Shown piece after piece: positions 1 through 64,000 of a stretch of DNA of 64,000 nt (the first letter of the stretch is position 1; each line of letters opens with the position of its first letter). The position numbers and the translations under genes were made by a program. Origin of the DNA: Thermoleptolyngbya sichuanensis A183 (GTDB lineage Bacteria; Cyanobacteriota; Cyanobacteriia; Elainellales; Elainellaceae); assembly GCF_013177315.1 (NCBI RefSeq), contig NZ_CP053661.1, forward strand, positions 3,472,001-3,536,000, read 5' to 3'. Under the pieces are notes generated by a model. The model was not told the DNA's origin and ran no database searches. It saw only the letters and a program-made list of their open reading frames with translations.

Positions 1-916
1 CGGGCTGTTCGGTTGCGGCTTTGGCCTGGGCAATCAGGTCGCCCAATTCCAGATATTCATAGGGAGCAACCTGCGCCACGATGCCCTGATGCGTTGCGCC
101 GTGGGTCAGATGGTCGAGCCGTCGATTGTCTACCTCGTCGATGACGGCTCCGTTGCTCTTGGCTTTTTGCAGCAGCGTATGGAAGCGGGGATCGTAGCGC
201 AGGCGCGGCGTGACCCAGATGCGGTTAAGCTGGCGATCGCTCTCTAGGGCCGCCACCAGCGTATGACGACCATAGATCAAATCGAGGCTGGCTTCTTCGG
301 ATTCATGCAGTTCATTGCCGAGGCTCTCCGTGGCCCTATAGCGGGCTTCCGAAACGTCCCCAAAGTTCCTCGGTTGGGATGTGCCGCGATCGCTCTCCCA
401 GGCTGGTCGGGGCGGTTTGCGGCCGGGGCGATCGCTCCCGTCTCTGCCTGGCGCAGCGGCCGGGCGGCGGGAAATAGGTCGAACCTGGTCACCGGAAAGG
501 CGGACGGGCCGGTCTGGGCTAAATTTGGCTTTGGCGGGCTTGTCTGCATCACTGCGACGACGGGCAGGGCGATCGCCCACTGATTGCTCTGGCTGCCTCT
601 GATCCGACGGTCTGGCGCTGTAGGAGTCTCTGGCAGGACGATCAGGGCGATCGCCCGAAAACTTTCTGCCCGCAGGTTTGCCGTAGCGATCGCCAGAAGG
701 CTTTCGACTCGCAGATCCGTCACCATAGCGATCGCCCCGATCGTCGCCTGCTGCCCGCTCACTAAAGTAGCGATCGCCCGCCGACTTTCCGCCTGCCGAC
801 TTTCCGCCCGAAAACTTTCGCCCGCCCCCGCCTGCACGCGGTTTGCCTGGTCGGGATGAACCCTGTCCTTTGCGCGGGGACGACCCCCGGTTTGAGTCGC
901 GGTTTTGAGCAGCCAT
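1..916 (-). CDS. rlmB: 23S rRNA 2'-O-methyltransferase RlmB/TrmH family (5' part, C-terminus off the window)
   Basis: The reading frame opens at an ATG on the minus strand at 914-916 and stays open to the left edge, so about 305 residues are present and the catalytic SPOUT domain lies outside. The last ~85 visible residues are the small substrate-binding domain of TrmH/RlmB enzymes, with [14 protein letters not shown], then NRIWVT, and [13 protein letters not shown]; this family methylates a guanosine in 23S rRNA. The first ~200 residues are low-complexity, rich in Gly, Asp, Arg, Ser and Lys, and many GDR tripeptides are encoded by GCGATCGC sites. A long basic N-terminal extension is common in cyanobacterial homologues (family knowledge). 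It lies about 210 bp downstream of the mini-RNase III gene on the same strand, which fits a shared role in 23S rRNA maturation. Function is well supported; RlmB rather than another TrmH paralogue is inferred. Confidence 0.85.
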
Positions 917-1126
917 GAGTCTCCTTCCCTGACGTAGTCGTAGTGTCCAAATGTCTAAGACGCGCCGGGCAGTAAAACCGTCAGCATCTCCGGGTTTCTA
1001 GCATAGCGGAGCCAGCTCCAAATTGGGGGAAAATCAACACGATTCCCTGACCAAAGATTTCTTGCGATTTCGTTTCAGTTTCTTAAGCGAGCGGAGGGCA
1101 GATTGCAACGGATCTATACAGGTCTA

Positions 1127-1609
1127 TCAGGCTTTTTCACCGCCTCTCTCACCGCCTTTTTCACCGCTTGCTTCTGGCGGGGGCTTCAAGTTTTCGAGGG
1201 GCTGCATCTGTGCCAGCAACTCCTGCAATCGCCCCGGATTGCTGAGATACAGGTATCCCAGCAGCGTTTCTAGACCTGTGGCCTGACGATAAATTTCAGC
1301 ATCCACCCGCCGGGGGCCTCGCTGAGCCGCATTGCGCCCTCGCCGCACAATGTCTTGCTCCTGTTCGGTGAGATGGCTAGAGAGCGATCGCACTTGGGCG
1401 GCCTGGCTTTCGGCCCGCACCTGCTCCACGACTTGCCGATGATAGTCTTGAATGCGTTTGGGCGGCAGCAGGCAGGCTATCCGTACATGCAGTTCGTACA
1501 CTGCATCGCCCACGTAGGCCAATGCCGCCGGAGAGAGCCGCTGGAGGTCTTGCTCCCGGAATCCCTTCTCAGCGGGGCACGACCCGGCCGCATCAAGACC
1601 GCTTGGCAT
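1127..1609 (-). CDS. mrnC: Mini-ribonuclease III (MrnC)
   Basis: A 160-residue protein with the single RNase III catalytic fold and no double-stranded RNA-binding domain. It carries [13 protein letters not shown] near residue 31 (Asp35 and Glu39) and [13 protein letters not shown] near residue 110 (Glu114), the acidic residues expected for Mg-dependent cleavage. Mini-III trims the ends of 23S rRNA precursors in Bacillus and in cyanobacteria. The final residues are a Gly/Glu/Lys-rich tail. Its first 17 bases overlap the end of the upstream STAS gene, implying translational coupling, and rlmB follows on the same strand. The ATG at 1607-1609 fits the family length of about 130-160 residues. Confidence 0.9.
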
Positions 1610-1985
1610 TCTCCAGCGCTGCCTCGACGTTGGGCTGAATCTTGAAAAACTGCTCCAAACGCACCATTTTGATCGTCTGCATGACGCGGGAGTTGGCGAT
1701 CAGTTGCAGCTTGCCATTTGCCTGCTGCACTTTCTTGGCCACCTGCACCAGCGCTCCAATGCCGGAGCTATCAATAAAGTCAATCTGGGACATGTCGAGG
1801 ATGACGCTAGACGGCCCCTCCTCTACATATTTATCGACAACCTTGCGGAAGGTGGGTTCAGAAAACGCATCGAGAAGCCCCGCGAGGCGGAAGACCTGGC
1901 TGTTGTCTCGCACCTCCCGAGTGCCGCGCAAGCTCACCGTTAAAGTAAGTGTCTCAGGAATAAGAACCTCCCCGCTGGCGTTCAA
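1593..1985 (-). CDS. STAS-domain anti-sigma factor antagonist
   Basis: A 130-residue single STAS domain of the SpoIIAA/RsbV type. The signature [18 protein letters not shown] lies at residues 62-78, and Ser73 in the DSSG motif is the expected phosphorylation site for a partner anti-sigma kinase. Such proteins bind and sequester anti-sigma factors in partner-switching cascades. No anti-sigma kinase or PP2C phosphatase gene is next to it, so the partner is unknown. The reading frame overlaps the mini-RNase III start, so this stress-type regulator seems to lead an RNA-processing operon. The family assignment is clear; the target sigma pathway is not. Confidence 0.9.
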
Positions 1986-2436
1986 CTCAGCGCTGTGTCT
2001 GGGTAAGTGAATCGAGGCTTAAGTATACTCCAAAGTGAATTTGTGGCCAATAGAACTTTTAGCCGCATGAGCCGCGCTGTCTATTCTGCGCTGATACGCC
2101 GATACCGATGCGCCGATGCCGATACGCCAATGCCGATACGCCAATGAGGAATGGGGATTTAGCTTGGGTATTTGGGGTGGGGGCGATCGCCCCAAATCCA
2201 CCTTCAACACACGCTGCTAAAAGGCGCGAATGAACGGGGCAAATTGAGTATTCCATCAACTCGAAATCAACTCGAAAATAACTCAAAACCCAAACAGAGG
2301 ATGGTTATTTTTGGGCGATCGTCCCCACAGAAAAAGGTCGTCAAGCAATTAGAATTCTCGCGTTTATCGAGAAACCATCCATTCATATTTTTCGGACAAT
2401 CAACCGGCCGATCAGTCAGATTTCCTGAACCGAATT
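1986..2436. other. Intergenic region with a small tandem repeat
   Basis: No convincing gene. At about 2085-2148 there is an imperfect tandem array of CGATGCCGATACGC-like units. A HIP1 site lies near 2183. The promoter of the leftward STAS operon should lie in the first part, but I see no clear consensus. Confidence 0.5.
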
Positions 2437-2631
2437 TCAGGACGGTTTTTCGGCTTTTTCACATTCGGATGCGCCCTTGATCTTTACAGGAATTCCCTCG
2501 GTCATGAAGTGCTTAATTAGATCAGCAAACTCTTCTTCCTTAGTTTTTTCCTTTTTCTTCTCAGCAGGCTTGTTGAACAAGAATGAACACGCAAATGCAA
2601 ACCCAATAAAGATCCACTCTGCACCTGTCAT
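2437..2631 (-). CDS. Small hypothetical membrane protein
   Basis: A 64-residue frame with a hydrophobic N-terminus (WIFIGFAFACSFLF) that could be one membrane segment, followed by a Lys/Glu-rich stretch (KKKEKTKEEEF) and an acidic-basic tail. The segment order resembles a small single-pass membrane protein with a cytoplasmic charged tail. No family is recognised. There is no strong ribosome-binding site before the ATG, so it could be a chance frame, but its composition looks coding. Confidence 0.4.
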   Translation of the reverse strand: MTGAEWIFIGFAFACSFLFNKPAEKKKEKTKEEEFADLIKHFMTEGIPVKIKGASECEKAEKPS

Positions 2632-3461
2632 AGATATGGAGATCCAAATTCAACAAAACACTAGAAATATGACTCAAGCAAAGTAAACACCTGAGTCTGC
2701 GGAACCTTTTCCAATTTCAAGATGGTCGCGAGGCTAAGCCAAAGCCTTGCCTCGAAAGACTTTCACAGAGAGACGCTAGACCGAAAAGCACTAACTTCAG
2801 ACGGGAGCTAGAGCATGGGGGCTAGAGCATTGCAAAATACAAAAACAGAAATACAAAAACAGTTCCAAAGATGGCAATTAACTACGGTCAAAACAGTCAA
2901 AACCCTGCTTCAAAACTCAGCTCTCTTAAAGATAAGGTATGACTTTGGATATCAGCCTGCCAGATTCTCGATCATTCTAAGACCGTATTTTCCGAATAAA
3001 CCTTAAGAACTGTACTAGAACATCAATCCGCCCCTAAGTTGATGCCCTCAATTAACTTTCGTTCCTGAATCTTTAACAGTTGCCCCTGCCTTTAGAGTAA
3101 ACCGATTCTTAGGAAACTTCCCAAGAAATTAGGACTTACGCACCTGCGATGAAATTTTCTAGGTTTCGGACGATTTCTCGCGGGCGCAGCCCGCGAGAAA
3201 TCGTCCAACTGCGTAAGTCCTAGAAATGTTTTCAATAAATACAGCGGGCTGGAAGCGGATAGCATTCATTCTAAGCACAAAATTTTAAAAATCAAGAGAA
3301 AACCGAAAAAAAGCCTGTAATCCTACCGCCTTTTTTCGCGCCCTGGAAGAGGGGAAAGAGCCTCGATTGCAGACGGCGGGCTGAGTTTGCAATTTCTCTT
3401 GCACTTTCTGACGAAAGCGCTTTGCCAACTGGCGTTTGCTCTCTGTAGCCAAATGATGGAA
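2632..3461. other. Intergenic region between two leftward genes, containing a MITE-like element
   Basis: I see no supportable gene here. The stretch is AT-rich compared with its neighbours and contains the hairpin element at 3129-3222. The rest has no recognisable RNA or coding pattern. Confidence 0.5.
3129..3222. mobile_element. MITE-like element, family A, copy 1
   Basis: About 94 bp bounded by inverted ends AGGACTTACGCA and TGCGTAAGTCCT. Inside is a near-perfect 39-base hairpin at 3168-3206 (GGACGATTTCTCGCGGGC arm). Two relatives occur at 5192-5285 and, inverted, at 36771-36861. No transposase is encoded, so it would need to be mobilised in trans. Confidence 0.75.
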
Positions 3462-5018
3462 TCAGGCCAGTTCCCTAAGCAGTGCTGCTGTAGCGGCAGG
3501 CGCTACCAGCGTATTGGCACAGAGAATCCCCGACGCAGCGACCGCCGGAACCCCGATCCCTGGCAGGGTGCTGTCGCCGACGCGGTAGAGGCCGCGAATG
3601 GGCGTGTGGGTGCTAGGAAACAGGCCCTGATGGGCGGCGATCGCCGGGCCATAGGTACCCCGATGGCGGCGCAGGTAGCGGGCGTGGGTGAGCGGTGTGC
3701 CAATGCGCTCTAGCACGAGGCGATCGCGCACATCGGGAATGACCCGCTCCAGCGCCCGATAAAGCGGCTCTGCCCGTTCTCGCTTGCGGGCTTCGTAGGT
3801 TTCATCGCGCTGCCAGCCGTCGTAGGGTTCCAGCGTGTAGGCATGGACGACGTGATGACCTGACGGCGCGAGGCTGGCATCCCACACCGAGGGAATCGAG
3901 ATCATGCAGGTGTGGCCCGGCGCTGCCAGGTCGTAGCGCTCGACCGGATCTTGCACCACGACATGATGCCCAGTGAGTCCCTCTAGCCCGTCGGCGCGGA
4001 TGCCCAGGTGCAGGTGCATAAAGCTGTCTACAGCGGGGGTTTCCAGAGCGCTCTGACGATGGTCCGCAGGCAAATCATCGGGCTTGAGCAGGTGCGTGTA
4101 GGTGTCCCAGAGGGTGGCGTTGGAAATGACAGTCTTCGCTGCGATCGCCTCACCCGACCGCAGCCGCACACCCACCGCCTGCCCGTTTTCTACCAAAATT
4201 TGCTCCACATGGGCATTCAGCCGCAGCGTGCCGCCCCATTTCTCCAGCCCGCGCACGAGGGCTTGCACGATCGCTCCACTGCCGCCCAGCGGATAGTCCA
4301 CCACAGAATTTGTGCGTTCGCCAAACATAAACGCCATCTCTGGCGCGACCGTGCCCGCCGCAGGCAGCCCCGACAGCAAGAAGCATTCCAGGTCTACCAG
4401 CCGCCGCACCCACGGATCGCGCACGGTTTCATCCAGCAGGTCGCCCGCCGAGGACTGGAGCGATCGCACTTGGGGCAGCAGCTTGAGCAGCGCCCAGGGA
4501 TAGCGGCTGAGCAAAAACGGCACCAGTTGCCAGTCTGCCCGCAGCGCCAGGGTGGGGATGTCGCGTAGTCCGTCGTAAATCTGGAGAAACCGCTGTTCTA
4601 GCTGGGCCAGTTCCCGCGCACCCTGGGGCGTGATGTCGGCCACGGCAGCCCGGTAGCGATCGCCCTGGCAATAGACCGGAAACGTGCCCTCTGGAAAGTG
4701 GTAGTGGCCCAGCGGATCGTAGGGCACAGCGGCAACTGATTCACCCAGCACATCCAGCACTTGCTTGAGCGGATTGAGCGATCGCCCGTCACTCAGTCCG
4801 CAATAGAAGGAGGGGCCTGAATCAAAATGAAAACCGCGCTGCGAAAAGCTGTGGGCCGCGCCACCCGGAATCGCGTGACTTTCGCACACCAGCACCCGCC
4901 GCCCATATCGCGCCAGCAGCGCCGCCGCCGTCAGCCCGCCGATGCCGCTGCCAATCACCACAATTTCGTGAGGGGATTCGTCGGGGGAAGGAGCCTTTGG
5001 GCTATCGGGTGAATCCAC
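3462..5018 (-). CDS. Carotenoid isomerase/desaturase-family FAD-dependent oxidoreductase
   Basis: 518 residues. The N-terminus has the dinucleotide-binding motif VVIGSGIGGLTAAALLA followed by a Glu and the GGAAHSF loop typical of CrtI/CRTISO flavoproteins. The body shows features of the CrtH (prolycopene isomerase) branch: YPLGGSGAIVQALVRGLE, VISNATLWDTYTHLL, SLAPSGHHVVHAYT, GTPLTHARYLRRHRGTYGP and the C-terminal GLYRVGDSTLPGIGVPAVA. These enzymes act on carotenoids at the thylakoid or envelope membrane. Several CRTISO-like paralogues of unproven substrate occur in cyanobacteria, so I do not assign crtH itself. The gene stands alone, transcribed leftward. The first ~18 residues are Pro/Ser/Asp-rich and probably disordered. 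Confidence 0.85.
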   Translation of the reverse strand: MDSPDSPKAPSPDESPHEIVVIGSGIGGLTAAALLARYGRRVLVCESHAIPGGAAHSFSQRGFHFDSGPSFYCGLSDGRSLNPLKQVLDVLGESVAAVPYDPLGHYHFPEGTFPVYCQGDRYRAAVADITPQGARELAQLEQRFLQIYDGLRDIPTLALRADWQLVPFLLSRYPWALLKLLPQVRSLQSSAGDLLDETVRDPWVRRLVDLECFLLSGLPAAGTVAPEMAFMFGERTNSVVDYPLGGSGAIVQALVRGLEKWGGTLRLNAHVEQILVENGQAVGVRLRSGEAIAAKTVISNATLWDTYTHLLKPDDLPADHRQSALETPAVDSFMHLHLGIRADGLEGLTGHHVVVQDPVERYDLAAPGHTCMISIPSVWDASLAPSGHHVVHAYTLEPYDGWQRDETYEARKRERAEPLYRALERVIPDVRDRLVLERIGTPLTHARYLRRHRGTYGPAIAAHQGLFPSTHTPIRGLYRVGDSTLPGIGVPAVAASGILCANTLVAPAATAALLRELA

Positions 5019-5573
5019 GAACTAAAATCCTCTGAATATTTCTGAATATCTCAGATCCAGGCGTGACCGATCCTTCATTTGACCGATTCTTTAACAGCAA
5101 ACTGCGCTGACTTACGCTAACCTGCGCTAAATTTACGAAGCTAAACTTACAAAGCTGAATTTACAAAGCCTTGCTGTAACTTTGATCATACCTAGTACCT
5201 ACGCACTTGCGATAAGCTTTCTGGATTTTGGACAATTTCTCGCAGGCGCAGCCCGCGAGAAATTGTCCAACTGCGTAAGTCCTAATACCGTTTGAAGAAC
5301 TGATGCTTGAGGGGCATTAGCGATTGAGAATCGAACGTCTCAGCCTCTTCCTGTACCGCCAGCCAGCGTAGGAGGGCGATCGCAAAATCGCAAAAATAGA
5401 CCGGAAAATACGGAGAAAGGGCGATCGCTTCCTGATGGGAAAATAGCCCAATTTGGGTACGATGTGTGCGGATCTTCCTCAATTCAGCGGTTTGCTGCTG
5501 CGCCCAAACCCAAGCGCCGCGTTCGATTTAGCCTCAGTCGGTCGTCTACCCAGCCCATTGCGAGCAACCTGCC
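5019..5573. other. Divergent intergenic region with second MITE-like element
   Basis: It separates the leftward flavoprotein from the rightward giant RTX protein, so it must hold both promoters. It contains TTACAAAGC-type short repeats around 5140-5170 and the element at 5192-5285. The remainder (5286-5573) has a weak leftward frame at 5282-5482 that I do not accept. Confidence 0.5.
5192..5285. mobile_element. MITE-like element, family A, copy 2
   Basis: Same layout and orientation as the copy at 3129-3222, with ends CTAGTACCTACGCA and TGCGTAAGTCCTA. The internal hairpin (5230-5268) reads GGACAATTTCTCGCAGGC in its left arm. Relative to copy 1 the fifth base of the stem is A instead of G, and the opposite arm changes from C to T, keeping the pair. 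Confidence 0.75.
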
Positions 5574-8500
5574 ATGTCATCTGTAAACTTCGTCGGCTCC
5601 GAGTTTCCCATCAACACGATTACAACAGGCAGTCAGAGTACGTCGCTACTCACCGCTGAGGCATTCTCGACGAGGGCGATCGCAGTAGACGGCAGCGGCG
5701 GGTTTGTGGTGGTGTGGACGGGGCCAGACGGCGGTGGCTCAAACACTGGAATTTACGCCAGACGGTTCGATAGTGCGGGTGTGGCGCAGAGTTTGTTCGA
5801 TGCGGACTCCAGTTCCCTAGTCAGCACAGATGCCCGCATCAATACGACAACAGCTAATATCCAGCGACTTGCCAGCGTTGCAGCGGATGCCGACGGCAAC
5901 TTTATCGTGGTGTGGGAAAGCATCCAAGACCCGGTAACGGGTGATTCAGGCGTTTATGCTCAGCGCTTTGACAAAGATGGCAACCGCATCGGTGGCGAAA
6001 CCCAGATTCACACTAACGTCCTGGGCGAACAGACCGAGGTCAGCGTGGCGATGGCTCCCACGGGCGAGTTCGTGGTTACCTGGACTAGCGATGTGGGCGA
6101 TGGGGACGGCACTGGAGTTTTCGTCCGGCGATTCAACAGCGCAGGTGTGGCACAGCCAATTAATCCGCCGATGGGGCCCGCCAGCACCAACGATGTCCAG
6201 GTCAACACCACAACAGATCGGAACCAACGTTTTTCTAACGTGGCGATCGCCCCCGACGGCAGCTTTGTCGTCACTTGGTCGAGCGTTTTGCAGGATGGCG
6301 ACGGCTATGGCGTATACGCCCAAAGGTTCAGCAGCACGGGCGCACGAGTCGGCCCGGAATTCCCCGTCAATACCACCACTGCCAGCAATCAGCAAAATTC
6401 CCATGTGGCGATCGCCCCTGATGGCAGCTTTGTCATTACCTGGTCGAGCGAAAACCAGGACGGCTCTAGCTGGGGCGTGTACGCTCGCCTGTTTGACAGC
6501 AACGGCGACCCGCTGACGGGCGAAATCCTTGTCAACCAGTTCACCACGGGCGAGCAGCGTTATTCCACGGTGGCAATGGATAGCGACGGCAACTTTGTCG
6601 TCACCTGGCAAAGCTTTAGCCAGCCTTCTGAAACTGTGACGACCACGGGCATTGTGGCGCGGCGCTTCAGCAGAACGGGCACTCCCCTGGGTGACGAGTT
6701 TCTGGTCAACACCACCACCCCAGGCGATCAGCGCTTCCCTGCCGTTGGTGTTGCTCCCAGCGGCAATTTTGTCGTCGTTTGGACGGGGCCCGACGCTAAC
6801 GGCACCGGTGTCTATGGACAGCGGTTTTCGCCGCCGACCAGCACCGCGCCGACCGATATCCTGCTAACGCCTGCTAGTTTTCCAGAAAACTCCCCGCTGG
6901 ATACCGTCATTGGGAATCTCTCCGCCATCGACCCGGATGGAGATATCGTCACCAATTTCCAACTGATCGATTCAGTCAATTTCCCGGACAACAACAGTTT
7001 TGAAATCCAAACTGGGTCTGGCGGGCCGATTTTGGTGCTGCGGGCGGCGGCAGATTTTGAGACAAAGAACAGCTACACCATCAAAATTCGGGCAACCGAT
7101 CCAAACGGATTGAGCTATGACAAAGAAGTGGTGGTGGCGGTTACGAACGTCAATGAAGCGCCCACTGCCATTAATCTCGATCCGCAGTCTGTGGATGAAA
7201 ACGTGCCCATTGGCACAGAAGTTGGCATCTTCACAACCATTGATCCCGATTTTGTTGACACCCACACCTACACGCTCGTTTCCGGCACAGGCGACACCGA
7301 CAACGCCAGCTTTACGATTGTCGGCAACCAACTCCGGCTGAACGTTTCCCCCGACTTTGAAACCAAGAACAGCTACACGATTCGGGTTCGCACCACCGAC
7401 AGCGGCAACCTCTTCTTCGAGCAAGTCTTTACGATTACCATCAACGACATCGACGAAACGCCGCCCAACCAAGCACCCACGGCGATCGCCCTCACGCCAA
7501 CCAACGTCGATGAAAACGTCCCGGTCGGAACCACCGTCGGCACATTCACAACCACCGACCCAGACACAGGCGATACGCATACTTACACGCTTGTCGCAGG
7601 GACAGGCGACACCGACAACGCCAGCTTTACGATTGTCGGCAACCAACTCCGGCTGAACGTTTCCCCCGACTTTGAAACGAAAGATAGCTACACGATTCGG
7701 GTTCGCACGACTGACAGCGGCAACCTCTTCTTCGAGCAGTCGTTCACCATCACCATCAACGACATCGACGAAACGCCGCCCAACCAGGCCCCAACGGCGA
7801 TCGCCCTCACGCCAACCAACGTCGATGAAAACGTCCCAGTCGGAACCACCGTCGGCACATTCACAACCACCGACCCAGACACGGGCGACACCCACACCTA
7901 CACGCTCGTTTCCGGCACAGGCGACACCGACAACGCCAGCTTCACGATTGTCGGCAACCAACTCCGGCTGAACGTTTCCCCCGACTTTGAAACCAAGAAC
8001 AGCTATACGATTCGGGTTCGCACGACTGACAGCGGCAACCTCTTCTTCGAGCAGTCGTTCATCATCACCATCAACGACATCGACGAAACGCCGCCCAACC
8101 AGACCCCAACGGCGATCGCCCTCACGCCAACCAACGTCGATGAAAACGTCCCAGTCGGAACCACCGTCGGCACATTCACAACCACCGACCCAGACACGGG
8201 CGACACCCACACCTACACGCTCGTTTCCGGCACAGGCGACACCGACAACGCCAGCTTTACGATTGTCGGCAACCAACTCCGGCTGAACGTTTCCCCCGAC
8301 TTTGAAACCAAGAACAGCTATACGATTCGGGTTCGCACGACTGACAGCGGCAACCTCTTCTTCGAGCAGTCGTTCATCATCACCATCAACGACATCGACG
8401 AAACGCCGCCCAACCAGACCCCAACGGCGATCGCCCTCACGCCAACCAATGTCGATGAAAACGTCCCGGTCGGAACCACCGTCGGTACATTCACAACCAC

Positions 8501-11438
8501 CGACCCAGACACGGGCGACACCCACACCTACACGCTCGTTTCCGGCACAGGCGACACCGACAACGCCAGCTTTACGATTGTCGGCAACCAACTCCGGCTG
8601 AACGTTTCCCCCGACTTTGAAACCAAGAACAGCTATACGATTCGGGTTCGCACGACTGACAGCGGCAACCTCTTCTTCGAGCAGTCGTTCATCATCACCA
8701 TCAACGACATCGACGAAACGCCGCCCAACCAGACCCCAACGGCGATCGCCCTCACGCCAACCAATGTCGATGAAAACGTCCCGGTCGGAACCACCGTCGG
8801 TACGTTCACGACCACCGACCCAGACACAGGCGATACGCATACTTACACGCTTGTCGCAGGGACAGGCGACACCGACAACGCCAGCTTTACGATTGTCGGC
8901 AATCAACTCCGGCTGAACGTTTCCCCCGACTTTGAAACCAAGAACAGCTATACGATTCGGGTTCGCACGACTGACAGCGGCAACCTCTTCTTCGAGCAGT
9001 CGTTCACCATCACCATCAACGATCTGCCAGAAGGGCCGCCACCCGTCAATGAAGCACCCACGGCGATCGCCCTCACGCCAACCAATGTCGATGAAAACGT
9101 CCCGGTCGGAACCACCGTCGGCACATTCACAACCACCGACCCAGACACAGGCGATACGCATACTTACACGCTTGTCGCAGGGACAGGCGACACCGACAAC
9201 GCCAGCTTTACGATTGTCGGCAACCAACTCCGGCTGAACGTTTCCCCCGACTTTGAAACCAAGAACAGCTATACGATTCGGGTTCGCACGACTGACAGCG
9301 GCAACCTCTTCTTCGAGCAGTCGTTCACCATCACCATCAACGATCTGCCAGAAGGGCCGCCGCCACCCGTCAATGAAGCACCCACGGCGATCGCCCTCAC
9401 GCCAACCAATGTCGATGAAAACGTCCCGGTCGGAACCACCGTCGGCACATTCACAACCACCGACCCAGACACGGGCGATACGCATACTTACACGCTTGTC
9501 GCAGGGACAGGCGACACCGACAACGCCAGCTTTACGATTGTCGGCAATCAACTCCGGCTGAACGTTTCCCCCGACTTTGAAACCAAGAACAGCTATACGA
9601 TTCGGGTTCGCACGACTGACAGCGGCAACCTCTTCTTCGAGCAAGTCTTTACGATTACCATCAACGATCTGCCCGAACTTCCACCCGTTGTTAATCAGCC
9701 GCCGACAGACATTGCCCTCAGCAGCCTCAGCGTTCTAGAAAACGTTCCGGCGAACACAATCATCGGCCAGTTCGACAGTTCCGATCCGGATCATTCCAGC
9801 GGGTTTACCTATACGCTGGTCAGCGGCGCAGGCAGTACAGACAACGCTGCGTTTCTGATTGAGGGCGATCGCCTCCGCATTCGGTCTTCGCCCGACTTTG
9901 AAACAAAACGCTCCTACAGCATCCGCGTCCGCACCACCGACCCCAGCGGCGGCAGCTTTGAAAAAGTATTTATCATCAGCGTGCTGGATGTGGATGAAAC
10001 GCCACCCAATGTTTCAGCCTCAATCGTGGTTGACCTAAATGGCACGGCTGCGGGAATCGACTTCAGCATTGGTGCGCCGACGGTTGCGTCGATCAAAGTT
10101 GCCGCGCCAAACGCCACCATTACCAAAACCAGCCCCACTAACCTGACCCAGCTCGTGGTCAACCTGACCAATCCAATAAATGGAGCCAGCGAGCGCCTGA
10201 TCGCCGATGTCAGCGGCACTAACCTGCGAACCAACTATGATCCCACGGGCGTACTCACGATCTGGGGCAGCGCTCCTGCCTCGGTCTATCAGCAAGTTTT
10301 ACGCACCGTCACCTACGAAAACTCGGCGGCTGTTCCAAACACATCGACTCGGACAATTTTTGCCGCTGCCTCCGACGGGCAAACCTTTAGCCCCATTGCC
10401 CGCACCACGCTGAATTTTGTGGGGCTGCGGCAGGTTGATGGCACAGATGGGGACGATGTGCTGGTGACCACGCCGAACACTGACCTGCTTTCGGGCCGAG
10501 CCGGAAACGATATCGTCCGGTCTACACTGGCGAACTTGCGGCAGCAGGACGTGATTCGCGGTGGGCCAGGGGTGGATACCTTTGTGCTGACGGATGGTAC
10601 GGGCACAATCACCGTCAATGTCGGCAACTTCAATAGCCAGCTTCCTGACGTTTCTCCGGGGACGCTGGTCACCGAGTTTGAAGTCTTTGATCTGAGCGGG
10701 TTCCGGGGCAATGCGCTGATGATTGGCGCAGATAATTTTGATGATTATCTGGTGGGCGGCCTTGGCAACGACACGCTGGATGGCGGCACGGGTAACGATA
10801 CGCTCATTGGCGGACCGGGCAATGATGTCTACATTGTCAGGAGTCCAGCGGACACGATTATTGAACGCCCCAACGAAGGCAACGATACGGTACAAGCCGC
10901 CGTGAACTATACGCTGCCGGATCACGTTGAGAATTTGGTGCTGATTGATAACGCCAGAACTGGCACGGGCAACACCCAGAACAACCGCATCACGGGTAAC
11001 GCGCTGAGAAATCTGCTGCGAGGCGGCGCGGGGAACGATACGCTGGTGGGGCTAGCCGGTGCGGATACCCTGCTGGGAGAGGAAGGTAACGACCTGCTGG
11101 ATGGTGGGCGTGGCCGGAACATCCTGACAGGCGGACAGGGACGAGATACGTTTGTGTTTGGCGTGGGCAGGGGGCTGGGTCGCAGCATCGTAACGGACTT
11201 CAATCTGCGTCAAGATCGGATTCTGGTGCGGGGGACGGGGCTATCGGCCGGACGAATTGATGCTGCCCAGTTTATCCGGGGGACAAGTGCTCGTCGCCAG
11301 AGCGATCGCTTCATTTACGATGCCGCTACGGGTCGCCTATTCTTTGACCCCGACGGCACGGGCAGCCAGCGTCAGGTGTTGATTGGCACGCTGAGCAATC
11401 GACCGTCGCTGGGCGCAGGGAATATTATTGTGGGGTAG
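5574..11438 (+). CDS. Giant secreted repeat protein: seven-blade repeat domain, cadherin-like array, RTX C-terminus
   Basis: 1954 residues. Residues about 7-420 contain seven repeats of ~57-60 residues, each with an NTTT..Q start, VAIAPDGSFVVTWSS core and GVYAQRF end, suggesting a seven-bladed propeller. Residues ~420-1475 contain ten cadherin-like domains of ~105 residues; the second to ninth are nearly identical (period 315 bp, then 321 and 324 bp), with signature DENVPVGTTVGTF and DFETKNSYTIRVRTTD. A further immunoglobulin-like segment follows. From ~1620 onward there are RTX calcium-binding nonapeptides such as GGLGNDTLDGGTGND, and the C-terminus has the ITGN, FDPDGTGSQ and LIGTL features of type I secretion substrates. 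There is no N-terminal signal peptide, consistent with type I export. It is probably a surface or extracellular adhesin or matrix protein; no type I exporter is adjacent. The stop codon is inside a 16-bp duplication. Confidence 0.9.
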   Translation: MSSVNFVGSEFPINTITTGSQSTSLLTAEAFSTRAIAVDGSGGFVVVWTGPDGGGSNTGIYARRFDSAGVAQSLFDADSSSLVSTDARINTTTANIQRLASVAADADGNFIVVWESIQDPVTGDSGVYAQRFDKDGNRIGGETQIHTNVLGEQTEVSVAMAPTGEFVVTWTSDVGDGDGTGVFVRRFNSAGVAQPINPPMGPASTNDVQVNTTTDRNQRFSNVAIAPDGSFVVTWSSVLQDGDGYGVYAQRFSSTGARVGPEFPVNTTTASNQQNSHVAIAPDGSFVITWSSENQDGSSWGVYARLFDSNGDPLTGEILVNQFTTGEQRYSTVAMDSDGNFVVTWQSFSQPSETVTTTGIVARRFSRTGTPLGDEFLVNTTTPGDQRFPAVGVAPSGNFVVVWTGPDANGTGVYGQRFSPPTSTAPTDILLTPASFPENSPLDTVIGNLSAIDPDGDIVTNFQLIDSVNFPDNNSFEIQTGSGGPILVLRAAADFETKNSYTIKIRATDPNGLSYDKEVVVAVTNVNEAPTAINLDPQSVDENVPIGTEVGIFTTIDPDFVDTHTYTLVSGTGDTDNASFTIVGNQLRLNVSPDFETKNSYTIRVRTTDSGNLFFEQVFTITINDIDETPPNQAPTAIALTPTNVDENVPVGTTVGTFTTTDPDTGDTHTYTLVAGTGDTDNASFTIVGNQLRLNVSPDFETKDSYTIRVRTTDSGNLFFEQSFTITINDIDETPPNQAPTAIALTPTNVDENVPVGTTVGTFTTTDPDTGDTHTYTLVSGTGDTDNASFTIVGNQLRLNVSPDFETKNSYTIRVRTTDSGNLFFEQSFIITINDIDETPPNQTPTAIALTPTNVDENVPVGTTVGTFTTTDPDTGDTHTYTLVSGTGDTDNASFTIVGNQLRLNVSPDFETKNSYTIRVRTTDSGNLFFEQSFIITINDIDETPPNQTPTAIALTPTNVDENVPVGTTVGTFTTTDPDTGDTHTYTLVSGTGDTDNASFTIVGNQLRLNVSPDFETKNSYTIRVRTTDSGNLFFEQSFIITINDIDETPPNQTPTAIALTPTNVDENVPVGTTVGTFTTTDPDTGDTHTYTLVAGTGDTDNASFTIVGNQLRLNVSPDFETKNSYTIRVRTTDSGNLFFEQSFTITINDLPEGPPPVNEAPTAIALTPTNVDENVPVGTTVGTFTTTDPDTGDTHTYTLVAGTGDTDNASFTIVGNQLRLNVSPDFETKNSYTIRVRTTDSGNLFFEQSFTITINDLPEGPPPPVNEAPTAIALTPTNVDENVPVGTTVGTFTTTDPDTGDTHTYTLVAGTGDTDNASFTIVGNQLRLNVSPDFETKNSYTIRVRTTDSGNLFFEQVFTITINDLPELPPVVNQPPTDIALSSLSVLENVPANTIIGQFDSSDPDHSSGFTYTLVSGAGSTDNAAFLIEGDRLRIRSSPDFETKRSYSIRVRTTDPSGGSFEKVFIISVLDVDETPPNVSASIVVDLNGTAAGIDFSIGAPTVASIKVAAPNATITKTSPTNLTQLVVNLTNPINGASERLIADVSGTNLRTNYDPTGVLTIWGSAPASVYQQVLRTVTYENSAAVPNTSTRTIFAAASDGQTFSPIARTTLNFVGLRQVDGTDGDDVLVTTPNTDLLSGRAGNDIVRSTLANLRQQDVIRGGPGVDTFVLTDGTGTITVNVGNFNSQLPDVSPGTLVTEFEVFDLSGFRGNALMIGADNFDDYLVGGLGNDTLDGGTGNDTLIGGPGNDVYIVRSPADTIIERPNEGNDTVQAAVNYTLPDHVENLVLIDNARTGTGNTQNNRITGNALRNLLRGGAGNDTLVGLAGADTLLGEEGNDLLDGGRGRNILTGGQGRDTFVFGVGRGLGRSIVTDFNLRQDRILVRGTGLSAGRIDAAQFIRGTSARRQSDRFIYDAATGRLFFDPDGTGSQRQVLIGTLSNRPSLGAGNIIVG
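6843..10010 (+). repeat. Cadherin-like tandem repeat array within the RTX gene
   Basis: Ten units of about 315 bp. The units from about 7155 to 9680 are nearly identical at the nucleotide level, differing at scattered third-position-like sites and in the linker (TPPNQAP, TPPNQTP, EGPPPVNEAP, EGPPPPVNEAP). The first (6843-7155) and last (9690-10010) units are divergent. Such a pattern suggests recent expansion by unequal exchange, and the copy number may vary between strains or be mis-assembled. Confidence 0.9.
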
Positions 11439-11455
11439 GATTATTGTGGGGTAGG
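11424..11455. repeat. Exact 16-bp direct duplication across a stop codon
   Basis: The 16-mer ATTATTGTGGGGTAGG occurs twice head to tail. The first copy contains the last codons and the TAG stop of the RTX gene; the second repeats them just downstream. Confidence 0.9.
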
Positions 11456-11499
11456 TTTGCATAGCCCATCGCATTCGCATTATGGAGCGAGGTATAGCC

Positions 11500-12174
11500 A
11501 TGACCCACACCCTTGCTGAGCCGGAGGTTTATCAGGGACAGTTTGGTGAGTTCACGATTACGAAGGGCGATCGCCTGGGGGTCGTCCTATATCGGGCGGC
11601 GCTGATGGTGGCGGCGCTGTGTTTTGATGTGGGCACGGGGCTGGTGCTGGGGCGCGGCGACGACCCGACGGTGCTGCGGTGGCTGAGTCCGCTATATACG
11701 CTGTTTTCGCTGGCGCTGGGCGCGAGTCTGCTGCTGATTCACATTTATATGAAGCCGCTGCATCGGGCGCTCCAGGCGTTTTGGCTGGTGGGGGCGATCG
11801 CGGCGATCGCCGTTGCCCACCTGTATCCAGAGCCATTCGTGCAGTCAGTCTATCTGCACCCGCAGACCCTTCTGGGCGTGGGGTTTACTTTTGCTGCGCT
11901 GACGGGCATTTTCTTCAAAGAAGCGTTTTGCTTTAACCGTCTGGAAACGAAACTGCTCACGCCCCTGGTGCCGCTGCTGCTGCTGGGTCACCTAGCGGGG
12001 GTATTGTCACCGGGCATCGAGAGCAAGCTGCTATTGGTCTGGGCGATCTTGATGCTAATCTTTGCGGTGCGAAAGTGTGTCCAGGCAATCCCGCCGGATA
12101 TCGGCGACAAGAGCGTGTTTGAATATCTCCGGCAGGAAAGCCAGGTCGCTAAATCAGCTAAATCAGCCGATTAG
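11500..12174 (+). CDS. DUF2301 family integral membrane protein
   Basis: About 224 residues from the ATG at 11500, chosen because a purine-rich GGAGCGAGG lies 8-9 bases upstream; an in-frame ATG at 11482 would place this site inside the gene. The protein has roughly six or seven hydrophobic helices and motifs of the cyanobacterial DUF2301 family: DRLGVVLYRAALMVAALCFD near the N-terminus, HPQTLLGVGFTFAALTGIFF, and EAFCFNRLETKLLTPLVPLLLLG. The function of the family is not known to me. It follows the RTX gene by about 60 bp on the same strand, but the short duplication between them argues against a simple conserved operon. Confidence 0.85.
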   Translation: MTHTLAEPEVYQGQFGEFTITKGDRLGVVLYRAALMVAALCFDVGTGLVLGRGDDPTVLRWLSPLYTLFSLALGASLLLIHIYMKPLHRALQAFWLVGAIAAIAVAHLYPEPFVQSVYLHPQTLLGVGFTFAALTGIFFKEAFCFNRLETKLLTPLVPLLLLGHLAGVLSPGIESKLLLVWAILMLIFAVRKCVQAIPPDIGDKSVFEYLRQESQVAKSAKSAD

Positions 12175-12206
12175 GTAAGCTGACCCATGAGCTGAATCGG
12201 GTGCGC

Positions 12207-13103
12207 CTAAAGAACTGAGTAGACGACAAAATCCGCAAAATCAGCATGAACCGAGCGCGGCGTTGCCCAGGAGGGGTCTTCTCCGCCAAAGAAGGTAGAA
12301 AACAGGATGCCGTCGATCTGAAGCTCTGGCACGGTGCGGAATGTCACACCCTGCTTGTCTAAAACCTGACGGCCGTTGAACCAGACACGGATGCGGCCAT
12401 TCGCCTGACCAGGCGTATTTAGCGTCACTTCCTGATCGATGCGATGCCAAACGCCCGTGCTAAAGCGCCAGTTGCCCCGCCCAATCGAGGTGCCATAGCC
12501 CCGGCTGGTTGGCAAATAGGCATAGACTTCCCCTGCGCCATTCTGCCGCCACATAAATCGGGTTGAGAACCCATCGGTGCCATTGGGAATGCTGCCACCC
12601 GTATTGCCTCTGCCGCCATAGAGTCCGGGCAGCTTGCCGCCGCGCACAAAGCTGAAATTGCTGGAAAACCGCACAGCATAGCTGAGCCGCACTGCTTCCT
12701 GGGGGCCAATGGGCAAGCGAGCGAAGAACTGGCTGCCGCCCAAGGGCACGTTATATCGGCTCACGGCTCCGGGGCTGATTGAACCCTGGGGATAGCGGAC
12801 GCGCAGGAACAGGGGATGAGTACCGCCCCGTTCGCTTGCGATCTGTCGATTTTGCGGGCCAAAGCCGCCGCGCGTCTGCACACCCCAGCGCTGTTCCCAG
12901 CCTTGTCCAAAGTTGCCGCGCCACAAAACTCGCGATTGAGTCGTCGCACGGCTGAGCAAAGTAGGATGGGAGGATTCTGCTGACGGTGCAGCGTCAGTGA
13001 GATTGGCTGTACCAGAAACTGCAAGCGGCGTGTATGAGCAGCTTGTAGCTGCTGCCAGCAGGGCGATCGCCCACCGTGGAAATCTTGCCTGAACTTGTGT
13101 CAT
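12207..13103 (-). CDS. Secreted polysaccharide lyase-like protein
   Basis: 298 residues with a signal peptide (basic start, AIALLAAATS core). From about residue 60 it resembles the family 14-type polysaccharide lyase jelly-roll fold: RVLWRGNFGQGWEQRWG, LRVRYPQGSISPG, LSYAVRFSSNFSFVRGGKLPG, FSTRFMWRQNGAGEVYAYLP, and ILFSTFFGGEDPSWATP near the end. Family members cut uronic-acid polymers such as alginate or glucuronan by beta-elimination; the substrate here cannot be read from sequence. It is transcribed towards the DUF2301 gene and is probably periplasmic or extracellular. Length agrees with a one-domain enzyme. Confidence 0.8.
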   Translation of the reverse strand: MTQVQARFPRWAIALLAAATSCSYTPLAVSGTANLTDAAPSAESSHPTLLSRATTQSRVLWRGNFGQGWEQRWGVQTRGGFGPQNRQIASERGGTHPLFLRVRYPQGSISPGAVSRYNVPLGGSQFFARLPIGPQEAVRLSYAVRFSSNFSFVRGGKLPGLYGGRGNTGGSIPNGTDGFSTRFMWRQNGAGEVYAYLPTSRGYGTSIGRGNWRFSTGVWHRIDQEVTLNTPGQANGRIRVWFNGRQVLDKQGVTFRTVPELQIDGILFSTFFGGEDPSWATPRSVHADFADFVVYSVL

Positions 13104-13518
13104 GGTTTATCAATCCAGCAACGACTTTCATTGAAGAAGTTGAGTAGGGTCAGCGGCCAGGCGCAGACGCTCAGCTTCTCGAACTCTTTTACAAATGATT
13201 TGAAATCTTTACAGGCAAGTTTCTGTGAAGATGTGGAGAGAAGACGTGGAAGCTCCGGGGTTCAGGAGGGACCGATTCTCGATTTCGGATTTGCGATTTG
13301 GCTTGCCAGCCAAGGGGCTGCGGGGCTTTCCGCAGTTTCACCTGTAGCGTCGCTCAGGAGAATTGATATCAGAACTCGAAACTCTCGCAGTTCCAAGCCC
13401 CCTCGCGCCTGCATTGCAGAGCAACAATCCTCAACTTCCGCCACCGCAAGCTTTTACAGTTTGTAACGTTTGCATTGAGCCGGGGGGCCAACCCACGCCG
13501 TAGACTTGATGAATGCAT

Positions 13519-13563
13519 GGCACTTGGCTTCTTGGCACTTGGCTTCTTGGCACTTGGCTTCTG
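13519..13563. repeat. 15-bp tandem repeat, three copies
   Basis: The unit GGCACTTGGCTTCTT is repeated three times with only the last copy diverging at its end. Confidence 0.9.
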
Positions 13564-13616
13564 GCTGTGCTTGCTTCTAGTCTTATATTCAGGGCGCACC
13601 CCAGTTCTGCAAGTTT

Positions 13617-13711
13617 GCCCTCATCCCCCAGCCCCTTCTCCCAAAGCGGGAGAAGGGGAGCCGGATTGGAAGTCCCTCTCCCGCTTTGGGAGAGGGATTT
13701 AGGGTGAGGGG
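13617..13711. repeat. Interspersed hairpin repeat, family C, copy 1
   Basis: Contains two hairpins, CCCTTCTCCCAAAGCGGGAGAAGGGG and CCCTCTCCCGCTTTGGGAGAGGG in outline, enclosed by GCCCTCATCCCCCAGC and TTAGGGTGAGGG. Related copies lie at 38243-38331, 48495-48592 and, inverted, 54884-54966. Confidence 0.8.
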
Positions 13712-13775
13712 TACAAAAGTGGGATGCACCCTATCTCCAGCTTCATCCTTCATACACAGGTCTTTTTTAAGAACT

Positions 13776-14765
13776 ATGTTTCCCATTCAGCGTCCTCGTC
13801 GTCTCCGCAGTCATCCCCAGTTGCGCCGCATGGTCAGCGAAACGGTGCTGAACACCAGCGACCTGATCTATCCGCTGTTTGCGGTGCCGGGGGAGGGAAT
13901 GGCGACCGAGGTGCGGTCGATGCCGGGGGTGTACCAACTGTCGATCGACAAAATCGTAGAGGAAGCAAAAGAAGTCTACGACTTGGGCATTCCTGCCATC
14001 ATTCTGTTTGGCATTCCCGCCGACAAGGACACCGACGCGACGGGGGCGTGGCACGATCACGGCATTGTGCAACTGGCGGCAACGGCGGTGAAGGAAGCCG
14101 TGCCCGACCTGATTGTGATTGTCGATACCTGCCTGTGTGAATACACCTCCCACGGGCATTGCGGCTATCTGGAGGTGGGCGACCTGACGGGGCGCGTGCT
14201 GAACGACCCAACACTGGAGCTACTCAAGAAAACCGCCGTCTCGCAGGCAAAGGCAGGAGCGGATATCATCGCGCCGTCGGGGATGATGGATGGCTTTGTC
14301 AAGGCGATCCGCGAGGGGCTAGACGAAGGCGGGTTTCAAGATATTCCGATTCTGTCCTACGCGGCGAAGTATGCGTCGGCGTATTACGGCCCGTTCCGCG
14401 ATGCGGCCGAGTCATCTCCGCAATTTGGCGATCGCCGCACCTATCAGATGGACCCTGGCAATCGCCGCGAAGCCCTGAAGGAAATTGAGCTAGACATTGC
14501 CGAAGGGGCAGACATGTTGATGGTCAAACCTGCGCTGTCCTATATGGACATCATCTGGCAGGTCAAGCAGGCATCCAACCTGCCTGTCGCGGCGTATAAC
14601 GTTTCAGGCGAGTACGCTATGATCAAGGCAGCCGCTCTCAATGGCTGGATTGACGAGCAGCGCGTCGTTTTGGAAACGCTCACGAGTTTTAAGCGTGCTG
14701 GGGCAGACTTGATTCTGACTTACCACGCAAAAGATGCCGCCCGCTGGCTGGCTTCTGGCTCGTAG
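13776..14765 (+). CDS. hemB: Porphobilinogen synthase (delta-aminolevulinic acid dehydratase)
   Basis: 329 residues from the ATG at 13776, which gives the conserved start [14 protein letters not shown]; longer frames upstream run through the hairpin repeat and are not credible. The enzyme condenses two 5-aminolevulinate molecules to porphobilinogen for heme, chlorophyll and bilin synthesis. The metal-binding segment [14 protein letters not shown] has Cys119, Cys121 and Cys129, indicating the zinc-dependent type. The two active-site lysines are visible in SYAAKYAS (Lys198) and [11 protein letters not shown] (Lys251). The length and all motifs match the family. It appears monocistronic. A hairpin repeat ends about 65 bp before the start. 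Confidence 0.97.
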
Positions 14766-15575
14766 CATCTGCCCTTTAACCATTCACCTTCCCAATCCTG
14801 ACCTTCCTGGCCCTCTACCCAGGTAGCTCTAGCACGGGTTTTCTTCGGCATCATCGCTCGGCTTCTGTTACGGTTCGACGTTTGCTTCGGAGACTTGAAA
14901 GCTGGGGTGCTTCGCTTTGCCAGGGTGCCAGTTTAGTTCAGATATCGTTTAGGCCTGAATAGGCGCTTTAAGCGCCGATTTTCGGCATTTAGTTCAGCAG
15001 GATTTTAAGTAGGCGCTTGTTTTCGTGAAGCAGGCGCAGGAATACTTGTAATCCTGGCTAGATGGCCTAGAATTGACAATATTCTGTAGGCATAAAACTC
15101 TAAGTGGACAGAATCTTAACTGTCCTATCTGCTGATCAAGGGCATAAGTTTGCCAGGACGCAGAGGAGATTTTGAGTAGCCTGTAGATGTTGCCTTGCGG
15201 AGCGATCGCCACAAGCCCCCTGTATCGACGGGCGATCGCACAATTTGCTCTCAACCCAAGCCTCTACGGTTGATTTTTACTACTTTTTCCTGATAGAGGA
15301 AACTCCTTTTGTAGGGAGGATTTTAGGAATTCCATCCTTCTGTCTGGTTTTCGTCCAGACTAGTCTTCGGCCAAAAGGTAGCAAGCAGAAGGTGGCAAGG
15401 AGATCAAAACCGCATCTACAGTTCACCGGTTCGAGAATTGCTGCTCATAGATGATGATCACAAGTTGCTGAATCACAAATTGCTGAACTGATGTAGAAAC
15501 GGGTCTCTTTAGAAACTGGTCTTTTATTCTTTTACAGGTCGCGGCTCTGAGACGCTGCGTGTTCTTTGTTGATTT
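14766..15575. other. Long intergenic region without a recognised gene
   Basis: About 800 bp downstream of hemB. Frames here are short and have no recognisable similarity. Two HIP1 sites lie near 15200 and 15232. I see no tRNA cloverleaf; a GGTTCGAGAAT stretch at 15429 looks like a T-loop but lacks the rest. Confidence 0.5.
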
Positions 15576-15794
15576 ATGAAATACACGATTACTCATACCG
15601 GAACGGACTGGTTGCTGAAAATCTGGGAACCTGCGCCTGTTGACAGCGCACGAGATCTGCCGTTTCTTTACAAAATCAAGTTGCGGTTTAGCTCTGAGAA
15701 AGAAGCGTTGATGGTGCTTGACCACTACAAGATGCTCTACTCAGGCACGAGCCATCTAGAGATATCAGACATGGGGGCGCTCATGGCAGTCTAG
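15576..15794 (+). CDS. Small hypothetical protein
   Basis: 72 residues beginning MKYTITHTGTDWLLKIWEP. The composition (alternating hydrophobic and charged residues, with a helix-like EKEALMVLDHYKMLY) looks like a real small soluble protein with a beta-beta-alpha pattern. No family is recognised and no clear ribosome-binding site is seen. The stop codon abuts a 20-bp direct duplication. Confidence 0.5.
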   Translation: MKYTITHTGTDWLLKIWEPAPVDSARDLPFLYKIKLRFSSEKEALMVLDHYKMLYSGTSHLEISDMGALMAV

Positions 15795-15985
15795 ATTGAC
15801 TAGATTAATTGTGATTGACTAGATTAATTGTGCCCAGATTAATTGGGTTTAGAAACGGTGAGTGGCGATTCCCAAGATTCCCAAAAAGATTGCTTCGGGA
15901 AAGATTGCTTAGGGACTATTCTAGAAACTGCTCTAGAACTCTAGAGAAATTGCTCTAGAACTCTAGAAATTGCTCTAGCAATCAC
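15792..15985. repeat. Short direct duplications including iterated TCTAGA
   Basis: A 20-bp unit (GATTGACTAGATTAATTGTG) occurs twice at 15794-15833. Then at 15919-15980 five TCTAGA palindromes lie within about 60 bp in repeated GCTCTAGAACTCTAGA-like units. The rest, to 16119, shows no gene. Confidence 0.75.
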
Positions 15986-16119
15986 TCCCACTTCTTCTTT
16001 CCTGAAACACTTCACTCATCCGAACACAATCCGAAAAGAAGTCAGTCCCCTTTTGCAAAGTTTCTGCCAAGCCTTTTGTTCGGTTCTGCGGTTGCAGGGT
16101 TTCTCTTTTGCGTAGGTTC

Positions 16120-16893
16120 CTAGGGGCGGCGATGGGCCATTGTGGTACTCGCCTGAGCTACAGGCATGAGAATTACGTCGTTGATATTGACATGGGCGGG
16201 GCGCGTGGCGCAGTACAGCACTACATCGGCAATGTCCTCAGCCGTTAGCGGTGTAAGCCCTTGGTATACCTTGCGAGCGCGATCGCCATCTCCATGAAAC
16301 CGCACCTCGCTAAACTCGGTTTCCACCATGCCCGGATCAATCGAGGTAATTCGCACAGCGGTTCCCAATAAATCCAGCTTGAGGCACTCCGTCAGGCTTT
16401 TGACGGCGGCCTTCGTGGCACAATACACATTGCCGCCGGGATAGGGCTGGTGTCCGGCGATGGAGCCGATGTTGATCACATGGCCGCGATCGCGCTGCAC
16501 CATCCCAGGGAGAATCGCCCGCGTAACGTAGAGCAACCCCTTCACGTTGGTGTCGATCATTTCTTCCCAGTCTTGCACCTGGCCTTCGTGGAGCTTGTCT
16601 AGCCCCCGGCTTAGCCCTGCATTGTTCACCAAAATATCGACCGCCGCCCAGTCTTTGGGCAGTGCGCTCAGCGTAGACTCGACCCTGGGGCGATCGCCCA
16701 CATCCAGTTGCAGCAGCAGCGTCTCCGTTCCAAACTGGGTCTTGAGCGCGGCTGCTAGCTCCTCTAGCCGCTCCAATCGCCGCGCTACCAGAATGAGCCG
16801 CGCCCCTGCCTCCGCAAAAAAATGGGCACAAGCCGCACCAATGCCGCTGCTTGCACCCGTAATCAGAACAATTTGGTTTTGGATAGAAGCCAT
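16120..16893 (-). CDS. SDR-family NAD(P)-dependent oxidoreductase
   Basis: 257 residues of the classical short-chain dehydrogenase/reductase type. The cofactor motif TGASSGIG is at residues 12-19, NNAG at 90-93, the catalytic Ser at 144, and YCATK at 157-161 gives the catalytic Tyr and Lys. Arg38-Arg39 after the second strand suggests NADP preference. The overall pattern (MIDTNVKGLLYVTRAILPGM, GHVINIGSIAGHQPYPGGNVY, ITSIDPGMVETEFSEVRF) matches the YdfG-like 3-hydroxy-acid/serine dehydrogenase branch; the exact substrate is unknown. It is transcribed leftward as a probable single gene. The ATG used gives the standard family start. Confidence 0.9.
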   Translation of the reverse strand: MASIQNQIVLITGASSGIGAACAHFFAEAGARLILVARRLERLEELAAALKTQFGTETLLLQLDVGDRPRVESTLSALPKDWAAVDILVNNAGLSRGLDKLHEGQVQDWEEMIDTNVKGLLYVTRAILPGMVQRDRGHVINIGSIAGHQPYPGGNVYCATKAAVKSLTECLKLDLLGTAVRITSIDPGMVETEFSEVRFHGDGDRARKVYQGLTPLTAEDIADVVLYCATRPAHVNINDVILMPVAQASTTMAHRRP

Positions 16894-16973
16894 TGGAGGG
16901 GTCAGGTTTTAGGAATCCGGATTCATCCTATCACCCGCCCCGGCTTTCCCTTGCCGGAACCCTCGCTCGTAAG

Positions 16974-17050
16974 CCTAAGCCGTGATCCTAAGCCGTGATC
17001 CTAAGCCGTGATCCCCAGCCATGCTCCTAAGCCGCTGCTCCTAAGCCGTT
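16974..17050. repeat. 13-bp tandem repeat running into the end of rpe
   Basis: About six units of CCTAAGCCGTGAT, three exact and the others degenerate. The right end overlaps the stop codon and last codons of rpe. Confidence 0.85.
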
Positions 17051-17748
17051 GCCAGGGCAGGCTCTGGACGCTTGCTGTGGCGAATGCCTTCGATGGCTTC
17101 GGCATAGTCCTTCGCGCCGAAGACCGCAGACCCGGCCACGATTGCGTTTGCGCCTGCTTCCAGCACTTGCCAGGTGTTGTTCACCTTCAGCCCACCATCG
17201 ACTTCGATCCAGGGGTCGAGGCCGCGCTCGGCGCACATTTCGCGCAGCTTGCGGATCTTGGGCACCACTGCCGGAATGAAGCTCTGGCCGCCAAAACCGG
17301 GGTTGACGCTCATAATCAGCACCAGGTCGCACACCTCCAGCACATACTCAATCAGCGTCAGCGGCGTAGACGGATTCAGCACCACTCCGGCCTGCTTGCC
17401 CAGTTCCTTAATCTGGCAGAGGGTGCGGTGCAGGTGGGGAGAGGCATTGTGTTCGGCGTGGACGGAGATAATGTCGGCTCCGGCTTTGGCGAAATCTGCC
17501 ACGTATTTTTCTGGCTCCACAATCATCAGATGCACGTCCAGCGGCTTTTGGGTGTAGGGACGAATCGCGTCTACGATCAGCGGGCCGATGGTGATGTTGG
17601 GGACAAAGCGACCGTCCATCACGTCTACGTGAATCCAGTCGGCTCCGGCCTGGTCAACCGCTTTGATTTCATCACCCAGGCGACTGAAGTCGGCAGATAA
17701 AATCGACGGGGCAATGACGATGGGCTTTTGTGAAGTAGGCAGGGTCAT
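17041..17748 (-). CDS. rpe: Ribulose-phosphate 3-epimerase
   Basis: 235 residues from the ATG at 17746-17748, which yields [20 protein letters not shown], the usual cyanobacterial start; a longer frame to 17799 is less likely. The enzyme interconverts ribulose 5-phosphate and xylulose 5-phosphate in the Calvin-Benson cycle and the oxidative pentose phosphate pathway. TIM-barrel motifs are intact: [55 protein letters not shown] and [11 protein letters not shown], including the metal-binding His and Asp residues. The C-terminus is extended by a short Ala/Pro tail encoded within a tandem repeat. Insertion sequence copy 1 lies about 190 bp upstream of its start and may affect its promoter. Confidence 0.97.
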
Positions 17749-17939
17749 GGCGGCGGGTTCTCCTGGGTTTGATTTGGTATCAATTTTAACAAAGCTCATC
17801 CATCAGTCCAGACCCTTTGCAAAGAGGTTCAGGGACAATTCTTAAGGCTTTATAAAAAAGCTGTCTACAAGAAGCTTTATACAAAATGGAGAGTCGCGCA
17901 ACTGCTCATCGAGAAATTTTCTGAGAAACTTTCTGAGAA

Positions 17940-19456
17940 CTTTAGTTTGGACTAACTGGCATCACAATAATGCTCAACAGGATGCCATAAAGAATCTGCT
18001 CAACCGTTCATAACAGTTGAACTTAAGGAATTGGATACAATCCTGCTCGCAGTTAAGCTGCTGTTGCAACCGGACTGTTCAGGGATTGTTCGGATGTCTT
18101 GCGTTTCGAGGCTCGTTTTTTGACCATCGGATAGCAGGGACGAGGAGTTGGCTTGTGCCCCTTGCCTCGTCCTGGCGATTTACCACGAGGTTTAGGCGCA
18201 GGAGCAGGGGTGCCAATCGCTGCCAAAATGCCTGCAAACGCTTGTGCGACCCGACCCGGAGTCAACGTTTCTTGCGGTGCCTGCCAGGGCAAGGGGTGGT
18301 CAGTACAGTCCTTTCGCGCTAACCACAACTGCCAACTGAGCAACGGCATCAGGCTGCTCCACTGTTCGGTTGCCGATACAGAACTGAACTGGGGATGTGT
18401 CCAATATAGCCTCTGCTTGGCAAAGCGATACCAGTGTTCAATGGCAAAGCGACGGAGGTAGTGCAACCACAGGGTTTCTAACGGAGGCATCTGCTCACCC
18501 AGCCAAACTAACCACAAAGGAGCCAAGCGTCGCGTGCTGCTCTGTGTCTCCAGCACCTCCACGCGCAACACTTCCATTGCCCGTTTGGGGGATTTGCGGA
18601 AATGGTATGCACTCCAACGACTGACCCGCACTCGTCCCCAGTTGGGATCATCGACTTCAACGGTTTCGACCGGGACACTCCAAGTGTCAGGGTCATTGAG
18701 TTTCATCTTATGTCCATGCTTGGCAGGTGCGCCTCGCCCTCGATACGCTGGGGGCGCGCCATAGACACATCGATTGGATGTAACCCGCAGCAGCAAGTCT
18801 GCCTCAATCCCTGCCGTTTGGTTGACAAAACTGGCATTGCCGTACCCTCGGTCGTAGATCGCCAACGGACGCACCGCTAACTGCCGAGTCACTTGTTTGA
18901 GTTGGAATGCCGCTTTACTGGCGGGTGTTTCAAAGCTGGTGATGCGCTCATGCCGCAATGGTAATGCCCAACTGCCCCTGTCTTCAGCAATCCAGGCTAA
19001 GGTACTGTAGTTTTGTCCGGCTATCGGGGCATGTCCTGTTCTGCCTGATAAGGTGCGGTCTTTCAAACGCCTGGCAGCAGGACGGTTCCACCGACTCGCA
19101 TCACCTGCCAACAACGGTTGCTGCTGAGTCGGTATCTGCTGCACCAACAGCTTCAGCACCTTTGATCGGGGTAGGCGGCTATCGCGCAACGCTTCATAGG
19201 TGCTCGACCACTGGCGACGAAAGACAGGACTCTGCGATAGCCTCACAAACGACACGATGCACGCACTCACTAACACGGCATCCATCAGATCAAACAGGGC
19301 ATCTCTGGCGTTTCCCAAGCTGGCATACAACGTTTGGCGAAATTGCTGAAGTTCGTTGAAAATCATGGGGTCAATGTTGGTTGTACTTCATTGACCTTAC
19401 GGCAGTCGGTGCTTCTCATTGACTGCCTTCCTCTTCACCATTAGTCCAAACTAAAG
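17940..19456 (-). mobile_element. Insertion sequence (IS4-like DDE type), copy 1
   Basis: 1517 bp with perfect 16-bp terminal inverted repeats CTTTAGTTTGGACTAA / TTAGTCCAAACTAAAG. It is flanked by a 6-bp direct target duplication TGAGAA (17934-17939 and 19457-19462). It encodes one transposase on the minus strand and is identical, as far as I can see, to the inverted copy at 58824-60340. Identity of the copies and intact target duplications point to recent transposition. Confidence 0.95.
18053..19366 (-). CDS. DDE transposase of insertion sequence copy 1
   Basis: 437 residues. The three acidic catalytic residues of an RNase H-like DDE transposase are visible: Asp89 in LLAGDASRW, Asp172 in AIYDRGYGN, and Glu310 in RFAIEHWYRFAKQRL, the last matching the Y-(2)-R-(3)-E-like signature region of IS4/IS701-type enzymes. 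The C-terminus is strongly basic (KPRGKSPGRGKGHKP). A conserved single frame with no frameshift suggests the element is active. IS701 elements usually make 4-bp duplications whereas 6 bp is seen here, so I do not fix the family. Confidence 0.93.
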   Translation of the reverse strand: MIFNELQQFRQTLYASLGNARDALFDLMDAVLVSACIVSFVRLSQSPVFRRQWSSTYEALRDSRLPRSKVLKLLVQQIPTQQQPLLAGDASRWNRPAARRLKDRTLSGRTGHAPIAGQNYSTLAWIAEDRGSWALPLRHERITSFETPASKAAFQLKQVTRQLAVRPLAIYDRGYGNASFVNQTAGIEADLLLRVTSNRCVYGAPPAYRGRGAPAKHGHKMKLNDPDTWSVPVETVEVDDPNWGRVRVSRWSAYHFRKSPKRAMEVLRVEVLETQSSTRRLAPLWLVWLGEQMPPLETLWLHYLRRFAIEHWYRFAKQRLYWTHPQFSSVSATEQWSSLMPLLSWQLWLARKDCTDHPLPWQAPQETLTPGRVAQAFAGILAAIGTPAPAPKPRGKSPGRGKGHKPTPRPCYPMVKKRASKRKTSEQSLNSPVATAA

Positions 19457-19581
19457 TGAGAAATTTTCATTGAGAAATTCGAGAAATTTGCCGCTCGCCG
19501 CTTACCCAGCCTTGGATTCTGGCAGACGCTTCTGAATAAAGCCTTATAAAGCCCTGAAACCAGCCCTGGAAAAGCTAGAGG

Positions 19582-20022
19582 CTAGCTCTTGCACATGACA
19601 CAGTCTTGGGATGCAGTCGCCCTTGGAACGGGGTGCAGTCCTTCGGTTGGCGGCACGGGCGAATCTGCCAGGACGGTGTAGATTTCCCACGGTGCGCCGT
19701 CGGGGTCGTGAACCCAAGCCTTATCTTGCAGCGCATAGCAACAGTTGGTTTGCGGTTCGGGCACAGTGGCCAGGTCGAGTTGCGCGAGGCGATCGCCCGC
19801 CATCTTCACATCCTCCGACGTTTCCACCTGCACACCCAGATGGTTGAGCCGCTCCGTCGCGTTGGGATTTTCAATCAGCACCAGCTTCAGCGGCGGCTGG
19901 GCGATCGCAAAGTTGGCATAGCCGGGCCGCCGCTTGGCAGGTTCGGTGCCAAACAGCTTGCTATAGAACACAACGGCTTCATCAATGTTGCTCACATTCA
20001 GCGCCAGTTGTACGCGAGACAT
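19582..20022 (-). CDS. arsI: ArsI/CadI-family metal-dependent lyase (dioxygenase fold)
   Basis: 146 residues of the vicinal oxygen chelate fold. The start MSRVQLALNVSNIDEAVVFY and YANFAIAQPPLKLVLIEN are typical of CadI/ArsI proteins. His61, the Cys94-Cys95 pair in QTNCCYALQDKAWVHDP and Glu113 in PWEIYTV correspond to iron ligands and to the arsenic-binding thiols of ArsI, which cleaves the carbon-arsenic bond of trivalent organoarsenicals. The N-terminal ligand position is Gln5 rather than His, as in the CadI branch. It ends with a Cys-x-x-Cys. It is divergent from an ArsR-type regulator with a shared operator, which supports metalloid control. Confidence 0.85.
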   Translation of the reverse strand: MSRVQLALNVSNIDEAVVFYSKLFGTEPAKRRPGYANFAIAQPPLKLVLIENPNATERLNHLGVQVETSEDVKMAGDRLAQLDLATVPEPQTNCCYALQDKAWVHDPDGAPWEIYTVLADSPVPPTEGLHPVPRATASQDCVMCKS

Positions 20023-20070
20023 CGGGTTTCTCCTGAGTAGAAGTTGGCATCAGTCACTCAATCTTGGCAG

Positions 20071-20160
20071 TCATCGATATTGACAGCCGTTCATATTGAC
20101 AACCATCAATATCGACTCCCATCAATATACTGGCACTCTATATCGATGAGTGTCAATATG
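20071..20160. promoter_or_regulatory. Putative ArsR operator with repeated ATATTGACA half-sites
   Basis: Between the divergent arsI and arsR starts, the 9-mer ATATTGACA occurs at 20077 and 20093. Its reverse type occurs as CATCAATAT at 20104 and 20120 and as TGTCAATAT at 20151. Such AT-rich inverted half-sites are typical ArsR/SmtB binding sites. Confidence 0.65.
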
Positions 20161-20165
20161 AAAAT

Positions 20166-20522
20166 ATGAATTTCCCTAAATCTGCTCCACCAACTGCCGT
20201 GCCGACCTGCTGCACTCCGCTGCTGGCAGGCGCATTACCGCCCGAAGACGCGGCCCGGCTTGCTGCCCTGTTTCGCGTGTTGGGCGAACCGGCCCGCCTG
20301 CAACTGCTCAGCCTGATCGCGTCCCAGCCGGGTCAGGAAGCTTGCGTCTGCGAATTGACCGAGCCGCTGGGTCTGTCGCAGCCGACCATCAGCCACCACC
20401 TCAAGGTGATGTACGAAGCGGGACTGTTGCAAAAAGAGCGGCGCGGCAACTGGATATATTACCGACTGGTGGGCGATCGCCTGGAACAGTTGCGCGTTGC
20501 CCTGGCCAGCCCAGCCCGCTGA
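20166..20522 (+). CDS. arsR: ArsR/SmtB-family metalloregulator
   Basis: 118 residues with a winged helix-turn-helix. RVLGEPARLQLLSLIA is the start of the DNA-binding domain, and GLSQPTISHHLKVMYEAGLL is the recognition helix region. Likely metal or metalloid ligands are the N-terminal Cys-Cys (PTCCTP) and Cys residues in EACVCELTEPL on the alpha3 helix, resembling the CxC site of arsenic sensors. It should repress itself and the divergent arsI until As(III) or a similar ion binds. The next gene begins 25 bp after its stop and is probably cotranscribed. Confidence 0.92.
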   Translation: MNFPKSAPPTAVPTCCTPLLAGALPPEDAARLAALFRVLGEPARLQLLSLIASQPGQEACVCELTEPLGLSQPTISHHLKVMYEAGLLQKERRGNWIYYRLVGDRLEQLRVALASPAR

Positions 20523-20547
20523 ACCCACTGCCCGCAGGCCCCGTGCG

Positions 20548-21216
20548 ATGACGCTGAGCGAACCCATTACCACGCTGACCGACTATGCGATCGCCCTGGA
20601 ATGCCTGATCTTTGCGGTCTGCTTGCTGAAACAGGCAGCACCCCCCAAGCCTGCAAAGGGATGGATACTGGCCTTTGTCAGCACGGCGCTGGCTGCGGCC
20701 CTGGGCGGCACGCTGCACGGATGGAGCGCCGCGTTGTCGCCGGGTTGGGCATTGGGCCTGTGGCGAGCCATGCTGCTGGCGCTGGGGGTTGCCAGTTATG
20801 GGCTGGTGGCTGGCGTGAGTGCGGATTGGGGGCCGGGGGGCAAATTGGGCAAGGTGCGCCAGTTGGCGCTGGGCAAGCTGACGGTGTATGGGCTGTGGGC
20901 ATGGCAGGCGGAATCCTTTTGGGGGGCGATCGCCGACTATCTGCTGTCCATGCTGCTGGTGGCGGGTCTGGTAGTGGGGCTGATATTGGGGCTGGTGGGG
21001 TCGGGGGCGGTTCTGGTCGGCCCAGCGCAGCGGGTCGCTGCAGGATGGCTATTGGGCGGGGTGGGTCTGTCGTTTGCCGCAGCCGGGGTGCAGGTGGTGC
21101 AGCTTGCCCTGCGGCCCTGGCTCATGCCCAATGACCTCTATCATCTGGTGCAGATGGTCGCGCTCTATGCGTTCTTTCGCGCAGCGCAGCCGCCTCCTTC
21201 TCACGCTGTTGGGTAA
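20548..21216 (+). CDS. Multi-pass membrane protein (DUF6962-like)
   Basis: 222 residues from the ATG at 20548. The protein is very hydrophobic with about seven predicted helices, for example ALECLIFAVCLL, WILAFVSTALAAALGG and LLSMLLVAGLVVGLILGLVG, and ends with NDLYHLVQMVALYAFFRAA. A conserved LHG and a DLYH motif are reminiscent of alkaline-ceramidase-like or DUF6962 seven-helix proteins, but the assignment is tentative. Its closeness to arsR suggests joint regulation, though a direct link to metalloid resistance is not shown. Its end is close to a truncated gene on the other strand. Confidence 0.65.
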   Translation: MTLSEPITTLTDYAIALECLIFAVCLLKQAAPPKPAKGWILAFVSTALAAALGGTLHGWSAALSPGWALGLWRAMLLALGVASYGLVAGVSADWGPGGKLGKVRQLALGKLTVYGLWAWQAESFWGAIADYLLSMLLVAGLVVGLILGLVGSGAVLVGPAQRVAAGWLLGGVGLSFAAAGVQVVQLALRPWLMPNDLYHLVQMVALYAFFRAAQPPPSHAVG

Positions 21217-21219
21217 GTT

Positions 21220-21375
21220 CGTAGCGTTGTAAATGACCTGCTGGGCTGCTTTGCCGATGTCTTTGTTCAGCCACTTTGCGAGGCTGCCGCCCGATTCTTC
21301 CCTAGCGGTATCCTCTAGGGTGTCCAGCAGGAATGTGGAAAGTCCAGCCACGAGCGGCGCTTCAAATCCAGTCAT
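21220..21375 (-). pseudogene. N-terminal remnant of a cyanobacterial STAND/NACHT-type protein
   Basis: The minus-strand frame opens MTGFEAPLVAGLSTFLLD and continues LAKWLNKDIGKAAQQVIYNAT, resembling the short N-terminal helical domain that precedes NACHT ATPases in many cyanobacteria. The resemblance stops after about 52 residues; the rest of the frame is antisense to the membrane-protein gene. The ATPase and repeat domains are missing. The assignment is from pattern memory only. Confidence 0.4.
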
Positions 21376-21905
21376 GAGGAGGGCAAGAGAAATTTAGCTC
21401 TGAAATTTAGCTCTATTATGGCCGGTGAATGCGGGACTCTGGGATTTTAGGTTCTGGTATCGCCGCCGTCCGGAAGTCCCCCTTGCTCAAGGGGGATGTA
21501 GGGGGATCGGTTCGGGTACAGAAGCGATCGGAGATCCCCCCTAGCCCCCCTTATCAAGGGGGGAAAGCCGGAAGTCCCCCTTGCTTAAGGGGGATTTAGG
21601 GGGATCGGCTCGGGTACAGAAGTGATCGGAGATCCCCCCTAGCCCCCCTTATCAAGGGGGGGAAAGCCGGAAGTCCCCCTTGCTCAAGGGGGATTTAGGG
21701 GGATCGGCTCGGGTACAGAAGTGATCGGAGATCCCCCCTAGCCCCCCTTATCAAGGGGGGGAAAGCCGGAAGTCCCCCTTGCTCAAGGGGGATTTAGGGG
21801 GATCGGCTCGGAATTCGGACGATCGAAGATCCCCCCTAGCCCCCCTTGGTAAGGGGGGAACCGGAACCGGAGCCGGAACTGGAGCCGTTTTGGGTAAGGT
21901 GCCTG
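21376..21905. other. Intergenic region dominated by a tandem hairpin array
   Basis: Between the STAND-like remnant and the PlsY-like fusion gene. It holds the 98-99 bp array at 21472-21860 and, just before the ATG at 21906, a GGTAAGGTG ribosome-binding site. Confidence 0.6.
21472..21860. repeat. Tandem array of four 98-99 bp hairpin repeats
   Basis: Units begin at about 21472, 21570, 21669 and 21768. Each holds a hairpin CCCCCTTGCTCAAGGGGG, a spacer with GGGGGATCGGCTCGGGTACA, and a second hairpin CCCCCCTTATCAAGGGGGG. The last unit diverges in its spacer. The units carry no variable spacers of CRISPR type. Confidence 0.9.
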
Positions 21906-24806
21906 ATGTCGCTGATGCAAGTTTGGGGCGTATTTCTAATCTTTGTGCTGTGCCCTGTGCTGGGGGCGCTGCCGCTGATTGAGTGGATCGTGCGGGGGCT
22001 GACGGGGAAGCGCCTGTCGAAGCTGGGCACGGGCAACGTTAGCGTGTCGGCAGCGTTTTATCACGGCGGGCGGGCGGCGGGCATTCTGGCGGTGCTGTCG
22101 GAGGCGGCGAAGGGAATTGCGGCGGTGCTGCTGGCGCGGCAGTTTTTTCCGGCGGAGTCGCTGTGGGAGGTGGTGGCGCTGATGGCGCTGGTGATGGGGC
22201 GCTATTGGGGCGGGCGCGGCGCGGGCACGACGAACGTGGTGTGGGGCTTTTTGCTGCATGACCCGGTGGCGGCGGGGCTGGTGGCGCTGATCGGCGGCAT
22301 TGGGTTTACTGTGTTGCGCGATCGCACGCTTGGCAAGCTCAGCGTCCTCGTTTTGATGCCGATCCTGGTGGCGCTGCTGCATCCCTACAGCGGCAAGCGG
22401 GTCGCCATTACCGCATTGCTCAGCCTGCTGCTGGCGTGGATTTACCAAAAAATTCCCGACGATCTGGATCTATCGGCAGAGGAAGCTCAGGAGGAATCGA
22501 AGCGCGTGTTTCAGTTTTTTCGGGGCGATCGCGCCTTACTGTCCCTGGATCAGGCTCTCTCACCGGCAAAAGTCGGCTCCAAAGCCGCCACCCTGGCCAC
22601 CCTCAAGCGCCTGGGCTATGCTGTGCCCGATGGGTGGGTGCTGCCACCGGGAGACGACCCCGCGCCGTTGCTGACTGCCCTCTCACCCAGCGCCGATGCG
22701 CCCTTGGTGGTGCGTTCTTCTGCCATTGGTGAAGATTCGGACACGGCTTCGGCGGCGGGGCAATACGAGTCGTTTCTGGAGATCACCAGTCCGCCCGCGC
22801 TAGAGCAGGCGATTCTGCGCTGTCAGGAGTCCTACAACCTGCCCAGGGCGGTGCAATATCGCCAGCGCCAGGGCAGCGCCGAGGGGGGCATGGCGGTGCT
22901 GGTGCAGCGGCAGGTGGCGGGGGCGTTTTCCGGGGTGGCCTTTAGCCGCGACCCGATCCAGCGGCAGGGCGAGGCGCTGGTAATCGAGGCGCTGCCGGGG
23001 CGGGCGGATCAGGTGGTGTCGGGTCGGGTCACGCCGGAATCCTACCGTGTGTGGCTGCCGGAATCGCCAGAGGACACCCCCGACCCTGAAGCCTTCCCGA
23101 TAGAAGGAACGGGCGATGTGCCGCTGGCGGTGATCCGGCGGGTGGCGCTGCTGACGCGGCAGATCGAAGCCCAGTTTCACGGCGTTCCGCAGGATGTGGA
23201 ATGGAGCTATGACGGGCAGCAGGTGTGGATCTTGCAGGCGCGGCCGATTACGACGCTGGTGCCCATCTGGACGCGCAAGATTGCCGCCGAGGTGATTCCT
23301 GGCTTTATCCGGCCGCTCACCTGGTCGATTAACCGACCCCTGACCTGCGGCGTGTGGGGCGAAATTTTTACCATTGTGCTGGGGAACCGCGCTCAGGGGC
23401 TGGACTTTGAGGAAACGGCGACGCTGCACCACTCTGCTGCATACTTTAATGCGACCCTGCTGGGCGATATTTTTCGGCGGATGGGGCTACCCGCCGAGAG
23501 CCTGGAATTTCTCACCAGGGGCGCAAAGTTCAGCAAGCCGCCGCTGGGGTCTACGCTGCAAAATCTGCCTGGACTGCTGCGGCTGGTGCAGCGCGAACGA
23601 CGACTGCTGAAGGAGTTTACCCAGCGCGATCGCCAGCAGTTTGCCCCGGCGCTGGCCAACCTGGCCGCCCGGCCCGCCGACTCGCTGGCCACCGCCGATC
23701 TGCTCGATCGCATCGACCAGATTTTGGAACTGCTGCGCCCCGCCACCTATTTCAATATCCTTGCGCCGCTGGGATTTGCCGCCCGACGCGCCCTGTTCCG
23801 GGTGGATGAAGCGGCGCTCGATAACAGCGTGATGCCGGAGGTGGCGGCCGTGCGATCGCTCCAAACCCTGGCCCAACAAGTGCGATCGCACCTGCCCGCA
23901 CCCCCTGCTGACCCCGACGTGCTGTTGATGCAGCTTGGGGAAACCCCGGCGGGACGGGACATTCTCCACCAGTTTGACCAGTTCCTCGACCGCTATGGCT
24001 ACCTCAGCGAAGTAGGGACAGATATCGCCGTTCCGACCTGGCGCGAGGCTCCCCAGGCTGTGCAGCGCCAGCTTGCCCAATTTGCCCAGCTTGACCAGTT
24101 TGCGACCGTACCCGCTGCGCCGCAGTCTAGACCGCCTGCTGGCAAGGTGCGAACCGTCCAGCAGCGGCTCGACCTCAAGGGGCGCGTGGCTGAGGTTTAC
24201 AATCGCCTGCTGGCAGACCTGCGCTGGAGCATTGTGGCGCTGGAGCAGCGCTGGCTGGCTGACGGCTTGCTGAACGCGGCTGGTGATATTTTTTTCTTGG
24301 AAATTTCGGAAATTCGGGCGGTGGTGACAGAACAGGATGCCGATTGGGGTTTGGTAAAACGGCGGGTACAGGAGCGGCGATCGCGCTTCGAGGAAGATTC
24401 CCAGCAGACGATGATTCCCCTGCTGGCCTACGGACACGAGCCGCCGCGCCCGGTGGCCCAGCCAGAACAGCCCGCCCTCAGCAGACTGATCGGCATCGGG
24501 GCCAGCCCTGGCGTGGCGGTGGGGACAGTCGTGGTGGTGCGATCGCCCCAGGACGCGCCGCCCCTCGACCGCTCCTATATCCTCGTTGTGCCCTACACTG
24601 ATGCAGGCTGGGCCCCGCTGCTGGCGCAGGCGGGCGGGCTGATTGCCGAAGTTGGAGGGCGGCTCTCCCACGGGGCGATCGTCGCCCGCGAGTACCAGGT
24701 TCCCGCCGTGATGAACCTGGCCAGCGCCACGCAGCGGCTTCGATCGGGCCAGCGGGTGCGGCTGGACGGAGAGACGGGCGTGGTGGAGGTGATGGAACCG
24801 GAATAG
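21906..24806 (+). CDS. PlsY-like membrane domain fused to PEP-synthase/rifampicin-phosphotransferase-like enzyme
   Basis: 966 residues from the ATG at 21906 (GGTAAGGTG lies just upstream; a start at 21846 would be read from repeat DNA). Residues ~1-185 form a membrane domain resembling glycerol-3-phosphate acyltransferase PlsY: LGTGNVSVSAAFYHGGRAAG at the place of GSGNxGATN, and GGRGAGTTN at the place of GGKG. The loops are altered, and PlsY's HREN-like motif is replaced by HPYSGKR. Residues ~212-450 are a pyruvate-phosphate-dikinase ATP-binding domain (GSKAATLATLKRLGYAVPDG, VVRSSAIGEDS, SGVAFSRDP, QDVEWSYDG, ILQARPITT). Residues ~455-855 are a helical middle region. Residues 858-960 are the swivelling phosphohistidine domain with GGRLSHGAIVAREYQVPAV, His ~922. 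The soluble part has the order of rifampicin phosphotransferase. The substrate is unknown. Confidence 0.85.
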   Translation: MSLMQVWGVFLIFVLCPVLGALPLIEWIVRGLTGKRLSKLGTGNVSVSAAFYHGGRAAGILAVLSEAAKGIAAVLLARQFFPAESLWEVVALMALVMGRYWGGRGAGTTNVVWGFLLHDPVAAGLVALIGGIGFTVLRDRTLGKLSVLVLMPILVALLHPYSGKRVAITALLSLLLAWIYQKIPDDLDLSAEEAQEESKRVFQFFRGDRALLSLDQALSPAKVGSKAATLATLKRLGYAVPDGWVLPPGDDPAPLLTALSPSADAPLVVRSSAIGEDSDTASAAGQYESFLEITSPPALEQAILRCQESYNLPRAVQYRQRQGSAEGGMAVLVQRQVAGAFSGVAFSRDPIQRQGEALVIEALPGRADQVVSGRVTPESYRVWLPESPEDTPDPEAFPIEGTGDVPLAVIRRVALLTRQIEAQFHGVPQDVEWSYDGQQVWILQARPITTLVPIWTRKIAAEVIPGFIRPLTWSINRPLTCGVWGEIFTIVLGNRAQGLDFEETATLHHSAAYFNATLLGDIFRRMGLPAESLEFLTRGAKFSKPPLGSTLQNLPGLLRLVQRERRLLKEFTQRDRQQFAPALANLAARPADSLATADLLDRIDQILELLRPATYFNILAPLGFAARRALFRVDEAALDNSVMPEVAAVRSLQTLAQQVRSHLPAPPADPDVLLMQLGETPAGRDILHQFDQFLDRYGYLSEVGTDIAVPTWREAPQAVQRQLAQFAQLDQFATVPAAPQSRPPAGKVRTVQQRLDLKGRVAEVYNRLLADLRWSIVALEQRWLADGLLNAAGDIFFLEISEIRAVVTEQDADWGLVKRRVQERRSRFEEDSQQTMIPLLAYGHEPPRPVAQPEQPALSRLIGIGASPGVAVGTVVVVRSPQDAPPLDRSYILVVPYTDAGWAPLLAQAGGLIAEVGGRLSHGAIVAREYQVPAVMNLASATQRLRSGQRVRLDGETGVVEVMEPE

Positions 24807-25001
24807 TCGAACGCTGGGGACACCCGCGAAACGATGGCAATTGCCTGGGCTATGGGATGTACTACGGGATATGCAACGCTGCAAAAATTCACGCTGCAAA
24901 AATTCACGCTGTAAAAATTCACACGGTCATCTCTAGTGCTGCGATCGCCCTGGGCATTCTGAGAACAGGCGCCCAACCTCACCCCATCCCCCGATCCGCT
25001 C
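24807..25001. repeat. Spacer with 15-bp tandem repeat
   Basis: Three copies of ACGCTGCAAAAATTC occur at about 24876-24922, the third with one change, followed by ACACGG. The spacer separates the PlsY-like fusion from the next rightward gene and may hold its promoter. Confidence 0.7.
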
Positions 25002-26648
25002 ATGGTGTCTTTTACTGCCGCACCTCCAAACTCTGCGCCGGCCTCGCCCCACCTGCTAACGGCGGCCATTTTGCAGTTGCCAATGCCCGACGCTGCCGAT
25101 CGGGTGGCATCGGGGCAGGTGGTGCGGGCCCTGCAAACGCTGATGGCGGTGATAGACGAGGTGCGATCGCCCGAAAACGGCTGGGATGCAAACACGCTGC
25201 CGACCCCAGAGGCGATCGCCCCCTATGTAGCCGACGAAGCCTGTGACCTGTTAGAAGCGCTAGAAACGTCGGAAGCGCTGGCCGCCGAGACAAGCGACCG
25301 CACGTTTCCCACCGAGGCGGCCGACTCGCCCAAACCGGCCCCCCTGTGGCCCCCCTACTGCACGCTCGACAGCCTCACCCCCCGGCTGCTGTGGGGGCTG
25401 GCCCGCAGCGCGGTAGAGGTGATGCGGCTATTGGAAAGTGTGTCTGCGACGGTGGCTCCGGCGGGGGCAGTGCGCCAGCGGGGGCGGCTGCGGCTGGCGG
25501 CGGTGCTAGAGCTACACACTGAGGACGGCAGCCAGCGCCATGACCTGGTGATGCATCAGCCAGGGCGATCGCCCCTGTCGCTCGATGCCCAGGTCTATGA
25601 ACTCGACGGCACAGCAGTTTCCGGCACGCTCACGGCTGGGCAAATCCTGACGGCGATCGCCCAGCAGGTGGAACTGGTCACGCCGGCCCTGTCGCCGCTC
25701 TTGGTGGGTCTGCCGATTCAACTGCTGCTGCCGGAATATGACTGGCAGCCCGCAACGCTGCGCCTGCACCTAGAGCTAGAGTTTGTGCCCGGTGGACTGC
25801 CCGCCTCGTCAGAGTTGCCAAATGCTGTGGCTGCTGGGGCTGCTGAGGCTTCGGAACCGCACGATGCGATGCCGTCGAACGATGAGGAAACCCTACCGAC
25901 CACCCTCCAGTTCACGCCGGGGGCCTGGCTCCAGCGCTATTGCACCCACCTGAGAGACTATGCACTCGCCCACCAAGCCCTGCATCTGAGCGGCTGTCGC
26001 ATGGTGTCCGAAGCCGTCTTCCCGCTGCCTGCGGAAGAGGTGGTGCCGCGGTTGGTTGCGGATGCCTGCCTGCTGCTGGATTTACAGACTTACTCGCCGC
26101 TGTTTGCGCCGATCGACCGCTGGCAAGACCGGATGCCGGGCGATCGCCTGCGATCGCGCCTCCTGTGGAGCCTCAGCCGCAGCAGCCCAGCTATGATGCA
26201 GCTCCTCGGCGGCGTGAAGGTGCGAATGCTGCAACCGGAAGCACCGTGGGATGCAGGCACGCTGCGGCTGCTGGTGACGCTGAAACTGCAAACACCGGAA
26301 ATGGACTGGTACATTGACCTAGCGACAGGGCAAATGCCAGAACCAACGGTGTTTCCGCTGGCGGCGGACGTGGTGCTACAAGCGGGCGACCTAGCGTTCG
26401 AGGCCCAGCCCGAGGCGGCCCTGCCGCCGCTGTCGCTACAACAGCCCACGCCCTTGGCGCAACTGACCGAGCATGTAATGCAGCAAATCGAAACCGCTGT
26501 GCCCGAAGTGCATCTGCTGCTGGAGGGCGCTGCGGTAGATCTGTGGAGCGAAGCCGACCCCGAACCCCATCCCGCAACGCTTCAAGTCTTGGTGGATTTT
26601 GACTTTGTACCGGACTGGCACCTGACACCCGATCCACATCGCGACTAG
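25002..26648 (+). CDS. Hypothetical protein with two homologous ~195-residue modules
   Basis: 548 residues, no signal peptide and no obvious membrane segment. Residues ~68-263 and ~343-538 are homologous: each has an EAIAPYVADEACDLLEALE-like helix, then PRLLWGLARS or SRLLWSLSRS, a beta-rich part (LRLAAVLELHT / LRLLVTLKLQT), TPLAQLTEHVMQQIETAVP-like helix and a terminal PATLRLHLELEFVP / PATLQVLVDFDFVP strand. The first module has a faint likeness to MazG-type helices (DEVRSPENGWDANTLPTPE), too weak to assign. A Pro/Ala/Glu-rich linker joins the modules. I do not recognise the family. The gene follows the PlsY-like fusion and precedes a DUF1400 hydrolase on the same strand. The start ATG is uncertain, and the first ~30 residues look non-conserved. 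Confidence 0.75.
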   Translation: MVSFTAAPPNSAPASPHLLTAAILQLPMPDAADRVASGQVVRALQTLMAVIDEVRSPENGWDANTLPTPEAIAPYVADEACDLLEALETSEALAAETSDRTFPTEAADSPKPAPLWPPYCTLDSLTPRLLWGLARSAVEVMRLLESVSATVAPAGAVRQRGRLRLAAVLELHTEDGSQRHDLVMHQPGRSPLSLDAQVYELDGTAVSGTLTAGQILTAIAQQVELVTPALSPLLVGLPIQLLLPEYDWQPATLRLHLELEFVPGGLPASSELPNAVAAGAAEASEPHDAMPSNDEETLPTTLQFTPGAWLQRYCTHLRDYALAHQALHLSGCRMVSEAVFPLPAEEVVPRLVADACLLLDLQTYSPLFAPIDRWQDRMPGDRLRSRLLWSLSRSSPAMMQLLGGVKVRMLQPEAPWDAGTLRLLVTLKLQTPEMDWYIDLATGQMPEPTVFPLAADVVLQAGDLAFEAQPEAALPPLSLQQPTPLAQLTEHVMQQIETAVPEVHLLLEGAAVDLWSEADPEPHPATLQVLVDFDFVPDWHLTPDPHRD

Positions 26649-26696
26649 AATGAAGTGTCGATTTGGCAATCAGTCGATTTGGCACACTGGCATCGG

Positions 26697-28322
26697 ATGA
26701 GAGGAGTTCGTCGCTACACGGCTCTGGCGCTGCTGAGCGCGTTGGCGATATTGGGAACGACGCTTCCTGGCTGGGCTGCAACCCAGATTTATCTGCGCTA
26801 TGGCCCGCTCCGCCTTAATGTTCCGGTGCAGGCAATTGAGAACTTTGGCAAAACAGGCGACGACCCCCGCCTCAGGTTCTATCTCAAGCGGCTTGCGCCC
26901 CATCAGCGATCGCAGCTTCAAAACACCCTCAACGCCACCTACGACGTGGACTTGATGATGGTGTCGCAGTTTAGCTATACCCGGTCGGGAGAGCGGCTGC
27001 TGCAAGAGGTAGGGGGGCTACTGCGGACGGCATCTGGGCGCAACGGCGCGGGCAGCCTGCGGAGTGCGGGCATTTTGGCGGCGGCCGATCCAGACGGCTT
27101 CAGCGTGCTGAGCTTTCTGCGGAATTTGCCCGTAGATATGCAGATCGACCTGCGGCAGGCCCTCGCCTTTCAGCGGCGACTGGGGGCGCTGCTGCAACGG
27201 ACGGCAGTTGTGACCAATCAGGTGATTGACGCGACGCAGGCGATCGCCCAGACTGAAGCCGACGTGCTGCGAACCCTGCCGCCCATCGACCCGCGCCAGC
27301 CCGGTTCCGTCGCGTTCCAATCCCAAACGCTGCGGCTGGTAGATGCTCAGCGCGATCGCCCCCTTGTGGTAGACCTCTATCTGCCAGCGGTGGATAGGCC
27401 CGCCCCGCTGATCGTCGTGTCGAACGGGCTGGGCGCACGGCGCGATCGCTTTACGCGGCTGGCCAGCCATCTGGCATCGCACGGCTTTGCGGTGGCCATT
27501 CCCGACCATCCAGGGAGCGATCGCGATCGCCTCCAGGATTTTTACGACGGGCTGCACCGAGAAAACTTCGACCCCGCCGAGTTTGCCAATCGCCCGCTGG
27601 ATATCTCCTTCTTGCTAGACGCGCTGGCTGAAATGCCGCAGCAGGGACAGTTCCAACGCATCGACCTGGAGCGGGTGGGGGCGTTTGGCTATTCCTTTGG
27701 CGGCACGACCGCCTTTTCCCTGGCGGGCGCAGAGATACAGCTTTCGTCGCTGGAGCCAGCCTGCCAGTCCGATTCGTTCATTCTCAATATTTCGCTGCTG
27801 TATCAGTGTCAGGCGCTCGAAGCCCCGCCGCCGCCCAACCTGCGCGACCCTCGCATCAAGGCGGTCTATGCCTTTTTGCCCTTTGGCAAGAGCCTGTTTG
27901 GAACGGGTCTCTCGCAAATTAACGTGCCTCTGCTGTGGGAAGCGTCCGACGAAGACTTGCTAACGCCCATGCTCAAAGAACAGGTTCCCTCGTTTCAGCA
28001 GCTTACCCCCTCCGCGCCCCAGGCAGAGCGCTATTTCGTACTGACCAAAGGACTGCCCCACGCCCGCATCAGCTACGAAATCGCCGGCCGCACGGCTGGC
28101 GGAGATTCTGGGTCAGACCGCCCCACGACTCGCCCCTCCTGGGAAGACATCAAAGCCATCTCCGAGCGCTATCACCACGCCCTGACGCTGGCATTTTTCC
28201 AGACCCACGTTGCCGGAAATGAGGACTATCGCCCGTTTCTCACGGCAGCCTACGCCACCCAGCTTGCGGAGCCGTCTTTCCCGATCGGCTTTGTGGCCTC
28301 CCTTGATGCCGTGGAGGATTAG
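26697..28322 (+). CDS. Exported alpha/beta hydrolase with N-terminal DUF1400 domain
   Basis: 541 residues from the ATG at 26697, which opens with a signal peptide (MRGVRRYTALALLSALAILG ending GWAA); a GTG at 26655 would add 14 residues. Residues ~29-150 match the cyanobacterial DUF1400 domain (ATQIYLRYGPLRLNVPVQ and a repeated LRFYLKRL-type helix). Residues ~200-530 are an alpha/beta hydrolase: PLIVVSNGLGARRDRF forms the oxyanion region, GAFGYSFGGTTAF carries the nucleophilic Ser, and later Asp and His positions are plausible (EDLLTP; LPHARIS). Such proteins are annotated as lysophospholipase or dienelactone-hydrolase-like; the natural substrate is unknown. It probably acts in the periplasm. 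Confidence 0.85.
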   Translation: MRGVRRYTALALLSALAILGTTLPGWAATQIYLRYGPLRLNVPVQAIENFGKTGDDPRLRFYLKRLAPHQRSQLQNTLNATYDVDLMMVSQFSYTRSGERLLQEVGGLLRTASGRNGAGSLRSAGILAAADPDGFSVLSFLRNLPVDMQIDLRQALAFQRRLGALLQRTAVVTNQVIDATQAIAQTEADVLRTLPPIDPRQPGSVAFQSQTLRLVDAQRDRPLVVDLYLPAVDRPAPLIVVSNGLGARRDRFTRLASHLASHGFAVAIPDHPGSDRDRLQDFYDGLHRENFDPAEFANRPLDISFLLDALAEMPQQGQFQRIDLERVGAFGYSFGGTTAFSLAGAEIQLSSLEPACQSDSFILNISLLYQCQALEAPPPPNLRDPRIKAVYAFLPFGKSLFGTGLSQINVPLLWEASDEDLLTPMLKEQVPSFQQLTPSAPQAERYFVLTKGLPHARISYEIAGRTAGGDSGSDRPTTRPSWEDIKAISERYHHALTLAFFQTHVAGNEDYRPFLTAAYATQLAEPSFPIGFVASLDAVED

Positions 28323-28356
28323 CCCGTGGCAGAGTTGCCTGAATAGTGATTTTGCT

Positions 28357-28806
28357 CTATTCCAGATTTTCTAAGTCATTGAGATCCTTCAGCCTGCCGC
28401 TAGCTTGCTTATTGCGCTTTAGATCTTTCAGGCTAATAATCTTCACCTCAACACCATCCAGTACATCAACTGTCTTCTCTGCGTAGCATTCTTCAAAAGA
28501 CACCCCAGAAATGGTAGTCAGAACTTCGATTCTAAATGGAGGAACCCCCATACGAGCGATTTTGTTGGGTTGTAAAAATAGCTCTGAGGTTAGCCCCTCT
28601 ACATTGAATCCAAACTCTCGAATTGCATCCACTACTTTTTGAGCGTTTCCTGGATTGATTGCAATCCAGATGTCTATGTCGGCGGTTGCACGGGCATAGC
28701 CATAATATCCAACCGCATAGCCACCGATTAGTAAATACTCAACTTGTTTTGAATTCAGCAATCTCAAAAAATCTTTGAAATCTGACGGTAGAAGGCTTGT
28801 AGCCAT
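28357..28806 (-). CDS. Nucleotidyltransferase-fold protein (DUF6036/AbiEii-like)
   Basis: 149 residues. VEYLLIGGYAVGYYGYARATADIDIWI contains the GG...x(9-13)-D-x-D motif of the polymerase-beta-like nucleotidyltransferase superfamily, with Asp residues as metal ligands. KVVDAIREFGF and the later VLDGVEVKIISLKDLKRNK-like segment match the DUF6036 branch. Its first 68 bases overlap the end of the small gene upstream, so the two are translationally coupled. Related proteins serve as toxins (AbiEii) or antitoxins (MNT) in two-gene modules, so the pair may be a defence or toxin-antitoxin unit; this is an inference. Confidence 0.8.
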   Translation of the reverse strand: MATSLLPSDFKDFLRLLNSKQVEYLLIGGYAVGYYGYARATADIDIWIAINPGNAQKVVDAIREFGFNVEGLTSELFLQPNKIARMGVPPFRIEVLTTISGVSFEECYAEKTVDVLDGVEVKIISLKDLKRNKQASGRLKDLNDLENLE

Positions 28807-28936
28807 AGATAACCTGTCGCATCTGCTCTATTGCTTGCAGCCGCTCATGGGGTGTTTTTGAGCGCCAATATTGCGTCTCATCGGAATCGTCAAACAGAGA
28901 CACAACAGAAAAAGCAGTTTTATCTACGCTAAACAT
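28739..28936 (-). CDS. Small partner protein of the nucleotidyltransferase
   Basis: 65 residues from the ATG giving MFSVDKTAFSVVSLFDDSDE; an in-frame ATG 33 bases upstream is less likely. The sequence QYWRSKTPHERLQAIEQMRQVIYGY is one I associate with a common small cyanobacterial protein encoded just before DUF6036 nucleotidyltransferases. It ends inside the downstream gene. Its role is unknown; a cognate regulator or antitoxin of the downstream protein is plausible. Confidence 0.7.
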   Translation of the reverse strand: MFSVDKTAFSVVSLFDDSDETQYWRSKTPHERLQAIEQMRQVIYGYKPSTVRFQRFFEIAEFKTS

Positions 28937-29063
28937 AAATGCAACTAACAGAGTAATTTTGGAAAGCATTACTCTAATTTTTAATCAGTTTAGAGTGCTG
29001 CACTAGTGCTAGTTTACTATACTCAAACCCTGCTGGATTCTCTCGCTGGCGATCGCCCCTCAC

Positions 29064-29654
29064 TCATCCTGCGGCAGTTCCAGGCACTTTTTGGTAGAGG
29101 GTGGCGATCGCACACTCCAGCCCCACACTCTCAAAGCGCACCGTGTCACCCACGCCGTAGCGCTGCCCAACCCAGCCCTCTGCCGTCAGCCGATAGCATT
29201 CCAGCGCCATTTCAGCCTGATTCACTAGCACGTACTCGCGCAGGGTTGGCACGGTCTGATAATCGGCAAACTTGTAATCGGCAAACTTGTCGCCCCGGTC
29301 AAACGCAGCCGTGGAGTCTGACAGAATCTCGATAACCAGCGTGGGAAAGCGGATGAAATCTTCGGTCGTGGACAGGTCGCGCTCGTCGCAAGTGACGACG
29401 ACATCAGGATAGTAGTAGCAATCGGCCGCCTCTAGCCGCACCTTCATATCCGACGACATCACCAGGCAAGGCGAATCTTGCAAATAAACATTCAGCAGCG
29501 TGGTCAGGTTACTCGCCAAAATAACGTGGGACTTTTTCGCCCCCACCATTGCATATACATGCCCCTGCCGATACTCATGCTTAATCGGGCTGACTCGCTC
29601 GCCCGCCAAATAATCTTCTGGAGAGATGTAGAACCTGCTGTAGGGCGCTTTCAT
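29064..29654 (-). CDS. Uma2-family (DUF820) endonuclease-fold protein
   Basis: About 196 residues from the ATG at 29652-29654; a GTG 15 bases further upstream is possible. It shows the PD-(D/E)xK fold pattern of Uma2 proteins, which are greatly expanded in cyanobacteria: ISPEDYLAGERVSPIKHEYRQG, YYYPDVVVTCDERD with the catalytic Asp, and FPTLVIEILSDST with the Glu of the ExK-like site. YVLVNQAEMALECYRL follows as expected. A 15-bp in-frame duplication (29260-29289) makes KFADYKFADYQ after the catalytic site, inserting five residues. The biological role of the family is unclear. Confidence 0.88.
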   Translation of the reverse strand: MKAPYSRFYISPEDYLAGERVSPIKHEYRQGHVYAMVGAKKSHVILASNLTTLLNVYLQDSPCLVMSSDMKVRLEAADCYYYPDVVVTCDERDLSTTEDFIRFPTLVIEILSDSTAAFDRGDKFADYKFADYQTVPTLREYVLVNQAEMALECYRLTAEGWVGQRYGVGDTVRFESVGLECAIATLYQKVPGTAAG

Positions 29655-29745
29655 CGACTCAAGCCACACGCCAAGATTCTATTCAGTATGACATCACTCT
29701 AAAGGTAATGAAGGTAAAGGGCGATCGCCCTCTATCTTCCCCTTC

Positions 29746-29970
29746 CTATTCCGGTGCCCACGGCCCCACCACCGCCTCGCCGCGCTGCTCTTTGGCAGCA
29801 AGCTCCAGATTCAGCAGCAGCAGCCGCTCTAGCAGGTCGTCGTCTTGGGCAAAGCCGTAAGCCTTGAGCACCAGCGCATCAAGCTTGGCATGGAGCTTGG
29901 CAAGCTGGCTGCTGGGTTCATGAAAGTATTCGTTATAAAGCTGGGTACTGCCCTGACACAGACATGACAC
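29746..29970 (-). pseudogene. C-terminal remnant of a large DNA methyltransferase (MmeI-like/type IIL)
   Basis: The 74-residue frame has the typical C-terminus of large class I DNA methyltransferases: TQLYNEYFHEPSSQLAKLHAKLDALVLKAYGF followed by DDDLLERLLLLNLELAAKEQRGE and ending GPWAPE. The catalytic and target-recognition domains are absent, and the upstream sequence shows no continuation in any frame. It is probably what remains of a restriction-modification gene, although expression of the fragment cannot be excluded. Confidence 0.6.
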
Positions 29971-30041
29971 AGATCATGGCTCAGAATTCCCTGATCTCGT
30001 CTTCCTTTCTCTGCGGCACAAACTAACTGCGGCAGACACTA

Positions 30042-30086
30042 AGTAATGCACCGCGTAGTAATGCACCTCGTAATGCACTTCGTAGG
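30042..30086. repeat. Short direct repeats, GTAATGCACC type
   Basis: Three degenerate units of GTAATGCACCTC-like sequence lie between the methyltransferase remnant and the porin gene. Confidence 0.7.
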
Positions 30087-30118
30087 TCGCCATATTCGCG
30101 ATCTCCTGGCGCGACGAG

Positions 30119-31903
30119 CTAAAACGGGAAGTAGCGCACCGACAGGTAGAATCCGTTATCTTGCAGCGAGTCGCCCTGAGACTGCGCCTCGATCAGCGGC
30201 AGCCCATAGTCTAGCCCCACCACCAGATTGGGCAACGCCTCCCAGCGCAACCCTGCGCCAATGCCCAGCAGAAAGTCGTCTTCTGGATTATCGAGGTCGA
30301 TGTTCCACGCATGGCCCGCGTCCAAAAATGAAATTAGCGTCAGGCGGTTGGAGTTTCGCAGCAGCGGAAAGCGGGCTTCGAGAGACCCCCAGATGGCGTT
30401 GTCGGCCACAATTTGGTTTTGGGCATAGCCGCGCACCGTGTCGAAGCCGCCCAGCCCAATCCGCTCAATCGACAGCAGCGAGTCGGGCGTGAGTTGGGCA
30501 TTGAGCCGTGCCAGAAAGAGCGATCGCCCCGAAAAGCGCCGCACCCATTGAAACTGCCCCAGCCATTTGACAAACAATCCGTCTGTGCCGCTGTCGTTGA
30601 CCGTTGCGCCAAAGGCATCCAGCCCAAAGCTAAACTCTGACCGGGCGGCTAACACGCTAAGGCGATCGCGCTCTACCCAGTCCTGAAAAAACCGCAGCGC
30701 CGTCACCCTGGATTCGCCGTTTTCTGCGCCGCGCGAAAAGCTGAAGGGGCGATCGCCCAAAATGAACGTCTGGCTGCGGCGCAGATCTAGCCCCACGCCA
30801 ACGGCAAATTCCTGATTCACGCTGCGCGAGAGGGGCTGGCGAAACTGGAGCGACCAGGTTTCGGCCTCGCTGCGGATGTCAAAATCCTCAAACGCATCTT
30901 CGATAATGCGGCTATCGTTGGTGTTGTAGCTGAGGGTAATCGTGCCGTCGCGGGGATTGACCGGAAGGCTAACGCCGATGTTGTAAAGGTTTAGCCCGTC
31001 GGTGCGGCCGTAGCTGGCGAAGAGGCGATCGCCCGCGCTCAGCAGATTGCTGTAGCTGGCAGAGACGCTGAACTGCGCCGAGCCAATGCTAGAAGACTGA
31101 TAGTTGTCTGCGCCGATATTTGCAGAAAACGGTGACGCTTCCTGCAAATTTACCGCCAGCAGGCTGCGGCCGGGAACGCTGCCCGCCGTCAGTTCTGCAT
31201 CCACCGATTCAATCTGTGGATCAATTTGCAGCAGTTGCAGGGCCCGCTCCAGATCCCGCTGGTTTAATGGTTTTTTTCCGGCTAAGCGAAGGCGCGATCG
31301 CACGTAGCTCGGATTCAGACGCTGCAAGCCCGTAATTTGAATAGTGTCTTCTAGTTCTCCTTCCACAACTCGAATTTCGACCACGCCGCTGCGAACGTCT
31401 TGGTTATTCGGCAGGAACGCGCCCGACGTGATGTAGCCCCGCTCCACGTATAGCTGCGTGATGGCGCTGCGTAACCCGATTAGTTCTTCAAACGTCACGT
31501 CTCGATTCACGCAACACTGAACGGCTTCGGCAATCTCGTCGTGCAGGATAGAGTTCCCCGTCACGATAATTTCATTCACCCGAAAGCGCACCAGCGGCAC
31601 TGCCGGATCTGAAGCTGGCCCTCCCAAACTGGGGTCTAGCACGGGCGGCGACGGCTCAGCAGGCACTTCGACGGGCAGCGGCGGCGTGTCTCGCGGCTGC
31701 TCGATGGGGAAAGGGCGCGATTCAACCTCTGGCGGCAACACCCCAGGTGGAGTGGCCCCGTCGGGAATTGCCTGGGCGATCGCCCGGTGCTGCCCTGGAA
31801 ACACCAGCACGAGTCCGGCGGCGGCCCACAGCACCATTCCCGTAGCGCTCCCTTCAACCATTGCCCTGCCCACGCTTCGGACGGTTGCCATTGCCTGTCT
31901 CAT
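30119..31903 (-). CDS. Two-partner-secretion outer membrane translocator (ShlB/FhaC/HecB family)
   Basis: 594 residues: signal peptide region, a Pro-rich periplasmic linker (residues ~50-100, EQPRDTPPLPVEVPAEPSPP in part), a POTRA-type module (~105-245; VNEIIVTGNSILHDEIAEAV, LYVERGYITSGAFLPNNQDV, VVEGELEDTIQITG), then a ~16-strand barrel with the ShlB-family segment LGGFDTVRGYAQNQIVADNA and a final aromatic residue (YFPF) used for outer membrane insertion. TpsB proteins export large TpsA exoproteins across the outer membrane. No gene with a TPS secretion domain is adjacent, so its substrate must be elsewhere. The giant RTX protein in this window has no such domain and is probably not the partner. 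Confidence 0.9.
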   Translation of the reverse strand: MRQAMATVRSVGRAMVEGSATGMVLWAAAGLVLVFPGQHRAIAQAIPDGATPPGVLPPEVESRPFPIEQPRDTPPLPVEVPAEPSPPVLDPSLGGPASDPAVPLVRFRVNEIIVTGNSILHDEIAEAVQCCVNRDVTFEELIGLRSAITQLYVERGYITSGAFLPNNQDVRSGVVEIRVVEGELEDTIQITGLQRLNPSYVRSRLRLAGKKPLNQRDLERALQLLQIDPQIESVDAELTAGSVPGRSLLAVNLQEASPFSANIGADNYQSSSIGSAQFSVSASYSNLLSAGDRLFASYGRTDGLNLYNIGVSLPVNPRDGTITLSYNTNDSRIIEDAFEDFDIRSEAETWSLQFRQPLSRSVNQEFAVGVGLDLRRSQTFILGDRPFSFSRGAENGESRVTALRFFQDWVERDRLSVLAARSEFSFGLDAFGATVNDSGTDGLFVKWLGQFQWVRRFSGRSLFLARLNAQLTPDSLLSIERIGLGGFDTVRGYAQNQIVADNAIWGSLEARFPLLRNSNRLTLISFLDAGHAWNIDLDNPEDDFLLGIGAGLRWEALPNLVVGLDYGLPLIEAQSQGDSLQDNGFYLSVRYFPF

Positions 31904-32132
31904 GCATGACTCTCTCGACTCAACGCCAGCCCTTCGTCCATTTGTTTACCTACACCTCTGAGACAGATCTACCTGAGAAGAACGCCCTATCCATACTCAA
32001 TCCTGCCAGCATAGTAAAAAACCATTGCCTGTAAATCTACCACCCCAGGTGGCTTCCTCATGCATCCACAGTCACGCCGGCTCAAAATTGATGAATTTTA
32101 TGAACTTTTGGAATCACTCGCCAAGTTGACGG

Positions 32133-32294
32133 GTCAATGCCTGCACCGGACAGCGGGAAGCGCTGGAGATCCACAGCATCAGAGTGTCCAGCGCGGGTGA
32201 TGGAGTGATTGTTAGCAATGTGGAGGCGGAACAGGCAGACGGCTCGGCAGACTAGCGACGGCTTGAGATGAAGCAGCAGCAGACTGCAACTTAA
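32133..32294 (+). pseudogene. Degenerate duplicate of the small secreted protein gene
   Basis: In the + frame, NACTGQREALEIHSIRVSS and GDGVIVSNVEAEQADGSAD align with the 3' half of the intact gene at 32455-32793. A TAG (32253-32255) replaces the Trp codon of DWRR. The 5' half, including the signal peptide, is unrecognisable. The downstream hairpin is duplicated too. Confidence 0.85.
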
Positions 32295-32297
32295 GCG

Positions 32298-32342
32298 ACA
32301 GGGCGATCGCCATTTCCTGAACATGAAGCGCGATCGCCCTGT
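32298..32342 (+). terminator. HIP1-built hairpin after the pseudogene
   Basis: Stem arms ACAGGGCGATCGC and GCGATCGCCCTGT enclose a ~19-base loop. It matches the terminator of the intact gene at 32828-32871 but with C:G instead of A:T in one outer pair and no T-run. Confidence 0.7.
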
Positions 32343-32454
32343 AAAGACACTATGAACTGGTGAGATAGTGTCGGAAACCGGATGAGTTACATAGGTATTT
32401 TGCAGGTGTAACGGTTCCGCTCAAATACCTCATACACTCCTCTTGCATTCACCT

Positions 32455-32793
32455 ATGAAAATGTTTCACATTGCTGCGCTGGCCCTTGCCCCGGTGGTTT
32501 CGATTTTGGTGAGCAGTTCCGCTTTTGCTTTGGAAGGAAGAGACGATAGCCTCCGGTGCAACTTCCAGTTTGTGGATCAGACAATGGATTCGCTGATGAA
32601 CATTCGTCAGCAAATGGACACCAATGGTGAGCTACGGTTTCAGATTCAACTGATCAATGCCTGTACTGGGCAGCGGGAAACGCTGGAGATCCGCAGCGTC
32701 AACGTATACAGCACGGGTGATGTGGTGATCAACGGCTATGTGGAACACGCAGACGGCTCCGGAGACTGGCGACGGATCGAGGTGAAGCAGTAG
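32455..32793 (+). CDS. Small secreted protein of unknown function
   Basis: 112 residues from the ATG at 32455 (MKMFHIAALALAPVVSILVS), with a signal peptide cleaved after about SAFA. The mature part (~90 residues) has two cysteines (LRCNFQF and NACTGQ) that could form a disulfide, and a beta-rich pattern ending HADGSGDWRRIEVKQ. No family is recognised. A damaged copy of its 3' half and terminator lies immediately upstream, so this locus has undergone tandem duplication. Confidence 0.75.
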   Translation: MKMFHIAALALAPVVSILVSSSAFALEGRDDSLRCNFQFVDQTMDSLMNIRQQMDTNGELRFQIQLINACTGQRETLEIRSVNVYSTGDVVINGYVEHADGSGDWRRIEVKQ

Positions 32794-32827
32794 CACCCTG
32801 GCTGCAAACGGGCAAAGGATACAAACG

Positions 32828-32871
32828 AAAGGGCGATCGCCATTTCCGCATGGAAGCGCGATCGCCCTTTT
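32828..32871 (+). terminator. Rho-independent-type terminator made of two HIP1 sites
   Basis: Perfect 13-bp stem AAAGGGCGATCGC / GCGATCGCCCTTT around a 17-base loop, followed by a short T stretch. It lies 35 bp after the stop of the small secreted protein and also faces the convergent ATPase gene. Confidence 0.8.
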
Positions 32872-32957
32872 GATTAGGTTTTTGCTCAGGTTTTTGATTA
32901 GACTTCCGGCGGGCAATCCAAAATCGCCAATCCAAACTCCAAACTCCACAAGGTTCC

Positions 32958-35690
32958 CTACTCCGGCGGATGCAGCCGATTGGCGATCGCCGCCACGCCA
33001 ATCATCGGCACCCCAATCAGCAGACAAATGCCCCACTGCTCTGGGCTTAGCGGCGCAGTGGCAAACAGGCGATTCATCACGCTCCACTGGCTGAAGAGAA
33101 CTTGCAGGGCGATCGCCCCGGCAATGCCCGCCAACACGGCCGGAGCGGGCGGAATCTGCTGCACCCGACCGCGCAGCTTATCCACCAGTCCCAGCCCCAA
33201 TTCGCTGATGCTCAGCAGGTAAAAAATCCGACCCGCTACTAGCGCCTGGATCGCCATCGTCCGCGCCAGCGCAATGTTATCCATAGTCTGATGAATCCAC
33301 TCAAACACGCCAAAAATCACAATCCAGTTGAACAGCGACACGAGTAAAACGCGCATCAGCAGCTTGCGGTTGAGCAGTGGCTCGCGGGGGTTGCGCGGCG
33401 GACGCTGCATCACCCGCTCCGACTTGGGTTCAAAGGACAGGGGCACGGTCATGGCGATGGAGTTGATCATATTCATCCACAGCACTTGCAGCGATAAAAT
33501 CGGCAGCGCCCGATTCAGCAGCACGCTGATCAAAATCGACATCGACTCGCCCCCATTCACAGGCAGCAAGAAGGCGATCGCCTTCAGCAGGTTCCGATAG
33601 ACCGTCCGCCCTTCCTCCACCGCCGCCTCGATGGAGGCAAAGTTGTCATCCGTCAGGATCATGTCGGCGGCTTCCTTCGCCACTTCTGTCCCTGCCCGCC
33701 CCATTGCCGTACCAATATCCGCCTGCCGCAGCGCCGGGGCATCGTTCACGCCGTCGCCCGTCATCGCCACCACGTTGCCCTTAGCCTGCAATGCTTCCAC
33801 CAGCCGCAGCTTTTGCTCTGGCGCAACGCGGGCAAACACCGAGCCGTCTTCCACCGCATTGGCAAGCTGCCGATCGTCCATCTCCGCCAGGGCTTGCCCC
33901 GTAAAGGCCTGCACCTGTCCATCCCGCTGTAGCCCAATCTGGCGGGCGATCGCCGTTGCCGTGCCAATGTGGTCGCCCGTGATCATCTTCACCTGAATAC
34001 CCGCAGACTGGCAGGCCCGCACTGCTCGCACGGCCTCCTGGCGCGGCGGATCGATCATCCCTTGCAAGCCCAGAAACGTCAGGCCAGTGTCAATATCCGG
34101 CGGGTCAAGCGTGTCTTGCGCCAGAGATGTTGTGGCAAAGGCCAGCACCCGCATTCCCGCCTCAGTCATAGACTCGACCTGGCGCTGAATAGCAGCCACA
34201 TCCAGCGGCTGGAGTGTCCCACTGGCAGACAAAGCGCGATCGCAGCGAGAGAGAATTGCCTCCACCGATCCCTTCGCATACACCAGGCGATATTGCTTCG
34301 CACCGCTGCCGCGATCGCCTTCACCCGTCGAATGCAGCGTCGCCATATACTGATGTTCCGACTCAAACGGAATGAAGTCGATGCGGGGCAATTCTGCCTT
34401 GAGGGTTGCCATCTCAAAGCCCGCCTTTTGCGCCGACACAATCAGCGCCCCCTCCGTCGGATCGCCAATCATCTGCCACTGGCCATCATCCTGCTCCAGA
34501 TAAGACTCATTGCACAGCAGCCCCGCCTTCAGGCACTCTGTCAGCGCCGGATTCATTGGCTGACCAGACTCCACGGGCTGAATTGCGCCCACTGGACTGT
34601 AGCCTGTCCCCGTCACAAAAAACGCCGCCCCGCCCGCGTAGATTTCCTGCACAGTCATCTGGTTTTCCGTCAGCGTGCCCGTCTTGTCCGAACAGATGAC
34701 GGTGGCGCTGCCCAAGGCCTCCACCGCAGGCAGCTTGCGGATAATCGCATGGCGACGAGCCATCCGCGACACGCCGATCGCCAGCGTAATCGTTACCACC
34801 GCAGGCAGCCCTTCGGGAATCGCGCTCACCGCCAGCGCCACCGCCGCCTCAAACATATCTGGCCAGGGATTTCCATAGCCCAGCCCCACCACAAAAGTCA
34901 GCGCTGCCACCGCCAGGATAAAATAAAGCAGCGTTTTGCTGAATTTTTCAAACTTCCGGGTGAGCGGCGTAGATAAGTTAGTCTGCCGCTGCATGAGTTG
35001 GGAAATGCGCCCGGTTTCGGTGTCGTTGGCGATCGCCACCACAACGCCGCGCCCGCGTCCAGAAGTCACAAAGCTGCCCGCATAGGCCATGTTCCGCCGA
35101 TCCGCCAGCGGCGCATCTTCCGCCATCAGGTCAATGCACTTCTCTACCGCCACCGACTCGCCCGTCAGCGCCGACTCGCTAATCTGCAAATTTCGCGCCG
35201 TCACCAGCCGCAAATCTGCCGGAACCTTGTCGCCCGACACCAGCTTTACCACGTCCCCCGGCACCAGTTCCGCCGACGACACCTGCACCGTCTGCCCATC
35301 GCGCACCACCGTCGCCTCGGTTTGCACGGTCGCCGCCAGCGCAGCGATCGCGCTTTCTGCCTTCGCCTCCTGCACGTAGCCGATGATGGCGTTAATCAGC
35401 GTCACACCCCAGATCACCCAGGCATTTACCCACGATCCCAAAAACGCCTTGACCGTCCCTGCAATCAGCAAAATGTAGAGCAATGGCTGATGAAATTGCA
35501 GCAAAAACCGCACCAGTGGACTCTTCCCCGGCGCTGCCTTGAGTTCGTTGGGCCCATACCGTTCTCGCCGCCGGGCCACCTCATCAGCAGATAGGCCAAG
35601 CCGGGGATCAACGTCGAGCGATCGCGCTACGAGGTCGGCGGGTTGCGCGTGCCAAGATTGAGCTTGCGACTTTTCTAGAGTGCGAGTCAT
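32958..35690 (-). CDS. P-type cation-transporting ATPase (P2-like)
   Basis: 910 residues from the ATG at 35688-35690, with GGA about 10 bases upstream; an in-frame TTG 12 bases earlier is less likely. It has the cation ATPase N-domain, actuator motif ALTGESVAV, phosphorylation motif [12 protein letters not shown], hinge [18 protein letters not shown], and ten predicted helices. Helix 4 contains [18 protein letters not shown], as in Ca2+ and related pumps. Helix 6 reads [17 protein letters not shown] and lacks the Asp used by calcium pumps, so the ion is uncertain; similar cyanobacterial proteins are often annotated as generic cation ATPases. It is transcribed leftward with no obvious operon partner. 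Confidence 0.93.
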
Positions 35691-35775
35691 AGGCAGTTCC
35701 AAATCAAAATCTTAAGTTCACTAAATCGAAATCTTGAGTTAAATCGAGGCAATTGCTCCCACCGAAATTTACGCC

Positions 35776-35919
35776 TAAGAGCTAATTTATGAAGCAAATC
35801 TTAAGAAGCCTGAAACTCTTGACATGTGTGGCTTTGAGGTCATGTTTGCCCAGGAAAAGCGGTTTCTCGGAAATCCTTGATTAACAAGGCTTTCAGGCTC
35901 CTTTACAAATTGGCTCTAA
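35776..35919. mobile_element. MITE-like element, family B, copy 1
   Basis: About 144 bp bounded by imperfect inverted ends TAAGAGCTAATTT and AAATTGGCTCTAA. It matches, inverted, the element at 44988-45131 almost base for base (shared interior includes GCGGTTTCTCGGAAATCCTT). No coding capacity. Confidence 0.8.
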
Positions 35920-36052
35920 AGCAGGGAAAAAAAATCTATCGCCAGCCAGAAATTTCAAACCCCAAACTCGTCTGGATCTAACAATCTGGATCTAACAAAA
36001 AGACTGGGCAGCATGAAAACTAAAATCAGTGTGTCAACCCGAAACCTCGAAA

Positions 36053-36130
36053 CTCATGTATTAAAACCATGCATCAAAACTTATGTATCAAAACCATGTA
36101 TCAAAACCATGAACTAAAACCGATGTATCA
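36053..36130. repeat. Iterated ATGTATCAAAACC units
   Basis: Five or six degenerate copies of a 13-15 bp unit (ATGTATCAAAACC, ATGCATCAAAACTT and similar) lie immediately upstream of the LspA-like gene. Confidence 0.8.
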
Positions 36131-36144
36131 ATTGACCATAGCGG

Positions 36145-36678
36145 ATGCTGCGGGCAAAAACTTTCATGACAGAAACTAGGGCTAGAAATCGCTGGGCCTG
36201 GATCATTGGGCTGGCTGGCGGCGTGTTGGGATTTTTAATTCAAGTCCTCATACGCAAGGCTTTTGAGGAGCAGCTTCTATCCAAAACCCTGCCGCTCATA
36301 CCAGGAGTTTTCCATCTCACTTATCTGAAAAATCCTGGTGCTGCTTTCTCATTTTTTGATTCAAACTTGACTTCCTGGACACTCTGGCTACGACTGATTT
36401 CAATGGGAATCATTGCTGTCGTAACGCTGCTATTTAGCAGATTTAGAAAAGAGATGATTCTGCCCCTGCAAGTGGGATTAGGACTACTGCTAGCTGGGGG
36501 GATCAGCAACACGGTCGAGCAAATTTTATACGGCGACATTGCGATCTACTTAGATTGGCGATCGCCCCCGCTTCCTATTTTCAACTTAGCAGATATAGCC
36601 GTCAGGCTGGGAAGTTTTGTTACAAACATTTCCATCCTGTATTGGCTACTTTCAACCCTCATCCGACGATTCCGCTAG
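36145..36678 (+). CDS. Divergent LspA (signal peptidase II)-like membrane protein
   Basis: 177 residues with four hydrophobic segments in the LspA order. LKNPGAAFSFF (residues 61-71) matches the conserved NxGAAFS motif, and FNLADIAVRLG (146-156) contains the second catalytic Asp (Asp150). The first catalytic region, usually GNxxDR, reads SNTVEQ here, so the Asp is replaced by Glu125 and the following Arg by Gln. LspA cleaves prolipoprotein signal peptides in the plasma membrane; loss of one Asp suggests a changed or lost peptidase activity. It is probably a paralogue and not the housekeeping enzyme. The start could also be the ATG at 36166. Upstream short repeats and GC content below that of its neighbours suggest acquisition. 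Confidence 0.8.
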   Translation: MLRAKTFMTETRARNRWAWIIGLAGGVLGFLIQVLIRKAFEEQLLSKTLPLIPGVFHLTYLKNPGAAFSFFDSNLTSWTLWLRLISMGIIAVVTLLFSRFRKEMILPLQVGLGLLLAGGISNTVEQILYGDIAIYLDWRSPPLPIFNLADIAVRLGSFVTNISILYWLLSTLIRRFR

Positions 36679-36770
36679 AGCAATTTCTTAACAATCGATA
36701 TTGCTGGACGTTGCAAAAACGGAAACTTCTGGTGATCCCCAGAAAATTCCCTGTTATCGTTCAAAAGTGA

Positions 36771-36861
36771 TAGGACTTACGCAGTTGGACGATTTCTCAT
36801 GGGCGCAGCCCGCGAGAAATCGTCCAAGACTCAGAAAACTTATCGCAAGTGCGTAGGTTCT
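36771..36861. mobile_element. MITE-like element, family A, copy 3 (inverted)
   Basis: Ends TAGGACTTACGCA and TGCGTAGGTTCT. The hairpin at 36786-36826 has arms GGACGATTTCTCATGGGC and GCCCGCGAGAAATCGTCC, with one mismatch. It lies in reverse orientation to the copies at 3129 and 5192. Confidence 0.75.
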
Positions 36862-36945
36862 GAGTGAGTCAATCTTGGGTTGACTTTGGGCTGACCTGTT
36901 GATGAATGCCTGGTTACTGATGCACAGATGTTACACATGTTAACG

Positions 36946-38193
36946 ATGAAGAAGACTATATTTTCCCGATGGGCAGGTGTGGGATTGGGCGTGATGCTGC
37001 TCGGTCAGGGCGTTGCGGGGGCGCTGCCGAGGGCGACGCTGGCCCAGGCAGGCGAAGCGTGGTATAACTGCCTGACCCGCGAAGTGTTTACGCCAGAAAA
37101 ACGGGCCTGGTGCGATCGCCTCAATATCGCCCTCAACGCCAGCTACAGCGTCCCCAGCCTGGGCGAACAGCCGCAGGTCGGCGTGATTACCTTTGAAAAT
37201 GGGCGGTTTGAAGATCCGAATCGGCGGCTGAATGCGGTGCTGTCGCGGCAGCAGGGACAGATCGCATTTGGCGACCTGGATGGCAACGGCCAGCAAGATG
37301 CCGTGATGATCATGGCAGTGAATACGGGCGGCTCCGGCATTTTCGTTTACCTCGCGCCGCTGCTGAACCTGGACGGGGCGATCGAGTCGCCGATGCTGGC
37401 GGGGCTGGGCGATCGCATCCAGGTCAACCGTGTCCGCATTCTGGACGACGGGCTAATCAGCGTCAACATGATTATTCAAGGCCCCAACGATCCCCAGTGC
37501 TGTCCGACGCAGGAAGTCACGCAGTTTTATCGCGTCATCGACGGTTCTGTGGTGCAAGTGCCGCCCTCTGGTGAAACGCTGCCCGCCCTCCCAGGCGCAT
37601 CGACACTCCCCGACGGCACCACGCTTTCCTTCTTCCAAACACCGGGTTACGCCGTGCGCCTGTTCAGCCGCAATGGCGCAATGCGGATGAACCTGTTCAA
37701 TCGGCAAACGGGACGGCTAGAGCTAAACGGCGTTCCCGTCACGGCCACAACTGATGCAGACGGCACGACCTACGCCTACGAGGGAGCGCTTTCTGCACGG
37801 GTCTGTCGCGGCAATTCAGGAACCCAATCGCTTACGGTAAACGGTATGGTGCAACAGTCATCGCTCGTCACGGGTACGGTTACCTATCTGCCGCGAATTG
37901 CGCTGCCGCCCAACGCGCTGATCGAAGTGTCGCTGGCGGATGTCAGCCGCGCCGACGCACCCGCCCGCATCTTGGCCACGCAGACGATCGAGTCCAACGG
38001 TCGCCAAGTCCCCTTTGCCTTCGCGCTACCCTATGACCCAGCGCAGATCGACAGCCGCTACACCTACGCGGTGCAGGCCCGAATCACGATAGACGGGCAG
38101 TTGCGATTTATCAACACCACGCGCACCAGCGTTATTACCAACGGCAGCCCGACAGAGGGCATTGAAATCGTGGTCGATCCAGTGCAGCGTTAG
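36946..38193 (+). CDS. Secreted protein with C-terminal YbaY-like domain
   Basis: 415 residues from the ATG at 36946 (MKKTIFSRWAGVGLGVMLLG), a signal peptide ending near TLAQA. The N-terminal half has an FGDLDGNGQQDAVMIMAVN segment like FG-GAP or calcium-loop proteins and a CC pair (NDPQCCPTQE). The C-terminal ~105 residues match the YbaY / type III chaperone-like lipoprotein domain (PF09619): VTGTVTYLPRIALPPNALIE, LADVSRADAPARILATQTI, PFAFALPYDPAQID and YAVQARITIDGQLRF. Family knowledge gives this beta-sandwich an envelope location but no enzyme activity. There is no lipobox, so it is probably periplasmic. Confidence 0.8.
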   Translation: MKKTIFSRWAGVGLGVMLLGQGVAGALPRATLAQAGEAWYNCLTREVFTPEKRAWCDRLNIALNASYSVPSLGEQPQVGVITFENGRFEDPNRRLNAVLSRQQGQIAFGDLDGNGQQDAVMIMAVNTGGSGIFVYLAPLLNLDGAIESPMLAGLGDRIQVNRVRILDDGLISVNMIIQGPNDPQCCPTQEVTQFYRVIDGSVVQVPPSGETLPALPGASTLPDGTTLSFFQTPGYAVRLFSRNGAMRMNLFNRQTGRLELNGVPVTATTDADGTTYAYEGALSARVCRGNSGTQSLTVNGMVQQSSLVTGTVTYLPRIALPPNALIEVSLADVSRADAPARILATQTIESNGRQVPFAFALPYDPAQIDSRYTYAVQARITIDGQLRFINTTRTSVITNGSPTEGIEIVVDPVQR

Positions 38194-38533
38194 CGCAGCC
38201 CATAGGTATTAGCCCGGCAGTGTTGGATCTAGCATTCTGAATCGCCCTCTTCCCCCAGCCCCTTCTGCCAAAGGAGAAGAGGAGCCGGATCGGAAGTCCC
38301 TCGCCCTCTGGGAGAGGGATTAGGGTGAGGGCAGATGCAGTGACAACAGTTACCGACCACTGCCGACCACTGCCGACCACTGCAGGGCTTCCCGCTATTT
38401 CAGTTAGAGCGTTATGGTTTGGGGCGTTATAGTTTGGGGCGCTACAGCAGGACGGGTTGCAGGATTGCGGGGCATCGGTTTCTCTATCCTCAATCCTGCG
38501 TTAAGGTTCTCAATGTCGAGATAAAGTTGCAAG
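38194..38533. other. Intergenic region with hairpin and tandem repeats
   Basis: Contains the hairpin repeat at 38243-38331, three copies of CCGACCACTG at 38353-38382, and a duplicated GGTTTGGGGCGTTATAG-like unit at 38414-38440. The promoter of the MarR gene should be at its right end. Confidence 0.6.
38243..38331. repeat. Interspersed hairpin repeat, family C, copy 2
   Basis: Same arrangement as 13617-13711, with shortened hairpins (CCCCTTCTGCCAAAGGAGAAG and CCCTCGCCCTCTGGGAGAGGG). Confidence 0.75.
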
Positions 38534-39040
38534 ATGGAGCAAGACCGTCTCGATCACATTCTGATGCAGTGGCAGCGAGAATCGCCCCAGCTTAACGCCG
38601 CGCCGCTGGCCGTGGTGGGGCGTGTGCTGCGAATTGCCCGTCTGCTGGAAAAACACCGAGAAACGGTGCTGGCTGCGTATGGGCTAAACGTGTGGTCGTT
38701 TGACGTGCTGGCCACGCTGCGCCGACAGGGCCCGCCCTATCAGCTCAAGCCGACCGATTTGTACAGTCTACTGATGCTGTCGTCGGGGGCAGTCACCAAC
38801 CGCATTGATCGGCTAGAGCAAGACGGCATCGTGGCGCGGCTGCGCGATCCGGGCGATCGCCGGGGTGTGATTGTCCAGCTTACCGACAAGGGCATCCGGC
38901 TTTCCGATCAGGTCATGCCCGTGCTGTTTGAAAAAGAGCAGGCATTACTGGCGCAGTTTGCCACAGAGCAAGAGTGCGAGACGCTGGTTCGACTCTTGCG
39001 ACAGTTTCTTGTATGTCTGGAGCGATCGCTCGATGGATGA
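38534..39040 (+). CDS. MarR-family transcriptional regulator
   Basis: 168 residues with the MarR winged-helix: NVWSFDVLATLRRQG begins the DNA-binding domain, LMLSSGAVTNRIDRLEQDGIV is the recognition region, and RDPGDRRGVIVQLTDKGI is the wing with the conserved Asp-Arg-Arg. N- and C-terminal helices form the dimer. MarR proteins usually repress neighbouring genes until a small aromatic ligand binds. The stop codon overlaps the start of the following lipocalin-like gene (ATGGATGA), so the two are coupled and the second product may serve the same ligand pathway. Confidence 0.93.
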   Translation: MEQDRLDHILMQWQRESPQLNAAPLAVVGRVLRIARLLEKHRETVLAAYGLNVWSFDVLATLRRQGPPYQLKPTDLYSLLMLSSGAVTNRIDRLEQDGIVARLRDPGDRRGVIVQLTDKGIRLSDQVMPVLFEKEQALLAQFATEQECETLVRLLRQFLVCLERSLDG

Positions 39041-39473
39041 CCCCAATCCGCTGGTGGGCACTTGGATGCTCGTTGCGATTCGGGCGATCGCCCCGGACGG
39101 CAGCATTAACCCCGAAGCCTACGGCCCCTCTCCCGTCGGTCGCCTAACCTACACCGCCGATGGCCACATGACGGTTCTATTTGCCCAGGGCGATCGCCCG
39201 CCGTTGAGCCATACTCCCGCTTCCCCCTTCCAGCTAGAGGCCGTGCCCAGGCCAGAACGCGCCCAGGCGTTTTCTAGCTTCAGCGCCTACGCCGGAACCT
39301 ACACGCTGGCAGGCAACACCGTCACGCATCATGTGGCGATCGCCTCCATTCCCAACCGCACTGGCACAGACTTGGTACGAATCCTTTCGCTGGAGGGCGA
39401 TCGCCTCACGCTGAAAACGCCGCCCAGCGCAAACTCCACGCACGTTGAGCTAATCTGGCAGCGACTTTCATAG
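39033..39473 (+). CDS. Lipocalin-like (Lipocalin_5) domain protein
   Basis: 146 residues starting at the ATG inside ATGGATGA. It is one lipocalin-like domain: NPLVGTWMLVAIRAIAPDGS, then GPSPVGRLTYTADGHMTVLF, FSSFSAYAGTYTLAGNTVTH and LVRILSLEGDRLTLKTPP. This family (PF13924) is found fused or adjacent to regulators and is thought to bind small hydrophobic ligands; enzyme activity is not established. It has no signal peptide. Its 8-bp overlap with the MarR gene suggests that the protein acts on the molecule the regulator senses. Confidence 0.88.
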   Translation: MDDPNPLVGTWMLVAIRAIAPDGSINPEAYGPSPVGRLTYTADGHMTVLFAQGDRPPLSHTPASPFQLEAVPRPERAQAFSSFSAYAGTYTLAGNTVTHHVAIASIPNRTGTDLVRILSLEGDRLTLKTPPSANSTHVELIWQRLS

Positions 39474-39560
39474 GGTCCCTCGCCCCAGCGCCCCCTCGCC
39501 CCAGCGCCCCAGCGCCCCCTTGGCCCCAGCGTCCCCTTGCCCCAGCCCCCTTACCCTTTC
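39474..39560. repeat. Low-complexity GCCCCAGCGCCCC repeat
   Basis: Several imperfect copies of CGCCCCAGCGCCCC follow the lipocalin-like gene. The rest of the spacer up to 39729 has no feature except the start signals of the next gene. Confidence 0.75.
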
Positions 39561-39729
39561 GCCGCATCTCCGTATGGAATTACTCTGCCATGAATGTAAA
39601 TAATCGGTGAAATCCCCACAGAAAGCCGTCTCCAAGTCTTGACAGATTGCCTTGGAATTTGCCTGATCTGACCCACCGCGCAGTGTAAAAGATGACATGG
39701 AAATGCGCGATCGCCAAAGGGGGGCAATC

Positions 39730-40275
39730 ATGCCGATACAAAATAATCTCGATATGACGGCATTCAATGATGATGATGTGTTGTCATTTCGAGACGGCAC
39801 TGTTCGAGTCGCTACGTTACGCCATGTTCTAGATGTCGCACTCAGTTCCAAGCTGCCCGATGCGCTGGCAGATTCGCTAACGACGCAAAAAGCCCTATTC
39901 GGGGGCGATCGCCAGTTTCGCAGCAGCAAAGCCTGGATGCGTCAGGATCGCAACTGGTTTCAAGACGGCATTGATTGTGAAGTCTTGCAGCTTGGCTCGG
40001 CAGGCTGGCAGCAGGGCAAACTGCGGCTGCGGGTGACGGTCGAATTTGTGCCCAACGAACTCACGGCCCAGCCCGTCTACACCGACTACGCCGAAACGCC
40101 CGAATTCATTGACTTGCCGCTGCTGCCCGACGAGACAAAGGCCAGCCTTGGGAACGCCTATCGTCAGGGTCATCATGGTCATCGAAATGGTCATCAAAAC
40201 GACTACGGGAACGGCCACCTGAACGGCAATGGTCATCAAAACGGCAATGCCTACACGAATGGAGCGGGTCTCTAA
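39730..40275 (+). CDS. KGK-domain family protein with Asn/Gly/His-rich tail
   Basis: 181 residues from the ATG at 39730, preceded by a strong AGGGGGGCA ribosome-binding site. Residues ~10-125 resemble the cyanobacterial KGK domain (DDDVLSFRDGTVRVATLRHVL, SKAWMRQDRNWFQDGIDCEVL, GKLRLRVTVEFVPNE). The C-terminus from ~residue 148 is a low-complexity tail of NGH, NGN and HQN units with seven or so His residues, perhaps metal-binding or disordered. Function of KGK proteins is unknown to me. Tail repeats at the DNA level (GGTCATCAAAACGGCAATG-like) suggest slippage. Confidence 0.75.
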   Translation: MPIQNNLDMTAFNDDDVLSFRDGTVRVATLRHVLDVALSSKLPDALADSLTTQKALFGGDRQFRSSKAWMRQDRNWFQDGIDCEVLQLGSAGWQQGKLRLRVTVEFVPNELTAQPVYTDYAETPEFIDLPLLPDETKASLGNAYRQGHHGHRNGHQNDYGNGHLNGNGHQNGNAYTNGAGL

Positions 40276-40416
40276 CCCGGCATACCTCTCTACCCTCTGC
40301 CCCAAGCCCCTGCCATCGGTTTCGCGGTAGGATCGATAACAAAGATCAATGGTTCTCAGCAATTCTGCTTCTCAGCAATTTCGGCAAGTCATTGATCCAT
40401 GCCGTAATTCCGACCC

Positions 40417-40935
40417 ATGTTTATGAAACCACTCACCGACTGGGGATTTAGCCGCGAGGACTGGTGGCAAGGCAAAAAGGGCGAATATTGGGTCATCTTG
40501 CAGGCGGTGCTGCTGCTGGGGCTGCTGATTTTGCCAACCGTGCCTGTGCCAAGGCTGGTGATTGAGCCGCCCTTGCGTTATGGGCTGTGGGCGATCGCCG
40601 CTCTGTGTGCGCTCACTGCCGCTATATTTTTGGGCAAAGGGCTGCTGGACTTGGGCCAAAGCCTGACCCCGCTGCCCTACCCGCGAGAGGATGGGCAACT
40701 GGTGCAAACGGGTGTGTACCGCATTGTGCGCCATCCCATCTACAGCGGCGTGATTTTTGCTGTGCTGGCGATCGCTCTCTATCGGCTCAGTGGGACGCAC
40801 CTGCTGGCGGCGCTGGTCTTCTTTATCTTTTTTAACGCCAAGGCCGCAAAAGAAGAGGCCTGGCTCCAGGAAAAGTATCCCGACTACGTTGAGTATAAAA
40901 CCCGCGTCAAGCGCCTGATTCCCTGGCTCTACTAG
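40417..40935 (+). CDS. Isoprenylcysteine carboxyl methyltransferase-like membrane protein
   Basis: 172 residues with about four or five membrane helices. GVYRIVRHPIYSGVIF is the S-adenosylmethionine-binding motif of the ICMT/PEMT/NnrU group, followed by EEAWLQEKYPDYVEYKTRVKRLIPW, the C-terminal signature containing the Glu and Tyr of the cofactor pocket. Bacterial members methylate lipids or unknown small molecules in the membrane. It begins MFMKPL, and the second Met could be the true start. It stands as a single rightward gene between the KGK and DUF1232 genes. Confidence 0.9.
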   Translation: MFMKPLTDWGFSREDWWQGKKGEYWVILQAVLLLGLLILPTVPVPRLVIEPPLRYGLWAIAALCALTAAIFLGKGLLDLGQSLTPLPYPREDGQLVQTGVYRIVRHPIYSGVIFAVLAIALYRLSGTHLLAALVFFIFFNAKAAKEEAWLQEKYPDYVEYKTRVKRLIPWLY

Positions 40936-41027
40936 CTCCTGCGACCAAACCCCGCAGTGCCCAAGCTCCAGCGCTATACTCAGAACTAGTGCCTAAGAGT
41001 CAAGGTTTAAGCGTGAGGTTTTCAAAC

Positions 41028-41417
41028 ATGGCGCGTGGGTTTTCGGAACAGGGATTTTGGCAATCGCTCCAACGAGCAGCAGTGTATGCGGGGCGCGAGG
41101 TCGTGGAAAAGGCGCTGACGCTCTACTTTGCAGCTCAGCGACCCGAAACCCCCGTCTGGGCAAAAACCGTGATTTACTCAGCGCTGGCTTATTTTATTCT
41201 GCCCGCAGACGCAATTCCCGATTTTGTGCTGCTGACAGGTTATGTAGACGACCTGGGCACGCTGGCGGCAGCGCTGGGCGCAGTGGCAATGGCGATCACA
41301 CCCGAAGTTAAAGCAGCCGCGAAGCAAAAAGTGACCGACTGGTTTGGCGACGGCACCGAGGTAAGCAGCGGTAGCGCTCCAGAAGGCGACGCAATTCGTG
41401 AGATTGTAATTGAGTAG
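41028..41417 (+). CDS. DUF1232 (YkvA-type) protein
   Basis: 129 residues from the ATG at 41028, with GAGG about 10 bases upstream; a GTG at 40989 would add 13 residues without a ribosome-binding site. The DUF1232 core is clear: VWAKTVIYSALAYFILPADAIPDFVLLTGYVDD followed by LGTLAAALGAVAMAIT. The family has a small amphipathic or membrane-associated hairpin with a conserved Pro-Asp-x-(I/L)-Pro-Asp motif and unknown function. A short acidic C-terminal tail follows. Confidence 0.88.
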   Translation: MARGFSEQGFWQSLQRAAVYAGREVVEKALTLYFAAQRPETPVWAKTVIYSALAYFILPADAIPDFVLLTGYVDDLGTLAAALGAVAMAITPEVKAAAKQKVTDWFGDGTEVSSGSAPEGDAIREIVIE

Positions 41418-41477
41418 TGTGATTTGCAAAGGTATGTAGTACTGAGTGACTGCATACCTTTTCGCTTAGATACCCCC

Positions 41478-42851
41478 ATGTCTCTAAACTCCGCCACGCC
41501 TTCTTCCTGGAAAGACCTGCCCCGCCAATACTTTCAGCGGGAGCTGCTGCCGCTGCTGGCGGACTTGCGACTGGCAATTGTGCTTTTGCTGGCGATCGCC
41601 CTCTTCAGCATCTCCGGCACGGTGATCGAGCAGGGGCAATCGCTGGCGTTTTATCAAGAAAACTATCCCGAAAGCCCGGCCCTGTTTGGCTTTTTGACCT
41701 GGAAGGTGATTTTGGCGGCAGGGCTGGATCACGTCTATCGCACCTGGTGGTTTCTGGCGCTGCTGATTCTCTTCGGCTCCAGCCTGATCGCCTGCACCTT
41801 TACCCGCCAGTTTCCCACCCTCAAGGCGGCGCAAAAGTGGAGCTACTATAGCCAACTGCGCCAGTTTGAGAAGCTGGCCATGAGCGCCGAAGTAGATGCC
41901 GCAACGCTCGACGGGCTAGAGCCACTGCTGCGACGCAAGGGCTATCGGCTGTTTCGCGAGGGCGATCGCCTCTATGCGCGGAAGGGCCTTGTCGGACGCA
42001 TCGGGCCGATCATCGTCCATGCCAGCATGATTCTGGTGCTACTGGGGTCGATTTGGGGCGCAATGACGGGCTTTTTTGCCCAGGAGATGATTCCCAGCGG
42101 CGAAACCTTCACCATTCAAAATATCTTCGATGCGGGCCCCTGGGCAGCGCCGCAAATTCCCAAGGATTGGTCTGTGCGCGTGAATCGCTTTTGGATCGAC
42201 TACACGCCAGAGGGCAACATTGACCAGTTTTATTCCGACCTGTCGGTGCTGGATGCTGCTGGGCAGGAAGTGAAGCGCAAGACCATCCACGTCAATGAGC
42301 CGCTGCGCTACAGGGGCGTGACGCTGTATCAAGCGGATTGGGCGATCGCCGCCGTGCGCGTGCAGATCAACAACAGCCCGATTTTGCAAATCCCAATGGG
42401 GCAACTCGATACGGGCGGCGCGGGTCGCCTCTGGGGAACCTGGCTTCCCACCAAGCCCGACCTCAGCGAAGGCGTATCGCTGATCGCTAAAGACCTGAAG
42501 GGAACGGTACTGGTATACGACCAGGACGGGCAACTGATTTCCACCGTGCGGGCGGGCATGGCGACCGAAGTCAACGGCGTGCGGCTGACCATTGCCGAAC
42601 TGGTGGGCAGCACGGGGCTACAAATCAAAGCCGATCCAGGCATTCCCATCGTCTACACGGGCTTTGGGCTACTGATGATCAGCGTCCTGATGAGCTATGT
42701 ATCGCACTCGCAGGTGTGGGCATTGCAGCAGGGCAAAACGCTCTATGTCGGCGGTCGCACCAACCGTGCCCAAGTTGCCTTCGAGCGGGAGGTTTTGGAC
42801 ATGCTGGATGCCCTCAGCGCCGCTCCCCACCCTGCAACAGCGGAGGCTTAG
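41478..42851 (+). CDS. ccs1: Cytochrome c biogenesis protein Ccs1/ResB
   Basis: 457 residues from the ATG at 41478. Three N-terminal membrane helices ([20 protein letters not shown] and others), a large lumenal domain, and a final helix near residues ~395-415 match Ccs1 of system II cytochrome c maturation, which works with CcsA to deliver and attach heme on the lumenal side of the thylakoid. Conserved residues include [17 protein letters not shown] (with His) and [15 protein letters not shown] near the end, plus the [15 protein letters not shown] segment. It ends 11 bp before nadC, so the two are cotranscribed here. Confidence 0.95.
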
Positions 42852-42862
42852 CCCAAACTCCT

Positions 42863-43777
42863 ATGCAGCACTCTGAACTGCTCCCTCCTAGCCCAGGCAG
42901 CGCGATCGCCCTCCTGCCGCCTACCGTGTTGCTCGATCGGCTGCTGCAAGACTGGCTCCTAGAAGACATTGGGCGGGGCGATCGCACAACGCAATCCCTA
43001 TTTCCCAAGGGCGCTCCCCAGGGCCAGGCGCAGTGGGTCGTCAAAGAGGCGGGCGTGGTGGCGGGGCTGCCGATGGCGGCGCGAGTATTTTACTTACTCA
43101 ATCCAGCCGTGCAGTTCAAGGCGCTGGCGCAGGATGGCGAGTGGTGCGATCGCGGTCGCGTCATCGCCCAAATCATCGGCCCGCTGGATGCCCTGCTGAC
43201 GGGGGAGCGCGTGGCGCTGAACCTGGCCATGCGGCTGAGCGGCATTGCCACCCTGACGAGCAAATACGTCGCTCAAATTGCCGACCTGCCCGCCCAACTG
43301 GTAGACACCCGCAAAACCACGCCCGGCCTGCGAGTATTGGAAAAATACGCAGTGCAGGCAGGCGGCGCGGTGAACCATCGCCTGGGGCTGGACGATGGCG
43401 TGATGATCAAAGATAACCACATTGCGGCAGCAGGGAGCATTGCAGCGGCGATCGCCCAGACGCGGGCCCGCATTCCTTATCCGCTGACGGTGGAAGTGGA
43501 AACCGAAACCCTGGAGCAGGTTGCCGAAGCCCTCGAACATGGCGCAGACATTATCATGCTAGACAACATGCCCGTAGAACAGATGAGGGAGGCAGTGCGG
43601 ATGATTCGCCGCACGAACCCGCACATCAAAATCGAAGCATCGGGCAACATTACCTTGGAGACGATCCGGGCGATCGCCGAAACGGGCGTAGACTATCTTT
43701 CCAGCAGCGCCCCCATCACCCGCTCCTCCTGGCTGGACCTGAGTATGCGAATCCAGACCCCTGACCCGACCCGCTAG
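42863..43777 (+). CDS. nadC: Nicotinate-nucleotide pyrophosphorylase (quinolinate phosphoribosyltransferase)
   Basis: 304 residues from the ATG at 42863. The enzyme converts quinolinate and PRPP to nicotinate mononucleotide in de novo NAD synthesis. Signatures: EDIGRGDRTTQSLFP, ERVALNLAMRLSGIATLTSKYV, LVDTRKTTPGLRVLEKYAVQAGG in part, NHRLGLDDGVMIKDNHIA, VEVETETLEQVAEAL, and the C-terminal IEASGNITLETIRAIAETGVDYLSSSA in part. All basic residues that bind quinolinate phosphate appear to be present. It lies 11 bp after ccs1. Two copies of a CGACCCGCTAGC unit overlap its stop codon. Confidence 0.96.
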   Translation: MQHSELLPPSPGSAIALLPPTVLLDRLLQDWLLEDIGRGDRTTQSLFPKGAPQGQAQWVVKEAGVVAGLPMAARVFYLLNPAVQFKALAQDGEWCDRGRVIAQIIGPLDALLTGERVALNLAMRLSGIATLTSKYVAQIADLPAQLVDTRKTTPGLRVLEKYAVQAGGAVNHRLGLDDGVMIKDNHIAAAGSIAAAIAQTRARIPYPLTVEVETETLEQVAEALEHGADIIMLDNMPVEQMREAVRMIRRTNPHIKIEASGNITLETIRAIAETGVDYLSSSAPITRSSWLDLSMRIQTPDPTR

Positions 43778-43919
43778 CCGACCCGCTAGCCACCTCCGCC
43801 ATTCCGCAAACCAAGCGGCCCGTAAAACACCCCCTCCTGGTTACGGAAAACCTCCCCTCCGCCTGCATGATTCCTGCCAGCAAAAACGATAGGATGTAGC
43901 TGTCGCAAGGTAAAACGAC

Positions 43920-44264
43920 ATGCAAAGCTCAGATAATTCAGACAAGCGAAGAATTCTTTCGGCCCTGTGTCATGGGTCGATTTTTATCAACGCCCTAGTT
44001 GTTTCTATCGGTATTCCCATCGCCATCCTGCTCGTTTCAGACGATCCAGTGGTCAAAGAGAATGCGAAAGAAGCCATCAACTTCCACATCAATATGTGGC
44101 TATGGTGGCTAGTTGTGGGGGTGCTTTCTATCGTTTTGGTCGGCTTTCTCCTGTTCCCGATCCTGGGGCTGGTCAACCTGATTCTGCCCATTCTGGCAAT
44201 TTTCGCCTGCCTTAGCAATCCCGAAACGCGCTACCGCTACCCGTTCATCCTCCGCCTAGTGTAA
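43920..44264 (+). CDS. DUF4870 (Tic20-like) small membrane protein
   Basis: 114 residues with three hydrophobic segments. The start KRRILSALCHGSIFINALVV, then SDDPVVKENAKEAINFHINMWL and ILPILAIFACLSNPETRYRYP, match the DUF4870 family. The conserved ENAKEAINFHIN-like motif precedes the second helix. The function of this widespread family is not known. It is a single gene, with the sulfotransferase-like gene 40 bp downstream on the same strand. Confidence 0.88.
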   Translation: MQSSDNSDKRRILSALCHGSIFINALVVSIGIPIAILLVSDDPVVKENAKEAINFHINMWLWWLVVGVLSIVLVGFLLFPILGLVNLILPILAIFACLSNPETRYRYPFILRLV

Positions 44265-44303
44265 GCTTGGCCAGTCCAAGTTTGCAGACTTCCAGGATGC
44301 GGG

Positions 44304-44969
44304 ATGCTGGTTAGCCACGGTCACCAATTTATCTACACGAAAACGCTGAAGACGGCGAGTACCTCTGTGGAGGCTTACTTTGAGCCGTTTTGTGTAGAAG
44401 AGGGTGCGGCAAACCTGGCCCGCGTGCGTGAGGAATCGGTATCGGCGGCGGGCATTGTGGGCTATCGCGGGCCGGGCAAGCCAGAAGGCTGCCGCTGGTG
44501 GAACCACATGCCCGCCGCCCAGATTCGGGAACAGTTGGGCGAAGACCTCTGGACGCGCTATTTCAAGTTTTGCGTCATTCGCAATCCTTACGAAAAGGCG
44601 ATTTCAGCCTTTTACTTTGGGCGATCGCACGCGCCCTCTGCACCCGATTCGCCCAGCAGCGATGCCGCCGCCTTTGAGCATTGGCTGATGACGCACGGCC
44701 CGCCCATCGACCGCAACAAGTATTTGATCGACGGACAGTTTTGTCTGGATGAGGTGATTCGCTACGAGTCTCTGGCGGCAGACCTGGAGCGCATCTGCGC
44801 CAAGCTGGGAGTGCCGTGGAATCCGGAGGCGCTGCCCCAACTCAAAACGGGAACTCGACCCAAAGTGGCGATCGCCCACGCTCTCTATACCAACAAATCC
44901 CGGCAACTGGTGGAAGCCGCCTACGCCTTTGAGCTAGATTACTTCGGCTACCAGTTTCCAGACGCTTGA
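44304..44969 (+). CDS. Sulfotransferase family 2-like protein
   Basis: 221 residues. Near the N-terminus, FIYTKTLKTASTSVEAYFEP resembles the 5'-phosphosulfate-binding loop of PAPS-dependent sulfotransferases, where a Lys-Thr-(A/G)-(S/G)-(S/T)-S motif is usual. RYFKFCVIRNPYEKAISAFYF matches the 3'-phosphate-binding segment with Arg and Ser. These enzymes transfer sulfate to carbohydrate or lipid acceptors; the acceptor is unknown. The last codons and stop lie in a 34-bp sequence that is repeated 212 bp downstream after a MITE-like insertion. Confidence 0.85.
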   Translation: MLVSHGHQFIYTKTLKTASTSVEAYFEPFCVEEGAANLARVREESVSAAGIVGYRGPGKPEGCRWWNHMPAAQIREQLGEDLWTRYFKFCVIRNPYEKAISAFYFGRSHAPSAPDSPSSDAAAFEHWLMTHGPPIDRNKYLIDGQFCLDEVIRYESLAADLERICAKLGVPWNPEALPQLKTGTRPKVAIAHALYTNKSRQLVEAAYAFELDYFGYQFPDA

Positions 44970-45199
44970 GCGCTGGCTGAAACCCTCTTAGAGCTAATTT
45001 GTAAAGGAGCCTGAAAGCCTTGTTAATCAAGGATTTCCGAGAAACCGCTTTTCCTGGGCAAACATGACCTCAAAGCCACACATGCCAAGAGTTTCAGGCT
45101 TCTTAAGATTTGCTTCATAAATTAGCTCTTAACATCCCATCGATTGATGTACGGGCACCATTCATGTTTCCAGACGCTTGAGCGCTGGCTGAAACCCTC
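44954..45199. repeat. 34-bp direct duplication flanking a MITE-like element
   Basis: The 34-bp sequence beginning GTTTCCAGACGCTTGAGCGC and ending with ACCCTC is found at 44954-44987 and 45166-45199 without a mismatch. The first copy contains the end of the sulfotransferase gene. Between them are the family B element (44988-45131) and 34 unrelated bases. Confidence 0.93.
44988..45131. mobile_element. MITE-like element, family B, copy 2
   Basis: 144 bp with inverted ends TTAGAGCTAATTT and AAATTAGCTCTTA. It is the reverse complement of the copy at 35776-35919 with a few differences. It abuts the 34-bp duplication on its left side. Confidence 0.85.
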
Positions 45200-45227
45200 G
45201 CCGAAGCCTCCCCCGAAAACCCGTTAG

Positions 45228-46370
45228 CTAAAACACGTCCGCCGGGTCAGCAGTAATCGCCTTATTCACCGACACCAGCCCAGACAGCGCACACATCATC
45301 ACCGTTAGCCCCAGCACCAGCACCGCCCGCTCCAGATCCATGCGAACGGGCAGACCTCCTGCCGTTGCTCGGATGGTTAGCTCATACAGCATCAGAGAAA
45401 TGATAAATCCTGGAATGTAGCCCAGCACGGCCAGAATCACCGATTCCTGAATGACCGTGGTAAACAAAAAACGATTGCTGTAGCCCATCGCCTTGAGCGT
45501 TGCGTATTGCTTCAGATGATCCGAAATTTCCGTGTAGAGGATCTGGTACACAATCACCGTACCCACAATGCAAGACACCGCCACGCCCATGCCAAAGATA
45601 AAGCCCGTCGAGGTTGCGCCAATCCAATAGTCGCGATCGCGCTCGATGATTTGCTGCTGAGTGAACACCATCACGTCCTTGGGCAAGATTTCCCGGAGGC
45701 GATCGCTCACTTGCAGCGGATCAGCACCCTCATCGACCTGAATCAAGCCCAGATTAATTCGGTTGAGCGGAAACGGATCGAAGTAACGCCGAAAGTTTTG
45801 GTCGCTCATGATCAGCGTCCCGTCTGCTGCAAAGCCGCCGCCCAGCGTAAACTGCCCGCCAATTGTCGCCCTGCGTCCATCCGCCTCGGTGACTGTCCCC
45901 ACCGTCTGCGGGCCATACTCCGGCCGCGAGAGCGTGTCGATCAGCACCGTATCAAATCGCCGCAGCGCCGCCTGGTTTTCCGGCGTTTGCATCTCCGGCA
46001 TCGTAAACACCGAATCATTCGGGTTAATTCCGTAGACAAACATGGCGCGACTCTGGCGCGTTTCCACATTGCGCCATTGCAGATAGCCCACATACAGCGG
46101 CATCACGCGCCGCACCCCCGGCACCCCCGCTGCTTGATAAATTCGCTGAATAGGAAAGGGCTTGGTCGAGGTAATCTCTAACGCTTGGGGCGACACTAAA
46201 AAAATGTCGGCATTGATGCGGCTGTAGATGATTGCAGCCGTCTCCGCTAGCGAACCCAAAAAACCCAGGTTCATGAACACCAAAATGACCGCAAACGCGA
46301 CTCCGGCGATCGCCACCACAAATCGCGTCTTTTCAGCAGTCAGATTCAGCAGAGCGAGGGGGGTACGCAT
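45228..46370 (-). CDS. devC: DevC-type ABC exporter permease
   Basis: 380 residues from the ATG at 46368-46370. It has one N-terminal helix (FVVAIAGVAFAVILVFMNLGF), a ~230-residue periplasmic domain, and three C-terminal helices, the MacB/FtsX architecture. LALLNLTAEKTRFVVAIAGV, QALEITSTKPFPIQRIYQA, DYWIGATSTGFIFGMGVAVS and YTEISDHLKQYATLKAMGYS are typical of cyanobacterial DevC. DevBCA pumps with TolC export glycolipids or other hydrophobic compounds. It lies 51 bp after devB. No devA ATPase gene follows: the next sequence is repeat DNA and an opposing gene. Confidence 0.92.
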   Translation of the reverse strand: MRTPLALLNLTAEKTRFVVAIAGVAFAVILVFMNLGFLGSLAETAAIIYSRINADIFLVSPQALEITSTKPFPIQRIYQAAGVPGVRRVMPLYVGYLQWRNVETRQSRAMFVYGINPNDSVFTMPEMQTPENQAALRRFDTVLIDTLSRPEYGPQTVGTVTEADGRRATIGGQFTLGGGFAADGTLIMSDQNFRRYFDPFPLNRINLGLIQVDEGADPLQVSDRLREILPKDVMVFTQQQIIERDRDYWIGATSTGFIFGMGVAVSCIVGTVIVYQILYTEISDHLKQYATLKAMGYSNRFLFTTVIQESVILAVLGYIPGFIISLMLYELTIRATAGGLPVRMDLERAVLVLGLTVMMCALSGLVSVNKAITADPADVF

Positions 46371-46421
46371 GGGGTTTCTCTGGCCAGCACTAGCGTAGCA
46401 TCGCAACGCCACAACAGGCGC

Positions 46422-47591
46422 TCATCTCACATCAATCCGCACATCAACCTGCAAATTTGTCAGCGCTTCCACGGGGCGGCCGTCGTCCAGTTGCACCTTC
46501 ACCTCCACCACGCGGGCATCGGCATTGGCGGCCGGGTCATCGTCCAGCACGTTGTTTTTGAAGACCTGCCAGCCGATTTCTGCCACCCTGCCCGACAGCG
46601 TTTCATCAAAGGCTCCATTGCGGCTGGTGATCATGGCGGGTTGCCCAACCCGAACCAGTCCCACGTCGGTTTCATAGACCTCTGCCACAACAAACATCTG
46701 GCTGGTGTCGCCCATATCCAGCACGCTGCCGTCTTGCCCGATTGTCTCACCAGCCAGAGTGAGAATTCGTAAAATGCGCCCGGCCTGGGGAGCGCGAATA
46801 ATGGTGCGCTCTAGCTGCGCTTCGGCCAGGTTCAGGTTTTGGCGGGCCGATTCGACGGCGACCTGCACCTGGCTCAGGGGCAGGTTCGCTTCCTGGGCCT
46901 GCACAGTCGCCTGGGCGCTCCGCAGCGAGGCTTGTAGGTCAGCCTCTAGGCGCACCAGGTTGGCTCTGGCATTGTTGAGCTTTTCTTCGGACTGGCGGGC
47001 GGTGCTACGCTGGCGATCGCGCTCCTGCTGAGAAATCGCTCCCTGCGCGTACAGATCTTCAAATCGGCGCAAATCCTGGTTTTTCTGCGCCAAATCTGCC
47101 TCTAGCTCCCGCACCAGCGCCTGCTGTGCCTGGAGTTCAAACTGGGCCGGGCTTTGAATCCGCTCTGCCTGGGATTGAGCCTCGCGCACCTGGGCCTGGG
47201 CAAAAGTGGTCGTCGCCCGCAGGCGCTGTTCGGCTTCGGCAAGCTGGGCCGCCGCCACATCCCGCTGGGCCCGCCGCTCGTCATAGCTTTCCAGATAGGC
47301 TAGCACCGTGCCCGTTTGCACAATATCCCCCTGGCGCACCTCCAGCCGCTGAATCCGTTCGCCCGTGGGCCCGCCCACACGCACCACTTCACCCCGTGGC
47401 TCCAGCCGTCCCAGCGCCACCACTTCGACTCGCGTAGGGGCGGGCACTTCGGTTAGCTCTGCCTCAAACGCGGCACGACGGGAAGCGACGATCTGGGCCA
47501 CGCCTAACCCCAGCAGCCCCAAAGCCGCAACGCCAGCGGCGATCGCCCAGCCCCAGCCGCGCTGTCCTACCTTGCGCTTTTCACTCACCAT
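46422..47591 (-). CDS. devB: DevB-type HlyD-family membrane fusion protein
   Basis: 389 residues from the ATG giving MVSEKRKVG; an N-terminal helix (WAIAAGVAALGLLGLGVAQI) anchors it. The lipoyl half GRLEPRGEVVRVGGPTGERI and ILRILTLAGETIGQDGSVLD flanks a long coiled-coil hairpin (~residues 110-275) with regular Gln/Glu/Ala heptads, and a beta-barrel end DARVVEVKVQLDDG. In DevBCA exporters it links the inner-membrane pump to TolC. It is the first gene of a leftward pair with devC. Confidence 0.93.
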   Translation of the reverse strand: MVSEKRKVGQRGWGWAIAAGVAALGLLGLGVAQIVASRRAAFEAELTEVPAPTRVEVVALGRLEPRGEVVRVGGPTGERIQRLEVRQGDIVQTGTVLAYLESYDERRAQRDVAAAQLAEAEQRLRATTTFAQAQVREAQSQAERIQSPAQFELQAQQALVRELEADLAQKNQDLRRFEDLYAQGAISQQERDRQRSTARQSEEKLNNARANLVRLEADLQASLRSAQATVQAQEANLPLSQVQVAVESARQNLNLAEAQLERTIIRAPQAGRILRILTLAGETIGQDGSVLDMGDTSQMFVVAEVYETDVGLVRVGQPAMITSRNGAFDETLSGRVAEIGWQVFKNNVLDDDPAANADARVVEVKVQLDDGRPVEALTNLQVDVRIDVR

Positions 47592-47708
47592 AGATTTCCT
47601 CAGTCTGGGCGCAACTCCTGACCCATTGGGCATCCTATCGTATTTGCTTGGGCGACAGCAGATCCGGTCGGGTGAATTTGCGATCCGACGGTTGCCCAAC
47701 GCCCAGCG

Positions 47709-48437
47709 CTACAGCCAGCGCCCCGTCACCACCCAGCGGCGGATGAGGGAACCGAGGGCGATCGCCCCCACGGACACTAACCAGAACGTGAAGGTGGAGG
47801 AGGCATCTACGCCGCTGTTCAGATTCATGCCAAACAGCGCGGCGATCGCCGTCAGCGGCAAAAACACCGCCGCCAAGATATTCAGCCGATGCCCCGCCAC
47901 CAGCGCCTCCGTGGCCAGTCGATTTTGCTCCTCGGCCCGCTGGGCAATTTGGTAATCTAGCGCGTTTTTCGTGTTTTCATACAGCAGATCCAGGCTGCGA
48001 TCGATTTCGTAGGCCCAGTCGCGCAGGTCGATCAGGTCGCGGTCGTCGGGAACGCCTTCGCGGGCAGCTTGCAGGGTTGCGTGCATGTTCTTGGCCGACA
48101 GGCGCAGAGGGGCGATCGCCTCCAGCAGGTGAAAGTAGTCTTCAGCACTCTCGGCCTGCCGATAGGCAATTTGCAATTTTTCCTCGGCGGTGTTGTAATT
48201 TTCTAGATGTTTCAGCAGCGGTTGCAACCCAATGCCGCCGCCGCTGTGTTCCCAGATGCCGTTGGGCTGCCGCCAAAACAGCACGCCGACGCGGGTCTGC
48301 TCACCGGCCTCAGGGGCTTTGTGCAAAATCAGCAGCAGGTGTCCGTCTACCACCATTGCCCGCTGCTTGCCGACGCTGCGTTCGCCAAATCGGTTTTGAA
48401 TCGCGGGAGGTAATCGCCACGTAGGAGGAATTTTCAT
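47709..48437 (-). CDS. CorA-family transporter-like protein
   Basis: 242 residues. The C-terminus has two membrane helices (HRLNILAAVFLPLTAIAALF and FTFWLVSVGAIALGSLI) linked by the loop starting GMNLNSG, so the signature GMN motif of CorA Mg2+ channels is intact. A long stalk helix precedes it (IDRSLDLLYENTKNALDYQI). The N-terminal cytoplasmic domain is shorter than in classical CorA (~315 residues). It could be a divalent cation channel with a reduced sensor domain. It lies upstream of devB on the same strand with a 117-bp gap. Confidence 0.85.
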   Translation of the reverse strand: MKIPPTWRLPPAIQNRFGERSVGKQRAMVVDGHLLLILHKAPEAGEQTRVGVLFWRQPNGIWEHSGGGIGLQPLLKHLENYNTAEEKLQIAYRQAESAEDYFHLLEAIAPLRLSAKNMHATLQAAREGVPDDRDLIDLRDWAYEIDRSLDLLYENTKNALDYQIAQRAEEQNRLATEALVAGHRLNILAAVFLPLTAIAALFGMNLNSGVDASSTFTFWLVSVGAIALGSLIRRWVVTGRWL

Positions 48438-49446
48438 AAGCCTTGTCCTGTCTCATATAGTTCACGTAGTTCACGCGATGTGCAACGTTCAAGCTGCCCT
48501 CATCCCCCAACCCCTTCTCCCGACTTGGGAGAAGGGGAGCAAGGGGCTTGAAGTCCCTCTCCCAGATTGGGAGAGGGATTTAGGGTGGGGGAGATCGGCA
48601 AAGTTGCACATTGCGTATAGTTCAGTTTCTTAGTCGATTTCTACCCAGCTTTTGCCCGCTTGCGGCAACCTTTTAGCCAGCAATGCACGTCATTACTCCG
48701 GAGGAGTCCCGTGTTATTAGAGTCACTGGTATCAAACGAACTGACTCAAACGAACTGACTCAAACGAACTGACATTGATCGCGACTCGCGCCAGTCCTCT
48801 GCTTGCCAATCCAGCAATGGGTCGGGCGATCGCCCGTCGCAGACTGCCTGTGCGGGGAACTGCTCCATGAATGGAAAGAGAGCCAAAAGAAAGCCGAAAA
48901 AGAACCAGTGACTTGCGTGATAACACACATTCCAGAAAACAGACTTACTATATAGGTAACTTGGTCAGGTAACTTGATAGGTAACCTGCGTGTCTGCCAG
49001 GAAAACCATTCCCGCCACCTGTATCAATCCATACGGTCAGCATTTACCAGAAGCAGGGGTTTTGCACGGTTTATTGACGGGCAGTTCTAAACGGGCAGTT
49101 CTAAACGGGCAGTTCTAAACGGGCAATTTCTCTAAACCGCGAACAGATACCGCAGCCCGTTTTGCGTTAACCGCTGCTTCTAGCACTCTCTACTTCTAGG
49201 GGTTCCCCAGTTTTCGCTCCAGGTTTCAGCCCTGTTTGTTGGCTCCGGTTTTTAGCTTTAATATACGGGTTGCAATATCCTGACTTTGAACGCTTCGCTT
49301 CCGATGATTAACTTCTTCAGGCGATTGATTTCAAAGATCTCAGCCAGAACTTCTTTTGCTGCCATCGGCCCAGCGTTTAGCCCAGGCTTATCCCCCCCCG
49401 CATGGGCAACACCATTCAACCAACCAGCCTAACCCGTGGGACATAC
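48438..49446. other. Long intergenic region with several repeats
   Basis: No gene is recognised in about 1 kb. It contains the hairpin repeat at 48476-48614, a 14-bp tandem repeat CAAACGAACTGACT (three units, 48733-48774), TAGGTAACTTG-type units at 48953-48990, and a second 14-bp tandem ACGGGCAGTTCTAA (three units plus a degenerate one, 49077-49135). The last 100 bp include an A/T-rich stretch and a HIP1-free promoter region before the RusA-like gene. Confidence 0.6.
48476..48614. repeat. Interspersed hairpin repeat, family C, copy 3, within an outer inverted repeat
   Basis: The family C core at 48495-48592 (CCCCTTCTCCCGACTTGGGAG and CCTCTCCCAGATTGGGAGAGG) is enclosed by ATGTGCAAC at 48478 and GTTGCACAT at 48603, so the whole 139 bp can fold on itself. 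Confidence 0.75.
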
Positions 49447-49869
49447 ATGGTGCTACCCATTGAATTGATCGTGATCGGCAAGCCGATTTCGCACCAAACC
49501 AAAGACAAGGCTCGTCTGCGCGACTGGAGAGAAAAAGTGCGGCAGAGGGCGATCGCCTGCTGGAATGGCAAAGCACCGCTGGGCGATTACCTCAAGGTGA
49601 TCATTACGCACTACTACGACGCGCCTCTCGGCGACGAGTCTGGTGTTCCCGACAGTGATAATATAGTGAAACCAGTGCGAGACGCGCTGAACGGGGTGAT
49701 TTACGTAGACGATTATCAGATCACGGATTTCATCAGCCGCCGCCGAAACTTGAACGCTTCTTTTCGCGTTAAAGGAATGTCTACGGCGCTGGCAGAAGGA
49801 TTTTGCCAGGGTGAGGAGTTTTTGCATATCCGGATAGAGGCGGCTCCCGATCCGTCTGAGCTAAGCTAG
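49447..49869 (+). CDS. RusA-family Holliday junction resolvase
   Basis: 140 residues from the ATG at 49447 (MVLPIELIVIGKPISHQTKD); an ATG at 49402 is less typical. The catalytic acidic cluster GVPDSDNIVKPVRDALNGVIYVDDYQI in outline gives Asp69, Asp71 and Asp88/89, matching Asp70, Asp72 and Asp91 of E. coli RusA. RusA cuts four-way DNA junctions and is usually prophage-derived. Here no other phage gene is visible. Next to it (86 bp downstream) is a small possible nuclease. Confidence 0.9.
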   Translation: MVLPIELIVIGKPISHQTKDKARLRDWREKVRQRAIACWNGKAPLGDYLKVIITHYYDAPLGDESGVPDSDNIVKPVRDALNGVIYVDDYQITDFISRRRNLNASFRVKGMSTALAEGFCQGEEFLHIRIEAAPDPSELS

Positions 49870-49955
49870 AAGACTAGGTTAGGATTTATTTGCAGTGGCG
49901 TTTTCGCGCTACCGTTTTTGCGTTATTCTTTCTGCGTTATTTAGAGTTGCCGTAT

Positions 49956-50270
49956 ATGACCCGTCCACCGAATCGGAGTCCGTTAGAGCATCAGCGCCTG
50001 CTGAAGCTTGCGCGGGAATACCGCAAGCAGGGATATCAGGTGACTCTTTATCCTGCTCCAGAAGATTTGCCGTCTCCGCTGGCTCACTGTTCCCTAGATC
50101 TGGTAGCCCGGCGCGACGAAAAGGCGATCGCCGCCGAAGTCCGCACCCGCGAAAGCCTGACGCTCAACGGCCCTGACGACCTCCGCAAGCTCAGCGAGTC
50201 TGTCAAGAAAATTCCCGGCTGGGAGTTCGAGCTAGTCATTACCAATCCCCGTAAGAAGGCAGAGGGGTAG
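49956..50270 (+). CDS. Small restriction-endonuclease-fold protein (putative)
   Basis: 104 residues from the ATG at 49956. The pattern of a helix (LEHQRLLKLAREYRKQGYQV), then SLDLVARRDEKAIAAEVRTRES, and GWEFELVITNPRKK resembles REase-AHJR-like proteins of the PD-(D/E)xK superfamily, with Asp in LDLVAR and Glu in AAEVR as candidate catalytic residues, followed by Arg in place of the usual Lys. The assignment is from pattern recognition only. It follows the RusA-like gene on the same strand. Confidence 0.6.
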   Translation: MTRPPNRSPLEHQRLLKLAREYRKQGYQVTLYPAPEDLPSPLAHCSLDLVARRDEKAIAAEVRTRESLTLNGPDDLRKLSESVKKIPGWEFELVITNPRKKAEG

Positions 50271-50300
50271 GGAGCAATCCTTCGCTACTCTATTCCTCGA

Positions 50301-51284
50301 TTACTCCACGACTCCAACCACCTCCCCCTTCTCCGCCGAAATCCTTGCCGCCTCTGCCACCGCCAGGGCATAGAGGCTGTCCGCCACCGACACATACAGC
50401 GGCTTGCCTTCGGTGAGAAAGTCCAGCACGGCGGCCGTGTCGCGAGCAAACAGGCCCCGGCGACTGCCCAACTCAAGAGGCTGCGTCTGGTCGGGCAAGA
50501 TGAGTTCGCCGCTGTCGCCATTGAGGGCGATCGCCCCCGTTTCCCCCTGGATCGTCAGCGTCCGCTCCGCCGCCCACAGCGCCTCCCCCTTGCCGTAAAT
50601 CACATCGCCCAATAGCCCACTGGCAAACCGCAGTTGAGCCGTACAAACGCAGGTGGTAAACCGGGAATTGGCGGCATCGGGCTGCCAGTAGCGGGTCTGG
50701 CAACTGACCGTTTTCACCGGGCCAAACAGGTTCGTGAGCCGATGCACCCGCGACAGCGCCCCCACCAGCGGAAAGCCAAACTCCGCCATGTCATAGGTCC
50801 ACTTTTCGGGAGCGGGCTGCTTGGGCGTGAGGTCGCTATAGCGCAGATAGAACGGCGTGCCAATGGTGGGCAGGGCGGTTTGGATGGCTTCGTGGATGCC
50901 GCTCAGCAGTTCGATATGTTCCACATGCAGCAGGCAGTTTTGGGATGTCGCCAGCGCAGCGAGATCCTTGGCAGTCGCCAAATCCAGCGCCAGCGGATAT
51001 TCCACCACGACGTGCTTGCCTGCTTGCAGCGCGGCTCTCACAACGGTCGCATGTTGCGCGTTGCCAGTAGACACGATCACCAGGTCAATATCCGTCCGCT
51101 GCACCAGAGTGCCCCAATCGTCAGTCGCTTCTGCATCGAGGGGTTCTGCCAAAGACTGAGCGCGGGAGAGGTCACGGCTGGCGATCGCCACCAGTTGCGT
51201 CCGAGCATCTGCCTGCACCAGTTCGGCGCGGGTCTTAGCCGCGTAGCCCGTGCCCACAATCCCCACCCGAATCATCTGCTCCAT
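50301..51284 (-). CDS. bvdR: Biliverdin reductase (Gfo/Idh/MocA family)
   Basis: 327 residues with an N-terminal Rossmann domain (IRVGIVGTGYAAKTRAELVQ) and the Gfo/Idh/MocA C-terminal sheet. VSTGNAQHATVVRAALQAGK, HVVVEYPLALDLATAKDLAA and NCLLHVEHIELLSGIHEAIQ match cyanobacterial BvdR, which reduces biliverdin IXalpha to bilirubin with NADPH. The C-terminal LGSRRGLFARDTAAVLDFL and KPLYVSVADSLYALAVAEAA are also as in BvdR of Synechocystis. In cyanobacteria it affects phycobilisome metabolism. It stands alone, convergent with the preceding small nuclease-like gene. Confidence 0.88.
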   Translation of the reverse strand: MEQMIRVGIVGTGYAAKTRAELVQADARTQLVAIASRDLSRAQSLAEPLDAEATDDWGTLVQRTDIDLVIVSTGNAQHATVVRAALQAGKHVVVEYPLALDLATAKDLAALATSQNCLLHVEHIELLSGIHEAIQTALPTIGTPFYLRYSDLTPKQPAPEKWTYDMAEFGFPLVGALSRVHRLTNLFGPVKTVSCQTRYWQPDAANSRFTTCVCTAQLRFASGLLGDVIYGKGEALWAAERTLTIQGETGAIALNGDSGELILPDQTQPLELGSRRGLFARDTAAVLDFLTEGKPLYVSVADSLYALAVAEAARISAEKGEVVGVVE

Positions 51285-51837
51285 AAATTGAGATTTCCTG
51301 TGAGATTTCCTGAGACTTCCTGTGCAACCTTCCTCTGCATCATGCCAGATTTTCCAGACCTCCAGATCTTTATTTAGATTTTAAGTAGGGCATCATAGGC
51401 CATAAAAAACTGAAAAACACCTTCAAAAACTCGATTGAGTCAACCGACAAAAGCGTTAGATGATTAAATAACGCGCGTCAAATAAGCTATCAAAGAGGCA
51501 AGCAGCCTGCTAAATCTAAACCATAACCTACAAGGATTTCAACTTCGTTCCTCTCTTCATCATTCCATGATAAAAACAAGCTAATATCAAGTAGGACAAA
51601 AATCCTCAAACATAAGCACAGATTCAGTCAATTGGCCGAAAGTGCGTCTCTTGTGGCCGATCCTAAATCGAGACGTGTAAATTTTCCGCACAGGCTGTCA
51701 ATAATAAGTGTATTAATGCAGAGTGTAAGGTTTCCCCAGCAGGATCTAAATGGGCTTATCCACAACGCATAGTTGGAAGAGCAAAGTAGATCTGGAAATT
51801 CGCATAGTTGCATAGAGTCAAGTAGCAAGGTTATATC
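51285..51837. other. Divergent intergenic region, AT-rich
   Basis: About 550 bp between bvdR and the histidine kinase. It is clearly more AT-rich than the flanking bvdR gene and lacks HIP1. No coding or RNA feature is recognised. Its base composition is continuous with the kinase gene, so it may belong to the same acquired segment. Confidence 0.5.
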
Positions 51838-53502
51838 ATGATTTTTCCAGCCTCAAGCAGGTTCAAATTTGGGCTTTCAACAGGTTCAGTAATTGTGACT
51901 GCCCTAGCCTTTGCAGTTATAAGCAGTTCTGCAATCTATGGATTAGATCGGATGGCAGAGCGCAGTAACAACGCCCGGCTCCTGTTGACGCAGATTAAGG
52001 AACAGGTGAGTCGTCTCAATGCTTTAGAGTGGGAGGGATTTTCTAAGCAGAAAATTGATGAAGATCTTGCCGAAGAGATTGCCGAGAACCGAGAAAATAC
52101 TGATGAAATCCTTGAAGGGCTTGAGCAGCTTAAACAGGGAAAATACCAAGCTGATCTAGAGCGTATCCTGGCTCTACACACCGTCTATCAACAGAAGATG
52201 GCAGCAGTTTTTAGTCTGATTGAGGCTGGACAAGTTGAGCAGGCCTCTGAGGCTGAGGCAGACGAAATTGATGAAATCTATGACGATCTCTATGCCGAGA
52301 TTATGGCGCTAGAGAAGGTGTATATTGAGCAGCATCAAAGAACACGCTTCCTAGTAAACCTAGGAACTACCCTCTCTCTCGTATTCTCTGCCTCAGCCAT
52401 TAGCCTAGTTTTTCATGAATTTAGTAAAAAATTGTGGCAGAAAAATCTTGCTCTGGAGTCAGCATTCACCGAACTCAAAAACACTCAGGAGCATCTAGTT
52501 CAGCAGGAGAAAATGGCTGCCTTGGGACAGCTAATTGCTGGAGTGGCTCATGAGATCAATAATCCATTGGGAGCCATCCAAGCCGCTGCAAGCAATACAA
52601 ACCACGCGCTCAAAGAGGCGATCGCCGGCTTGCCCAAATTACACCATCGTCTCACGCCTGAGCAGCAAGAGAGCTTCTTTGAGCTGATTTCTAAGGCACT
52701 GACTCCTCCGCTGTCTCATCAAGAGCAGCGTTCTATCAAGCGAGAACTTACGGCTCAACTAAAGTCTCAGGGTGTTGATGATCCTAGATACTTGGCAGAT
52801 TTACTGATTGATATTGGAGTTCGCAAGGATCTTGAATTTCTGTCGCCGATTCTCAAAAGTGAACATCAAGATTGGGCGATTTGTTTAGCTCACAACCTCG
52901 CCAGTTCTTTTCTCAATAACCAAACGATTCTAAGAGCAGTTGAGCGTTCCTCTAAGATCGTTTTCGCTCTCAAGAGCTATGCTCGATTCGACCAAACTGG
53001 AGAACAAAAGCAGCTCCAAATTACTGACGGCATTGAAAATGTGCTGGAAATCTATCACAACCAGATTAAGCGAAATATTCAGCTAGTTCGCAGCTATCAG
53101 CAGGTTCCTGATATTTGGGGATACCCTGACGAGTTGATTCAAGTCTGGACAAATCTGATTCATAATGCAATTCAGGCAATGGAATCCGGTGGAACATTAA
53201 CCATTTCAGTCATCGAGAAGAATGGAGGACTTGAAGTAAGAATTGCTGACACTGGCAGCGGCATTCCACAGGAAGTTCAAACGCAGATGTTTGACGCATT
53301 TTTCACCACTAAGGCTGCTGGAGAGGGTAGTGGTTTAGGGCTGTACATTAGTAAAAAAATCATTGACAAACATCGTGGATCTATAGAAGTAGAAAGCCAT
53401 CCTGGGAACACTGAATTTAGGGTTTGGCTACCTGCCAATAAAGTGTCCAGCAAAAACACTGATCCCATTGAGAACACTACTGAGGAATTGGCTCATGTCT
53501 GA
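51838..53502 (+). CDS. Membrane-bound sensor histidine kinase
   Basis: 554 residues. Helix 1 (SVIVTALAFAVISSSAIYGL) and helix 2 (~residues 170-198) enclose a ~135-residue acidic, helical sensor domain. The phosphoacceptor box GVAHEINNPLGAI has His238. An unusual ~130-residue helical insertion (PKLHHRLTPEQQESFFELIS to ILRAVERSSKIVFALKSYARF) separates the two dimerisation helices. The ATPase domain follows with N box WTNLIHNAIQAM, G1 IADTGSGIP and G2 GEGSGLGLYISKKI. It is AT-richer than its neighbours, has only one HIP1 site and uses many AAA/GAA/ATT codons, suggesting transfer. The stop overlaps the next gene by 8 bp. Confidence 0.93.
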   Translation: MIFPASSRFKFGLSTGSVIVTALAFAVISSSAIYGLDRMAERSNNARLLLTQIKEQVSRLNALEWEGFSKQKIDEDLAEEIAENRENTDEILEGLEQLKQGKYQADLERILALHTVYQQKMAAVFSLIEAGQVEQASEAEADEIDEIYDDLYAEIMALEKVYIEQHQRTRFLVNLGTTLSLVFSASAISLVFHEFSKKLWQKNLALESAFTELKNTQEHLVQQEKMAALGQLIAGVAHEINNPLGAIQAAASNTNHALKEAIAGLPKLHHRLTPEQQESFFELISKALTPPLSHQEQRSIKRELTAQLKSQGVDDPRYLADLLIDIGVRKDLEFLSPILKSEHQDWAICLAHNLASSFLNNQTILRAVERSSKIVFALKSYARFDQTGEQKQLQITDGIENVLEIYHNQIKRNIQLVRSYQQVPDIWGYPDELIQVWTNLIHNAIQAMESGGTLTISVIEKNGGLEVRIADTGSGIPQEVQTQMFDAFFTTKAAGEGSGLGLYISKKIIDKHRGSIEVESHPGNTEFRVWLPANKVSSKNTDPIENTTEELAHV

Positions 53503-53887
53503 CGCGGCAATCTTGTGTGTTGATGATGAAGCAGTTGTTATCGCTGCGCTGAAATCTCAGCTACAGCGGCTATTTGGTCGTCGGTATTTGTATGAATTTG
53601 CTCAAAGTGCCGAAGAAGCTTGGGAAATTATTAGTGAATTGGAGGAAGAATCCATCAAAATTTTGATAATCGTGTCTGACTGGCTCATGCCTAACGTAAA
53701 GGGGGATGAGTTTTTGCGCCAAGTTCATCAGCAATTTCCGCAAATTGTAACGGTTATGCTGACGGGGCAGGCCGATGAAGCGGCTATTGAGCGAGCGAGA
53801 CAGCAGGCCAATCTCTACACTTGCCTTCGCAAACCCTGGAAAGAGTCAGATTTGGAGCGGGTGATTACCTCAGCGCTAAGCCATTAG
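53495..53887 (+). CDS. Response regulator (receiver domain only)
   Basis: 130 residues from the ATG at 53495 overlapping the kinase stop. A single receiver domain: AILCVDDEAVV with the acidic pocket, VSDWLMPNVKGDEFLRQ with the phosphoacceptor Asp62, VMLTGQADE with Thr, and LRKPWKESDL with the conserved Lys. The LTGQAD...KPW pattern is found in receivers of HD-GYP/CheC or cyclic-di-GMP type regulators, but no output domain is present. It is the cognate partner of the kinase. Confidence 0.93.
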   Translation: MSDAAILCVDDEAVVIAALKSQLQRLFGRRYLYEFAQSAEEAWEIISELEEESIKILIIVSDWLMPNVKGDEFLRQVHQQFPQIVTVMLTGQADEAAIERARQQANLYTCLRKPWKESDLERVITSALSH

Positions 53888-53995
53888 GCTTGGCATAATT
53901 TCTTGCCATTCGCTCTTTCCATCCTCTATTCAAGGTTTCTTACTAAAGGCGAATCTATTCTAGGCAAGCTGGTTCTGGTTGCCCACGACTTTGCG

Positions 53996-54583
53996 CTATC
54001 CCAACTTCTGGCGCACTAGGGCGACGACCTGCGCCATCTGCTTTTTCAGGGTTTCTACTTCCGTTCGCAGGCGGGCATTTTGGTTGCGGAGTTGCTGCAC
54101 TTCGGCCTTGAGTTGCTGGAGTTCGGTGGCTCCGTTGGGCCCAACGGCGGGAGCGTCTTCCACCTCTGCTGGAGAGCGCATCGGAATCGCTGCCACCTCT
54201 TGGCGATCCTTTGCCTTAGCCGTGGCAGAGCGAATTGCGTTGAACAGATGCGACTGACCAAACGGCTTGCCGACAAATTCAAAATAGTCAAACAGTTCCG
54301 GCACGGTTTTTTCCACATCTTCGCGGCGACCCGACATCATCACGATCGGGATCGACTTGAGCCGGGGATCGGCCTGGATTGTCTGCACTACTTCCCAGCC
54401 GTTCATGCGCGGCATAAAGAAATCCAGCAGCACTAAATTGGGGCGCTCCTGGCGAATCACATGTAGCCCTTCCACCCCGTCTCGCGCCTCGATCACCTCA
54501 TAGCTGCCGCGCGGAAGCATGTCTCGTACCTGCATCCGAATCGTCTTGCTGTCGTCCACAATCAGGATCTTGAGGCTCGCCAT
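53996..54583 (-). CDS. Response regulator with C-terminal coiled coil
   Basis: 195 residues from the ATG giving MASLKILIVDDSKTIRMQVR. The receiver has Asp10-Asp11, phosphoacceptor Asp54 in VLLDFFMPRMNGWE, MMSGRRED with Ser, and VGKPF with Lys. After a linker (AAIPMRSPAEVEDAP), the C-terminal ~45 residues form a leucine-zipper-like coiled coil (LQQLKAEVQQLRNQNARLRT onward). This likely dimerises or docks the regulator; no DNA-binding domain is seen. It is convergent with the kinase-regulator pair, and in base composition it resembles the host genes rather than that pair. Confidence 0.9.
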   Translation of the reverse strand: MASLKILIVDDSKTIRMQVRDMLPRGSYEVIEARDGVEGLHVIRQERPNLVLLDFFMPRMNGWEVVQTIQADPRLKSIPIVMMSGRREDVEKTVPELFDYFEFVGKPFGQSHLFNAIRSATAKAKDRQEVAAIPMRSPAEVEDAPAVGPNGATELQQLKAEVQQLRNQNARLRTEVETLKKQMAQVVALVRQKLG

Positions 54584-55001
54584 AGGGGTTATCGCGTTGC
54601 ACGCCGTTGTGCAGATGAGGAGGAAGATGCAGGGCGATCGCCCCAACAGCGATCGCTCTATTCCCAAGTGTATGCATAAGTGAGGATTCCCTCACGCTTG
54701 CGTTTCATTTCGCTTTTTTTCTCTGAACTTCACCGTTGGCCGCACCCAGATTGTCTGGTGAATCCTGAGACTTGCAGGGGCGATCGCTTGGGTCACACCA
54801 GCGAGTGAGATACGCTAGACAATACCGACAAAAGACAATACTGACAAAAGACAACATCGACAAACCCTAGAACGACTGTGCCAGCCCTCACCCTAAATCC
54901 CTCTCCCACCGGGAGAGGGACTTTGCTCCCCTTTTCCTGCAGGAGAAGCAGCCGGGAGATGAGGGCAAACCCTGCCTCCACACCAAGCTCAACTTGCACC
55001 T
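54584..55001. other. Divergent intergenic region before metH
   Basis: It contains two HIP1 sites near 54640, a 15-bp degenerate tandem repeat ACAATACCGACAAAAG at 54818-54865 and the inverted hairpin repeat at 54884-54966. No cobalamin or SAM riboswitch structure is recognisable upstream of metH. Confidence 0.55.
54884..54966. repeat. Interspersed hairpin repeat, family C, copy 4 (inverted)
   Basis: Reads GCCCTCACCCTAAATCCCTC to GGGAGATGAGGGC, the reverse orientation of the copies at 13617, 38243 and 48495. It ends about 35 bp before the metH start. Confidence 0.75.
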
Positions 55002-58000
55002 ATGAACAGCGCCTTTCTCAATCGTCTCCATAGCCCCGATCGCCCGGTGATTGTCTTCGATGGCGCGATGGGCACCAACCTTCAGGTGCAAAACCTGACG
55101 GCAGAAGACTTTGGTGGCGCAGAGTATGAGGGCTGCAACGAGTATCTGGTCGTCACCCAGCCAGAAGCCGTTGCCAAAGTGCATCGGGACTTTCTCGCCG
55201 CTGGGGCCGATGTGATCGAAACCGACACCTTCGGTGCAGCCTCCATTGTGCTGGCGGAATATAACTTGGGCGATCGCGCTTATGAACTCAACAAGCTGGC
55301 AGCGGAACTGGCAAAACGCTGCGCCGAAGAATTTTCCACCCCCGAAAAGCCCCGCTTTGTGGCCGGGTCGATGGGCCCCACCACCAAGCTGCCCACCCTC
55401 GGCCACATCGACTACGACACCATGAAGGCGGCTTTTGAGGAACAAGCAGAGGGACTGTTTGACGGCGGCGTGGATTTGTTCATTGTGGAAACCTGTCAGG
55501 ACGTGCTGCAAATCAAGGCGGCGCTGAACGCAATCGAGGCGGTGTTTGCGCGGAAGGGCAAACGTCGTCCGCTGATGGTCTCTGTGACGATGGAAATTCA
55601 GGGCACGATGCTGGTTGGCTCCGACGTGGCCGCCATGCTTACCATTCTGGAACCCTACCCCATCGACATCCTGGGGCTAAACTGCGCCACCGGCCCAGAC
55701 CGCATGGCCGACCACATCCGCTATCTGTCGCAGCATTCTCCCTTTGTCATTTCCTGCATCCCCAATGCGGGCATCCCCGAAAACGTTGGCGGCCATGCCC
55801 ACTACAAGCTCACGCCAATGGAACTCCGCATGGCCCTGATGCACTTTGTCGAAGACTTGGGTGTGCAGGTGATCGGCGGCTGCTGCGGCACGCGCCCAGA
55901 ACATATCCAACAGCTAGCCGAAATCGCCCCCACCCTCAAGCCCAAAGCTCGGGCCGTCAGGAGTCAGCACCCACCCACCACAAACCATCCCCCCAAAAAT
56001 CCAAAATCCGAAACCCAAACCCCCTCCCCCCGCCCCGCCCTCTCCTACATCCCCGCCGCCGCCTCTATCTACAGTGCCCAGCCCTACGACCAGGACAACT
56101 CCTTCCTGATCATTGGCGAACGCCTGAATGCTAGCGGCTCCAAAAAGGTGCGGGAGTTGCTGAATGCGGAAGATTGGGACGGGCTAGTGGCCGTAGCGCG
56201 ATCGCAGGTCAAAGAAGGGGCCCATGTCCTGGATGTGAACGTAGACTACGTGGGACGCGACGGCGAACGAGACATGCGGGAACTGGTGTCGCGCTTGGTG
56301 ACAAACGTAAACCTACCGCTGATGCTGGACTCCACCGAATGGCAAAAGATGGAAGCGGGTCTAAAAGTCGCAGGCGGCAAGTGCATCCTCAACTCAACAA
56401 ACTACGAAGATGGCGACGAGCGCTTCTTCAAGGTGCTGGGACTAGCCAAGACCTACGGTGCGGGGATTGTGGTGGGCACGATCGATGAAGAGGGCATGGC
56501 TCGGACGGCGGAAAAGAAATTTGCGATCGCCCAACGGGCCTACCGCGATGCACTAGAATACGGCATTCCGCCCTACGAAATCTTCTACGACCCGCTGGCA
56601 CTGCCCATTTCCACAGGCATCGAGGAAGACCGGGAAAACGGCAAGGCCACTATCGAAGCGATTCGCCAGATCCGCCAAAACCTGCCAGGGGTTCACATCC
56701 TGCTGGGCGTGTCGAATATCTCCTTTGGCCTCAGCCCCGCAGCGCGGATCGTGCTGAACTCGATGTTTCTGCATGAGGCAACGGCGGCGGGCATGGACGG
56801 GGCGATCGTCAGCGCCGCCAAAATCCTGCCCCTGGCCAAGATCGATCCGCAGCATCAGGAAGTCTGCCGCCAGCTCATCTACGACCAGCGGCGGTTTGAA
56901 GGCGAGGTCTGCGTCTACGATCCGCTGACAGAACTCACCAAACTATTCGAGGGCGTTTCGGCCAAAGACACCCGCTCCGGCGGCTCCCTCGCCGATCTGC
57001 CCATCGAGGAGCGCCTGAAGCAGCACATCATCGACGGCGAACGTATCGGGCTGGAAGAAGCCCTCACCGAAGCGCTGAAGACCTACAAGCCGCTGGACAT
57101 CATCAACACCTTCTTGCTGGATGGCATGAAGGTCGTCGGCGACCTGTTTGGTTCTGGACAAATGCAACTTCCCTTCGTGCTGCAATCGGCGGAGACGATG
57201 AAAGCCGCCGTCGCGCACCTGGAACCGTTTATGGACAAGGAAGAATCCGGCGGCAATGCCAAAGGCACGTTTCTAATTGCCACGGTGAAGGGCGATGTGC
57301 ATGACATTGGCAAAAATCTGGTGGACATCATCCTCACCAACAACGGCTATCGCGTGATTAACCTGGGCATCAAACAGCCTGTGGATAACATCATTGATGC
57401 CTACTTTGAACACCAGGCCGACTGCATTGCCATGAGCGGGCTGCTGGTGAAGTCCACCGCCTTTATGAAAGAGAACCTGGAAGTGTTTAACGAGCGCGGC
57501 ATCACTGTGCCCGTTATCCTGGGCGGCGCAGCGCTCACGCCCAAGTTTGTCTACGAAGATTGCCAAAACACCTATAAAGGGAAGGTGATTTACGGCAAAG
57601 ATGCCTTCTCTGATCTGCACTTTATGGACAAGCTGATGCCCGCGAAGGCAGCAGGCCGGTGGGATGATGTGCAGGGCTTTTTGGATGAGCAGGGTCAGGA
57701 TTCAGCGTTGTCTGAAGCACCGGAGGCAGAAACAGAAACAGAGGCGATCGCCCCTCCAACTGCCCTTCCTGCCAACGCTCCCACTGCTCCTGCCATCGCA
57801 GACACCCTGCGCTCCGAAGCCGTAGCCCTCGACATTCCCCGCCCCACGCCGCCCTTCTGGGGCACGCAGATCCTAAACCCAGAGGACATTTCGCTAGAGG
57901 ACGTGTTCTGGTACTTGGACTTGCAGGCGCTGATTGCCGGACAATGGCAGTTCCGCAAACCCAAAGATCAGACCCGCGAAGCCTACGATGCTTTCCTGAA

Positions 58001-58670
58001 GGAAAAGGCCTATCCCATCCTGGCGCAGTGGAAACAGCGCGTGCTGGCAGAAAACCTGCTGCGGCCGCAGGTGGTCTATGGCTATTTCCCCTGCCTAGCC
58101 GAGGGCAACTCGCTGCATCTCTTCGACCCCGCCGCTGCCCAGAATGGCAAGAAACCAAGCGACTTGCAGCCCGCCGCCACCTTCAACTTCCCCCGGCAAA
58201 AGTCCCTCCGACGACTCTGCATTGCCGATTTCTTCCTGCCCAAGGATCAGGCAACCACCTTCGATGTCTTCTCCATGCAGGCGGTGACGGTCGGCGACAT
58301 TGCTACGGAGTTTGCTCAGCAGCTATTCGCCGCCAACCAATACACCGACTATCTCTACTTCCACGGGCTGGCAGTGCAGACGGCAGAAGCGCTGGCAGAG
58401 TGGGTTCACGCCCGCATTCGGCGCGAACTGGGCTTTGGCGCAGCGGAACCCGACACCATTCGCGACGTGCTGGCACAGCGCTATCAGGGGTCGCGCTATA
58501 GCTTTGGCTATCCGGCCTGTCCAAACATTCAGGATCAGTATACGCAGCTTGACCTGCTGGGAGCCGAGCGCATCGGGCTGCACATGGATGAAAGCGAACA
58601 GCTTTATCCGGAGCAATCGACGACGGCGATCGTGGTGTATCACCCGACTGCGAAGTATTTCAGCGCCTAG
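55002..58670 (+). CDS. metH: Cobalamin-dependent methionine synthase
   Basis: 1222 residues with all four modules. The homocysteine-binding barrel (1-~312) has [12 protein letters not shown] and zinc-ligand cysteines near residue 227 and in [13 protein letters not shown] (~294-295). The methyltetrahydrofolate domain (~365-620) begins [17 protein letters not shown]. The B12 domain has [17 protein letters not shown] with the cobalt-ligand His near 767. The activation domain (~945-1222) ends with [15 protein letters not shown] and [21 protein letters not shown]. It transfers a methyl group from methyltetrahydrofolate to homocysteine. The inter-module linkers at ~325-350 and ~910-940 are unusually Pro/Ala/Thr-rich. 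It is monocistronic, and insertion sequence copy 2 lies 153 bp downstream. Confidence 0.97.
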
Positions 58671-58823
58671 TGGAGATTGACGAGGTGTTGGGGTGTTGGG
58701 GTGACGGGGAGAGAGCGTTCCTCTCGAACGTTTGCACTGTAAAGAAGAGAGTTAAAAAAACAAGAAAGAAGAGAGTTTCGTTCTTCGCTTATCGTTCTTC
58801 GTTTTTTCACGGTTTCTCATGAA

Positions 58824-60340
58824 CTTTAGTTTGGACTAATGGTGAAGAGGAAGGCAGTCAATGAGAAGCACCGACTGCCGTAAGGTCAATGAAGTACAAC
58901 CAACATTGACCCCATGATTTTCAACGAACTTCAGCAATTTCGCCAAACGTTGTATGCCAGCTTGGGAAACGCCAGAGATGCCCTGTTTGATCTGATGGAT
59001 GCCGTGTTAGTGAGTGCGTGCATCGTGTCGTTTGTGAGGCTATCGCAGAGTCCTGTCTTTCGTCGCCAGTGGTCGAGCACCTATGAAGCGTTGCGCGATA
59101 GCCGCCTACCCCGATCAAAGGTGCTGAAGCTGTTGGTGCAGCAGATACCGACTCAGCAGCAACCGTTGTTGGCAGGTGATGCGAGTCGGTGGAACCGTCC
59201 TGCTGCCAGGCGTTTGAAAGACCGCACCTTATCAGGCAGAACAGGACATGCCCCGATAGCCGGACAAAACTACAGTACCTTAGCCTGGATTGCTGAAGAC
59301 AGGGGCAGTTGGGCATTACCATTGCGGCATGAGCGCATCACCAGCTTTGAAACACCCGCCAGTAAAGCGGCATTCCAACTCAAACAAGTGACTCGGCAGT
59401 TAGCGGTGCGTCCGTTGGCGATCTACGACCGAGGGTACGGCAATGCCAGTTTTGTCAACCAAACGGCAGGGATTGAGGCAGACTTGCTGCTGCGGGTTAC
59501 ATCCAATCGATGTGTCTATGGCGCGCCCCCAGCGTATCGAGGGCGAGGCGCACCTGCCAAGCATGGACATAAGATGAAACTCAATGACCCTGACACTTGG
59601 AGTGTCCCGGTCGAAACCGTTGAAGTCGATGATCCCAACTGGGGACGAGTGCGGGTCAGTCGTTGGAGTGCATACCATTTCCGCAAATCCCCCAAACGGG
59701 CAATGGAAGTGTTGCGCGTGGAGGTGCTGGAGACACAGAGCAGCACGCGACGCTTGGCTCCTTTGTGGTTAGTTTGGCTGGGTGAGCAGATGCCTCCGTT
59801 AGAAACCCTGTGGTTGCACTACCTCCGTCGCTTTGCCATTGAACACTGGTATCGCTTTGCCAAGCAGAGGCTATATTGGACACATCCCCAGTTCAGTTCT
59901 GTATCGGCAACCGAACAGTGGAGCAGCCTGATGCCGTTGCTCAGTTGGCAGTTGTGGTTAGCGCGAAAGGACTGTACTGACCACCCCTTGCCCTGGCAGG
60001 CACCGCAAGAAACGTTGACTCCGGGTCGGGTCGCACAAGCGTTTGCAGGCATTTTGGCAGCGATTGGCACCCCTGCTCCTGCGCCTAAACCTCGTGGTAA
60101 ATCGCCAGGACGAGGCAAGGGGCACAAGCCAACTCCTCGTCCCTGCTATCCGATGGTCAAAAAACGAGCCTCGAAACGCAAGACATCCGAACAATCCCTG
60201 AACAGTCCGGTTGCAACAGCAGCTTAACTGCGAGCAGGATTGTATCCAATTCCTTAAGTTCAACTGTTATGAACGGTTGAGCAGATTCTTTATGGCATCC
60301 TGTTGAGCATTATTGTGATGCCAGTTAGTCCAAACTAAAG
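58824..60340 (+). mobile_element. Insertion sequence (IS4-like DDE type), copy 2
   Basis: 1517 bp with the same perfect 16-bp inverted ends as copy 1. The 6-bp target duplication is CATGAA (58818-58823 and 60341-60346), which contains the ATG start codon of the MNT gene. It is in inverted orientation to the copy at 17940-19456. Confidence 0.95.
58914..60227 (+). CDS. DDE transposase of insertion sequence copy 2
   Basis: Identical 437-residue protein to the one at 18053-19366, with Asp89, Asp172 and Glu310 as the catalytic triad. The gene fills most of the element and is uninterrupted. The identity of both copies shows recent movement in this genome. Confidence 0.93.
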   Translation: MIFNELQQFRQTLYASLGNARDALFDLMDAVLVSACIVSFVRLSQSPVFRRQWSSTYEALRDSRLPRSKVLKLLVQQIPTQQQPLLAGDASRWNRPAARRLKDRTLSGRTGHAPIAGQNYSTLAWIAEDRGSWALPLRHERITSFETPASKAAFQLKQVTRQLAVRPLAIYDRGYGNASFVNQTAGIEADLLLRVTSNRCVYGAPPAYRGRGAPAKHGHKMKLNDPDTWSVPVETVEVDDPNWGRVRVSRWSAYHFRKSPKRAMEVLRVEVLETQSSTRRLAPLWLVWLGEQMPPLETLWLHYLRRFAIEHWYRFAKQRLYWTHPQFSSVSATEQWSSLMPLLSWQLWLARKDCTDHPLPWQAPQETLTPGRVAQAFAGILAAIGTPAPAPKPRGKSPGRGKGHKPTPRPCYPMVKKRASKRKTSEQSLNSPVATAA

Positions 60341-60341
60341 C

Positions 60342-60632
60342 ATGAAACGAGATGAGGTGATCGTATTGGTGCAAGCCCATCGCTCTCAGCTTCAAGCGCT
60401 GGGTGTGAAGTCGCTCGATTTGTTTGGCTCCGTGGCGCGGGATGAGGCGCGGGATGATAGCGATGTCGATTTTTTGGTAGGGTTCGATCGCCTAGGCGGA
60501 TTGTTTCAACTGTTTCGGGTGCGCCACTATTTAGAGGATCTGCTGGACTGCAAGGTGGATTTGGGCACTGCAAAGGCGCTGAGAGAGCATGTTCGTGAAC
60601 CCGTGATGAAAGATTTGCGGCATGTCATCTAG
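60342..60632 (+). CDS. MNT-type nucleotidyltransferase (antitoxin MntA-like)
   Basis: 96 residues. LDLFGSVARDEARDDSDVDFLVGFD is the GSx(10)DxD nucleotidyltransferase motif of minimal MNT proteins, which in HEPN/MNT modules AMPylate and neutralise the HEPN toxin. SLYRLFRV-like LFQLFRVRHYLEDLLDCKVDL follows as in MntA. The first codon belongs to the target duplication of the insertion sequence, so the original upstream region is now 1.5 kb away, and any expression must start from the element's end. Its stop overlaps the start of a truncated HEPN gene by 11 bp. Confidence 0.85.
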   Translation: MKRDEVIVLVQAHRSQLQALGVKSLDLFGSVARDEARDDSDVDFLVGFDRLGGLFQLFRVRHYLEDLLDCKVDLGTAKALREHVREPVMKDLRHVI

Positions 60633-60684
60633 ATCGTGGGATTTAAGAATTCAAGACATTTTGGGGGCGATCGCCCGCGGGTTT
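60622..60684 (+). pseudogene. 5' remnant of a HEPN (HepT, DUF86) toxin gene
   Basis: The overlapping frame starts MSSRSWDLRIQDILGAIA, the standard beginning of DUF86 HEPN toxins. After about 18 codons the similarity ends at a HIP1 site, and the RNase motif R-x(4-6)-H is missing. The rest has been deleted or replaced by a hairpin region. Confidence 0.65.
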
Positions 60685-60698
60685 TGGCACAGAGCCAT

Positions 60699-60755
60699 AA
60701 TGCCTCTGCGGCGGGGTGCTGGACTGGCTGCTAGACTTCCCGCCGCAGGGGCATT
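60699..60755. terminator. Strong hairpin between convergent genes
   Basis: Arms AATGCCTCTGCGGCGGG (60699-60715) and CCCGCCGCAGGGGCATT (60739-60755) pair over 17 bases with one wobble. It lies between the rightward MNT module and the leftward protease and could stop transcription from both sides, although there is no T-run. Confidence 0.6.
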
Positions 60756-60763
60756 GGTTTGCG

Positions 60764-60808
60764 TTCAGATTCACGCTTCAGATTTACGCTTCAGATTCAT
60801 GCTTCAGC
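60764..60808. repeat. 13-bp tandem repeat
   Basis: Units TTCAGATTCACGC, TTCAGATTTACGC and TTCAGATTCATGC are followed by TTCAGC, just beyond the protease stop codon. Confidence 0.9.
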
Positions 60809-60818
60809 AAGCATCACC

Positions 60819-62270
60819 TCAGCGCTGCGACACTCGGTTTGCACCGGGTAAATCCTGCGTGTCGAGGATGGAGATAAAGAACTCGCCGCGATCGCCCGGT
60901 TCCACACCACCCACAATCAGCCGATACCAGCCGTCGGCAGGCAGTTCAAACCGCACGCTGCCCTGGCGCTCTGCCTTGCCTTCCACCACGCGATCGCCAT
61001 TGGGGTCGCGCACAATCAGGTACGGATTAAACGCCGAGTTCACAATCAGCGCAACGGTCTGTCCGGCGCGTCCCTGGAAGTTGTAGGCACGGCAAAGGGA
61101 GCCATCGTCGAAACAGGGTGCAGTGCTGGCATCCAGCATTCCCCGCTCCACCAAAATTGGCTGCGAGATTTGCAGGTCATACTGCCCAGACTGATTTTCG
61201 CCAGCCGCCATTGCCAGCACGGTGTATTGCCCGCTCTGGGTCAGCTTTTGCACCACCAGCGCATCTCGATTCGCCCCATTACTCTGATCCAGGGCGATCG
61301 CCCGTCCATCGGGCCCGACCAGCACCAGTCGCGATCCGGCCTGACGGCTCGACATTCTCAGCATCACCGCCTGCCCCGCCTCTGCCTCGAAGGTGTAAAT
61401 ATCCGTAGGACTGTAATCGGCGCAAAAGCGGCTGTCACCGGGCTGCAAGTTGCCCTGCACGTTGCCACGGGCCAGGGAGATGGGCTGGCTGATGGATTGG
61501 CTGGATGAGGCCACGGCGGGAATCACATACTGCCCAACGGGGAACCGTAGCCCCTGCCGATGGGCCTCTACAAACAGCCGCACCTGCCCCACCGACACGG
61601 CGAAATTCACGTTTTGGGCATCGCGAGCGCCCGACTTGGTAATGCCCACGATCCGCAACTGGCTATCAATCACCGGCCCACCGGAATTGCCCGGATTCAC
61701 CGGTGCATTAAACACGACCACACCCTGAGGAATGTGAATGTTGTTGACCGTCCCTTCTACAATCGATGGGGAGCGCGGGGTACTACCAACGGGAAAACCC
61801 AATGCCCAAATGTTCTGCGCTTTTGTGATGGAACTGGCATCGGCAAGGCGCAGGGTGGGGAGGTTGCGCTGATTGGGCAGTTGCAGCAGCGCCAGATCCA
61901 GGCAGTCCGCATCGCCCATTGCCACAACCTCTGCCCGCACTTCGCGACCCTGCACAGTCACAATTACTTCCCGCGCTCCGGCAACCACATGGGCATTGGT
62001 GACGATTAATCCACTGGGGTCGATGATCACGCCGCTGCCTGTGCCGCTGCCATTGCGACCGTTGGCGCGGATGTGAACCACAGCAGCTTCGGCATCTTGA
62101 ATATTACTCCGCGACTGGGCGGCGGCCGATTGGGTGAGGGAAGTGCCGGGGGTGGTCAGGGCAAATTCGCTGACGAGCGTGGTGGCGATCGCCGTTTGCA
62201 GCAGCAGCAGGCTAGAGGCAGCCAGATGAGCAAAACGAACGGGCTGGGGACGTGCAAAGGAGCGTACCAT
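60819..62270 (-). CDS. Exported trypsin-like serine protease with two PPC domains
   Basis: 483 residues with a signal peptide ending near SAAAQS. The S1C-type protease domain spans ~55-235: His94 in IVTNAHVV, Asp125 in DCLDLALLQL and Ser196 in NPGNSGGPV. Instead of PDZ domains it carries two bacterial pre-peptidase C-terminal (PPC) domains at ~270-370 and ~375-475 (TDIYTFEAEAGQAVMLRMSS, AYNFQGRAGQTVALIVNSAF), which are beta-sandwiches. It may act in the periplasm or outside the cell on damaged or surface proteins. It is transcribed leftward. The upstream gene ends 500 bp away on the same strand, so it probably has its own promoter. Confidence 0.92.
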   Translation of the reverse strand: MVRSFARPQPVRFAHLAASSLLLLQTAIATTLVSEFALTTPGTSLTQSAAAQSRSNIQDAEAAVVHIRANGRNGSGTGSGVIIDPSGLIVTNAHVVAGAREVIVTVQGREVRAEVVAMGDADCLDLALLQLPNQRNLPTLRLADASSITKAQNIWALGFPVGSTPRSPSIVEGTVNNIHIPQGVVVFNAPVNPGNSGGPVIDSQLRIVGITKSGARDAQNVNFAVSVGQVRLFVEAHRQGLRFPVGQYVIPAVASSSQSISQPISLARGNVQGNLQPGDSRFCADYSPTDIYTFEAEAGQAVMLRMSSRQAGSRLVLVGPDGRAIALDQSNGANRDALVVQKLTQSGQYTVLAMAAGENQSGQYDLQISQPILVERGMLDASTAPCFDDGSLCRAYNFQGRAGQTVALIVNSAFNPYLIVRDPNGDRVVEGKAERQGSVRFELPADGWYRLIVGGVEPGDRGEFFISILDTQDLPGANRVSQR

Positions 62271-62782
62271 AGAGCATGACCTCCGTAGGGGTGTTAGGTA
62301 GTTCAGTGCAATGGTCGGAGCGTGATCAGAGGGCGATCGCAGGGATGTATGCCATCGTGCGAACTTGTCAACCAGCTAGTGAAATTTGACTGAAATTTGA
62401 TATGTATAAAAGCTTACGGTTTCGATTCTCGATTTCCTTCCGAAACACAATCCAGAACAAAAACCAAAGCGGTATGTTAAAGTTCTTTTTGGACTGCCAA
62501 CTGGGTTCCAAAAAGAAGTATTTCTCCGGTCAGTAAGCTTATGCAGTATGCTGCTTCGAGCCGTTGCTGCTTAACCGTTGCGGCTTAATTGCAGGGGTTG
62601 CTTGAAGCTGTTGTTAGTACAATAGGGCGATCGCCCCAGCCGTAGCACTCCCCTTTCCCGCACGTTTCATTGCGCTCACAGGAAAAGGGGGTTGCATAAA
62701 AGTGCAAGCAGACAGGAAAAGGGGCAGGAAAAGGGAGTATTGCTCCTGCCTTCTAGCGTTTGTTTTTTATATCTTCTGTGCC
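62271..62782. other. Intergenic region between protease and fatty-acyl-AMP ligase
   Basis: About 510 bp with no recognised gene. It contains TTGCTGCTTAACCGTTGCGGC short repeats near 62566-62590, a HIP1 site at 62630, and a possible terminator hairpin for the ligase gene at 62723-62750 (GGCAGGA / TCCTGCC). Confidence 0.5.
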
Positions 62783-64000
62783 CTAAGCCCGGCCAAGCTT
62801 AGCTCGCAGCCGCGCCACCAGGCGAATCAGGTGGGTACGCGGACTGAGGTAGCGCCGCACTAGGCTGGAAACATCGAGAGAGTCGGGCGATCGCCACACG
62901 TCGATCACCGCCAGACTGCCCTCCAAAAACTGCTGCCGACAGCGACTCCGCTGAATTTTGCCGCTGGAGGTGCGGGGCAAGCCGCCGGGTTTCACCAGGG
63001 CGATCGCCCCCACGTCTACAAAATGTTCCCGAAACGCCACCCACCGCACGGTTTCCACCACGTCTGGCAAACACAACCGCTGGCGGGCGCTGCGTTCTAC
63101 TTCCTGCACAATCACCAGCCGCTCTTCGCCCGCTGCGTCGCCCCCCAGTTCACCATCGATCGGCGCGGCAAAAACCGCACAACCGCCCGCACGAAACGCC
63201 GGATAGCACGATTCCACCGTCTGCTCAATGTGCTGCGGATAGTGGTTGAAACCCCACAACACCAGCACATCGTGTAGCCGTCCGGTGATGAACAGTTCCC
63301 CCGCTTGCACAAAGCCCAAGTCACCCGTCCGCAAAAAGCCGCCCTCGCCCGTGGCCAGCGTCACCCCAAACGGATTCTCTTGCTCCGGCGGATGCTGCCA
63401 ATAGCCCTTGCCGATGCCGCTCCCCGCCACCCAGATTTCGCCAATTTCCCCATCGGCGCAGGGCATCCGCGTGTCTCGATTGACGATTTCTACTCGCGTG
63501 TCTAGCCAGGGGTGTCCGCAACTGATTAAGGTCTGCGTCCGCCGTGCGCCAGGGCGGGCAAGGCCGGGACGGGCCGGTTCGCAAATCTCCACGCGGTTTT
63601 GCTCCAAGCTTTGCGTGTCCACATGCAGCATTTTGGGAGGCAAATGCTTAGCGCCGCCCGTGATGAACAGCGTCGCCTCGGCCATGCCGTAGCACGGGTA
63701 AAATGCCTCCGGGCGAAATCCACAGGGGCGAAATTTTTCGGCAAACTGGTCAAGCGTGGTCTGCCGCACGGGTTCTGCGCCGCAAAAGGCAATGTCCCAG
63801 GTGGACAGGTCGAGGCGATCGCGCTGGTTTTCGGTAACGTATCGACCCAGCAGGCCATAGGCAAAGTTGGGGCCGCCGCTGGTGGTTGCGCCGTAGCGTG
63901 CGATCGCCTCCAGCCAGCGCACGGGCTTCTGCACAAAGGCAATCGGCGACATCAGCACGCACAGCGACCCGGCATAGAGCGAGTACAAAATATTGCCAAT
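62783..64000 (-). CDS. Fatty-acyl-AMP ligase, FadD/FAAL type (C-terminal part; 5' end off the window)
   Basis: About 405 residues up to the right edge; the frame has no start inside the window. It is an acyl-adenylate-forming enzyme: PNFAYGLLGRYVTENQRDRL and DLSTWDIAFCGAEPVRQTTLDQF are FAAL signatures, YPCYGMAEATLFITGG is the A5 motif, GEIWVAGSGIGKGYW and FLRTGDLGFVQAGELFITGR carry A7-A8, and RTSSGKIQRSRCRQQF contains the catalytic A10 Lys. FAALs activate fatty acids as acyl-AMP and load them onto acyl carrier proteins, often beginning a polyketide, lipopeptide or hydrocarbon pathway. The partner genes would lie beyond the window or elsewhere. Confidence 0.92.
   Translation of the reverse strand: MGNILYSLYAGSLCVLMSPIAFVQKPVRWLEAIARYGATTSGGPNFAYGLLGRYVTENQRDRLDLSTWDIAFCGAEPVRQTTLDQFAEKFRPCGFRPEAFYPCYGMAEATLFITGGAKHLPPKMLHVDTQSLEQNRVEICEPARPGLARPGARRTQTLISCGHPWLDTRVEIVNRDTRMPCADGEIGEIWVAGSGIGKGYWQHPPEQENPFGVTLATGEGGFLRTGDLGFVQAGELFITGRLHDVLVLWGFNHYPQHIEQTVESCYPAFRAGGCAVFAAPIDGELGGDAAGEERLVIVQEVERSARQRLCLPDVVETVRWVAFREHFVDVGAIALVKPGGLPRTSSGKIQRSRCRQQFLEGSLAVIDVWRSPDSLDVSSLVRRYLSPRTHLIRLVARLRAKLGRA

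Follow-up and report, generated by a model that had tools for sequence, protein, structure and literature searches.

Organization of the locus

The window analysed was a stretch of 64,000 nucleotides from the genome of Thermoleptolyngbya sichuanensis A183. Translation of positions 21906-24806 on the forward strand gave a protein of 966 amino acids without an internal stop, in which a membrane domain resembling the acyltransferase PlsY was followed by the domains of a phosphohistidine dikinase. The features of the gene were as follows.

21906..24806, + strand: fusion gene, 966 aa; open frame with full-length homologues in 105 genomes of the same class
21951..22442, + strand: PlsY-like membrane domain, residues 16-179 (PF02660; Foldseek to 5xj5-5xj8; hmmsearch to 5xj5)
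22026..22070, + strand: altered motif I, GTGNVSVSAAFYHGG, residues 41-55, where PlsY has GSGNxGATNxxR; conserved in 144 homologues
22197..22235, + strand: altered motif II, GRYWGGRGAGTTN, residues 98-110; PlsY counterpart GHxxPxFxGFKGGKGVAT
22437..22466, + strand: place of PlsY motif III, WIYQKIPDDL, residues 178-187, no HREN (hand alignment to aaPlsY)
22548..23261, + strand: ATP-grasp (PPDK_N-type) ATP-binding domain, residues 215-452 (PF01326; invariant residues)
22710..22739, + strand: VRSSAIGEDS motif, residues 269-278 (translation and homologue alignment)
23262..24260, + strand: helical middle (putative acceptor) domain, residues 453-785 (identity profile, model, matches to RPH structures)
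24480..24803, + strand: phosphohistidine swivel domain, residues 859-966 (PF00391)
24666..24692, + strand: SHGAIVARE, residues 921-929, with the codon of the phospho-carrier His922 at 24669-24671; aligns with the RPH/PEPS swivel motif

An alternative TTG start lies 60 bases 5' of the ATG at 21906 and would add 20 amino acids; it sits at the edge of a repeat array. Since the relatives begin at the ATG, position 21906 is the likely start of the fusion gene. The array (21470-21858), directly upstream, consists of 3.9 tandem copies of a 99-base unit with 94% matches and is rich in CCCCCTT/AAGGGGG palindromes. A frame at 18053-19366 resembled an IS transposase when inspected by eye only.

Three Pfam families scored above their cut-offs: PF02660 (G3P_acyltransf) at residues 16-179 with 64.8 bits (gathering cut-off 24.1), PF01326 (PPDK_N) at residues 263-451 with 134.9 bits and PF00391 (PEP-utilizers) at residues 889-958 with 74.9 bits. 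The PEP/pyruvate-binding barrel PF02896 gave no match in the fusion protein at an E value of 0.1, so the protein is not a PEP synthase. Translation and the Pfam searches thus bore out the initial annotation, which had described one uninterrupted frame joining membrane, ATP-binding, helical and swivel domains; it had also read the motifs correctly, with GNVSVSAAF at residues 43-51, the ATP-site and swivel motifs where listed above, and no HREN sequence.

Distribution and descent of the fusion

Of 386 genomes of the phylum searched at the protein level, 121 gave a match, 105 of them in the class of the window; the remaining 16, from outside that class, had the soluble half only. A separate scan of named genomes yielded 80 loci, which included Nostoc, Anabaena, Fischerella, Calothrix, Oscillatoria, Leptolyngbya, Phormidesmis and Pleurocapsales, among others. 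In total, 144 distinct copies were aligned end to end, and the recurrence of the full-length frame confirmed that the gene is a true fusion and not the product of joining two genes that are separate in relatives. The sole split copy found (L053) owes its split to a frameshift: one base is missing from the stretch that encodes WIYQK(L)PDDL. Together with the 105 genomes of the same class, this result ruled out an assembly join.

A tree of the soluble part, built by a quick method and containing several long branches, broadly tracked taxonomy, and unfused soluble proteins from outside the class (L179, L180 and L182) branched outside all of the fusions. Plasmid records contained soluble RPH-like relatives only, none of which covered 80% of the query. 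The fusion is real, old and conserved in many cyanobacteria, and it is widespread and apparently vertically inherited. One copy (L150) came from a contig labelled Tatlockia (Legionellaceae); it adjoined a cyanobacterial family (f3) in the tree and the contig is probably a mislabelled or mixed bin. In addition, one genome (G169) encoded a 591-aa paralogue (L055:6329-8104) that lacks the middle domain and has the PlsY-like, ATP-grasp and swivel domains.

The PlsY-derived half has a rewritten active site

The membership of the N-terminus in the PlsY family, as initially annotated, was confirmed by Pfam, Foldseek and hmmsearch, and the alternative of an unrelated membrane family failed. The AlphaFold model matched the solved PlsY structures 5xj5-5xj8 over 183 columns with a TM score of the target of 0.73-0.76 and an rmsd of 2.6-3.0, in agreement with a seven-helix PlsY fold; hmmsearch to 5xj5 gave an E value of 0.0013. 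The PlsY equivalog model TIGR00023 scored the window copy at 19 bits against a cut-off of 137.2, and its best E value among 37 members was 3.6e-10.

Residue equivalences were taken from a profile alignment to aaPlsY, with motif III aligned by hand. Family-wide, the loops of the PlsY-like half read GTGNxSVSAAFYHGG and GRYxxxKGAGTTN. Residues of the glycerol-3-phosphate clamp (Ser35, Arg45, Lys104, Asn180 and His177) were mostly replaced, leaving T42, Y52, K/R104 and D185: Ser35 corresponds to T42 (Thr in 138 of 144 homologues), Arg45 to Y52 (Tyr in 135) and Asn180, in the hand-aligned motif III, to D185 (Asp in 139), while the similarly aligned His177 column has His in just 3 of 144, with Lys in 66 and Gln in 44. 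Lys104 was kept as Lys or Arg in 129/144 and Gly105 in 137/144. In aaPlsY, R45A (the tested mutant nearest to the change of Arg45 to Tyr) has 1.1% activity, N180D 3.3% and S35T 17% (PMC5700162 Table 2), and H177K retains 3.7% (PMC5700162). Since the clamp is gone, the PlsY-derived module should not make lysophosphatidic acid, and acylation of glycerol-3-phosphate should have been lost.

In the acyl-phosphate hole, the loop at 104-107 was largely kept, Thr41 was replaced by S48 (Ser in 130/144) and His92 by R99 (Arg in 143/144). The aaPlsY variant T41S retains 45% activity; His92 touches the acyl phosphate, and H92K leaves 2% (PMC5700162). Binding of a lipid phosphate at the old site is therefore not assured. 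N44 (139/144) and N110 (140/144) were also conserved.

The half had initially been called a degenerate PlsY. The altered loops were confirmed; decay was not, given the conservation of Y52 (135/144), R99 (143), D185 (139) and N44 (139). Such family-wide conservation is better explained by a new function than by decay, and the loops represent a second conserved state, not random decay.

The soluble half resembles RPH-like dikinases

The soluble half has the order of domains found in RPH-like dikinases: ATP-grasp, helical acceptor domain and C-terminal phosphohistidine swivel. Both the phospho-carrier His (H922, 139/144) and the Lys and Arg of the ATP site (K226, 141/144; R270, 144/144) were present; Q334, R348, E361, E432 and R446 were likewise found in all 144 homologues, and R928 in 143. 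AlphaFold modelled the full protein with a mean pLDDT of 89.7 and a pTM of 0.77, and Foldseek matched this model to RPH-Lm over about 910 columns (E value of 1e-28). The near-invariance of the ATP-grasp and swivel residues and the fold match to RPH-Lm, which spans the entire soluble half, support the assignment as a dikinase. The rifampin phosphotransferase (RPH) equivalog NF041857 gave 229.2 bits against a cut-off of 999, and the NCBIfam models for PigC (212 bits, cut-off 1300) and RedH (212 bits, cut-off 1350) also fell short.

The middle domain alone was modelled with a pLDDT of 94.5, and RPH entries were its only confident Foldseek matches, although these were weak (best E value of 0.007; TM of query 0.35-0.44 and 11-14% identity to the RIF-binding domain). 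These matches suggest that the acceptor domain, as modelled, is of the RPH type but remodelled. Residues 453-570, the N-terminal part of this domain and the likely acceptor region, formed the most conserved block of the protein, with a mean identity of 77%; the PlsY, ATP-grasp and swivel domains had 57-60%, and the linker, the rest of the middle domain and the hinge 39-48%. In the RPH family at large, by contrast, the acceptor region diverges fastest (PMC4844700). As this is the opposite of the pattern in the fusion, the fusion family seems, from its identity profile, to have one fixed acceptor.

Joint loss of PlsY-like motifs and catalytic residues

Among the 142 copies with both ends, 136 had kept the PlsY-like motifs and the catalytic residues tested. 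Both were missing from four, namely three genomes of family f13 and L038; two deviated in the PlsY loops alone and none lacked the catalytic residues alone. One of the two loop-only copies, L037, the sister of L038, has an altered ATP-site motif, VRASPVFEE. Only two lineages showed this joint loss of PlsY loops and phosphotransfer site. This coupled decay would fit a joint function of the two halves; relaxed selection on the whole gene could produce the same picture.

The f13 copies (L033:6455-9157, L034 and L035) are still open over about 900 aa, although PlsY motif I, the catalytic His and the ATP-site Lys are gone from them. An aminotransferase gene lies on one side and a PMT/ArnT-like gene on the other; in L033, kaiA comes next.

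Gene neighbourhood and other lipid enzymes

A cupin gene lay directly 3' of the fusion in 20 Nostocales loci, in most with a 4-base overlap with the fusion stop codon that suggests translational coupling; L100:10916-11263, L090 and L119 provide examples of this small cupin_2 gene. In five loci from three families (L033, L034, L035, L041 and L065) a PMT/ArnT-like glycosyltransferase gene was found directly 3', and three of these five fusion copies lacked the catalytic His. Neighbours varied, and no operon partner common to all lineages and no consistent lipid-metabolism signal across lineages was found. No prodigiosin-type cluster was present in the neighbourhoods examined.

The genome of the window also encodes a canonical PlsY (155 bits), as do those of most fusion carriers. 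Because the two genes usually occur together in carriers, the idea that the fusion replaces the ordinary PlsY was dismissed for most genomes. Two carriers showed the fusion alone: in G048 (L177), 8,000 N cover part of the region where plsY was expected, and in G062 (L178) canonical plsY was not found. Two genomes of one genus (f26 g57) lacked the fusion and each carried a pair of canonical PlsY genes (L155 and L159 in G344; L156 and L160 in G191). A role as a stand-in for DgkA was rejected, because DgkA was detected in 70/70 genomes tested whether the fusion was present or absent; the same applied to VTE6 (DUF92), detected in 46/46 genomes tested. A PF01148 search for VTE5 gave mostly one strong match per genome and no clear VTE5.

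Proposed function and alternatives

We favour, with a probability of roughly 0.55, a membrane-bound RPH-like dikinase with one conserved, probably hydrophobic acceptor, in which the PlsY-derived module does not acylate glycerol-3-phosphate. The overall reaction would run from ATP through His-P to the acceptor, with release of AMP and Pi. Based on the conserved residues, the ATP-grasp domain would phosphorylate His922 from ATP, releasing AMP and Pi, and the swivel domain would, as its fold suggests, carry the phosphate to an acceptor in the helical middle domain. A single, specific and most likely hydrophobic compound would serve as that acceptor. The PlsY-derived module would handle it at the membrane, and this module appears to retain the greater part of the loop to which the phosphate group of a lipid phosphate binds; the soluble part would lie on the cytoplasmic side. 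The acceptor may be a lipid, as raised in the initial annotation; neither the neighbours nor the two lipid-kinase families tested gave a pointer to one. A more speculative and rather unlikely reading is that the single polypeptide uses phosphohistidine dikinase chemistry to activate a lipid of the membrane, or a precursor of one, and passes the phosphorylated (or acyl-phosphate) product to the PlsY-derived site; such a lipid-activation route, not described before, would be present in many larger-genome cyanobacteria.

The same dikinase might instead use its PlsY-derived half as a mere anchor and phosphorylate a water-soluble small molecule, a metabolite or a xenobiotic, for which the middle domain alone would provide the binding site. 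In RPH, the middle and swivel domains form the acceptor site (PMC4844700), no part of the fusion is more conserved than the middle block, and the neighbours comprise unrelated soluble enzymes as well as, in 20 Nostocales loci, the downstream cupin gene. However, a pure anchor would need no near-invariant polar loop residues of the kind seen at N44, R99, G105 and N110, and the PlsY loops vanish along with the catalytic His; we regard this explanation as possible but improbable. A self-contained acyltransferase is unlikely. Here the dikinase would use ATP to convert a free fatty acid into an acyl phosphate, from which the PlsY-derived half would acylate a non-phosphorylated acceptor. Acyl phosphate is the donor of PlsY, the phosphate-hole loop and the carbonyl-contacting hydroxyl (Thr41 to S48) are largely kept, and the clamp for the phosphate of the acceptor is gone, but acyl phosphate should bind less well with R99 in place of His92, and the swivel domain would have to reach a site within the membrane. 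Moreover, we know of no dikinase of the RPH-like group that makes fatty acyl phosphates.

An ATP-driven ligase of the PigC/RedH kind, in which a substrate activated by phosphorylation would be condensed at the membrane, is very unlikely. The RedH and PigC scores (212 bits each) come close to that of RPH (229), but they lie far below the RedH (1350) and PigC (1300) cut-offs, and the neighbourhoods examined contained no prodigiosin-type cluster. An artefact or a decaying gene could account for the split copy L053 and for the loss of the catalytic His in two lineages, but hardly for 144 distinct copies with invariant residues, a tree that broadly tracks taxonomy and a split that is a one-base frameshift. 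Its probability is close to nil, and for the copy in the window conservation already refutes it.

Relationship to known systems

With RPH and RPH-like dikinases (solved RPH-Lm, 5hv1/5fbs) the soluble half shares order, fold and catalytic motifs; the fusion differs in its added N-terminal PlsY-derived membrane domain, its weakly similar acceptor domain and its score (229 bits compared to 999). With PlsY (solved aaPlsY, 5xj5-5xj9) it shares the fold, the positions of motifs I and II and most of the phosphate-hole loop, whereas the glycerol-3-phosphate clamp is replaced, motif III is missing, a kinase is fused and the score is 19 bits compared to 137. PEP synthase and pyruvate phosphate dikinase have the ATP-grasp and swivel domains in common with it, so that two-step phosphohistidine chemistry is expected, but the fusion has a helical acceptor domain in place of the PEP/pyruvate-binding barrel. 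The prodigiosin ligases PigC and RedH belong to the same superfamily and score similarly, with the fusion far below their cut-offs; to our knowledge, neither has a PlsY domain.

No description of a PlsY/dikinase fusion was found in the open-access papers searched, and the combination is a new architecture variant of the RPH-like dikinases, a group described as large, mostly unexplored and without known acceptors (PMC4844700). To this group the fusion adds a widespread, membrane-tied member with one strongly conserved acceptor region and a PlsY-derived domain that carries a consistently rewritten active site. Should the acceptor be a lipid, the protein would catalyse a cyanobacterial lipid-phosphorylating step that is missing from current pathway maps, and the names glycerol-3-phosphate acyltransferase or PEP synthase, which such genes probably receive in annotation, would be wrong.
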